Virus record (IMG/VR): IMGVR_UViG_3300030430_001253
Span: 1-31,600 of that record
Strand: one strand, 5' to 3'
DNA: 31,600 bases
DNA from: a virus
Part shown: piece by piece, positions 1 through 31,600 of the stretch
Layout: each line of letters begins with the position of its first letter
Position numbering within the stretch: the stretch's first letter is position 1
Made by a program: the position numbers and the translations under genes
The notes under the pieces: model-generated
The model's database searches: none
The model's input: only the letters and a program-made list of their open reading frames with translations
What the model was told of the DNA's origin: nothing

Positions 1-156
1 TTATTTCAATCAACTTCAGGTAATTTAGATCATGTTGCAGTTTATATTGGTGATAATATGATTTTAAACCATAATATAAGAAGATTAAGTTGCCGAGAGC
101 CTTTTGATTTAGGTTATCAGCAAGCACTAAGAGGGGTTTACAGGTATGCAGCTTAA
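1..156 (+). CDS. NlpC/P60 tail-tip peptidase, C-terminal fragment (lambda K-like)
   Basis: Reading frame 1 is open from the first base of the window to a TAA at 154-156, giving 51 residues of a protein whose start lies outside the window. The fragment contains DHVAVYIGDNMILNH, which fits the His-containing strand of NlpC/P60 cysteine peptidases. Established knowledge: lambda gpK-type tail-tip proteins carry this fold and sit just before the I and J genes, as here. It probably trims peptidoglycan during DNA entry or helps assemble the tail tip. The catalytic Cys is not in the window. The next gene starts at 146, inside this one. Confidence 0.75.
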   Translation, partial: LFQSTSGNLDHVAVYIGDNMILNHNIRRLSCREPFDLGYQQALRGVYRYAA

Positions 157-862
157 AACGATTAAAGTATATGGAAGATTAAGAAAATTTCTTGGTTCAT
201 CATATTTTGAAGCTGCTGTATCAAGTCCAGCAGAGGCGATTCGTTTTTTGATGTGTAATTTTCCAGAAGTAGAGGCACATATGAATCAACAATATTACAA
301 GGTAAAAATGAACAATATAGATGTTTCTCTTGATTTTTTATCAATGAAAGGTCAAGGTGATATTCAGATTATACCCATTGCAACAGGTTCAGTCCCTGCT
401 GTTGCTGCTATTGTTGGAGGTATCGGTTCTGCTGCTACTGCTGCGGTTGGTGCTGTTTCTGCCGTTGCTGGGGCTGCAATCACAACTGCCGCTAGTGTTG
501 GAGGTGCTGTAGCTGCTGGTATCGGTGCTGTGGCTAGTACAGTTGGTACTGTTGCTGGGGCTGTTTCAGCTATTCCTGTTGTTGGAAATATTGCCACTGC
601 TGTTGCAACAAACTTAGTTATAGATGGCGTTACTTCTTTAATAGCCCCGACCCCAGCACCATTTGAAAACCCAGCATCTATTGGAGCTTCAGAAGCTGAT
701 GGTTCACTTGATCCACAAGCTGCAAATTCATATTCATTTTCAGGCATACAAAACGTTTCAATTAGTGGTGTTTGCGTTCCAATCATTTATGGACAGGTGT
801 TTACAGGTTCAGTGGTAATTAGTTCTGGTATTGATACAGTTCAAGTAGAGGGTACAAATTAA
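146..862 (+). CDS. Tail tip assembly protein, lambda gpI-like
   Basis: This 238-residue protein has an N-terminal domain of about 80 residues (VYGRLRKFLG, then SPAEAIRFLMCNFPE) that matches the start of lambda tail assembly protein I as I know it. Residues about 80-170 are an Ala/Gly/Val-rich, strongly hydrophobic stretch. Lambda gpI also has a glycine/alanine-rich middle section, often proposed to be membrane active. The C-terminal part ends with a segment typical of the region that contacts J. Its stop overlaps the start of the J-like gene by one base (TAATG), so the two are probably translationally coupled. Function is assigned from family and position. Confidence 0.75.
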   Translation: MQLKTIKVYGRLRKFLGSSYFEAAVSSPAEAIRFLMCNFPEVEAHMNQQYYKVKMNNIDVSLDFLSMKGQGDIQIIPIATGSVPAVAAIVGGIGSAATAAVGAVSAVAGAAITTAASVGGAVAAGIGAVASTVGTVAGAVSAIPVVGNIATAVATNLVIDGVTSLIAPTPAPFENPASIGASEADGSLDPQAANSYSFSGIQNVSISGVCVPIIYGQVFTGSVVISSGIDTVQVEGTN

Positions 863-3800
863 TGTTTGATTTCAAAACAATACAAGAAGCTGTTTCATTA
901 CAAGATCCAAATTTACCCAAAGATGTTCTTGCCTCAAAACAATTTCAAACATTAGTAGAACTATTGGGTGAAGGTATTATTGAGGGTTTTCCAAGTGCTA
1001 CTGGTAGTCAAGGATCAACAGAATACAATACAGGAAGTCTGAAAGATGTATTTCTTAATGGTGTACAAGTATTACAACAATCTGCGAGTAATACAAACCC
1101 AAGTGATGAAGATTTTAACTTTCAAAATATCACCTTTCAGCCTAGATTTGGTACATCAGATCAGACAGCAATAGAAGGAATTACAGATACAAATGTTGAT
1201 GCTGTCAGAGTTACTTTAGGTTTTCCAGCTTTACAGAAATTTGAAATTGATGGTGATATTAATGGTGCAGAGGTTTCTTTAACTATTCAAACAATAGAAA
1301 ATGATGGTACAACTACAACAGTGATTAGTGACACTGTAAAAGGAAGAACTGCTAGTACTTATTTTAGAGATTATAAGATTACTTTTTCATCTGGTACTTC
1401 TTTTCCTGTGACGATAAGGGTAAACAGGCTTACTGATGATAGTACAGAGACTACTTTACAAAATTCAATGTCATGGTCATCTTTTACAGAACAAATTTTT
1501 GACACAAAAAACTATGCCAATTCTGCACACGTTGCTTTGAGGTTTGATGCTGAGTCATTCCCAAGTCAGCCAAGAAGAATGTATAGGGTTCGTGGAACAA
1601 AAATTAAGATTCCACATAATGCAACAGTTAGAACTGATGGTTCACTATCGTATTCTGGTACTTTTAATGGCACATTTCAAACTGACAAAGCATGGACAAA
1701 TGATCCAGCATGGATTTTATATGATTTATTAACTACATCAAAAGGTTTTGGTGATCAGATAGATACAACACAATTAGATGTTTTCAGTTTTTATTCCGCT
1801 TCTGTCTATAGCGCAACGCAAGTAGATGATGGATTTGGAGGAACAGAACCAAGATTTAGCTGTAATGTAGTTATACAAAATCAAAAACAGGCATATAATC
1901 TCATCAATGATTTATGCTCTGTAATGCGTGTCATGCCATTTTATTCGGCTGGCACAATATCAATTACTCAAGATAGACCAACAGATCCAAGTTATTTATT
2001 CAACTTATCCAACGTTACTGATGGAGGTTTTTCATATACAAACTCAGCAAAAACAACAAAATTTACTGTTGTAAATGTTGCCTATTTTGACAATGATACA
2101 CAACAGATTGAATATGAAACTGTTGAAGATACTGCATTACAAGCAAAATATGGTGTTGTAACTAAAAATCTTAGAGGTTTTGCTACAACATCAAGAGGTC
2201 AGGCTTCTCGTCTTGCAAAATGGTTTTTATACACACAATCTAATGAAAGTGAAGTTGTTAGTTTTACAACGACACTAGAAGCTGGAACACTTGTTAGATG
2301 TGGACAGGTAATAAACATTGCAGACCCTTTGAGGGCTGGTGTTAGAAGAGGTGGAAGAATAAAAACAGGCGTATCAACAACACAAATTATTATTGATGAT
2401 TCTAATAATACCGATCTAACGATTGACGGTAGTAGCACTTTGTCTGTAATTTTATCTGATGGAACTCTAGAAACAAAAACAATAGATTCTATTTCTGGTA
2501 CAACTATTACAGTTTCTTCTGAATTTACATCAACACCACCAGATAACAGTGTTTGGGTTATTGAAAGCACTGCAATACAATTACAAATTTTTAGGGTTAT
2601 CAGCGTAACTGAAGTGGGTCAGCTTAATTATCAAGTTACTGCTGTTGCTCATAATCCTACAAAATATGCAAATGTTGAAGATGGTGAGGCTTTAGCAACA
2701 AGAAGTATTACAACTTTAACTGCATTAAAGCCACCACCAAGTAACTTGCAGGGTTCTGAACAGATTGTTGTTTTAAATAATCGTGCTGTTTCTAAACTGT
2801 TTATTCAATGGCAACCTGTTTCTGGTGTTACTGAATATATGGTTCAATATCGATTTAAAAATGAAAACTTTATCTCTGAAAGAATTACCAGACCTGATTT
2901 TACTATTTTTGAAACTCAGCTTGGTACTTATGAAGTCAGGGTATTTAGTTACAATGCCTTAAAAAAACCTAGCACAACCCCAGCCGAAACTACATTTACC
3001 ACTATTGGTAAAACAGCTTTACCAGCAGATGTACAAAATGTACGCATAGAACCATTATCGGATCAATTTGTACGACTACGTTTTGATCAATCAACAGATG
3101 TTGATGTGATACATGGTGGAAACGTTGTAATCCGTAGTTCTAATCTTACAACTGGCTCAACTTTTACCAATTCTGTTGATGTTTTGCCTGCACTCTCTGG
3201 AAACGTCAGCGAAAGTATTGTTCCAAATATTGTAAATGGTACATATCACTTAAAATTTAAAGACGATGGTGGCCGTTTAAGTTCTGGTGATGCCTCTGTC
3301 ACGATGATACAAACAGTTCCAAACCCATTACCAAAACTTACAGTTTTAACAGATAGAGAAGATTTAGACAGCCCACCATTTCAAGGAACAAAAGTAGATT
3401 GTTTTTTCTCAGATGATGTAAATGGCCTTGTTTTAGGTTCTCTTGATTTATTAGATGGAGTTAGTGATTTTGATAGTATCGCTGATTTTGATTTTTTAGG
3501 AGCTGTTGATATTACTGGTGGTTCATATAGCTTTGCAAATACTCTTGATCTAGGTGGTAAACAACCACTAAGACTAACCAGACATTTTGTGACACAAGGT
3601 TTTTATCCAAATGATTTGATTGATACTAGATCAGGGAATGTTGATACATGGACAGATTTCGATGCTGCCACTGCCTTTGATGTAGGGGCATCTTTGCTTG
3701 TGGCTACTACTGACTCTGACCCTGATACATCAACTGCTGGGACATATTCAATATCAGGAACAACAATAACTATTACTAAATCTTCGCATGGATATTCTGC

Positions 3801-4383
3801 TGGAAGCTTTGTAACTGTTGATTTCACCTCTGGAACAGGTGTAGATGGCGATTATGAAATAAAAACTATTCCTGATGCAAATACATTTACTTTGACTTCT
3901 GCGAGTTCATTGACAACTAGTGGAAACTGCACATTTAGTGCAGAATTTTCACAATTTAATCCTTTTGTTAATGGTACTTATGTTGCTAGAGGTTTTAAAT
4001 TTAGATGTGATATGGATTCAGACGACCCAGCACAATCAATAGAAATAGATCAGCTTGGATATACAGCAGAGTTAGAAAGCAGAACAGAAACAAGTCTTAC
4101 TAATGCAGCAGCATCTGCTGGTGGATTTATTGCATCTGGTACTTCTACAAAGTCTGTTACTTTTACAAATAGTTTTTTTACAGGTCAATCAGGCACTAGT
4201 ATTGCAGCAAACTCTGTTTTGCCATCAATCGGTATAACAATAGAAAATGCACAGGTAGGTGATTTCTTTGCATTATCAAATATTAGTTCAACTGGATTTG
4301 ATATTGATGTCAAAGACTCAGGTGGTAATAATGTAAATAGAAATTTCAAATATGCTGCAACAGGTTTTGGTCGAGGTTCTTAA
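862..4383 (+). CDS. Host specificity / tail tip attachment protein, lambda gpJ-like
   Basis: The 1173-residue protein has the gpJ layout. Its N-terminal hub part includes LLGEGIIEGF, KDVFLNGVQV and VRVTLGFPAL. A phage-tail domain follows (ILYDLLTTSKGFGDQ, then ISITQDRPTDP). About residues 623-810 look like two fibronectin-type-III-like modules (LFIQWQPVSGVTEYMVQYRF). Residues about 960-1013 form a small module (ITITKSSHGYSAGSFVTVDF) that I associate with tail proteins of marine phages. It should form the central tail tip and contact the host receptor through its C-terminal part. It lies between the I-like gene (one-base overlap) and the repeat fibre. Length is close to that of lambda J. Confidence 0.85.
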   Translation: MFDFKTIQEAVSLQDPNLPKDVLASKQFQTLVELLGEGIIEGFPSATGSQGSTEYNTGSLKDVFLNGVQVLQQSASNTNPSDEDFNFQNITFQPRFGTSDQTAIEGITDTNVDAVRVTLGFPALQKFEIDGDINGAEVSLTIQTIENDGTTTTVISDTVKGRTASTYFRDYKITFSSGTSFPVTIRVNRLTDDSTETTLQNSMSWSSFTEQIFDTKNYANSAHVALRFDAESFPSQPRRMYRVRGTKIKIPHNATVRTDGSLSYSGTFNGTFQTDKAWTNDPAWILYDLLTTSKGFGDQIDTTQLDVFSFYSASVYSATQVDDGFGGTEPRFSCNVVIQNQKQAYNLINDLCSVMRVMPFYSAGTISITQDRPTDPSYLFNLSNVTDGGFSYTNSAKTTKFTVVNVAYFDNDTQQIEYETVEDTALQAKYGVVTKNLRGFATTSRGQASRLAKWFLYTQSNESEVVSFTTTLEAGTLVRCGQVINIADPLRAGVRRGGRIKTGVSTTQIIIDDSNNTDLTIDGSSTLSVILSDGTLETKTIDSISGTTITVSSEFTSTPPDNSVWVIESTAIQLQIFRVISVTEVGQLNYQVTAVAHNPTKYANVEDGEALATRSITTLTALKPPPSNLQGSEQIVVLNNRAVSKLFIQWQPVSGVTEYMVQYRFKNENFISERITRPDFTIFETQLGTYEVRVFSYNALKKPSTTPAETTFTTIGKTALPADVQNVRIEPLSDQFVRLRFDQSTDVDVIHGGNVVIRSSNLTTGSTFTNSVDVLPALSGNVSESIVPNIVNGTYHLKFKDDGGRLSSGDASVTMIQTVPNPLPKLTVLTDREDLDSPPFQGTKVDCFFSDDVNGLVLGSLDLLDGVSDFDSIADFDFLGAVDITGGSYSFANTLDLGGKQPLRLTRHFVTQGFYPNDLIDTRSGNVDTWTDFDAATAFDVGASLLVATTDSDPDTSTAGTYSISGTTITITKSSHGYSAGSFVTVDFTSGTGVDGDYEIKTIPDANTFTLTSASSLTTSGNCTFSAEFSQFNPFVNGTYVARGFKFRCDMDSDDPAQSIEIDQLGYTAELESRTETSLTNAAASAGGFIASGTSTKSVTFTNSFFTGQSGTSIAANSVLPSIGITIENAQVGDFFALSNISSTGFDIDVKDSGGNNVNRNFKYAATGFGRGS

Positions 4384-4418
4384 ATTATGATAACCTTAGA
4401 GAAAAATTAGATTAGACA

Positions 4419-7106
4419 ATGGCTCAACACGATTACGTTATAGACAACTCCACTGGGGCAAACGTGAGAGCGGACATAAATAATGCGTTGTTGGCAATAT
4501 CTTCAAATAATTCTGGATCATCCGCACCATCTACAAACTACGCAAGTCAATTTTTTGCTAATACTTCAACAAGTATTATGCAACTTAGAAATACATCAAA
4601 TAATGCTCATGTAAATGTATTTACCCTTGCTGGTGGACCAGCTTTTGCTGTTGATGGAACAATAAACTCTGTAAATATTGGTAAAGGTGCAAACTCTGTT
4701 TCTGGCAATACTGTTCTTGGAGAAAGTGCTTTAGATGATTCTGTGAGTGGTGAAAATAACACTGCTATTGGAAAGGCTGCTTTGGGGGCTGCAACTAGTG
4801 GAGCTAATAATACTGCTGTAGGTGCAAATGCTCTAGATGCTGTCACAACTGGTTCAGCAAACACCGCCCTTGGTAGAAGTGCATTAGGAGCAAACACAAC
4901 GGCTGGTAATAATACAGCAGTAGGTTATTTTTCATTACTTGTTAACACTACAGGAGCATCGAATACAGCCGTAGGCACTAGGTCTTTAGATGCCAACTCA
5001 ACAGGTGATTCTAATACCGCTATCGGACTAAATACCTTAACGGAAAATACTACAGCCAGCAACAATACAGCAGTTGGTATGGAGGCACTAAAAGCAAACA
5101 CAACCGCCTCTAACAATGTAGCAGTAGGAAGGAGTGCTTTATTAGTAAACACCACTGGAACAGATAACGTAGCTGTTGGAGGTAATGCTTTAGATGCTAA
5201 TACTACGGGAAATCAAAATACAGGAATAGGTAGAAATGCATTAGGTTCCAACACAACAGGTCTTAATAACACTGCTGTAGGCTTTAATAGCCAAGCAGCT
5301 ACCACTACAGGTTATCCTAATACTTCTTTTGGTTCAGGCTCTTTAGATAACAACACTGAGGGTGCTAATAATACAGCTATTGGATTTGATTGTTTAGACG
5401 CAAACGTATCATCAAGTAATAATACAGGAGTAGGTCATCGATGCCTTACTTCAAACACAAGTGGAGCATCAAACGTAGCGGTAGGAGCTGATGCTCTAGC
5501 TGCTAATACTACAGCAAGTAATAATACGGCTGTTGGGTTTGATGCGTTAAATGCAAACACAACTGGAAATTCCAATACTGCTGTGGGTAAAGATGCACTT
5601 CTGACAAATACAACTGGTATTCAAAACTGTGCATTCGGTGTAAATGCTTTAGAACTTAATACGACAGGAGACAATAACACTGCCCTCGGTAAACAAACAT
5701 TAGCATCAAACACAACTGGAACTTTAAACACAGCAGTAGGTGCTAATGCTTTAGCTGCCAATACAACAGCAGATGAAAATACTGCTGTAGGTTTAAATTG
5801 CCTTATTAGTAACACAACAGGAACTAAAAATACTGCTGTTGGTTCTCAATCATTAGATGCAAACACCACTGGGGGTTCAAATACAGCTATTGGTATGAAC
5901 GCTCTAGGTGCAAATACCACGGCTGATTCAAATACGGCAGTTGGAAGAGTATGTTTAGCCTCAAACACAACTGGAACTCAGAATACAGGAGTTGGAAAAG
6001 GAGCTTTAAATTCAAATACCACAGCTAATGACAACACGGCTGTTGGTATGAATGCTATGTTGACCAATACAACAGGAGCTAGAAACACCGCAATAGGTCT
6101 TTCAGCACTACTAAATAACACTACAGGGAATGATAATGTTGCGGTAGGAAGAATTGCTTTACAAGCTAATTCAACTGGTGGTCAAAATACTGCTATTGGT
6201 GTTGAAGCTTTAAATGACAATACGACAGCTACAAATAATACTGCTGTAGGTTATTTATCTTTAACAAAAAATACAACTGGAACAGAGAACACAGCCAGTG
6301 GAGTAAATTCTTTAAGAAAAAATACAACAGGATCTTACAATTCAGCCTTTGGTTTTGGTGCTTGCCAAGCCACCACAACTGGAAATAATAATACATCAGT
6401 CGGATATCAGGCTTTAACACTTAACACAACTGGTGCTCAAAACACTGCCGTTGGTTCTGGTGCTTTAGATGCAAGTACTACTGCTAGTTTTAATGCAGCA
6501 TTCGGAAGAGACGCAAGTCCTGATGTAACAACAGGAGAAAAGAATACTCATATAGGTTGTCAGGCAGGGGATGGTTGTACATCTTCAAGTAATAATGTTT
6601 GTGTTGGTTTTAATAGCGGAAACTCTAATGAAACAGATGTAATAACTATTGGTACTGATGTGACTAGCATAGGGAATGAAATAGTAACTTTTGGTAATAA
6701 TACTCTTGGAAGAGTACATAACACCTATTCTGCAAATGCAACTTGGAGTAGGACTTCAGATGTAAGGTTTAAAAAAGATATTTTAGATAATACTGATTGC
6801 GGTTTAGATTTTATAAACGATTTAAGAACAGTTACCTATAAATGGAAAGCACCTTCAGAAAGACCTTCTGAATTAATAGGATATGATGCTAACAAAACAG
6901 AACCTTCACATAAACAGAAAATGTATGGTTTTATAGCACAAGAAGTAAAACAAGTATTAGATAACCATAATATTACAGATTTTAATGGTTGGTATGAAGA
7001 TCAAAAAGATGGATCACAAGGTATATCTTATGAAATGTTTGTTATGCCATTAGTAAAAGCGGTTCAAGAATTATCAGCAAAAGTCACAGCCCTCGAAGCA
7101 GGGTAA
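4419..7106 (+). CDS. Tail fibre with 17-residue NTAVG repeats and C-terminal S74 intramolecular chaperone
   Basis: This 895-residue protein has a short N-terminal part (about 1-96), then 38 in-register 17-residue repeats (about 97-740) of consensus NTAVGxxALxxNTTGxx, then a C-terminal peptidase S74 domain (about 775-895). The repeats resemble the YadA-head beta-roll, so a long trimeric rod is likely. The S74 domain starts at SDVRFKKDI. Ser780 and Lys785 have the S-D-x-R-x-K spacing of the autocleavage dyad known from endosialidase tailspikes, so the chaperone should fold the trimer and release itself by cleavage before Ser780. A predicted coiled-coil tail (LVKAVQELSAKVTALEA) ends the chaperone. 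Probable role is host surface binding. Confidence 0.88.
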   Translation: MAQHDYVIDNSTGANVRADINNALLAISSNNSGSSAPSTNYASQFFANTSTSIMQLRNTSNNAHVNVFTLAGGPAFAVDGTINSVNIGKGANSVSGNTVLGESALDDSVSGENNTAIGKAALGAATSGANNTAVGANALDAVTTGSANTALGRSALGANTTAGNNTAVGYFSLLVNTTGASNTAVGTRSLDANSTGDSNTAIGLNTLTENTTASNNTAVGMEALKANTTASNNVAVGRSALLVNTTGTDNVAVGGNALDANTTGNQNTGIGRNALGSNTTGLNNTAVGFNSQAATTTGYPNTSFGSGSLDNNTEGANNTAIGFDCLDANVSSSNNTGVGHRCLTSNTSGASNVAVGADALAANTTASNNTAVGFDALNANTTGNSNTAVGKDALLTNTTGIQNCAFGVNALELNTTGDNNTALGKQTLASNTTGTLNTAVGANALAANTTADENTAVGLNCLISNTTGTKNTAVGSQSLDANTTGGSNTAIGMNALGANTTADSNTAVGRVCLASNTTGTQNTGVGKGALNSNTTANDNTAVGMNAMLTNTTGARNTAIGLSALLNNTTGNDNVAVGRIALQANSTGGQNTAIGVEALNDNTTATNNTAVGYLSLTKNTTGTENTASGVNSLRKNTTGSYNSAFGFGACQATTTGNNNTSVGYQALTLNTTGAQNTAVGSGALDASTTASFNAAFGRDASPDVTTGEKNTHIGCQAGDGCTSSSNNVCVGFNSGNSNETDVITIGTDVTSIGNEIVTFGNNTLGRVHNTYSANATWSRTSDVRFKKDILDNTDCGLDFINDLRTVTYKWKAPSERPSELIGYDANKTEPSHKQKMYGFIAQEVKQVLDNHNITDFNGWYEDQKDGSQGISYEMFVMPLVKAVQELSAKVTALEAG
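4707..6638 (+). repeat. 38 tandem 51-bp units encoding the 17-residue fibre repeat
   Basis: From Asn97 onward every 17 residues restart with N-[TV]-A-[VI]-G, with Leu near position 9 and N-T-T-G near 12-15, through residue 740. All 38 units keep the 17-residue spacing without an insertion or deletion. Codon use varies freely between units (for example aatacagctattgg against aacactgctgtagg), so the array is conserved as protein, not as recent DNA duplication. The last two or three units are more divergent and gain Cys residues. Confidence 0.9.
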
Positions 7107-7131
7107 ACTTAAAGTAATTAAATTTTTTATT

Positions 7132-7410
7132 ATGCAAGAATTTACCGCAGATGAAATTGCAACGATTTTTAAAAACGCTGGCGATAGCGTAACTATTATT
7201 AATGCAGACGCTAATTTTGCTGCATATCAAGCAGCTAATCCCTTAAGTGATCTTACGGAAACAGATTGGAAAGCATTGATTCAGAGAAATGTAGAGCATC
7301 TTGAGATCATCAAGGACTACAAAAAACTAGATGAAACAACATCTATCTGGACATCTGAAGATTTTACAGCTATTGATGCTGCTATTGTTGCTGGCAAAAA
7401 ACTTTACTAA
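7132..7410 (+). CDS. Hypothetical protein after the tail fibre
   Basis: The 92-residue product is acidic and probably mostly helical (FTADEIATIFKNAGDSVTII, then ETDWKALIQRNVEHLEIIK). I see no signal peptide, membrane segment or known catalytic motif. It starts 25 bases after the fibre gene with ATG, and the next gene begins 3 bases after its stop. The position directly after a fibre gene would suit a fibre chaperone or accessory structural protein, but nothing in the sequence proves this. I do not recognise the family with certainty. Confidence 0.7.
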   Translation: MQEFTADEIATIFKNAGDSVTIINADANFAAYQAANPLSDLTETDWKALIQRNVEHLEIIKDYKKLDETTSIWTSEDFTAIDAAIVAGKKLY

Positions 7411-7413
7411 ATT

Positions 7414-7614
7414 ATGAATTTACAAGAAAGATTACAACAGCTTGCTCAACAAAGAGAACAGTTGTGGATTGCATTGCATGAAACTAACGGAGCGATGAAG
7501 ATTTTGGAACAGCAGATTCTTGAGACTCAAGCTGTACCCGAATCAAGCCAGCCATCAGATACAAAGGCATCAAGCCAAGAATCAGAAAAAATGTCATCAA
7601 AGTCAAAGGCATAG
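7414..7614 (+). CDS. Small coiled-coil protein
   Basis: The 66-residue product starts with a Leu/Gln-rich amphipathic helix (residues 1-42, LQERLQQLAQQREQLWIALH, then MKILEQQILETQ) with heptad-like spacing. It ends with a Ser/Lys/Glu-rich flexible tail. The first part resembles small coiled-coil proteins found in many phages, which are of unknown role. It sits 3 bases after the preceding gene, so it is cotranscribed with the post-fibre genes. Oligomerisation is inferred and no function can be assigned. Confidence 0.65.
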   Translation: MNLQERLQQLAQQREQLWIALHETNGAMKILEQQILETQAVPESSQPSDTKASSQESEKMSSKSKA

Positions 7615-7643
7615 CCAATTTAATTAAAATTTCTCTCAGCATT

Positions 7644-7856
7644 ATGTTTAATAAAATTTGTCAAGTAGCCTCATTATTGTCTCTTTTATTATCAGGGTCA
7701 ATGGCTGCCTTTGGTTTCGTAGCAATACGCTATATGCAAAGTCCTGAGTTTGAAAGAGATTTGAAAAACAAACTTATGGGTGATTTAAAAGAAAAAATGA
7801 TGGAAGAAATTCCCTTGCAGATACCTAAAACAACTTACCCTGCAATGCCTCTTTAA
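7644..7856 (+). CDS. Small membrane-anchored protein
   Basis: The 70-residue protein has one N-terminal hydrophobic segment (about residues 8-28, VASLLSLLLSGSMAAFGFVA). A charged amphipathic helix follows (ERDLKNKLMGDLKEKMMEE), then a Pro-rich tail. One membrane anchor with a soluble C-terminal helix is the simplest topology. The stop and the start of the next gene share one base (TAATG). A spanin or holin-accessory role is possible because the next gene also has a membrane segment, but there is no diagnostic motif. Confidence 0.65.
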   Translation: MFNKICQVASLLSLLLSGSMAAFGFVAIRYMQSPEFERDLKNKLMGDLKEKMMEEIPLQIPKTTYPAMPL

Positions 7857-8482
7857 TGGGAATACCAGATTTAAATATAACTGAGATACAAATACAACCA
7901 ATATATGATTTTACAAAACCAGTAGACATAATTCCGCTGACAATAAATGTGCCAGCTTGTACATATCAACATAGAGACATAGAAAATACTGGCAATAGAA
8001 ATTTATTACTTGATGATCCAAATGGTGTTTTTACTGTTTGCGATGCACCATTTCCAAGTTTTAATCCTATGAACTATCAGCCGAATAATCTGATAATGTC
8101 AGAGGATACACCGATTATACCTAGTGATCCTGAAATACCTGAACCAAAACCACCAGTGACACAAAAGCCTGTAGCAAAAGAAGAAGAGTTTTTTATAAAA
8201 TGTCCTGATCCTCAAAAAGATCAAAGAATTGGCGATTTTCGTAACGATAAAAGACTAGAGCGTGTCGTTGGTCATAAATTAAACGAAGATGGAAGCAAGT
8301 GCATTACTTTGTATGAGGACACCAGCTTTACGGAACAGTACATTCCTAATGTACCTGCTGTTACTAATGCTGCTGCTATTGCTGTGGTTGCCGCTAGCAC
8401 TCCGATTCTTATTAATATTGTAAAACCTCTTGTAAAACAAATAATAACTAAATTGACTAAGAAAAAAAATAAGGTAAAATAA
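7856..8482 (+). CDS. Hypothetical protein with C-terminal membrane anchor
   Basis: The 208-residue protein has a Pro-rich middle section (about 80-105, repeated PSDPEIPEPKPP-type sequence). A conserved-looking block follows (RIGDFRNDKRLERVVGHKL), then a single hydrophobic segment at about 165-190 (AAAIAVVAASTPILINIV) and a Lys-rich tail (KLTKKKNKVK). This suggests a tail-anchored membrane protein with the basic end in the cytoplasm. It is the last gene of the rightward tail/fibre operon and faces the minus-strand cassette. Four Cys residues lie in the soluble part. I do not recognise a named family. Confidence 0.65.
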   Translation: MGIPDLNITEIQIQPIYDFTKPVDIIPLTINVPACTYQHRDIENTGNRNLLLDDPNGVFTVCDAPFPSFNPMNYQPNNLIMSEDTPIIPSDPEIPEPKPPVTQKPVAKEEEFFIKCPDPQKDQRIGDFRNDKRLERVVGHKLNEDGSKCITLYEDTSFTEQYIPNVPAVTNAAAIAVVAASTPILINIVKPLVKQIITKLTKKKNKVK

Positions 8483-8488
8483 ATATCC

Positions 8489-8520
8489 GTAGATGAGTGT
8501 AATACCCGTTGCTCGTCTAC
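8489..8520. terminator. Hairpin between convergent genes, possible bidirectional terminator
   Basis: GTAGATGAG (8489-8497) and CTCGTCTAC (8512-8520) form a 9-bp stem with one G-T wobble around a 14-base loop, exactly where two convergent genes end. There is no strong T-run on either side, so it may be a weak or factor-dependent terminator or an RNA 3'-end stabiliser. Its right arm overlaps the last bases of the minus-strand gene. Confidence 0.45.
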
Positions 8521-9269
8521 TTCTTGATAATATGTTTGTGCGGTAATACTTGATTTGGGGGTACTGTAATAACAATATCTTGGCAAGTAACTGCACTAGG
8601 GCTGCCAGCAACAAAGCTTACTCCAAGTTTTGCTTGTTTGGCACATTGCTCTAATCTAAATAAGCTGATTTCATATTGTGTTTTCTTTATAAGAAGTTTT
8701 TGTGCTTCTATATTTACTTTTGCCGCTTCTTTACATAAATCACCACCATTTCCAAGTGGGATATTAAACTGCATACTTATTCCGTAATTCAAGTTGTAGT
8801 TATCTTTTTCAAATCGTGGTGTTTCTTGGTAGTATTTGATCTCCCCAGTATCTTCATCATAAATCGCTTGTCTGGTTACAGTTTCTATTGGTCTATTAAA
8901 TGACCAAGCATCTGTTAAATATGGTGTAATGGTAAGACTAGGTGATGTACAAACAATACCTTGACTATAACGGTTCTGTGGGAGGCTAGAAGGCGTTATC
9001 ATTGTGGCGTTATTGTTAACTACTCCTGTACTCTGACTTTGAGGACTGCTGACCGTTGTATTGGCATATAAAGGCTTTATAGGTAAAAGTAATAAAACTA
9101 TTGACCAAAAGTACTTGTGGTTTCTGAAGTTGTTGAGGTAGTTATGGTTCTTGTTATATTTGTAACTGTGTCCAATCCGGGTGTAATCAGTGTTTCTTGT
9201 ATTGAAAATGCTGCCCCATCTGTTGCGATTTTCCAGCGTGGAATTGCCTCTAGATTTGGACTTGTCCAA
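8517..9269 (-). CDS. Putative exported protein, start uncertain
   Basis: The frame is open for 250 codons from a TTG at 9269. The first 50 or so residues are unconvincing (many Asn/Arg), while a typical signal peptide lies inside (KYFWSIVLLLLPIKPLYA, cleavage after A). No ATG, GTG or TTG precedes that signal peptide closely. An ATA at 9099-9101 overlaps the stop of the upstream frame, so either a rare start, the distant TTG, or a small sequence error applies. The mature part includes YGISMQFNIPLGNGGDLCKE and an amphipathic helix (AAKVNIEAQKLLIKKTQYEI). Export is inferred and function is unknown. It is last in the minus-strand cassette and overlaps its upstream neighbour by 172 bases. Confidence 0.6.
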   Translation of the reverse strand: MDKSKSRGNSTLENRNRWGSIFNTRNTDYTRIGHSYKYNKNHNYLNNFRNHKYFWSIVLLLLPIKPLYANTTVSSPQSQSTGVVNNNATMITPSSLPQNRYSQGIVCTSPSLTITPYLTDAWSFNRPIETVTRQAIYDEDTGEIKYYQETPRFEKDNYNLNYGISMQFNIPLGNGGDLCKEAAKVNIEAQKLLIKKTQYEISLFRLEQCAKQAKLGVSFVAGSPSAVTCQDIVITVPPNQVLPHKHIIKK

Positions 9270-9553
9270 CTAAAATTTACTCCTCCAACTGTTTGTTCAT
9301 TCGTAGTCGTAGCAGTAGGGTTGATATATCCTGTTTCAGCTTCAATATTATGTCCACTTGCTGCATATGAGTAACCAGTTCTGTATTGATATGATGTAAT
9401 CGTTTCATTTATAACACTTTGACTTGTTGATGAGGTGGTTTGTGACCCCGAACGAAACTGAGGAACCACAGGTGTTGCTTCTACGTAATCTACGCATATA
9501 GTGATTAGCCCTATTAGAGAAAATTTTATATAACGCAAAAGTACAAGTGCCAT
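9098..9553 (-). CDS. Putative secreted Thr/Ser-rich protein
   Basis: The 151-residue product starts at ATG with a hydrophobic N-terminus (YIKFSLIGLITICV) that can act as a signal peptide. A Thr/Ser-rich sequence follows, ending with TRTITTSTTSETTSTFGQ. GGVNFSWTSPNLEAIPRWKI looks like a beta-structured core. It belongs to a row of minus-strand genes for exported proteins. It overlaps the 63-codon frame at 9405-9596 and the downstream frame at 8517-9269. I do not recognise the family. A cell-surface or periplasmic role is inferred from the signal peptide only. Confidence 0.6.
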   Translation of the reverse strand: MALVLLRYIKFSLIGLITICVDYVEATPVVPQFRSGSQTTSSTSQSVINETITSYQYRTGYSYAASGHNIEAETGYINPTATTTNEQTVGGVNFSWTSPNLEAIPRWKIATDGAAFSIQETLITPGLDTVTNITRTITTSTTSETTSTFGQ

Positions 9554-9596
9554 AAATCAAGATTGCCAATAAAGCAGATACTATGGGAAGAACCAT
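9405..9596 (-). CDS. Possible small membrane protein, overlapping frame
   Basis: A 63-codon frame starts with ATG directly after the TGA of the upstream gene (TGAATG). It begins with a strong hydrophobic segment (VLPIVSALLAILIYGTCTFA) and continues with a basic tail (YKIFSNRANHYMRRLRR). The coupled start and clear membrane segment favour a real gene. The 149-base overlap with the secreted-protein frame at 9098-9553 argues for caution, and the last 25 residues look like shadow sequence. A single-span protein is the reading if it is expressed. Confidence 0.4.
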   Translation of the reverse strand: MVLPIVSALLAILIYGTCTFALYKIFSNRANHYMRRLRRSNTCGSSVSFGVTNHLINKSKCYK

Positions 9597-10112
9597 TCAA
9601 TCTATTGTAATTGTTACTTTTGTAGATCCTATACAAGATGTACCTGACCCACCGGCAGTACAGGTGTGAACACCAGAACTCAATGACGTTAAAGCAAGTG
9701 ACCCAGCTGTACCACCACTTCCTATTGTGGTCTGTCCACCCAATACTGGTAATGATGCGATTCCCGAACTTGGTGTCACTGCAGAAGGTGTGGCATCACC
9801 CATAATTACCGATTCTGTTTTTGAGAAAGAAGAACCAGCAGTTGTAATTGATGTATCTGTCTGAATCATGGCTGGTACTCCATCAGATAATGAACCAACA
9901 TTGATTCCACCAATCTTACCAGATGTTGTAGTATCTCCCACAGTTACAGATGGTGTTATATTATTTCCACTTAGTGAATATGTAGTGCCAACTTTATTTG
10001 TAACAACATATGGCATATCTACTGTTATCTGAGCACTTGTAACAAATTCTTGTTTAATGTCTGCAAATACAGGGCTAGAAAATAATAGCAGTAGTGAAAA
10101 TAGCTTTTTCAT
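9597..10112 (-). CDS. Secreted Ser/Thr/Gly-rich protein with signal peptide
   Basis: The 171-residue protein starts with a textbook signal peptide (MKKLFSLLLLFSSPVFA, then DIKQEF). The mature part is low in charge, rich in Ser, Thr and Gly, and probably beta-structured (TYSLSGNNITPSVTVGDTTT). Near the C-terminus two Cys residues (HTCTAGGSGTSC) could form a disulfide, consistent with life outside the cytoplasm. Its start overlaps the stop of the small membrane gene upstream (ATGA). An exported protein in a phage, not next to the tail genes in orientation, may alter the host surface. I do not recognise a named family. Confidence 0.7.
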   Translation of the reverse strand: MKKLFSLLLLFSSPVFADIKQEFVTSAQITVDMPYVVTNKVGTTYSLSGNNITPSVTVGDTTTSGKIGGINVGSLSDGVPAMIQTDTSITTAGSSFSKTESVIMGDATPSAVTPSSGIASLPVLGGQTTIGSGGTAGSLALTSLSSGVHTCTAGGSGTSCIGSTKVTITID

Positions 10113-10348
10113 TTGACACTAGATTTGTTATTTTTATTCTCTACTATAGTATCTTTTTTCTTTTTTATCGAGAACCCAAGTGACGCAGTTGAAGCACTAA
10201 AAATACTTGCAATAAATGTCGGATCAAAATCTACAATCTTTTTACCAGATGGCGGTTCATAGTATGAAAGGGATAAAAGTGTTGCCGACCACAAAAGTAC
10301 GCAAACTTTTACAATGGTTTCAACTTTGCTTGGTTCTTGATCTTCCAT
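10109..10348 (-). CDS. Small two-span membrane protein, holin candidate
   Basis: I choose ATG at 10348 (MEDQEPSKVETIVKVCVLLW) over the GTG 14 codons upstream because the acidic start followed by a membrane helix is the natural N-terminus. This gives 79 residues with two hydrophobic segments (VKVCVLLWSATLLSLSYYEP, then FIASIFSASTASLGFSI) and a Lys-rich C-terminus. Two short membrane spans and a basic tail are the general shape of many class II holins, but no family motif proves it. It is first in the minus-strand cassette and coupled by ATGA to the secreted-protein gene. Confidence 0.6.
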   Translation of the reverse strand: MEDQEPSKVETIVKVCVLLWSATLLSLSYYEPPSGKKIVDFDPTFIASIFSASTASLGFSIKKKKDTIVENKNNKSSVK

Positions 10349-10460
10349 ATAAAAAAGGCTATTTGTAGGTATCTCTAAGCATTTGACCACTGCTTAACAA
10401 ACAGCCTTGTGCCAAATGTAGCATTTCTTGTTATGTTTGGAAAGTAACACATATAAAGTT
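10349..10460. promoter_or_regulatory. Divergent control region
   Basis: This gap separates the minus-strand exported-protein cassette from the rightward small genes, so promoters for both directions should lie in or near it. CATTTG (10380-10385) and CAAATG (10413-10418) form an inverted repeat. A sigma70-like pair TTGTTA (10428-10433) and TATAAA (10452-10457), 18 bases apart, points right, but it would start transcription at or inside the gene at 10461, so it may be chance. Confidence 0.35.
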
Positions 10461-10622
10461 ATGTCAAAATTCCTTATTGGATTGTTTATTAGATTCGGTA
10501 AATCTGAATCTTTGCGTAAAGGTGTCCTGATGATGCTTAAAGACGCAGCTGCAAAATCAGACAATGATGTAGATGATGCAATAGTTAAAATGATTGAGGA
10601 AAAGCTGTTTCCGGTCAAGTGA
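10461..10622 (+). CDS. Small conserved phage protein
   Basis: I choose ATG at 10461 instead of a TTG at 10428. The 53-residue product (MSKFLIGLFIRFGKSESLRK, then an acidic helix with DNDVDDAIVKMIEEKLFP) has an amphipathic hydrophobic start and a D-N-x-x-D-D motif. I recall similar small proteins with this D-N-x-x-D-D-x-x-V pattern in other phages, of unknown function. It may sit at the membrane surface through its N-terminal helix. The next gene starts 3 bases after its stop. Confidence 0.6.
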   Translation: MSKFLIGLFIRFGKSESLRKGVLMMLKDAAAKSDNDVDDAIVKMIEEKLFPVK

Positions 10623-10625
10623 CCT

Positions 10626-10871
10626 ATGAATACCAGCTTTTTACATCTTCTTTGTCAAGAACCATCTATTGAATTACAGCTTTCAGTAGAACTGCGGTCA
10701 AGAGAAATAGAAAACTCTGACGACATTGAAGAAATAAAAAAATATTGTATTGCACTACTAAAAAGCAATGCATACAAAGATGAAGTGCTTGCAAACTTAC
10801 TCGGATTTATTGCTGACTATGAAGCTAGAAAAGTTGCAAAGGAAGTAAGAAAAAAAAAGAAATGGTTTTAG
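10626..10871 (+). CDS. Small helical protein of unknown function
   Basis: The 81-residue product is predicted all-helical (EPSIELQLSVELRSREIENS, then EEIKKYCIALLKSNAYKDEV) and ends in a very basic tail (AKEVRKKKKWF). I see no signal peptide or membrane segment. It is cotranscribed with the gene at 10461 (3-base gap) and its last 4 bases overlap the end of the convergent gene at 10868-11101. I have seen proteins of this general pattern in marine phages but cannot name a function. Confidence 0.65.
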   Translation: MNTSFLHLLCQEPSIELQLSVELRSREIENSDDIEEIKKYCIALLKSNAYKDEVLANLLGFIADYEARKVAKEVRKKKKWF

Positions 10872-11101
10872 AAACCAAATCTTTTAAAAAAACTAAACCA
10901 ATTTTTTTTTGATAGTGGTGGCAGCCCCATCTGTTTTCTAGATGTTATGCCATTTACACGTTGAAGTAAAATACTTTTTTCTCTCCATTTTTCCATTAGT
11001 ATTCTTTTTTTGTTTAGATCCTCCTCTTCTAACATTTGAGTATGTAAACTTCTTAATTCTCTGATAAGAAGCTGGTTTTCAAATTCATGTTCAAGAGTCA
11101 T
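10868..11101 (-). CDS. Small helical protein, end of recombination operon
   Basis: The 77-residue product begins with a long charged helix (FENQLLIRELRSLHTQMLEE), followed by a basic part (KRILMEKWREKSILLQRVNG) and a Phe/Lys-rich C-terminus. It is the last gene of the minus-strand operon that carries the annealing protein and exonuclease, starting 3 bases after the SSB-like gene. A role in DNA metabolism is possible from context only. I do not recognise a family. Confidence 0.6.
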   Translation of the reverse strand: MTLEHEFENQLLIRELRSLHTQMLEEEDLNKKRILMEKWREKSILLQRVNGITSRKQMGLPPLSKKNWFSFFKRFGF

Positions 11102-11104
11102 ACT

Positions 11105-11479
11105 TTAAAATGGCGATTCTTCTACATCAATAGTTTGTTCTGATGGTGGCTTTGGTGGTGCTTCTTTGCGTGGGTTGATAGTTCCATATGCACCAAACTC
11201 ATCTTCATCATAATTGCCAATCTTACCATTACCAGAAAGGTAAAAACCTTTAACTTTTTTTCTTTGATCATCCCTTAGATCATAAACTGTACCATCTTTA
11301 TGTTTTTCAGCATTGTCAGCCAAATTCATAATATGGTCTAAAAGATCGGGCACAGACTCAATAGGTATAAAGAGATTACATCTTTTTGGGAATCTATCTT
11401 TAGAGTCAAAAGGGTTGTCTCCCACATTGAATGAAAGTGGTAGTGGAAGTGCGGGTTCAAATTTTTGAGAGTATGGCAT
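11105..11479 (-). CDS. Possible single-stranded DNA-binding protein
   Basis: The 124-residue product contains RCNLFIPIESVPDLLDHIMN and a beta-rich middle (GFYLSGNGKIGNYDEDEFGA). It ends with a Pro-rich linker followed by IDVEESPF. An acidic tail ending in Pro-Phe is the hallmark of bacterial SSB C-termini (DDDIPF), which recruit partner proteins. Placement in the operon of an annealing protein and an exonuclease supports an SSB or SSB-like role. The OB fold cannot be confirmed by eye, so this is an inference from the tail and the neighbours. Confidence 0.45.
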   Translation of the reverse strand: MPYSQKFEPALPLPLSFNVGDNPFDSKDRFPKRCNLFIPIESVPDLLDHIMNLADNAEKHKDGTVYDLRDDQRKKVKGFYLSGNGKIGNYDEDEFGAYGTINPRKEAPPKPPSEQTIDVEESPF

Positions 11480-11480
11480 T

Positions 11481-11717
11481 TTAAAAAGCTTTGATAGGTG
11501 TAATATTCTCTGATTCTTCCCAAGCTAAAACCTGATGAAGATCATAACGGACTACTGGTTGTCCATAAGGTACAGCAGTTCTGGATAGCTGATACCATTT
11601 AGGACCAATTTCTTTACCCTTTCGGGTTTGTTTTCTCCAATCAACAATAGTTGCTGGCTTAAGTCCATAGCGGGATGCAAGTTGTTGAGTAGACAAAAAC
11701 TGTGCGGAGTTAGACAT
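11481..11717 (-). CDS. Helix-turn-helix DNA-binding protein, excisionase/AlpA-like
   Basis: The 78-residue protein has an N-terminal winged-helix pattern, FLSTQQLASRYGLKPATIVD then WRKQ, and a later strand (VRYDLHQVLAWEES). This matches the HTH_17 (excisionase/AlpA/MerR-like) arrangement. Such proteins bind DNA as small architectural factors or repressors. There is no integrase in this window, so regulator is more likely than excisionase. The start lies inside the end of the annealing-protein gene (8-base overlap). Confidence 0.65.
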   Translation of the reverse strand: MSNSAQFLSTQQLASRYGLKPATIVDWRKQTRKGKEIGPKWYQLSRTAVPYGQPVVRYDLHQVLAWEESENITPIKAF

Positions 11718-12378
11718 TTTCTAGTTGTTTTTGTTTGTTTGTTAATTCTATTTTAAGGTTTTCATATTCTGTTTCAGTAATCACTTTTTCTAAGAATCTA
11801 GTTTCTATATTTTTTCTATGTTGTATCAGCATATCTTTAGTCTTAGCATTTGCTATTGCTTGTCTGGCTAAAACATAAGTAGGCTGTTTTCTTTGGCTGA
11901 CAGTTTTTTTCGCTGTCATTACTTGTGTAGCTTCTTCCTTCTCTTCTTTTTTCCATAGTTCGTGACCTAGACCAAAGTGAAAAGCTGCTGCTGCACATAA
12001 ACATCTACGATGAGAATCAGTTAAGTTTCTAGCTGTTATACTCTCGAATGCCATAGGATTCATTCGTTTGTCCATTATTGGAAATGGAAAGTCGCTAGTC
12101 CTTATACCTTCAGGAGATGTGAAATAGCCTATAAGATAACCAGTGCCATCTGGTGCTTTATGAACATAGTTATGCTCTTCGGTATTTGTTGGAAGTAAAT
12201 GAAACTCCCATCCATTTGCGTGTTCATGTAAAGAACTGGCGATAGATGCCCAGCAAGCATATTTGGCAACAAAACTGCCAGAGCCTTTTTCGTAGACATC
12301 TTGATCTTCTAAGAGATCAGCAAGATTCGGTTTATCAACCATGGTTGGTTTTTGTGCGGGAAAGTGTGAGTTTGTCAT
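11710..12378 (-). CDS. Single-strand annealing protein, Sak3/DUF1071-like
   Basis: In the 222-residue product, residues 97-142 read FPFPIMDKRMNPMAF, then ARNLTDSHRRCLCAAAAFHF and GLGHELW. This fits the Sak3/DUF1071 recombinase pattern (an invariant PxMD, then xxRCxxxAxAxFGLG). The N-terminal YACWASIASSLHE region also fits. Such proteins anneal complementary strands in phage recombination. It shares an operon with the RecE-like exonuclease, giving a Red-type pair. The C-terminal third is Lys/Glu-rich and probably helical. The start overlaps the stop of the DGQHR gene (ATGA). The family match is from memory of the motif. Confidence 0.6.
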   Translation of the reverse strand: MTNSHFPAQKPTMVDKPNLADLLEDQDVYEKGSGSFVAKYACWASIASSLHEHANGWEFHLLPTNTEEHNYVHKAPDGTGYLIGYFTSPEGIRTSDFPFPIMDKRMNPMAFESITARNLTDSHRRCLCAAAAFHFGLGHELWKKEEKEEATQVMTAKKTVSQRKQPTYVLARQAIANAKTKDMLIQHRKNIETRFLEKVITETEYENLKIELTNKQKQLENV

Positions 12379-13250
12379 GATGCTTTGACTAATTCAATTA
12401 TGTTGGGGTTTACCTGTTTTGGCGATATTATTTGCAACATTGATTTAGGCTGTTTGATAGGAGACATAAACTTCACTCTAGGTGTTCTTGTAACATATTC
12501 GTTAAAACACTTGATGAAATTATTTAGTAACCATTGCTGCGGACTTGTAGTACCTTTTCTGCGGAATAAGGGGTTTGATAACTGATTCCTAAAAGATAAG
12601 ACTACATTATCTGATGCAAGATTTGCACCATAACAAACAGCATCCCAATACTCTAGGATGTGAGTATTAGACCAGCCTTTATCTCTTGCTAGTAATGTTA
12701 TAACTATGGCAAAAGAAAGAGAAAAACATTTAAATGCTTTTTGCCTTACAGCTAGTTCTGGAACAATGACATCTAGATATTCTCTGTGTTTGTAATATAG
12801 ATTTACAATTTCTACATGACTAACGTTAGTATATCCAGTCCATCTAAGTGTAGGACAGGTGTAATAGAGCTGATAGTGTTTCATTGCTGTAGCAATTATT
12901 TTAGATCTTTGAACATCTAAAACTTCTAATGCATCACCAGCACTTCTTGCAGAACCAGTATCTACTACGTTGAATATCGCAGGGTCAAGATTGAAACCAA
13001 CCATGATTTCTACAGCCTTATTGGCTTTAACAATAGCTGCAAGCCTATGTTGGCCATCAAGAACATTACCAGTAGCATCTAAAGCGATACCCTGATTGGT
13101 TACTTTCCAGTTGTCCGTTAGGATGGCTTTTGTTAGCTTCATCAAATTTAATTTTTTGATGTTGCGGTTTTTAGTTTTGTTGTTTAATAGAATGTCTTGT
13201 GCCTTCTCAGGGGTCATCTTGACAATCTCGAAGTATGGAGTGAGTGCCAT
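12375..13250 (-). CDS. DGQHR/ParB-fold-like DNA metabolism protein
   Basis: The 291-residue protein carries VLDGQHRLAA (residues 64-71), the signature of a ParB/Srx-related nuclease-like fold that recurs in phages and DNA-modification islands. It is preceded by a MTPEKAQDILLNN helix and followed by an all-helical C-terminal part. It lies between the exonuclease and the annealing protein with tight spacing, so a supporting role in recombination or replication is likely. The start is ATG, with no Shine-Dalgarno match but a CCCCGCATT just upstream. Its enzymatic activity is not established. Confidence 0.6.
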   Translation of the reverse strand: MALTPYFEIVKMTPEKAQDILLNNKTKNRNIKKLNLMKLTKAILTDNWKVTNQGIALDATGNVLDGQHRLAAIVKANKAVEIMVGFNLDPAIFNVVDTGSARSAGDALEVLDVQRSKIIATAMKHYQLYYTCPTLRWTGYTNVSHVEIVNLYYKHREYLDVIVPELAVRQKAFKCFSLSFAIVITLLARDKGWSNTHILEYWDAVCYGANLASDNVVLSFRNQLSNPLFRRKGTTSPQQWLLNNFIKCFNEYVTRTPRVKFMSPIKQPKSMLQIISPKQVNPNIIELVKAS

Positions 13251-13261
13251 AATGCGGGGAG

Positions 13262-14104
13262 TTAATTTCTATAAAATGCCCAGTTGGGTAATGTGAGAGT
13301 TTCAACACCCTTTATCAGATCGTTGTAACCCGACCAGATACCAGTTGTCTCAGCTTTCATAATGCGGATCAAAGATTCATTTTGTAGTTCTAAACCTAAA
13401 TCCAATGATTTTTTATCGAGTTCATATACACCAATATTGAATGGGTAAACTTTCTCGACAGCTACAAACACAAAGCGGGATGCATTTGTACCTTGGAGGT
13501 AGTGTGCAGCTTGCACATGATAAAGAAATGAAGCTATTGTTTTTCCAAACTGATCAGGATGCGAACCACCTTCACCAGTAGTTTTTAAATCAATAACTGT
13601 ATCTTCATCTTCTGTAACCCAATCGCATCTACATTTGAGATCAAGATTGGATTCAGCGTGTTTCCAAAAATAAGAGTGCTCTGCAAATCCACCGAAAAAC
13701 AATTCTTTGCATAGTGGATTTTTATTTACTGCTAAAGATATGTCTAGAGCGGTGTTGAACTCTTCTTGTGTTATAGGCTCTTGGCCTCTCTCTTTAGCTA
13801 GTTGTAACTCTTCTTTACCTTTCTTTGTCCTACGATCATTTACTAATACATATCTATCTTCAAATGCTTCTGGTTCCAGAACACTGGTATGAAACAGTTT
13901 CCCTAGACGAAGTGGTGTAGTTTCTTTTCTTGGTCTTGTATCAGGGTTGTGTTTGTAATCCCACAACGTATAGGGGTTGTTTTTTATCTCAAGTTTTATA
14001 TCAGATGCACTATAGGCTTTATCTGATCTGTATATATCCTCATCTATAAGACAATGTGAGACTGCATTATCTAGAGGTTGTGATGGTGTAATAGAGGTTG
14101 ACAT
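13262..14104 (-). CDS. PD-(D/E)XK exonuclease, RecE/DUF3799-like
   Basis: I choose ATG at 14104 over a TTG three codons upstream, giving 280 residues. The layout matches RecE-type and DUF3799 exonucleases: YSASDIKLEIKNNPYTLWDY, then RLGKLFHTSVLEPEAFEDRY (residues 66-85), E142 (AEHSYFW), D161 (KCRCDWVTEDED) and the D172-L-K174 catalytic pair (VIDLKTT). Such enzymes degrade the 5' strand at double-strand ends, producing 3' tails for the annealing protein two genes downstream. Together they form a Red/RecET-style system. All expected acidic and Lys residues are visible. Confidence 0.8.
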   Translation of the reverse strand: MSTSITPSQPLDNAVSHCLIDEDIYRSDKAYSASDIKLEIKNNPYTLWDYKHNPDTRPRKETTPLRLGKLFHTSVLEPEAFEDRYVLVNDRRTKKGKEELQLAKERGQEPITQEEFNTALDISLAVNKNPLCKELFFGGFAEHSYFWKHAESNLDLKCRCDWVTEDEDTVIDLKTTGEGGSHPDQFGKTIASFLYHVQAAHYLQGTNASRFVFVAVEKVYPFNIGVYELDKKSLDLGLELQNESLIRIMKAETTGIWSGYNDLIKGVETLTLPNWAFYRN

Positions 14105-14150
14105 AAGCTGCAATAACTAAAAGCAATAAGCAAAAAGAATTAAATTTCAT
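14067..14150 (-). CDS. Possible 27-residue membrane peptide
   Basis: A 27-codon frame (KFNSFCLLLLVIAAYVNLYY as core) starts at ATG 14150, overlapping the stop of the upstream small membrane gene as ATGA, and ends 38 bases inside the exonuclease gene. It could encode a single-span peptide or act as a coupling leader that delivers ribosomes to the exonuclease start. Such short hydrophobic frames also arise by chance in AT-rich DNA. Confidence 0.25.
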   Translation of the reverse strand: MKFNSFCLLLLVIAAYVNLYYTITTSR

Positions 14151-14278
14151 TTGAAAAGCTGTTGGCAAGCCAGTTCTACACCAGCTCTACAATCTGCTTT
14201 TGTCATATCGTGCAATGTTGACGATAGGGCAAGATAAAATAGTCCAAAAAATGTTAGACCTAAAAAGAAATTAGCCAT
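14147..14278 (-). CDS. Small membrane protein, 43 residues
   Basis: This frame begins at ATG 14278, eight bases before the stop of the upstream gene, and encodes an N-terminal hydrophobic segment (FFLGLTFFGLFYLALSSTLH) followed by DMTKADCRAGVELACQQLFK with two Cys residues. It fills the gap between two annotated genes exactly and keeps the operon's overlap pattern. A single-span protein is likely. No known family is recognised. Confidence 0.5.
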   Translation of the reverse strand: MANFFLGLTFFGLFYLALSSTLHDMTKADCRAGVELACQQLFK

Positions 14279-14753
14279 TTTTCTTTGCCTCCTTTTTGTT
14301 CTTTTCTTCTAGTTCATTAAAAGTTTTTACTAAAACTTCTTCTGCCAGCTCAATTTGATCATTAAGTTCGGCTCTTTCCTTAACCAAATTTTTAATCTCC
14401 ATATCTAGCAAAGAAACTTCCTTGCAACAAGAAACTGCAACTGTCATTAAATGATCAGCTGTATTATGCCAAGTACCAGACCAGCATTCAGAACATTCAC
14501 CTGTAAATCTGTTCAAAATTTTATCTTGTGTCTCTTGGTCGATTTCACCAGAGTTTTCAGATTCGATTGCAAAAGACATACAAGCATCAGCAGCTTTCAT
14601 AATCTTGGCTATACCAAAAACACCATGGGATGCTTCTGTTTTCTTTGAACTTATTTTTTTATTTAATTGTGTACGTAAATGCTTTAGTTTTACGTAGTCT
14701 GGATCAGCATTAAGAAAATCTTGTTTTCTCTGATAGTAAGTTTCGTTGTTCAT
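14271..14753 (-). CDS. Hypothetical helical protein with Cys cluster
   Basis: I choose ATG at 14753 because it overlaps the upstream stop as ATGA; the TTG-initiated 22-residue extension is not convincing. The 160-residue product begins NNETYYQRKQDFLNADPDYV. It contains a middle region FTGECSECWSGTWHNTADHL with a C-x-x-C that could bind metal or a disulfide, a further CC pair, and a C-terminal coiled coil (LVKERAELNDQIELAEEVLV). It is cotranscribed with the recombination genes. I do not recognise a family and assign no function. Confidence 0.6.
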   Translation of the reverse strand: MNNETYYQRKQDFLNADPDYVKLKHLRTQLNKKISSKKTEASHGVFGIAKIMKAADACMSFAIESENSGEIDQETQDKILNRFTGECSECWSGTWHNTADHLMTVAVSCCKEVSLLDMEIKNLVKERAELNDQIELAEEVLVKTFNELEEKNKKEAKKNG

Positions 14754-15100
14754 GATAAACCTTCTGTACCGAATACATAAATTGGTCCACTCTCGATATC
14801 TACGAGAGCTGCCTTGCAATGCTCTTCAACACATGTCCAAACTGCAAACTGAATGGCTGACCTAAGATCAAACTCTTTGATAGCTCTTGGAGCATCCTTA
14901 AGAGTAAAACCTAGTTCTTTCATTTTGTCAGATATGTCTGATTGATGTTCTAAATAAAAATTTTGAATCTCTTTAGAACGAATAAAATCTGGTACACCAT
15001 ACAAAGCGCAACCATATTCAGCAATTTTCTTGATCTCATCTAGATCTTGGAAACGCTTAGATAGAGCGTAGTGGAGTTGGGTTTTTCTTTCTTTTGTCAC
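14750..15100 (-). CDS. Hypothetical first gene of leftward early operon
   Basis: The frame is open from a TTG at 15166. I prefer GTG at 15100 (MTKERKTQLHYALSKRFQDL), giving 116 residues, because the preceding codons overlap a palindrome and a possible promoter. The longer version would add a hydrophobic segment (GWVIIGLSVSIADFFILAFI), so a membrane form cannot be excluded. The rest is helical and charged (DEIKKIAEYGCALYGVPDFI, then RAIKEFDLRSAIQFAVWTCV). It leads the minus-strand operon and is coupled by ATGA to the next gene. Function is unknown. Confidence 0.55.
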   Translation of the reverse strand: MTKERKTQLHYALSKRFQDLDEIKKIAEYGCALYGVPDFIRSKEIQNFYLEHQSDISDKMKELGFTLKDAPRAIKEFDLRSAIQFAVWTCVEEHCKAALVDIESGPIYVFGTEGLS

Positions 15101-15293
15101 TGTAATAAAAGCGAGGATAAAAAAATCGGCTATCGACACCGATAAACCTATTATGACCCAACCCAATATATCGGCACCCCACTACAGGACACTTTTTAAA
15201 CTGGTCTTAATTGTTGGGCAATAGTGGGGAAATGTATCATAATTAAGGTATGGGCGAGATCCCTATTCACTTTATCCCCCGCAAAAGATTCAA
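15101..15293. promoter_or_regulatory. Divergent early control region with inverted repeats
   Basis: The region separates leftward and rightward early operons. CCCCACTA (15177-15184) and TAGTGGGG (15222-15229) are an exact 8-bp inverted repeat 37 bases apart. TATCG and CGATA flank four bases at 15131-15144, a second palindrome. A rightward sigma70-like pair TTGTTG (15211-15216) and TATCAT (15235-15240), spacer 18, overlaps the first repeat. A leftward CATAAT-like -10 element lies near 15147-15152. This looks like a repressor-controlled switch, although no cognate repressor is proven. Confidence 0.45.
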
Positions 15294-15455
15294 ATGGCTA
15301 ACACAAACGAAAAAACAATCACAGTTTTCAGAGGAAACAAAGAAAAATTACAAGCGATTGTTTTAGAGGAATTAAATACATTTTATGTTGTCAAATTACC
15401 TAGAGGTAAAAAACAATATGATGTTTTTAAGGATGATATGAAACTTCGCCAATAA
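15294..15455 (+). CDS. Small early protein, 53 residues
   Basis: ATG at 15294 opens a 53-codon frame (MANTNEKTITVFRGNKEKLQ, ending YDVFKDDMKLRQ). It is the first gene after the rightward promoter candidate and is followed by a clear intrinsic terminator. The product is small, soluble and charged, with a likely beta-alpha pattern. Upstream CCCCCGCAAAAG sits 16 bases before the start, in place of an evident Shine-Dalgarno site. An anti-host or regulatory early protein is plausible from position only. Confidence 0.6.
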   Translation: MANTNEKTITVFRGNKEKLQAIVLEELNTFYVVKLPRGKKQYDVFKDDMKLRQ

Positions 15456-15468
15456 AAATTTACCTCTT

Positions 15469-15496
15469 GGGCTAGGTTACTAGCCCTTTTCTTTTT
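15469..15496 (+). terminator. Intrinsic terminator after first early gene
   Basis: GGGCTAG (15469-15475), loop GTTA, then CTAGCCC (15480-15486) form a perfect 7-bp stem followed directly by TTTTCTTTTT. This is a textbook rho-independent terminator. Genes continue in the same direction 23 bases later, so it may attenuate the early operon or be overcome by antitermination. Confidence 0.85.
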
Positions 15497-15518
15497 ATTC
15501 ACTTCGCAAATTACTGAA

Positions 15519-15845
15519 ATGGCAAACTATTACATGACAGAAAAAGAGCAACAGTTTTTGAACGTTGCTCATATTGATAAAAACGAATGGCATGGTTGGG
15601 GCAATGGCTTAGATCCAGCTTATGTATATTTTGATTTTATTGATCTAACTGAAGCTGGTATGCCAATCATGCAGGCAAAAGGTTTACTCAGCAGTTTACT
15701 TGAGAAAAAAATTGTTGAGGTTATTGAGGCTTATGCTGATATGAATGTTTTTAATAGAGGTCAATATCTCTATTCATTCACTGAGGAGTTTTGTAGATGG
15801 GTAGTTGCTGGTGGTGATTACACAAAAAAAGCGGAGGCTGTTTAA
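15519..15845 (+). CDS. Hypothetical early protein
   Basis: The 108-residue acidic product (MANYYMTEKEQQFLNVAHID, then YFDFIDLTEAGMPIMQAKGL and EFCRWVVAGGDYTKKAEAV) looks helical and soluble. It starts 23 bases after a terminator and ends with a TAATG overlap onto the next gene. I see no known motif. Position in the early operon suggests a role in takeover or replication, which is inference. Confidence 0.6.
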   Translation: MANYYMTEKEQQFLNVAHIDKNEWHGWGNGLDPAYVYFDFIDLTEAGMPIMQAKGLLSSLLEKKIVEVIEAYADMNVFNRGQYLYSFTEEFCRWVVAGGDYTKKAEAV

Positions 15846-16006
15846 TGGATAAGTTATCAAAGGCCAATGTCTGGTACTGGCAAGAGCAAGTCAACTACTA
15901 TTCAAACACTATCGAGGAACTACAGGCTGAGTCAAAGCCAGTTCCTCAGAATCTAAAAAATAAATTAACACTAGCCAAAGGAGCATTAAAGCAATGGACT
16001 TATTAA
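15845..16006 (+). CDS. Small early protein, 53 residues
   Basis: The frame begins with ATG overlapping the previous stop by one base and encodes a 53-residue helical, aromatic-rich product (ANVWYWQEQVNYYSNTIEEL, then KLTLAKGALKQWTY). It ends 13 bases inside the next gene. The tight coupling on both sides is good evidence that it is real. No function can be named. Confidence 0.6.
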   Translation: MDKLSKANVWYWQEQVNYYSNTIEELQAESKPVPQNLKNKLTLAKGALKQWTY

Positions 16007-16320
16007 AAGAAAACAGACATCTTGTCACAGATATTGACAAGGCAAAAAGATTCCAAAGAGTCTTTCCATCTAGAGCTTTATCTTTGAAAAAAGGATTTCA
16101 GCTAATAGAAAATACTACCAAAAAAAATGGTTATGAATGGGGCTGGTGCAACGATCATGTACGAGGTATCATTCTAGAACTAGCCAAGATGTTAGAAAAA
16201 CTTGCCCATAAGTTTGATCTAGATTTTCATATCACACTAGATGGAGAGAATGTTCAAGAGATTGATCTAGAGGATTTCTTGCCACTTGAGATAGTAGAAC
16301 GCAACACTAAGGAGAACTAA
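15994..16320 (+). CDS. Hypothetical early protein
   Basis: The 108-residue product starts at ATG with a good Shine-Dalgarno (AAAGGAG about 10 bases upstream). It has a basic N-terminal half (RHLVTDIDKAKRFQRVFPSR) and an acidic C-terminus (ENVQEIDLEDFLPLEIVERN). The middle (WGWCNDHVRGIILELAKMLE) is an amphipathic helix. It sits within the early operon. I do not recognise a family. Confidence 0.6.
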   Translation: MDLLKENRHLVTDIDKAKRFQRVFPSRALSLKKGFQLIENTTKKNGYEWGWCNDHVRGIILELAKMLEKLAHKFDLDFHITLDGENVQEIDLEDFLPLEIVERNTKEN

Positions 16321-16321
16321 A

Positions 16322-16669
16322 ATGCGACTTGATTTTACAAACGACAGACTAAACAAATGGATCTCAGAATGTCCATTTCCTATAGATGTAAAACAATCTA
16401 TGGTAGAACCAACAGGCTGTAGGCAGCTTAACATAGCTGTTACAATTCCTGATACTGCAGTTAAACCTAATCCAGATGCGATCAGATTTAATCTTGCTGA
16501 TTTAGAACTTAGGTATATGGATGCCTGTAAAAAAAGAGATAGTCTTTGCCATCTTTATGTATGTGAATCTAATGCACTAAAAAAAAGAAAACTAGAAAAA
16601 GAATGGAGACAGGCCTGTGATCTATGCAGAAGAATAGAGGGCAAACTAGAAGAAGCGGAGAAAGTTTAG
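16322..16669 (+). CDS. Hypothetical early protein
   Basis: The 115-residue product has a beta-rich start (PTGCRQLNIAVTIPD) and a long Lys/Arg/Glu-rich helix at the end (NALKKRKLEKEWRQACDLCR). GGAG lies 7 bases before its ATG. It follows the previous gene by one base. Several Cys residues occur (DACKKRDSLCHLYVC) but without a zinc-finger spacing I would trust. No function is assigned. Confidence 0.6.
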   Translation: MRLDFTNDRLNKWISECPFPIDVKQSMVEPTGCRQLNIAVTIPDTAVKPNPDAIRFNLADLELRYMDACKKRDSLCHLYVCESNALKKRKLEKEWRQACDLCRRIEGKLEEAEKV

Positions 16670-17022
16670 TGGAAAAATCAAATATGTTTATCGGGTTTGA
16701 TGACCTGATGGGTAAAAGAGTTTGCAGACCCTTTGATAAAAAAGTTTTTTACATTACGACTATTGGATTTGACCCTACAATAGATCGCTTATCTATCTGT
16801 CTAATACCCAAAGAGATATTTAAATACAAAGAAATCCCAATGCATCCTGTAGTTTGGCATAGCGAACTAATGATCAATTGGGAAGATTTTTTTGACAATT
16901 ATTACATTTCTAGTATGGATGACAGGTCAATCCCTAAAACACAAATAAGTAGTGAAACTCTTAGAGTAAATTGGGATAAGATAGGAAAGCAATTTAAAAA
17001 AAGTTTTCAAAATAAAATATGA
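16669..17022 (+). CDS. Hypothetical early protein
   Basis: The frame is open from an ATG at 16624, but GTG at 16669 overlaps the previous stop as TAGTG and has GGAG just upstream. I therefore prefer 16669, giving 117 residues. The product reads MFIGFDDLMGKRVCRPFDKK, then a beta-rich centre (VFYITTIGFDPTIDRLSICL) and a basic end (IGKQFKKSFQNKI). It looks like a compact soluble protein. Function is unknown. It overlaps the next gene by 4 bases (ATGA). Confidence 0.6.
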   Translation: MEKSNMFIGFDDLMGKRVCRPFDKKVFYITTIGFDPTIDRLSICLIPKEIFKYKEIPMHPVVWHSELMINWEDFFDNYYISSMDDRSIPKTQISSETLRVNWDKIGKQFKKSFQNKI

Positions 17023-17315
17023 AACCAAATAAAAATAAAGGCAAATCTAAATTTAAGTTAGATAAGCTGCGAGAACTAAAAATCAAACAACTAGAAAAAA
17101 CTTTGATAGATGTCACTCTAAGGGGTGAAGAGCATTACATCTTCATCGATGAAAGAAACAAAGCACAGATAGTTAGCAACACTAAAGCATGGATTAGTGA
17201 GCATATCAAAACAGCAGTTCTAAAACACAACTATCAGGTCGATAAAGTTAATCAAATGTTGATTAGAGATTTTACTGATAAAGAACTTGATGAGTTTGAC
17301 AAACATTATGCTTAA
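17019..17315 (+). CDS. Small basic early protein
   Basis: The 98-residue product starts with a Lys-rich stretch (KPNKNKGKSKFKLDKLRELK). Two helix-strand segments follow (IKQLEKTLIDVTLRGEEHYI, then AWISEHIKTAVLKHNY), and it ends in an acidic part. Its high basic content would suit nucleic-acid binding, but there is no specific motif. It is the last gene of the rightward early operon, before the 282-base gap and a terminator. Confidence 0.55.
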   Translation: MKPNKNKGKSKFKLDKLRELKIKQLEKTLIDVTLRGEEHYIFIDERNKAQIVSNTKAWISEHIKTAVLKHNYQVDKVNQMLIRDFTDKELDEFDKHYA

Positions 17316-17332
17316 CCAACAGCAGTATTTTG

Positions 17333-17380
17333 AATACAAGTGGTGCACATAATACAGCTATTGGCCAATCTCAGCTATAA
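17333..17380 (+). repeat. Orphan fragment of the tail-fibre 17-residue repeat
   Basis: In one frame this stretch reads NTSGAHNTAIGQSQL and then a stop, matching the fibre repeat (NTTGAxNTAIGxxAL). At DNA level the core aataatacagctattgg-type sequence is nearly identical to a unit near 5360-5385 in the fibre gene. No start codon opens the frame here and it is more than 10 kb from the fibre gene on the map. It appears to be a relic or transferred piece, in a gene-free gap. Confidence 0.6.
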
Positions 17381-17421
17381 TTGAATTGAAGCTGTAGTGA
17401 GCTTTGCGAAAACGACAAATC

Positions 17422-17452
17422 GGGCATCTTTAACTAGATGTCCTTTTTTTTT
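17422..17452 (+). terminator. Intrinsic terminator of the early operon
   Basis: GGGCATCT (17422-17429) pairs with AGATGTCC (17436-17443), 8 bp with one G-U, around a six-base loop, followed by nine T. It should end rightward transcription of the early operon before the structured region and the convergent RusA gene. Confidence 0.8.
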
Positions 17453-17463
17453 GAATTATGATA

Positions 17464-17600
17464 TAGATAGCCGAGAATCCTGATGACCCTTGTGAACAGG
17501 TGTAGCAAGCAAGTCTGAAAGCCATAAAAAACCCAAAGCAACACGTGGGAAAGGCAGGGCACTCCAAAGCGGGGAAGTGATCGACCTCTTGGCTAATCTA
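17464..17600 (+). ncRNA. Candidate structured RNA closed by a 13-bp helix
   Basis: TAGAT AGCCGAGA (17464-17476) pairs with TCTTGGCT A ATCTA (17587-17600): 13 pairs with one bulged A and one G-U wobble, which is stable as plus-strand RNA. Inside are a GUGA-capped hairpin (CCTTGTGAACAGG), CACTCC pairing with GGGGAAGTG, and GTGTAGC pairing with GCAACAC around one mismatch. A long closing helix around several internal pairings suggests an RNA domain or a DNA cruciform. It lies just after a terminator and no promoter is evident. I could not match it to a known RNA class. Confidence 0.4.
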
Positions 17601-18017
17601 TAAAGTTTTGATATAAATATTAGTACCAGTTCTCTCTCCTACTTCACAATACCTTTTATAAGCATTAAGTTTTACTACTTGTGAATCATCAACAATCACT
17701 GACGAAGTAAGGCCATCTAGAGTAGAACGACATAGCTTATCAATATCACCTCTTTTGGTGGTTAGAAAAATTGGTGCAGATTTGCGAATCTTGCCATATG
17801 CGTCAAAATGGGCTTTCGGTCTAGAAAATTTAAATTCTAAATTTATCTCTATCGGCTCACTAATCAAGTCTTTGACTTTCAATTTACCCGCTTTCACTAC
17901 AGCTTTTCGATATGGTTTTACACGCTTGCAGGATTCTATTAATCTGCCTCTCCCAATATAAGTTTTACTGCCTTGAGGGGCAGGCATTACATCGTCAATA
18001 GAAAGAGTAAGATCCAT
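17598..18017 (-). CDS. Holliday junction resolvase, RusA-like
   Basis: The 139-residue protein has the RusA hallmarks: a GRGRLIESCKRVKPYRKAV N-terminal block, GDIDKLCRSTLDGLTSSVIV with Asp91 and Asp93 followed by Lys94, Asp101, and the DDSQV motif (Asp110, Asp111). These Asp residues bind the catalytic metal in RusA. It resolves branched DNA during replication and recombination and prepares it for packaging. Length fits the family (about 120-140). It starts only 3 bases from the divergent initiator gene, so its promoter must overlap that coding region. Confidence 0.88.
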   Translation of the reverse strand: MDLTLSIDDVMPAPQGSKTYIGRGRLIESCKRVKPYRKAVVKAGKLKVKDLISEPIEINLEFKFSRPKAHFDAYGKIRKSAPIFLTTKRGDIDKLCRSTLDGLTSSVIVDDSQVVKLNAYKRYCEVGERTGTNIYIKTL

Positions 18018-18020
18018 ACA

Positions 18021-18821
18021 ATGAGTTTTATACCACAGAATACACCATTCGTATCGTTACCTACAGCCCTAAAAGGCAAGATAGATCCTTATCAACTAAC
18101 AGTGCTATGGGTGATGCAAAGTTATTACCCTAATATTTACCCCAGTTATGCAACTCTTGCAAAAGATGCTGGGATGTCTAGAACAAAAGTTATTCTTGTT
18201 GTTGAACAATTATGCAGTAAAGGATGGCTGCAAAAAGAAACAAGATTTGATGAACATGGGAATAAAACTAACACCTATAGGGTAACAGTTTGGCATGAAT
18301 GTAAAGTTCCCAATCCTGATGCGGGGTCAATGTCACGCACCACCCCCCATCCAGAAGTGTCAGATCCTAGTTATGAAGCGGGGTACATGACACGCACTAG
18401 TACACCAGACGCACTACCCCAGTTCACCAAACGTACTAGGGGTGGTACACCAGATGTACCCAAACTAAAACAAGTAAAACTAAAACAATTAACTAAAACA
18501 AATGAGTATTCGGAAGCATTTAATATTTTTTGGAACAAATATTTAAAAATAAAAAAACGTGCATCTAGCCAATCAAAAAAACTTGCATGGGAACAATATC
18601 AAAAAATTGAACCAAAAATGAAAGATGGTTTGCTAGGTGCTCTGATTACTGCTATTCAAGAACAACAGAAGATAGAAAAAGATGGAGGCTTTGCAACAAC
18701 ATTTCCAGACTGTTTCAGATGGTTGAGAGATGGTAAATATGAAGCATACTTTCCAGAGACAAATATTAATTCTGTGTCACAATTAAATAACAGTCGAAAA
18801 AATAACGACTTGCCTTTCTAA
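18021..18821 (+). CDS. Replication initiator-like winged-helix protein
   Basis: I choose ATG at 18021 (MSFIPQNTPFVSLPTALKGK); the longer GTG-type extension lies inside the divergent gene. The 266-residue product has an N-terminal winged helix-turn-helix (YPSYATLAKDAGMSRTKVIL, then VEQLCSKGWLQKETRFD), as in phage replication proteins. A low-complexity linker with internal repeats follows, then a C-terminal helical part (AFNIFWNKYLKIKKRASSQS, ending FPDCFRWLRDGKYEAYFPE) resembling DnaD/helicase-loader-type tails. It probably binds the origin and loads the replicative helicase. The exact family is uncertain. Confidence 0.65.
   Translation: MSFIPQNTPFVSLPTALKGKIDPYQLTVLWVMQSYYPNIYPSYATLAKDAGMSRTKVILVVEQLCSKGWLQKETRFDEHGNKTNTYRVTVWHECKVPNPDAGSMSRTTPHPEVSDPSYEAGYMTRTSTPDALPQFTKRTRGGTPDVPKLKQVKLKQLTKTNEYSEAFNIFWNKYLKIKKRASSQSKKLAWEQYQKIEPKMKDGLLGALITAIQEQQKIEKDGGFATTFPDCFRWLRDGKYEAYFPETNINSVSQLNNSRKNNDLPF
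18321..18460 (+). repeat. Repeats inside the initiator gene, candidate replication origin
   Basis: GCGGGGT-x-x-ATG-x-CACGCAC-x-A occurs at 18321-18342 and again at 18378-18399, exactly 57 bases apart. A diverged third partial copy includes GTACTAGGGG and GGTACACCAGATGTACC, the latter a 6-bp inverted repeat (18444-18460). The encoded linker has a matching 19-residue period. In lambda the origin iterons lie in the initiator gene O, so an origin here is a reasonable inference. Confidence 0.4.
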
Positions 18822-18839
18822 TCCCGCAAAAAAATTATC

Positions 18840-18989
18840 ATGAAAGAATTTAAATATAAACCTCGAACTTTTTATCGAGGAACACAAAAATATGTATTTC
18901 ATCAATATTTCGATAATTCAACACTAATTTTTCCCTTAACACCAACTGCAGAAATAAAAACAAATGAAAAGTTATCACAAAAGGTTTAA
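18840..18989 (+). CDS. Small protein, 49 residues
   Basis: ATG at 18840 opens a 49-codon frame (MKEFKYKPRTFYRGTQKYVF, ending EIKTNEKLSQKV) that overlaps the next gene by 26 bases. CCCGCAAAA sits 12-17 bases upstream. The product is basic and aromatic-rich with a likely beta structure. It fills the gap between initiator and zinc-cysteine gene. No function is recognised. Confidence 0.5.
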   Translation: MKEFKYKPRTFYRGTQKYVFHQYFDNSTLIFPLTPTAEIKTNEKLSQKV

Positions 18990-19440
18990 ACCTGATAGGG
19001 AAATAACCTTTAGAGCACCTTCCTATAATTGTCATGCCTGTAACGATTCGGGCATAGTTCATAATAGTGATGGTCTTATCAACAACTATATTCCTGATTA
19101 CGATATACAGGATGGTGTAAAAATTAGTGGCTCTGATTTAGCTATCATTTGTTGGTGTGATGCAGCATACCCAGTTTATAAAGATGATGGCACTGTAGAA
19201 AAAACTGGATACAGGCTGAGTACTAATGAGATTCCTAACAAACAAGGAATTGATGTAAAAAAAGATGTCATTAGAGATATTCATAATCAACGTAAATTTT
19301 CATGGGAACATACTGAAAAGATGATGATGAAAATAAATCTTGCAAGAATTAAAGGAGAAAAAACTGATATTGTTGACCCCATAGCCGAAACCAAAAAAAA
19401 ATTAAAAAATGCACAAGGACTACTCAAAACTCTCAGATAA
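18964..19440 (+). CDS. Hypothetical protein with possible zinc-binding Cys residues
   Basis: The 158-residue product has C23-x-x-C26 (NCHACNDSG) and later C63-x-C65 (IICWCDAAY), four Cys that could bind zinc. The CxxCxxSG pattern resembles zinc sites in helicase-loader and DnaJ-like proteins. The C-terminal half is helical and Lys-rich (FSWEHTEKMMMKINLARIKG). It follows the initiator, so a role in helicase loading or replication is plausible. I cannot name the family. Confidence 0.6.
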   Translation: MKSYHKRFKPDREITFRAPSYNCHACNDSGIVHNSDGLINNYIPDYDIQDGVKISGSDLAIICWCDAAYPVYKDDGTVEKTGYRLSTNEIPNKQGIDVKKDVIRDIHNQRKFSWEHTEKMMMKINLARIKGEKTDIVDPIAETKKKLKNAQGLLKTLR

Positions 19441-19687
19441 ACAACTTCCTGTATATTTAAAACTAAGGATGCTATTAGACCTCACTAAAGAAGTTGCAGC
19501 AGCTATCACAGATAATGCTGTTGATGATAGTGACCCATTATCTAATAAACATTATCATTTACTAATGGATGACATAAAATCCATTCAAGCAAGTATTAAT
19601 TCAGCTCATTATGTCTACACTTCCGATCAAAACCCCGCAAACAATCACAAAAGTACCTCTAAAGGAGCTAAAACCTTACAAAAATAA
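19409..19687 (+). CDS. Hypothetical helical protein
   Basis: The 92-residue product is mostly helical (YLKLRMLLDLTKEVAAAITD, then YHLLMDDIKSIQASINS) and ends in a disordered Ser/Lys tail. It overlaps the preceding gene by 32 bases and the following ParB-like gene by 77 bases, so its end is shared coding sequence. The strong overlaps make this a less secure call than its neighbours. No function is recognised. Confidence 0.5.
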   Translation: MHKDYSKLSDKQLPVYLKLRMLLDLTKEVAAAITDNAVDDSDPLSNKHYHLLMDDIKSIQASINSAHYVYTSDQNPANNHKSTSKGAKTLQK

Positions 19688-20222
19688 CCCTAGATTGCAT
19701 AATGATGTTCAAATTGAACGTCTAATTAACTCCCTAAAAGAATTTGGTTTTACTAATCCTGTACTTATAGATGATGATAAAAATGTTATAGCTGGACATG
19801 GCAGACTCATTGCAGCAGAAAGGCTTAACATAGACCAGATACCAACTATTACACTATCTCATTTAACAGAAGAACAGCGTAAAGCATACATTATTGCTGA
19901 TAACCAACTGGCTCTAAATTCATCTTGGGATGATGATTTGCTACAGATTGAACTAGGTAATCTACTTGATAATGGATTTGATCTATCTGTTCTTGGCTGG
20001 GGGGATGATCTACCAACATTTGCAGAGGAACCAGATTATGGATTACTTGATGATATAGATGATCCGAATGAATCACTTGCAAGCAATGTCTATAGAGGAA
20101 TATTACTAGAGTTCAAACCAGAAGATTATGAACATGCTAGGCAACTAATATCTGATGCTAGAAAGCGGGGTGTTTATGTTGGTATGAAGCTGATAGAACT
20201 ATTAGAGAGTATTGCCGAATGA
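19611..20222 (+). CDS. ParB-like domain protein
   Basis: The 203-residue protein has a ParB/Srx N-terminal domain: VPLKELKPYKNNPRLHNDVQ, then the NPVLIDDDKNVIAGHGRLIA block with GHGR at residues 62-65, and RKAYIIADNQLALNSSWDDD. In phages this domain usually precedes a DNA methyltransferase, targeting or assisting it. Here the methylase domain is absent and an FkbM-type methyltransferase gene follows, coupled by ATGA. ParB domains hydrolyse CTP or act as nucleases, depending on the family, and which applies here is not known. The start is ATG at 19611. Confidence 0.75.
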   Translation: MSTLPIKTPQTITKVPLKELKPYKNNPRLHNDVQIERLINSLKEFGFTNPVLIDDDKNVIAGHGRLIAAERLNIDQIPTITLSHLTEEQRKAYIIADNQLALNSSWDDDLLQIELGNLLDNGFDLSVLGWGDDLPTFAEEPDYGLLDDIDDPNESLASNVYRGILLEFKPEDYEHARQLISDARKRGVYVGMKLIELLESIAE

Positions 20223-20920
20223 AATTGAAGATAGGAGAGATAGATGGAATTAAGTTTTATCATCGTGAAGGGTTTTCTGATCTAAAAGCCTTTGAAGAAG
20301 TTATAGGCAGAAAGACATATCTAAAAAAAGGTTTGACTATAGAAAAAGATGAACATTGGATGGATGCCGGAGGTAATGTAGGAGCATTCGCACTACAGGC
20401 AATATCAAAAGGTGCAACAGTAACCATATATGAACCAGATCCCTATAACTGTGATCTGATAAGCAAAAACCTGAAACTCAATGGTTATACAGATAGTGCA
20501 GTGATCAAACAAGCTGCATTAGTGCACGATAATAGAAAGCAATCGGTGCTTTACATAGGCAACAATAATAACGTTTGGCGAAATTCGATAGTAAAGCAAT
20601 GGAATGATAAAGGTATCAAAGTTCCGTGTCTCAATTTTGATGATGAAGCGAAAGTGTGTACAAACTGCAAGATGGATATAGAAGGTGCAGAGATGGTTAT
20701 TCTTGAGAATACAAAGTCTAGATTTGACAAACTTGTATATGAATGGAGCTTTGATATTGATCCTTCATTGCCTAGACTTTGGGATGTGCTTGATAATCAA
20801 AAACAAAACTATCGAATAGAGGCTCAATGGAAAACTATTTGTTATGACACAAAAAATGAAACATTATGGCAGCCTTCATGGTTTCCAGCTTGTACGAATG
20901 TATTTTGCTTTAGGAAATGA
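20219..20920 (+). CDS. FkbM-like class I SAM methyltransferase
   Basis: The 233-residue protein has the SAM-binding motif I WMDAGGNVGAFAL (residues 47-59), motif II acidic YEPDP (71-75), and KMDIEGAEM (151-159), the characteristic FkbM-type motif. Enzymes of this family methylate hydroxyl groups, often on sugars, and some serve in DNA or polysaccharide modification. The gene is coupled by ATGA to ParB upstream and to the dioxygenase downstream. If the dioxygenase hydroxylates a base, an O-methyl transfer to that hydroxyl is an attractive but unproven idea. Confidence 0.75.
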   Translation: MKLKIGEIDGIKFYHREGFSDLKAFEEVIGRKTYLKKGLTIEKDEHWMDAGGNVGAFALQAISKGATVTIYEPDPYNCDLISKNLKLNGYTDSAVIKQAALVHDNRKQSVLYIGNNNNVWRNSIVKQWNDKGIKVPCLNFDDEAKVCTNCKMDIEGAEMVILENTKSRFDKLVYEWSFDIDPSLPRLWDVLDNQKQNYRIEAQWKTICYDTKNETLWQPSWFPACTNVFCFRK

Positions 20921-21699
20921 ATCTACCAAAACTTGAGTTAGTACCAGCAAAATCACCATTAAAGATTGGTGATGATGTATCAGATATAGAACCAAACATA
21001 TTTGATGATTGTATTCTGGTAGATACTGATGGCTCACAAGTTGGGCTATTCATAAAAAAATTACCAGATGATCTTAATACTTTGGTTAATATTGCTGATC
21101 TAGAATTAAAAAGTAAACGTGTACCTAAATCAGATATGTTGAGAACTGTGTCTGCGGTAAAACAATATTCCACTATCCTAGGCAGTATTCCTATCAAACC
21201 ACATCTAGGTAGAGCATATCCTTCAAGGTCTAGTGTGCATGGTAAAAAATCAGCCAATACCTTTGTGAAAGCAATGTATGGTGCAGGGATAAAATGCTTT
21301 GAGCTAGTGAAAAAATATATACCTGATGTTGCTAATCATCACTTGTTAAAGATAGATGAAAGAGTGCCCGAGAGATGGAGATTTGCCAATAATTTTACTT
21401 CTACTATTTCCAACTGCAATATATCCGCACCTATTCATCAAGATCATGCAAATGTAAAAGGTGCTATAAATATGATAATTACTAAAAGAAGGAATAGTAA
21501 AGGAGGTAATCTACATGTTCCAGATTTTAATGCTACATTCGATCAAACCGATAACTCATTATTGGTTTATCCAGCATGGAGAAATAGACATGGAGTTACA
21601 CCTATAATTCCTACATATCAGGATGGTTATAGGAATTCTCATGTTTGGTATGCACTAGATTCATTTCATTCACTTGATGACAAAAAGAAAGTCAACTAA
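20917..21699 (+). CDS. 2-oxoglutarate/Fe(II) dioxygenase, TET/JBP-like
   Basis: In the 260-residue product, H174-x-D176 (APIHQDHANV), GG at 196-197 (SKGGNLHVPDF), H225 (WRNRHGVTP) and R239 (DGYRNSHVWY) are spaced like the 2OG-Fe(II) dioxygenase core: an HxD pair, a distal His and a 2-oxoglutarate-binding Arg. The FTSTISNCNISAPIHQDHAN block resembles TET/JBP-type nucleic-acid base hydroxylases. The N-terminal half is of unknown function. It ends 23 bases inside the small terminase frame, so it is closely coupled to packaging genes. The substrate cannot be told from sequence. Protein or nucleotide hydroxylation are alternatives. Confidence 0.6.
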   Translation: MNLPKLELVPAKSPLKIGDDVSDIEPNIFDDCILVDTDGSQVGLFIKKLPDDLNTLVNIADLELKSKRVPKSDMLRTVSAVKQYSTILGSIPIKPHLGRAYPSRSSVHGKKSANTFVKAMYGAGIKCFELVKKYIPDVANHHLLKIDERVPERWRFANNFTSTISNCNISAPIHQDHANVKGAINMIITKRRNSKGGNLHVPDFNATFDQTDNSLLVYPAWRNRHGVTPIIPTYQDGYRNSHVWYALDSFHSLDDKKKVN

Positions 21700-22003
21700 A
21701 GCAGAAGTAGATCATAGAGTTAGGAGAGTTGCGAAACTCTTAAGTCAGGGTGCAACTAGGTCAGATATATTGCAATATACCGCAAATGAATGGGGGATGA
21801 AAACAAGACATTCAGATCAGTATATCCAAGATGCTAGAAAGCTTTTAGAGAAAGATTTTGATATTGATAGGAAGCAATTTACCGCAGAGATTTTATCACA
21901 GCTTGCATCACTACAAAAACAAGCAAGAAATGATAAAAATTTAAATGTTGCTTTGGGTTGTATTAACTCAATGGCCAAGGTAGGAAAGATATTCGGAACA
22001 TGA
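21677..22003 (+). CDS. Small terminase subunit
   Basis: I choose ATG at 21677 rather than TTG at 21674. The 108-residue protein is helical with an N-terminal HTH-like region (VDHRVRRVAKLLSQGATRSD, then ILQYTANEWGMKTRHSDQYI) and an oligomerising helix (FTAEILSQLASLQKQARNDK). This is the usual pattern of small terminases that recognise pac or cos DNA. It lies directly before the large terminase, overlapping it as ATGA, which strengthens the call. It also overlaps the dioxygenase gene by 23 bases. Confidence 0.75.
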   Translation: MTKRKSTKAEVDHRVRRVAKLLSQGATRSDILQYTANEWGMKTRHSDQYIQDARKLLEKDFDIDRKQFTAEILSQLASLQKQARNDKNLNVALGCINSMAKVGKIFGT

Positions 22004-23343
22004 CAGTACTAGACAACGAAGGGAGTGTATTAGATGTCTTTGGTACTGGTGGATTAGATCTCGATACAGAGAAACTAATGAATAGGATAATAGATGATTT
22101 ACACCCTAAACAAAGAGCATTCGTAAACGATACAGAGACAGAGATAATAGGATTATCCGCTGGATACGGTGCTGGTAAAACAAGAAGTTTATGTGCTAAA
22201 GCTGTTCAACTAGCAGTGATGAATGCAGGGTTTACTGGTGCTGTAATGGAACCAACAGGCAGTTTGATTAGAGATATATGGCAAGCTGACTTCGAACAGT
22301 TCTTAGAGAATTATGAGATTCCGTATTCCTATAGAGCATCACCACTACCGGAATACATATTGCATCTACCAATGGGTGATACTAAGATACTATGTCGATC
22401 CTTTGAAAATTGGAGTCGGATAATAGGTCTAAATCTGGCTTTCGTATTAGCAGATGAAATAGATACAGTGAGTCCTACTGTTTGCGATAGAGCATTTCCA
22501 AAGATATTAGGTAGGCTTCGATCTGGTAATGTCAGACAATTCGGAGCTGCAAGCACACCAGAGGGTTTTAGATGGATGTGGAATACATTTGGGTCAGATA
22601 GTGCACAAAGCAGAGAAGATCGGAGGCTGATACGCATGAGAACAAGAGATAATCCACATTTACCAGATGATTTTATAGAACGTATGCAAGCAAACTATGA
22701 TCCATCTTTGCTACAGGCATATTTAGAGGGTAGCTTTGTAAATCTTAACACTGGTCAAGTATATGATAGATTCGATCGTAAGAAGCATGTATCTACCATA
22801 GTATTGGATACTAGTGATGAGATACTAAGAGTTGGTATCGACTTTAATATTGGTAATATGTCTGCTGTAATGGGGGTGCGTATCGGTACGAAGTTAGTCA
22901 TAATAGACGAAATACACAAATGTCATGATACAGATGCATTAGCACAGGAGATATTACGCAGATACCCACAAAGAACTATTTGTGTATATCCTGACTCCTC
23001 TGGTGGGAATCGTTCTACTAATGCAACTTTGACTGACATAAATATTCTCACTAACTATGGTTTTAAAAATATGTCTCCCCGCAGTAATCCTCCTGTCAGG
23101 GATCGGATTTCGTCAGTACAAGCGTTACTCGAAAATGGCAAAGGGGAAGTTAGATTACAAATCAGCCCCCATTGCAAACGCCTAATTGAATGTTTAGAGT
23201 TGCAATCTTATACTGAAAAAGGAGATCCAGATAAAGATTCTGGCTATGATCATATTAATGATGCTCTTGGGTATCTTGTATGGCGTGAATTTAATCCACT
23301 GCATATGCGGGCTGGTCGTGGAACAGGGGTTAGGATTTACTAA
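22000..23343 (+). CDS. Large terminase subunit
   Basis: The 447-residue protein has a Walker A motif AGYGAGKT (residues 54-61), a Walker B-like AFVLADEIDT (147-156) and a C-terminal nuclease region beginning RVGIDFNIGNMSAVMG, with Asp as expected for the RNase H-like domain. YLEGSFVNLNTGQVYDRF is the typical linker between the two. It pumps and cuts DNA into the procapsid through the portal encoded next. The start is ATG in an ATGA overlap with the small subunit. Length is normal for the family. Confidence 0.93.
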   Translation: MTVLDNEGSVLDVFGTGGLDLDTEKLMNRIIDDLHPKQRAFVNDTETEIIGLSAGYGAGKTRSLCAKAVQLAVMNAGFTGAVMEPTGSLIRDIWQADFEQFLENYEIPYSYRASPLPEYILHLPMGDTKILCRSFENWSRIIGLNLAFVLADEIDTVSPTVCDRAFPKILGRLRSGNVRQFGAASTPEGFRWMWNTFGSDSAQSREDRRLIRMRTRDNPHLPDDFIERMQANYDPSLLQAYLEGSFVNLNTGQVYDRFDRKKHVSTIVLDTSDEILRVGIDFNIGNMSAVMGVRIGTKLVIIDEIHKCHDTDALAQEILRRYPQRTICVYPDSSGGNRSTNATLTDINILTNYGFKNMSPRSNPPVRDRISSVQALLENGKGEVRLQISPHCKRLIECLELQSYTEKGDPDKDSGYDHINDALGYLVWREFNPLHMRAGRGTGVRIY

Positions 23344-23368
23344 ACAAATGGTATTATGAGGTAAAAAA

Positions 23369-24760
23369 GTGTCTTACAGCAGCTACGCCATTTATAACAA
23401 TCCAGTATCTAGAAAAGTTACTGATGTAGACAGCCCTAATGCAGCTTTTTTCAATATGTTGCCTCACTGGGGTTTGATAGAGGACTTAGTACAAGGCACA
23501 TTCAAAATCAGATCAGAACATAGAAAATATCTACCACAAGAGCCAAGAGAGCAAGATGATTCTTATGACATCAGATTAGCCAGATCTGTTTGTCCTCCAT
23601 ACTTTTTGAGACTAGAGAGAATGCTTGCTGGTATGCTTACTAGAAAACCAGTACGACTAACTGATGTTCCTGATTCAATTCGTGAAGATTTATTCGATGT
23701 AGACTTAGAGGGTAATGATCTCAATATTTGGACTTATGAGACTGCACGAAAAGCTATTAGATATGGTCACGTAGGAGTGCTAGTTGATGCACCGAAAGAA
23801 GGAAATAGTGTTAGACCATATTGGGTTACATATACACCTAGAGAAATATTAGGATGGAGAACAGAGATTGTAGATGGTCAGCGTGTATTATCTCAGCTGC
23901 GATTGATGGAAAAGGTAGTTGTACCTGATGGTAAATATGGTGAAAAAACAATAGAACAAGTCAGGGTATTAGAAAGAGGTAAATACGAACTGCACAGAAA
24001 AAACAACAAGAGTGATTTTGTATTGTTTGAAGAAGGTGTTATGTCAACAGAACAAATACCATTTGCTATAGCATATTCAAACAGAGTCGGATATTTGGAA
24101 TCTAGACCACCAATGGCAGATATTGCAGAGCTAAATCTTATTGCATATCAAACCCTTAGTGATCTTGCAAATCAGCTTCATATATCAGCAGTGCCTATGC
24201 TTGCAATGTTTGGATTTCCCGCTGCTGCTGAAGAAGTATCTGCTGGTCCAAGTGAAGCATTATCATTGCCACAAGAAAGTAGGATTGAATATATAGAACC
24301 AGAAGGTAGAAGTTTTGATGCTCAGTTTCGTAGGTTAGACCAACTTGAAAAACAAATAAATGAACTAGGACTAGCTGCTGTATTAGGACAGAAGTTATCA
24401 GCAGAAACAGCAGAAGCAAAAAGAATAGATAGAAGTCAGGGTGACAGCACCATGCAAGTAATAGCACAACAGATGCAAGATTTAATAGATAACTGCCTCA
24501 AGTTTCATGCACAATATCTAAATGAATCAACTGCTGGTAGCAGCTTTGTAAATAGAGACTTCTTAGCATCTAGACTAGATCCACAAGATGTACAGGCATT
24601 GATACAGCTAAGAGCACAAAATGAGATCACACAAAAAACATTGTTATCACAACTTACTGAGGGAGAAGTATTAGGAGATGACTTTGATATAGAAGAAGAA
24701 CTAGAAAGCACTGCATCAGGTGGCCTAGTAGATATGAATCCACCAGATCAAGCTGAATGA
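23369..24760 (+). CDS. Portal protein, DUF4055-like
   Basis: The 463-residue protein begins at GTG 23369 with a Shine-Dalgarno GAGGT 6-11 bases upstream. Early blocks (NMLPHWGLIEDLVQGTFKIR, then HRKYLPQEPREQDDSYDIRL, then FLRLERMLAGMLTRKPVRL) match what I know of DUF4055 portals. The C-terminal part is helical with ETAEAKRIDRSQGDSTMQVI, a common portal feature. It forms the dodecameric ring at one capsid vertex through which DNA enters. It sits between the terminase and the minor head gene as expected. Confidence 0.85.
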   Translation: MSYSSYAIYNNPVSRKVTDVDSPNAAFFNMLPHWGLIEDLVQGTFKIRSEHRKYLPQEPREQDDSYDIRLARSVCPPYFLRLERMLAGMLTRKPVRLTDVPDSIREDLFDVDLEGNDLNIWTYETARKAIRYGHVGVLVDAPKEGNSVRPYWVTYTPREILGWRTEIVDGQRVLSQLRLMEKVVVPDGKYGEKTIEQVRVLERGKYELHRKNNKSDFVLFEEGVMSTEQIPFAIAYSNRVGYLESRPPMADIAELNLIAYQTLSDLANQLHISAVPMLAMFGFPAAAEEVSAGPSEALSLPQESRIEYIEPEGRSFDAQFRRLDQLEKQINELGLAAVLGQKLSAETAEAKRIDRSQGDSTMQVIAQQMQDLIDNCLKFHAQYLNESTAGSSFVNRDFLASRLDPQDVQALIQLRAQNEITQKTLLSQLTEGEVLGDDFDIEEELESTASGGLVDMNPPDQAE

Positions 24761-24763
24761 TGA

Positions 24764-26005
24764 ATGGCTATAGAAGATCAAGCTGTACCAGAATCTTTAT
24801 ACAGAAATGCAATAAATCTGAATAGGTATCAAACATCTGTATCAAAAAAATTAATCAATAGATATAACGATATTATTGTTGAACTAACAAATGAGCTACG
24901 AAATACTGATATTGAACTAACCGCAGCGAGGCAACTAAGAATATCAACGATACTAAGACAGTTAGAAGAAAGCCTAGGTACTTGGGCTATTGATGCGACA
25001 AATGTTACAAAAGATGAACTACAAGGATTAGCAGCTTTGCAATCAGATTTTATTCAAGAACAGCTTAAAAAAGTACTACCATCTGATGAAATGAAATCAG
25101 CAGTAAGAACAGTTGAAATTAGTCCACAGTTTGCACAAAGCGTAGTAACAACAGATCCAGCTAGAGTTAATGTTTTTACATTGCCAGAAGAATTACAGGC
25201 AACACGAACTGGCATCGAACCTAAGTTCTCATTAACTGCTAGAGAAGGTGCAATTATTACTTTGCCTAATGGTGCAACAGTACAAACATCTTTCAGACGT
25301 ATTGCTGCATCACAACATGAATTACTATCAAAAACAGTAAACAATGGTTTGCTTATTGGTCGTACTACACAAGAAATATCAAGAGAACTTAGAGGTAGAT
25401 TAGATTTTGAAGAGGTAGGAACATTAGCATCTATCAAACAAAAAGGTGGAGTTGCAACAAAACTTGCCAACAATCAAATAGAAACAATCGTGCGAACTAG
25501 CATCAATCAAGTGTCCAACTCAGCTGCTATTGCTGTTTATAGAAATAACTCTGATATAACTGATCGCTATAGATATGTAGCAACACTAGATACAAGAACT
25601 TCTCCTATATGTTCTAGGCTTGATGGACAGGTATTTACATATGGCAAAGGTCCAACACCACCGCAGCATTTTAACTGTCGATCTACAACTGTACCTTTGG
25701 TAAAAGAAGCATTCTTAAAACGATTTGGTGTGACTCAAGAAGATTTTGAAGAAGGTGCACAGAGGCCATCAAAAACAGGTTTAGCACAGAAAGGGAAAAT
25801 GGTTCCAGCTAATGAAAACTATGCATCATGGCTTAGTAAACAGCCATCCGAAATACAAGATGAGGTATTTGGTAAAAAGAAAGGGGTCATATATAGATCT
25901 CAGTTAAGAAAAAAAGATCCAACAACAGTTCTTAGAGAGTTTGTACGATCTGATGGATCTGAGCTAACCTTAGAAGAGTTAGGAAGGTTGAACAATGCCA
26001 CTTAA
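24764..26005 (+). CDS. Minor head protein, Mu gpF / SPP1 gp7-like
   Basis: The 413-residue protein carries the F-like motif near residues 262-312: RTSINQVSNSAAIAVYRNNS, then RYRYVATLDTRTSPICSRLD and PPQHFNCRSTTVPLV with H302 and C305. This matches Mu gpF-type head morphogenesis proteins that act between portal and capsid, sometimes ejected with the DNA. The first 250 residues are helical with unclear function. Its start lies 3 bases after the portal stop. The 11-base overlap with the next small gene fits the compact head operon. Confidence 0.85.
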   Translation: MAIEDQAVPESLYRNAINLNRYQTSVSKKLINRYNDIIVELTNELRNTDIELTAARQLRISTILRQLEESLGTWAIDATNVTKDELQGLAALQSDFIQEQLKKVLPSDEMKSAVRTVEISPQFAQSVVTTDPARVNVFTLPEELQATRTGIEPKFSLTAREGAIITLPNGATVQTSFRRIAASQHELLSKTVNNGLLIGRTTQEISRELRGRLDFEEVGTLASIKQKGGVATKLANNQIETIVRTSINQVSNSAAIAVYRNNSDITDRYRYVATLDTRTSPICSRLDGQVFTYGKGPTPPQHFNCRSTTVPLVKEAFLKRFGVTQEDFEEGAQRPSKTGLAQKGKMVPANENYASWLSKQPSEIQDEVFGKKKGVIYRSQLRKKDPTTVLREFVRSDGSELTLEELGRLNNAT

Positions 26006-26153
26006 ACGTGGATCTTCAAAAGAGATCATATCTAAGAATATACAAATGCTAATACGAGAGGGCAAACCCTATCGACAGGCAGTAGCTATTGCATTATCTG
26101 AATCAGAAGGAAGGAAAAAGAAAACAAGACGGAAAAAAAGAAAAAAGGTATAG
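25995..26153 (+). CDS. Small basic phage protein (KRGSSKEIISKNIQMLIREG type)
   Basis: ATG at 25995 opens a 52-codon frame: MPLKRGSSKEIISKNIQMLI, then REGKPYRQAVAIALSESEGR and a Lys/Arg-rich tail. Proteins of this exact pattern (MPLKxGxSxxxISxNIxxLxxEGxPxxQAVAIAL) are very common next to phage head genes. No function has been established that I know of. The high basic charge suggests binding to DNA or to acidic capsid proteins. The frame overlaps the minor head gene by 11 bases. Confidence 0.75.
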   Translation: MPLKRGSSKEIISKNIQMLIREGKPYRQAVAIALSESEGRKKKTRRKKRKKV

Positions 26154-26176
26154 TATTAGTAGTTCTCTCTAAAACT

Positions 26177-26242
26177 ATGTATCATTCTGGTGGCATGAAG
26201 AAAAAAAAGAAGAAGAAGGTAAAAAAAGGAGGTAAAAAATAG
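26177..26242 (+). CDS. Very short Lys-rich peptide
   Basis: A 21-codon frame encodes MYHSGGMKKKKKKKVKKGGKK. Only the context supports it: the next gene overlaps its stop as TAGTG, and this operon is otherwise packed with overlapping small basic genes. I recall similar poly-Lys peptides in marine phage head operons, but chance in poly-A DNA is an alternative. Confidence 0.4.
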   Translation: MYHSGGMKKKKKKKVKKGGKK

Positions 26243-26349
26243 TGGGTTATACTTTCAAAGTTCAAACATACGATGAACCAAAGCCTAAAGCTGAAGTAAA
26301 ACCAAAAACTTCTAAAACCAAATCTAAAAAAAGTGACAAGAAAGTTTAG
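26242..26349 (+). CDS. Small Lys/Pro-rich protein
   Basis: GTG at 26242 is preceded by a perfect Shine-Dalgarno AAGGAGGT (26226-26233), one of the strongest in the window, and overlaps the preceding stop. The 35-residue product (MGYTFKVQTYDEPKPKAEVK, then PKTSKTKSKKSDKKV) has a short beta-like start and a Lys/Pro/Ser tail, probably disordered. Its last bases overlap the next gene by 17. Function is unknown. It belongs to the basic-protein cluster. Confidence 0.5.
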   Translation: MGYTFKVQTYDEPKPKAEVKPKTSKTKSKKSDKKV

Positions 26350-26548
26350 GCGACAACCAAAAGATAAAAAAACAGGACTTCCGAAAGTTTATCTCTCTGG
26401 GGCTAAAAATAAAGCTGCAAAGGCTGCCGAAATCAAAAGAACAGCAGCAGCCTATAGACGTGGTGAAAAGATTGACCTAAAAGCTGTTTCTCAATTCCGA
26501 GTCTCCCAAGATGGCACCAAAAAAAAGAAAAAACGCAAAAAAAAGTAA
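26333..26548 (+). CDS. Small basic phage protein (RQPKDKKTGLPKVYLSGAKN type)
   Basis: GTG at 26333 starts a 71-residue product: MTRKFRRQPKDKKTGLPKVY, then LSGAKNKAAKAAEIKRTAAA and a Lys-rich end. I know this pattern (KDPKTGLPKKYLxGAKN, then helix, then SRVxQ) as a conserved small protein of many phages, of unknown role. It is overlapped by its neighbours on both sides (17 and 38 bases), which fits the dense operon. The C-terminal KKKKKRKKK run is unusual in length. Confidence 0.7.
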   Translation: MTRKFRRQPKDKKTGLPKVYLSGAKNKAAKAAEIKRTAAAYRRGEKIDLKAVSQFRVSQDGTKKKKKRKKK

Positions 26549-26807
26549 ATCAGCTGGCGAAACTACTAAAGCTGCAATTATTAGAAAAAAGGCAGCGAAT
26601 AGTATTTACACTACTGGCGATTTGAATAAAGTCTATGCCAGAGGTGTGGCTGCGTACCTAAGTTCTGGTTCTAGGAATGTTTCTGTTGGTGCTTGGTCTA
26701 TGGGTCGTGTTAGCAGTTTTGTCAGTGGTAAAGGTGGTGCAAGAAAAGCTGATATTGATATACATGAAAATAGATTAAAAAATCCAAAGAAAAAAAGAAA
26801 AAAATGA
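26511..26807 (+). CDS. Small basic protein, DUF5824-like
   Basis: The 98-residue product has a Lys-rich start (MAPKKRKNAKKSKSAGETTK) and a core VYARGVAAYLSSGSRNVSVG, then AWSMGRVSSFVSGKGGARKA. This core (GxxAYLSSGSR, then W(S/A)xxRVxSFVxGGxARKAD) matches DUF5824-type phage proteins in my memory. Function is unknown. A capsid-associated or DNA-compacting role fits its charge and place before the scaffold. It is coupled to the next gene by ATGA. Confidence 0.7.
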   Translation: MAPKKRKNAKKSKSAGETTKAAIIRKKAANSIYTTGDLNKVYARGVAAYLSSGSRNVSVGAWSMGRVSSFVSGKGGARKADIDIHENRLKNPKKKRKK

Positions 26808-26953
26808 AGCTATCTACAAGACAAAAAAACAAACTTAAAGAACATTCAGCCCATCATACAAAAGGTCATATGGATTATATGAAACGTAAGATGAGAGAAG
26901 GGGTTTCATTTACTAAAGCACACAATATGGCAATGAAGAGGAAGGGAAAATGA
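26804..26953 (+). CDS. Small basic His/Lys-rich phage protein
   Basis: A 49-codon frame at ATG 26804 (ATGA overlap) encodes MKLSTRQKNKLKEHSAHHTK, then GHMDYMKRKMREGVSFTKAH and NMAMKRKGK. The pattern (KxLxxHSxHHTxxHMxxMxxxMxxGxSFTxAHxxAMKxxGK) is a common small phage protein. The regular His residues could bind metal. Function is not established. It ends with another ATGA overlap. Confidence 0.75.
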   Translation: MKLSTRQKNKLKEHSAHHTKGHMDYMKRKMREGVSFTKAHNMAMKRKGK

Positions 26954-27231
26954 GTGACCCTAGACTCAAAAGATTTGGGTTATCTGGTTTCAACAAACCA
27001 AAGAGAACACCATCACACCCAACAAAGAGTCATGTTGTTTTGGCAAAAGAAGGAAATAAAGTTAAATTAATTAGATTTGGAGCACAAGGGGCAGACACAA
27101 AGCCACCAAGAAAGGGCGAAAGCATGGCAGATAAGGCAAAACGCAAGAGTTTTAAGGCAAGACACGCTAAAAATATCGCCAAAGGTAAAATGTCAGCAGC
27201 TTTTTGGGCTGACAAAGTAAAATGGAGCTAG
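26950..27231 (+). CDS. Small basic protein, DUF5872-like
   Basis: The 93-residue product (PRLKRFGLSGFNKPKRTPSH, PTKSHVVLAKEGNKVKLIRF, KSFKARHAKNIAKGKMSAAF) matches a widespread phage family. It has the GFNKPKRTPxHPTKSHVV block, the LIRFGxQG strand and the KSFKARHxKNIAKGKMSAAxW C-terminus. It is known from many phages and some giant viruses, without proven function. It lies directly upstream of the scaffold gene, so a role in head assembly or DNA condensation is plausible. Confidence 0.75.
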   Translation: MSDPRLKRFGLSGFNKPKRTPSHPTKSHVVLAKEGNKVKLIRFGAQGADTKPPRKGESMADKAKRKSFKARHAKNIAKGKMSAAFWADKVKWS

Positions 27232-27263
27232 TATATTAATATTCATTACAATACCGCTTATTT

Positions 27264-27938
27264 ATGGCTGAAGAATTACAACGCCCAAACCCCTCACAAT
27301 CTGAGTTCGATGCAATGAAAGCAGAGGTTGAAGCGATGAGAAAAAAGAATGCAGAGTTGCTTGCAGATTACAAAAAAGCAACGGAGAAAGCAAAAGCTGT
27401 ACCACAAGATGTTGATGTTAATGAACTTATAGAGTTCAAAAGAAAAAAAGAACAGGAAGATTTAGAAGCAAAAGGTAAATACGAAGAGGCAAGAGAAAAA
27501 CTAGCTCAACAGTATAGAGATGCAGAAGAACAAAAAAATCGAAGGATCCAAGAACTAGAGTCAAGACAACGTGAGTTGGAGATTGAAGCACCAGCTGTAT
27601 CAGCACTTGCTGACGTAGTACATGATCCACAATATGCTCTTGGTCGATTGAAAAAAGATCAACTTGCAAGAGAAAGTGATGGTACTGTTGTTGTTGTTGA
27701 TGGTTATAATCGAACACCTGTAAAACAATGGGCACAGCAGAATTTACCTAACTGGGTACAAAAACATCCAAGGCCACAAGGAGGTGGAGCACCATCTGCT
27801 AAAACAACTACAGTAGAAAGTGTTGCAGGTGAAAAAAATCCATTTGCACCAGAAACTTTTAATCTCACTGAACAAAGTAGGTTATATAGAACTGACAGAA
27901 ATAAATATGAATTGTTAAAAAATCAAATTAGCGGTTAA
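27264..27938 (+). CDS. Scaffold protein
   Basis: The 224-residue acidic protein has a long coiled-coil (SEFDAMKAEVEAMRKKNAEL, then LLADYKKATEKAKAVPQDVD and IEFKRKKEQEDLEAKGKYEE), then a beta-containing region (VVVVDGYNRTPVKQWAQQNL) and a flexible Gly/Pro end. High charge, a long coiled coil and position just before the major capsid gene are the usual marks of a phage scaffold. It should be lost or cleaved after procapsid assembly. No protease gene is seen in the window, so exit without cleavage is a possibility. Confidence 0.75.
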   Translation: MAEELQRPNPSQSEFDAMKAEVEAMRKKNAELLADYKKATEKAKAVPQDVDVNELIEFKRKKEQEDLEAKGKYEEAREKLAQQYRDAEEQKNRRIQELESRQRELEIEAPAVSALADVVHDPQYALGRLKKDQLARESDGTVVVVDGYNRTPVKQWAQQNLPNWVQKHPRPQGGGAPSAKTTTVESVAGEKNPFAPETFNLTEQSRLYRTDRNKYELLKNQISG

Positions 27939-27949
27939 TATAGGTTTAA

Positions 27950-27978
27950 CTTGGTAGTGCCAAGCTAGGGTAGTGCCC
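27950..27978 (+). promoter_or_regulatory. Two adjacent hairpins with identical TAGTG loops before the capsid gene
   Basis: CTTGG-TAGTG-CCAAG (27950-27964) and GGG-TAGTG-CCC (27968-27978) are consecutive hairpins with the same five-base loop, followed by a CGCAATATTTTTTT run. They lie between scaffold and capsid genes. They may be an attenuator, an RNA processing or stability element that raises capsid output, or a phage promoter/operator. Confidence 0.4.
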
Positions 27979-28006
27979 GCAATATTTTTTTCAACATTAT
28001 TAGATT

Positions 28007-29041
28007 ATGGCTACCACAAGGAGCGACATTATTGTTCCAGAGCTGTTTACGCCATATTTGATTGAAGCTACAACAGTTCGTGATAGTTTCCTTCAAAGTG
28101 GAGTCGTACAGCCTTTACAAGAATTAAACCTATCAGCCGATAGAGGTGGGGATTTCGTAAAAATTCCTTTTTACAAAGCAAATTTAACTGGTGATTTTGA
28201 AGTTCTTACAGATAGTACTTCTCTTACACCCGGAAAAATTACTGCGGATAACCAGATTGGAGTAGTGCTTCATCGTGGTCGTGCATTCTCTTCAAGAGAT
28301 TTAACTGCTTTAGCTGCTGGTGCTGGCGGTGATCCACAAGCTGCGATTGCCAACAAACTTGCAGACTATATCAACAACCAAAAGCAGAAAGATTTATTCT
28401 CTTGCTTAACTGGTGCATTCGGTTCTATTAACGCAAACGATTCAAACTCAGCATTATTTGCTTTAACAATCGACTCAGAATCTGGTGATTCTCCAACAAC
28501 TTTGAGTCCTAGACACGTTGCAAAAGCACAATCTCTATTAGGAGATCAAGGCGATAAGTTGACAGCTATTTGTATGCACTCAAAAGTGTACTACGACTTA
28601 GTAGAAAGAAATGCTATTGATCGGATTTACGACAATACAGGTGCACCAGATACAGCAGCAGCATCAGGTAGTACAGCAAGAGCATTTGATCAGCCTACAT
28701 TTGGTCAATTCATGGGTCTAAATGTTATCATTTCTGATGACGTACCCACAACTGGTTCTGGTTCTTCTACTGAATATTCAACATTCTTCTTTACACAAGG
28801 AGCTGTTGTTACAGGTGAGCAAGCACCACAAAGAATTGCAACTGATCGTGACATTCTTGCATTAGAGGATGCTTTAGCAGTTGATCTACATTACATCTAC
28901 CATCCAGTTGGTTTGAAGTATGCAGTAACAACTGTTAACCCAACAAGAACAGTTCTTGAAACAGTAGCTTCATGGTCGAAAGTTTACGAGACAAAGAACA
29001 TCGGTATTGTTCGTGCAACTAACGTATCTAATCAGGATTAA
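28007..29041 (+). CDS. Major capsid protein, HK97 fold
   Basis: The 344-residue protein starts MATTRSDIIVPELFTPYLIE. It has SGVVQPLQELNLSADRGGDF and IGVVLHRGRAFSSRDLTALA, then a C-terminal GLKYAVTTVNPTRTVLETVA ending near NIGIVRATNVSNQD. This fits HK97-type coat proteins common in tailed phages, with length usual for those without a prohead protease fusion. It builds the icosahedral shell. It is preceded by the scaffold and followed by a decoration-type gene, the normal order. No cross-linking Lys/Asn can be judged from sequence. Confidence 0.9.
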   Translation: MATTRSDIIVPELFTPYLIEATTVRDSFLQSGVVQPLQELNLSADRGGDFVKIPFYKANLTGDFEVLTDSTSLTPGKITADNQIGVVLHRGRAFSSRDLTALAAGAGGDPQAAIANKLADYINNQKQKDLFSCLTGAFGSINANDSNSALFALTIDSESGDSPTTLSPRHVAKAQSLLGDQGDKLTAICMHSKVYYDLVERNAIDRIYDNTGAPDTAAASGSTARAFDQPTFGQFMGLNVIISDDVPTTGSGSSTEYSTFFFTQGAVVTGEQAPQRIATDRDILALEDALAVDLHYIYHPVGLKYAVTTVNPTRTVLETVASWSKVYETKNIGIVRATNVSNQD

Positions 29042-29043
29042 TT

Positions 29044-29409
29044 ATGCCATCATTATTTGAAGTAACTGCTGGTTCTTTAGTTGGACCAACAACTGGTGGA
29101 ACTGTAACTCAGGCCACTAATAAATCAACTGGCGTAACTCTAAGTACAGAGTCAGGTCAGATCACAATGAACAACGCAGCATTAGCAGATGCAGCAGAGG
29201 TATCTTTCACAGTTACCAACACAAAAATTGCTAGTACTGATGTCGTTGTTGCTTGTCATGGATCAGCTGGTACAGCTGGTGCATATATCGTCAGTGCAAA
29301 CGGAATTGCAGATGGTTCATTTAAAATCACTGTTTCTAACGTTTCTGGCGGTTCTTTGAGTGAAGCAATTGTTATTAACTTTGTTGCATTGAAAGGTGCA
29401 TCTAGCTAA
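29044..29409 (+). CDS. Capsid decoration / head fibre-like protein
   Basis: The 121-residue product is beta-rich and weakly charged: VTQATNKSTGVTLSTESGQI, then MNNAALADAAEVSFTVTNTK and VSNVSGGSLSEAIVINFVAL. This pattern is frequent in phages directly after the capsid gene, where it is thought to decorate or stabilise the head. Position here is the same (2 bases after capsid). The repeated ITMNNAALA and ITVSNVSGGSLSEA blocks suggest a compact beta sandwich. Its exact structure is not known to me. Confidence 0.7.
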   Translation: MPSLFEVTAGSLVGPTTGGTVTQATNKSTGVTLSTESGQITMNNAALADAAEVSFTVTNTKIASTDVVVACHGSAGTAGAYIVSANGIADGSFKITVSNVSGGSLSEAIVINFVALKGASS

Positions 29410-29549
29410 TGAGCATTATTGCTTTTAGGCGAATGAGAGAGCAAAATGAGGCTGCTGCAAAGGCAGCTTCACTTGCTCAATCTAAAACAAAGCCAAAACC
29501 TAAAACTAAAACAAAAAAAGTTATAAAAGTTTCTCAAAATGGCGATTAG
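29409..29549 (+). CDS. Small Lys/Ala-rich protein
   Basis: ATG at 29409 overlaps the previous stop by one base, opening a 46-codon frame: MSIIAFRRMREQNEAAAKAA, then SLAQSKTKPKPKTKTKKVIK. It has a short N-terminal helix and a Lys/Pro/Thr tail. It overlaps the connector gene by 11 bases. Its composition resembles the other small basic head-operon proteins. Function is unknown. Confidence 0.6.
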   Translation: MSIIAFRRMREQNEAAAKAASLAQSKTKPKPKTKTKKVIKVSQNGD

Positions 29550-30099
29550 TATTGATGCTACTGTTGGTGGTGCTTCTGCAAATAGTTATATAACTCTTTC
29601 AGATGCAAACTCTATTGTCGAAGGATTAATTGTTGATGATGACGTATCAGCATGGGATGGTTCTAATACAGACAACAAAAACAGAGCATTATATACAGCT
29701 GCACAGAGAATAGACAGATTTAGATTTTTAGGTGCTCGTGTTTCTGATACTCAGGCTCTTGAGTGGCCTAGATCGGGTGTTAGAAAACCTGATACCTATA
29801 CAAATCTTTATGGACTTAGTTTCCCAAATAGAATTGTTGCTGATTATTACACAGATACAGAAATACCTGATCGTGTAAAAAATGCACAAGTTGTATTAGC
29901 TGTTTACTTGAATAACAACAGAGATGGTTTAGGATTGAGTGGATTGGAAGATTTCAACAATCTTTCTATAGGTGGGCTAAATGTTACACCTAACTTTTAT
30001 GGGGCTGTTGGTGCTGATCGCATTCCACCAATGGTTGAACGTTATTTAACTGGCATCAAAATCGGTGGTGCTGGCAATTTATCTATCAAGAGGTCTTAA
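29539..30099 (+). CDS. Head-tail connector (HK97 gp6-like / DnaT-like)
   Basis: The 186-residue protein begins MAISIDATVGGASANSYITL with DANSIVEGLIVDDD, then helices RALYTAAQRIDRFRFLGARV and DRVKNAQVVLAVYLNNN. This is the usual pattern of the adaptor often labelled DnaT-like in phage annotation, but its place after the capsid gene marks it as a head-tail connector. It should bind the portal and start the neck. It ends with a TAATG overlap onto the next gene. Confidence 0.75.
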   Translation: MAISIDATVGGASANSYITLSDANSIVEGLIVDDDVSAWDGSNTDNKNRALYTAAQRIDRFRFLGARVSDTQALEWPRSGVRKPDTYTNLYGLSFPNRIVADYYTDTEIPDRVKNAQVVLAVYLNNNRDGLGLSGLEDFNNLSIGGLNVTPNFYGAVGADRIPPMVERYLTGIKIGGAGNLSIKRS

Positions 30100-30332
30100 T
30101 GATGGGCTATGGCTACGACTATCCAGCAGCAAAAATAATCAATGATACAGCAGCCCATACTGGAAGGTTTGGAAAAGTTGTAGCATTGCAAGACTCAGTG
30201 ATTAATACTTTGGTTGCTGAAAATGTTACTGGGGATTTAACAGCTTTGCAATTCAAATCTACTGCTGAAATATGTGGTGTTATTACAAGCGTAAAACTAG
30301 ATAGCGGAACTGTAATCGCTTATTCATTGTAA
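30099..30332 (+). CDS. Small structural protein of the neck operon
   Basis: The 77-residue product reads MMGYGYDYPAAKIINDTAAH, then TGRFGKVVALQDSVINTLVA and LDSGTVIAYSL. The ATG at 30102 is an equally good start. The beta-rich C-terminal part (FKSTAEICGVITSVKLDSGT) resembles small phage proteins that I recall from similar positions, possibly head cement or trimer-forming proteins. It sits between two neck genes with one-base overlaps, so it is probably structural. The exact role is unresolved. Confidence 0.6.
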   Translation: MMGYGYDYPAAKIINDTAAHTGRFGKVVALQDSVINTLVAENVTGDLTALQFKSTAEICGVITSVKLDSGTVIAYSL

Positions 30333-30688
30333 TGTCTATATCCTCTGCCCTAAGAAAAGCTGCTTCCAAAGCGTTAAAAAAGCTGGGTGGGGATGTGACG
30401 ATAAGAAGAATTACAACAGGCTCTTATGACACCGCTACAGGTACGATCAGTGAGACAACATCTGACACTACTGTCAAAGGATTTTTAGAACAGGTAAATC
30501 AAAGAGAAGAAAACGATCTAATACAGGATACAGATCAAAGACTTACAATAGCTGCATCTGATCTTTCTTTCACACCAACAACTACAGACAAAGTTGTCAT
30601 ATCAAGTCAAGTATTTCAAGTTTTGAGAGTGCAAAAAGAAGAACAAAATAATATAGCTGTAACATTCACATTGTTTTTGAGAAAATGA
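30332..30688 (+). CDS. Head closure / head-tail joining protein
   Basis: The 118-residue protein has a basic N-terminal helix (SALRKAASKALKKLGGDVTI) followed by a beta barrel-like part (TDQRLTIAASDLSFTPTTTD, then KVVISSQVFQVLRVQKEEQN). This is the stopper pattern (SPP1 gp16 or HK97 gp9-like), which closes the head after packaging. It is flanked by the connector side and the tail-completion gene, as expected, and coupled by ATGA to the latter. The identification rests on order and fold type. Confidence 0.65.
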   Translation: MSISSALRKAASKALKKLGGDVTIRRITTGSYDTATGTISETTSDTTVKGFLEQVNQREENDLIQDTDQRLTIAASDLSFTPTTTDKVVISSQVFQVLRVQKEEQNNIAVTFTLFLRK

Positions 30689-31122
30689 CAAAAAAAATTA
30701 AAATCAATGAGATCGGTAAATTTTTTGGAGATGAATATGACGAAGTAATACGTCTGGCTGTATTGAACTTAGATTTTAGATTGAAACAAGCATCACCTGT
30801 TGATACTGGTAGATTTAGAGGAAACTGGCAAGTTGCACAGAATAGCAAAAAAGCACCAATCATTACTGGACCTCATACAAATCAAAAATCTGTCAAAATA
30901 CCACTACAAAAAATAAATTACTCAAAAGAAAAAAGAGGTAACACATATACTTTGATAAATCCATTACCCTATGCAGAGGCAGTTTGTTATGGCACAAATA
31001 CACCTCCAAGCTGGGGCAAAGGATATCCAGTTAAAGAAAAATCAGGGAATGAAAAAGGCTGGCCGAATCTACAAGTTGCAGAAACTGTTAAGTTTATTAA
31101 AAAACTAAAATCAAAAAATTAA
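30685..31122 (+). CDS. Tail completion protein, HK97 gp10-like
   Basis: The 145-residue protein contains LDFRLKQASPVDTGRFRGNW, the well-known HK97-gp10 signature (xxxxPVDTGxLRxSW). It ends with a basic helix (AETVKFIKKLKSKN). Pro-Tyr-Ala in NPLPYAEAVCYGTNTPPSWG fits the same family (xPYAxxxE). It joins or completes the tail end that contacts the neck. Start ATG overlaps the upstream stop (ATGA) and the stop overlaps the next start (TAATG). Confidence 0.85.
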   Translation: MTKKIKINEIGKFFGDEYDEVIRLAVLNLDFRLKQASPVDTGRFRGNWQVAQNSKKAPIITGPHTNQKSVKIPLQKINYSKEKRGNTYTLINPLPYAEAVCYGTNTPPSWGKGYPVKEKSGNEKGWPNLQVAETVKFIKKLKSKN

Positions 31123-31547
31123 TGGCTGCACTTGATCTAAATACTGTTCGTCAAACTATTGAAGCGAGACTTGCAACTGAAATGGCAAGTTCTCCGGCAA
31201 TAACAACAATTTTTGCAAACGAACCATTTACTCCAACCAGTGAAACCAGTTTTGTTCAATGTTTGGTTAATTTTGGTTCTGGTGAATACTTAACTCTTGG
31301 TGGTACTTCTGATTCTGCAAACTCCCAAATCGGTAATATAACGATCAATATATTTACTAAAATAGGTGTAGGACTAGGTGATAACTTGACTATAGCCAAA
31401 AGAATTAGGGATCTTTATAATAGAGTAGTCATATCTGATTTATACTTTGAACCGCCAGATGGACCAAATGTATTAGAAGCAGCTAGTCCTCAAGGTTTTG
31501 TACAAAGTGTTTTATCAGTTAACTTTCAAATCATCGAGAGTCTCTAA
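31122..31547 (+). CDS. Tail terminator, DUF4128-like
   Basis: The 141-residue protein shows an alpha/beta pattern like lambda gpU/DUF4128: LDLNTVRQTIEARLATEMAS, then FVQCLVNFGSGEYLTLGGTS, QIGNITINIFTKIGVGLGDN and AKRIRDLYNRVVISDLYFEP. Proteins of this fold cap the growing tail tube and set its length, and bind the neck. Place after the gp10-like gene and before the (missing) tube protein fits. The next frame overlaps its stop by one base. Confidence 0.75.
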   Translation: MAALDLNTVRQTIEARLATEMASSPAITTIFANEPFTPTSETSFVQCLVNFGSGEYLTLGGTSDSANSQIGNITINIFTKIGVGLGDNLTIAKRIRDLYNRVVISDLYFEPPDGPNVLEAASPQGFVQSVLSVNFQIIESL

Positions 31548-31600
31548 TGGAAATTACTGAAGAAATGCTTGACATTATCGAAAAGGTAAAAGGCAAGCGA
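31547..31600 (+). CDS. Partial gene, truncated by the window end
   Basis: ATG at 31547 (TAATG overlap) opens a frame that runs to the window edge: MEITEEMLDIIEKVKGKR. It is too short to identify. By order it should belong to the tail module, either a small neck/tail gene or the tube protein. Confidence 0.5.
   Translation, partial: MEITEEMLDIIEKVKGKR

Follow-up and report, generated by a model that had tools for sequence, protein, structure and literature searches.

A dispersed, untranslated 48/49-bp dyad element with tail-fibre repeat sequence at intergenic boundaries of phage contigs

A fragment of tail-fibre repeat sequence lying between two phage genes belongs to an untranslated 48/49-bp dyad element that is dispersed among viral contigs. 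It was studied in the 31,600 nucleotides of IMG/VR record IMGVR_UViG_3300030430_001253, and this whole stretch is referred to as the window. The element has homology to the fibre repeat, does not code for protein, keeps a near-fixed geometry, changes in copy number between close relatives and is shared between contigs. As the leading explanation, to which we give somewhat less than even confidence, we propose that the element is derived from fibre-repeat DNA and recombines at boundaries where genes are swapped, which would give it a candidate role resembling that of the promoter early stem-loop cassettes (PeSLs). It would then be a gene-swap spacer and not a broken piece of the phage's own fibre gene. 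If this is true, a repeat of a receptor-binding protein exists in phages in a form that is mobile and untranslated, the element can be searched for to find gene swaps at operon boundaries in marine phages, and it can be asked whether fibre and intergenic repeats supply each other with sequence. It also cautions that fibre-like fragments in phage gaps need not be relics of the resident fibre.

Fibre-repeat sequence outside the fibre gene

The coding counterpart of the element is a tail-fibre gene of the window (4419-7106, + strand), which contains an array of 51-nt (17-codon) repeats and a C-terminal Peptidase_S74 domain. The original prediction described a stray piece of this repeat at 17333-17380, and its basic observations hold: the stretch translates to NTSGAHNTAIGQSQL followed by TAA, lacks a start codon, and lies in a gene-free gap between a 98-aa ORF (17019-17315, + strand) and a RusA-like gene (17598-18017, minus strand) that reads towards the gap. 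The reported near-identical DNA core was recovered as well, the best pairwise match being 17342-17364 against 5361-5383 (21 of 23 bases, E 7e-4). Local alignment to the fibre, which had been suggested as a check, gave a divided answer, as the score of 18 exceeds those of 2000 shuffles (mean 10, sd 1.2, maximum 16) but an unrelated spot near 30.4 kb reaches 17.5. Being marginal, the pairwise alignment was dropped as a proof of homology, and a profile built solely from the 35 fibre units of the window phage itself was used instead. This profile assigns 35.3 bits to 17333-17364 on the + strand, where the next best spot outside the fibre scores 18.7 bits; real fibre units average 33.3 bits, and the highest score reached in 100 random first-order genomes was 17.3 bits. 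Because the score tops the fibre-unit mean and lies far above those elsewhere and in random genomes, the resemblance is real, and 17333-17364 has fibre-repeat sequence in common far beyond chance. In relatives, the fragment is not part of an unrelated conserved gene.

The reverse strand of this spot also matches the fibre repeat (25.4 bits with the same profile), which had been overlooked, and it does so because 17316-17364 is a single 49-bp quasi-palindrome made up of NTAVG codons in inverted orientation, a 21-nt centre that contains NTSG, and NTAIG codons. The left arm CCAACAGCAGTATT (17316-17329, minus strand), whose reverse complement AATACTGCTGTTGG reads NTAVG, matches the inverted right arm at 12 of 14 positions. 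As read from the sequence, the centre (17330-17350, + strand) holds AATACAAGTGGTGCACAT (NTSGAH) and the right arm AATACAGCTATTGG (17351-17364, + strand) reads NTAIG; 17333-17364 as a whole reads NTSGAHNTAIG. The T-A-V codons themselves account for part of the symmetry, since ACNGCNGT equals its own reverse-complement pattern. The predicted extent was thus correct for the fibre-like part, but the true feature is a non-coding dyad element of 49 bp at 17316-17364 (+ strand), and the QSQL codons and stop (17365-17380) fall outside the conserved unit. These new boundaries follow from the fibre-only profile, the 14-21-14 arm-gap-arm geometry and homologous units in L022, G002, G003, G004, G006 and other contigs. 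It was also considered whether the left arm is a sense linker with two deletions, which is possible in places (units 2-4 of L038), but the conserved pattern CC..AC..GC..GT.TT fits an inverted NTAVG better.

The locus and its closest relatives

The first base of the element directly follows the stop codon of the 98-aa ORF, which is 94% identical in L022 and 87% identical in a contig without the element. At 17376-17381 (+ strand), 11 nt downstream of the element, the sequence TATAAT was recognized by eye as a candidate -10 box, and it occurs at the same distance in L070. In the window it is weak as a -10 box because a good -35 is missing, and a promoter consensus scan of the window strand neither scored it nor found a promoter on that strand. 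A terminator scan identified an intrinsic terminator with an 8-bp stem and a T run (17422-17452, + strand), which also folds as a hairpin, and no known RNA family or tRNA was found in the gap. Two further regions of the gap are of separate interest. Between terminator and RusA, 17468-17595 (+ strand) is likely a structured RNA with the conserved core CCTGATGA..stem..CTGAAAG..GGCAGGG and a closing stem; many relatives, and the cultured phages MED4-117 and MED4-184, have it in the same position, and it has no Rfam match. The region 17382-17452 (+ strand) possibly encodes a small RNA of about 65-70 nt that ends at the terminator (17422-17443); it folds better than most shuffles (z -2.26) and has no scored promoter.

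The window terminase is 74.5% identical to those of the Prochlorococcus phages MED4-117 and MED4-184/P-HS2 and is also similar to those of the Synechococcus phages S-H1 and KBS-S-2A; judged by its sequence, the window groups with cyanosiphovirus-like phages. These four cultured relatives carry neither the fibre repeats nor the element. Among the closest contigs, L022/L004 have two units at the site (49 nt apart), the window has one and G001/L005 have none, and L022, the window and G001 are otherwise 91-96% identical over their aligned length. The comparison with close relatives, which had been proposed to learn whether the fragment is fixed, variable or absent, thus shows it to be variable, with 0, 1 or 2 units; the contigs of L022 and G001 do not extend as far as the fibre. 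The window unit resembles a fusion of the left part of unit 1 of L022 with the right part of its unit 2, with one unit lost. A reading of the window site against G001 is ambiguous and reveals a CCAA repeat at the unit ends.

A family of non-coding units with near-fixed geometry

Further copies were gathered by pattern scans of IMG/VR, and about 20 other viral contigs proved to contain the same non-coding element, singly or as tandem copies. There are two to five units in G002 (L030), G003 (L032), G004 (L038) and G006 (L044), one unit in the group L067, L068, L070, L073 and L075, many units in L076/L078, L077/L079 and L081/L082, further copies in L072 and in L071 and L080, and a diverged form in L043/L045. 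The remaining pattern matches were either coding fibres (L066, L074 and likely L069) or unrelated. The arrays have short open frames and are interrupted by stops in each frame, and a coding use was rejected on this ground. Two strict pattern scans of bacterial genome contigs did not find the element, and similarity searches of cultured phages gave weak or no matches, the best of them inside an adhesin-like gene.

Arms were called with the fibre-coding profile, and strong arms within 60 nt of each other were paired. The inward gap is 19 nt in two pairs, 20 nt in 17 and 21 nt in 13, with three others of up to 60 nt, so that 32 of the 35 pairs fall at 19-21 nt; the 21-nt class is partly selected because three of the patterns fixed spacings that favour the 49-nt form, while the pattern that found the L071-L082 groups left their 20-nt gap free and the repeat units within an array were not each selected. 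Outward joints between units measure 0 nt in 18 cases, a value that one search pattern had fixed, and the arm consensus is partly ascertained because exact-pattern searches fix some bases. Same-strand units follow at a period of 48/49 nt, and just once at 51 nt, whereas fibre units follow every 51 nt. Two local repeats differ from this scheme: L080 contains at 2180-2540 dense tandem copies of AATGTAGCAGTAGG and AATACCGCAGTAGG in 17- and 21-nt steps inside its array, where they form a local expansion that differs from the 48-nt units, and the phage G005 (L064/L065; 45% G+C) carries GAACAATTGTACTG five times (one with C for G) within about 1.6 kb on the reverse strand of 4615-6230, partly beside the diverged form of the element.

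Relation to the fibres

When the 32-nt sense half is compared, non-coding units from different phages agree with one another at 27-32 of 32 bases and with the best unit of the fibres tested, their own included, at 23-28 of 32, with two fibres lower. The window unit matches its own fibre at 26/32, the fibres of three of four other phages at 25-26 and non-coding units elsewhere at 29/32. It is therefore no closer to its own fibre than to others and closer to non-coding units, and its dyad geometry is found again in many further contigs, both of which speak against the proposal that the fragment is a relic of the window phage's own fibre. What remains of the original prediction is a homologous, non-coding and variable fragment, and its readings as own-fibre relic or donor are not supported.

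The arrays of G002, G003, G004 and G006 are 83-89% identical to L022 over 79-101 nt, and the genomes elsewhere mostly share less than 70%. Likewise, the L077 and L078 arrays are 80% identical over 392 nt, and nothing else in the two contigs is similar at the nucleotide level, but short contigs such as L076/L078 and L077 could come from separate regions of related genomes, and this would weaken the cross-lineage argument. G006 possesses an array together with an S74 fibre (390 aa) that has no repeats, as far as this partial contig extends. This sharing between phages and the array beside a repeat-less fibre indicate that the element is independent of the resident fibre. We infer that it descends from fibre-repeat coding DNA and is now inherited and exchanged as an intergenic element in its own right. 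The direction from fibre to element, and not the reverse, is suggested by the fibre repeat being what we take to be a widespread YadA/Hep_Hag-like protein motif.

Gene exchange around the arrays

In G002, G003, G004 and G006, as judged by reading, the array has a terminator-like hairpin on one side and a repeated promoter-like motif on the other. Region 11950-12300 of G003 aligns with the other three phages and its flanking genes differ; altogether, three upstream and three downstream genes occur in recombined combinations around the block, which is the gene exchange expected of a PeSL. The arrangement in G006 is recombinant, with the upstream gene as in G002 (85% aa) and the downstream gene as in G004 (65% aa). 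Two observations on these contigs may be added here. The motif ACCGAACA..GGGGAA..TATAAT stands ahead of several genes in L063, L055, L057 and L059 (G002, G003, G004 and G006), with at most four copies per contig. Both ends of the 38.2-kb contig of G003 (L055 at the start, L056 at the end) lie within its fibre repeat array; the assembly was therefore probably broken at this array, and the contig may represent a complete genome.

At the window site, only the change in copy number and a more diverged upstream gene are seen, with no gene swap, and only the downstream terminator scores, unlike the terminator-array-TATAAT arrangement of the four phages. L077 and L081 have a TTGACA/TATAAT pair after the last unit, with TTGACA 4 nt after it, and in L076/L078 the array is located between a tail-tip gene and the fibre. 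The common factor of the element sites is thus an intergenic boundary, not a set promoter distance.

Based on the one set of four phages, the element, often together with terminator and promoter, may provide short homology at transcription-unit boundaries, at which phage recombination could swap the neighbouring cassettes; a RecE-like exonuclease and RusA are encoded in the window. The element would spread and stay because this homology block serves gene-cassette exchange, and slippage between units would add or remove copies. A direct regulatory role is possible. Two further points count against exchange: promoter blocks without arrays could serve equally as exchange points, and constraint on codon positions 1 and 2 of the arms could point to a sequence-specific role beyond what homology needs.

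Constraint on the arms and alternative explanations

In most aligned arrays, differences at the first and second codon positions of the arms are about half as frequent as those elsewhere, and the wobble position changes at about the rate of the spacer. Judged against a neutral simulation that includes motif ascertainment, the ratio is about 0.5 in most aligned pairs, which are not all independent, single comparisons give P 0.03-0.09, and G002/G003 shows nothing. This is suggestive of sequence constraint on the arms, but shuffling of units that had diverged while coding could mimic it.

The main rival to the exchange explanation, which we consider clearly less probable, is a protein-bound operator or enhancer, in which a dimeric protein of phage or host, acting on an adjacent promoter or on replication, would bind the inverted 14-bp arms as its half-sites. 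The near-fixed spacings of 20/21 nt and 0 nt and the constrained arm positions would fit such a site, as would the arrays just upstream of promoter-like sequence (TTGACA in L077 and L081, TATAAT in the window and L070). However, variation at every third base, as in codon wobble, is odd for a protein site, the distance and position of promoters vary between lineages, the window TATAAT is without a good -35, and the position of the L076/L078 array between tail-tip gene and fibre does not agree with it either.

Slightly less probable again is the view that the units are functionless pieces of fibre repeat, captured by illegitimate recombination and shuffled by slippage. The codon-like differences among units (NTAVG, NVAVG, NTGVG, NTTVG) have the look of a coding-array history, and the units are missing from some close relatives. 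Inert relics would hardly repeat an inverted geometry across many contigs, be closer to each other between phages than to fibres, or diverge less at fixed arm positions than the neutral simulation in most pairs. Comparably doubtful is a bolder reading of the same constraint, in which the units would be an undescribed class of mobile, constrained DNA element of marine phages whose half-sites are five fibre-repeat codons (N-T-A-V-G) set back to back at fixed spacing. Such units, untranslated and keeping codon positions 1 and 2 while the wobble drifts, would imply a factor that reads fibre-repeat DNA with codon-like tolerance and links the spread of arrays to fibre-gene recombination.

We regard as improbable that the element acts as RNA, either through a hairpin or through antisense arms that pair with fibre mRNA. 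A transcript of either strand would include sequence complementary to fibre codons, and the fold of a single unit reaches -11.6 kcal/mol (z -1.85), but the two-unit fold is unremarkable (z -1.05) and the G006 array exists without fibre repeats. Paired stems are unsupported since the arms do not covary: the oriented match is 10.17/14 against 10.54 when permuted (P 0.97), with no compensatory excess, and a hairpin under selection was rejected on this ground. Least probable of all is the second idea of the original prediction, a donor cassette that varies the fibre by gene conversion, for although RecE-like exonuclease and RusA are present and the 32-nt stretch retains the fibre codon spacing, copying a whole unit of 48/49 nt instead of 51 would shift the frame, half of the unit is inverted, the own fibre is not preferred, and G006 combines its array with an S74 fibre that has no repeats.

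Comparison with known systems

A description of the element was absent from the literature searched, in which coverage of subscription journals was thin, and the 48/49-base palindromic element is apparently undescribed. With silent donors of the pilS/vls type, which are in register with and most similar to their own gene, it does not agree, as the unit has 49 nt and shows no preference for the own fibre. It resembles the template repeat of diversity-generating retroelements in that non-coding sequence matching a receptor-binding gene lies at a distance from that gene, but the unit length differs, the halves are inverted, and no reverse transcriptase was found among the window proteins searched, which covered small ORFs in part. 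REP/MITE-like bacterial elements (reviews PMC2229807 and PMC10969869) are short intergenic inverted repeats of variable copy number. The 14-20/21-14 arrangement likewise has terminal inverted repeats, but a link to a transposase, looked for through family scans, was not seen, and the CCAA repeat at the unit ends is an ambiguous sign of target-site duplication. The palindromic elements of Rickettsia and Wolbachia are mentioned in PMC2996958 as small palindromic repeats that are related to coding sequence and insert into unrelated genes; here, in contrast, the coding copies lie in a dedicated fibre gene and the fixed geometry is seen just in the non-coding form.

The closest published case we found of horizontally spread dyad-symmetric repeat DNA is that of the PARCELs, translated 25-residue units of bacteria and protists with dyad-symmetric DNA, a punctate distribution, shuffling and horizontal spread (PMC2996958). 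The inverted arms give our element the same dyad symmetry, but it is a phage element of 48/49 bp whose coding relative is a 17-residue fibre repeat, and it is not translated in tandem within an ORF, having stops in all frames and a 48/49-nt period. PeSLs are described for T4-like phages, in PMC4503421 with citation of Arbiol 2010 and Comeau 2014, as intergenic promoter-terminator blocks linked to shuffling of the neighbouring genes. Our element differs from them in occurring in siphovirus-like phages, in being a tandem dyad that derives from a coding fibre repeat, and in that the window copy stands outside a clear promoter-terminator pair, but as with PeSLs, a block, here of terminator-like hairpin, array and promoter-like motif, separates different genes in G002, G003, G004 and G006.
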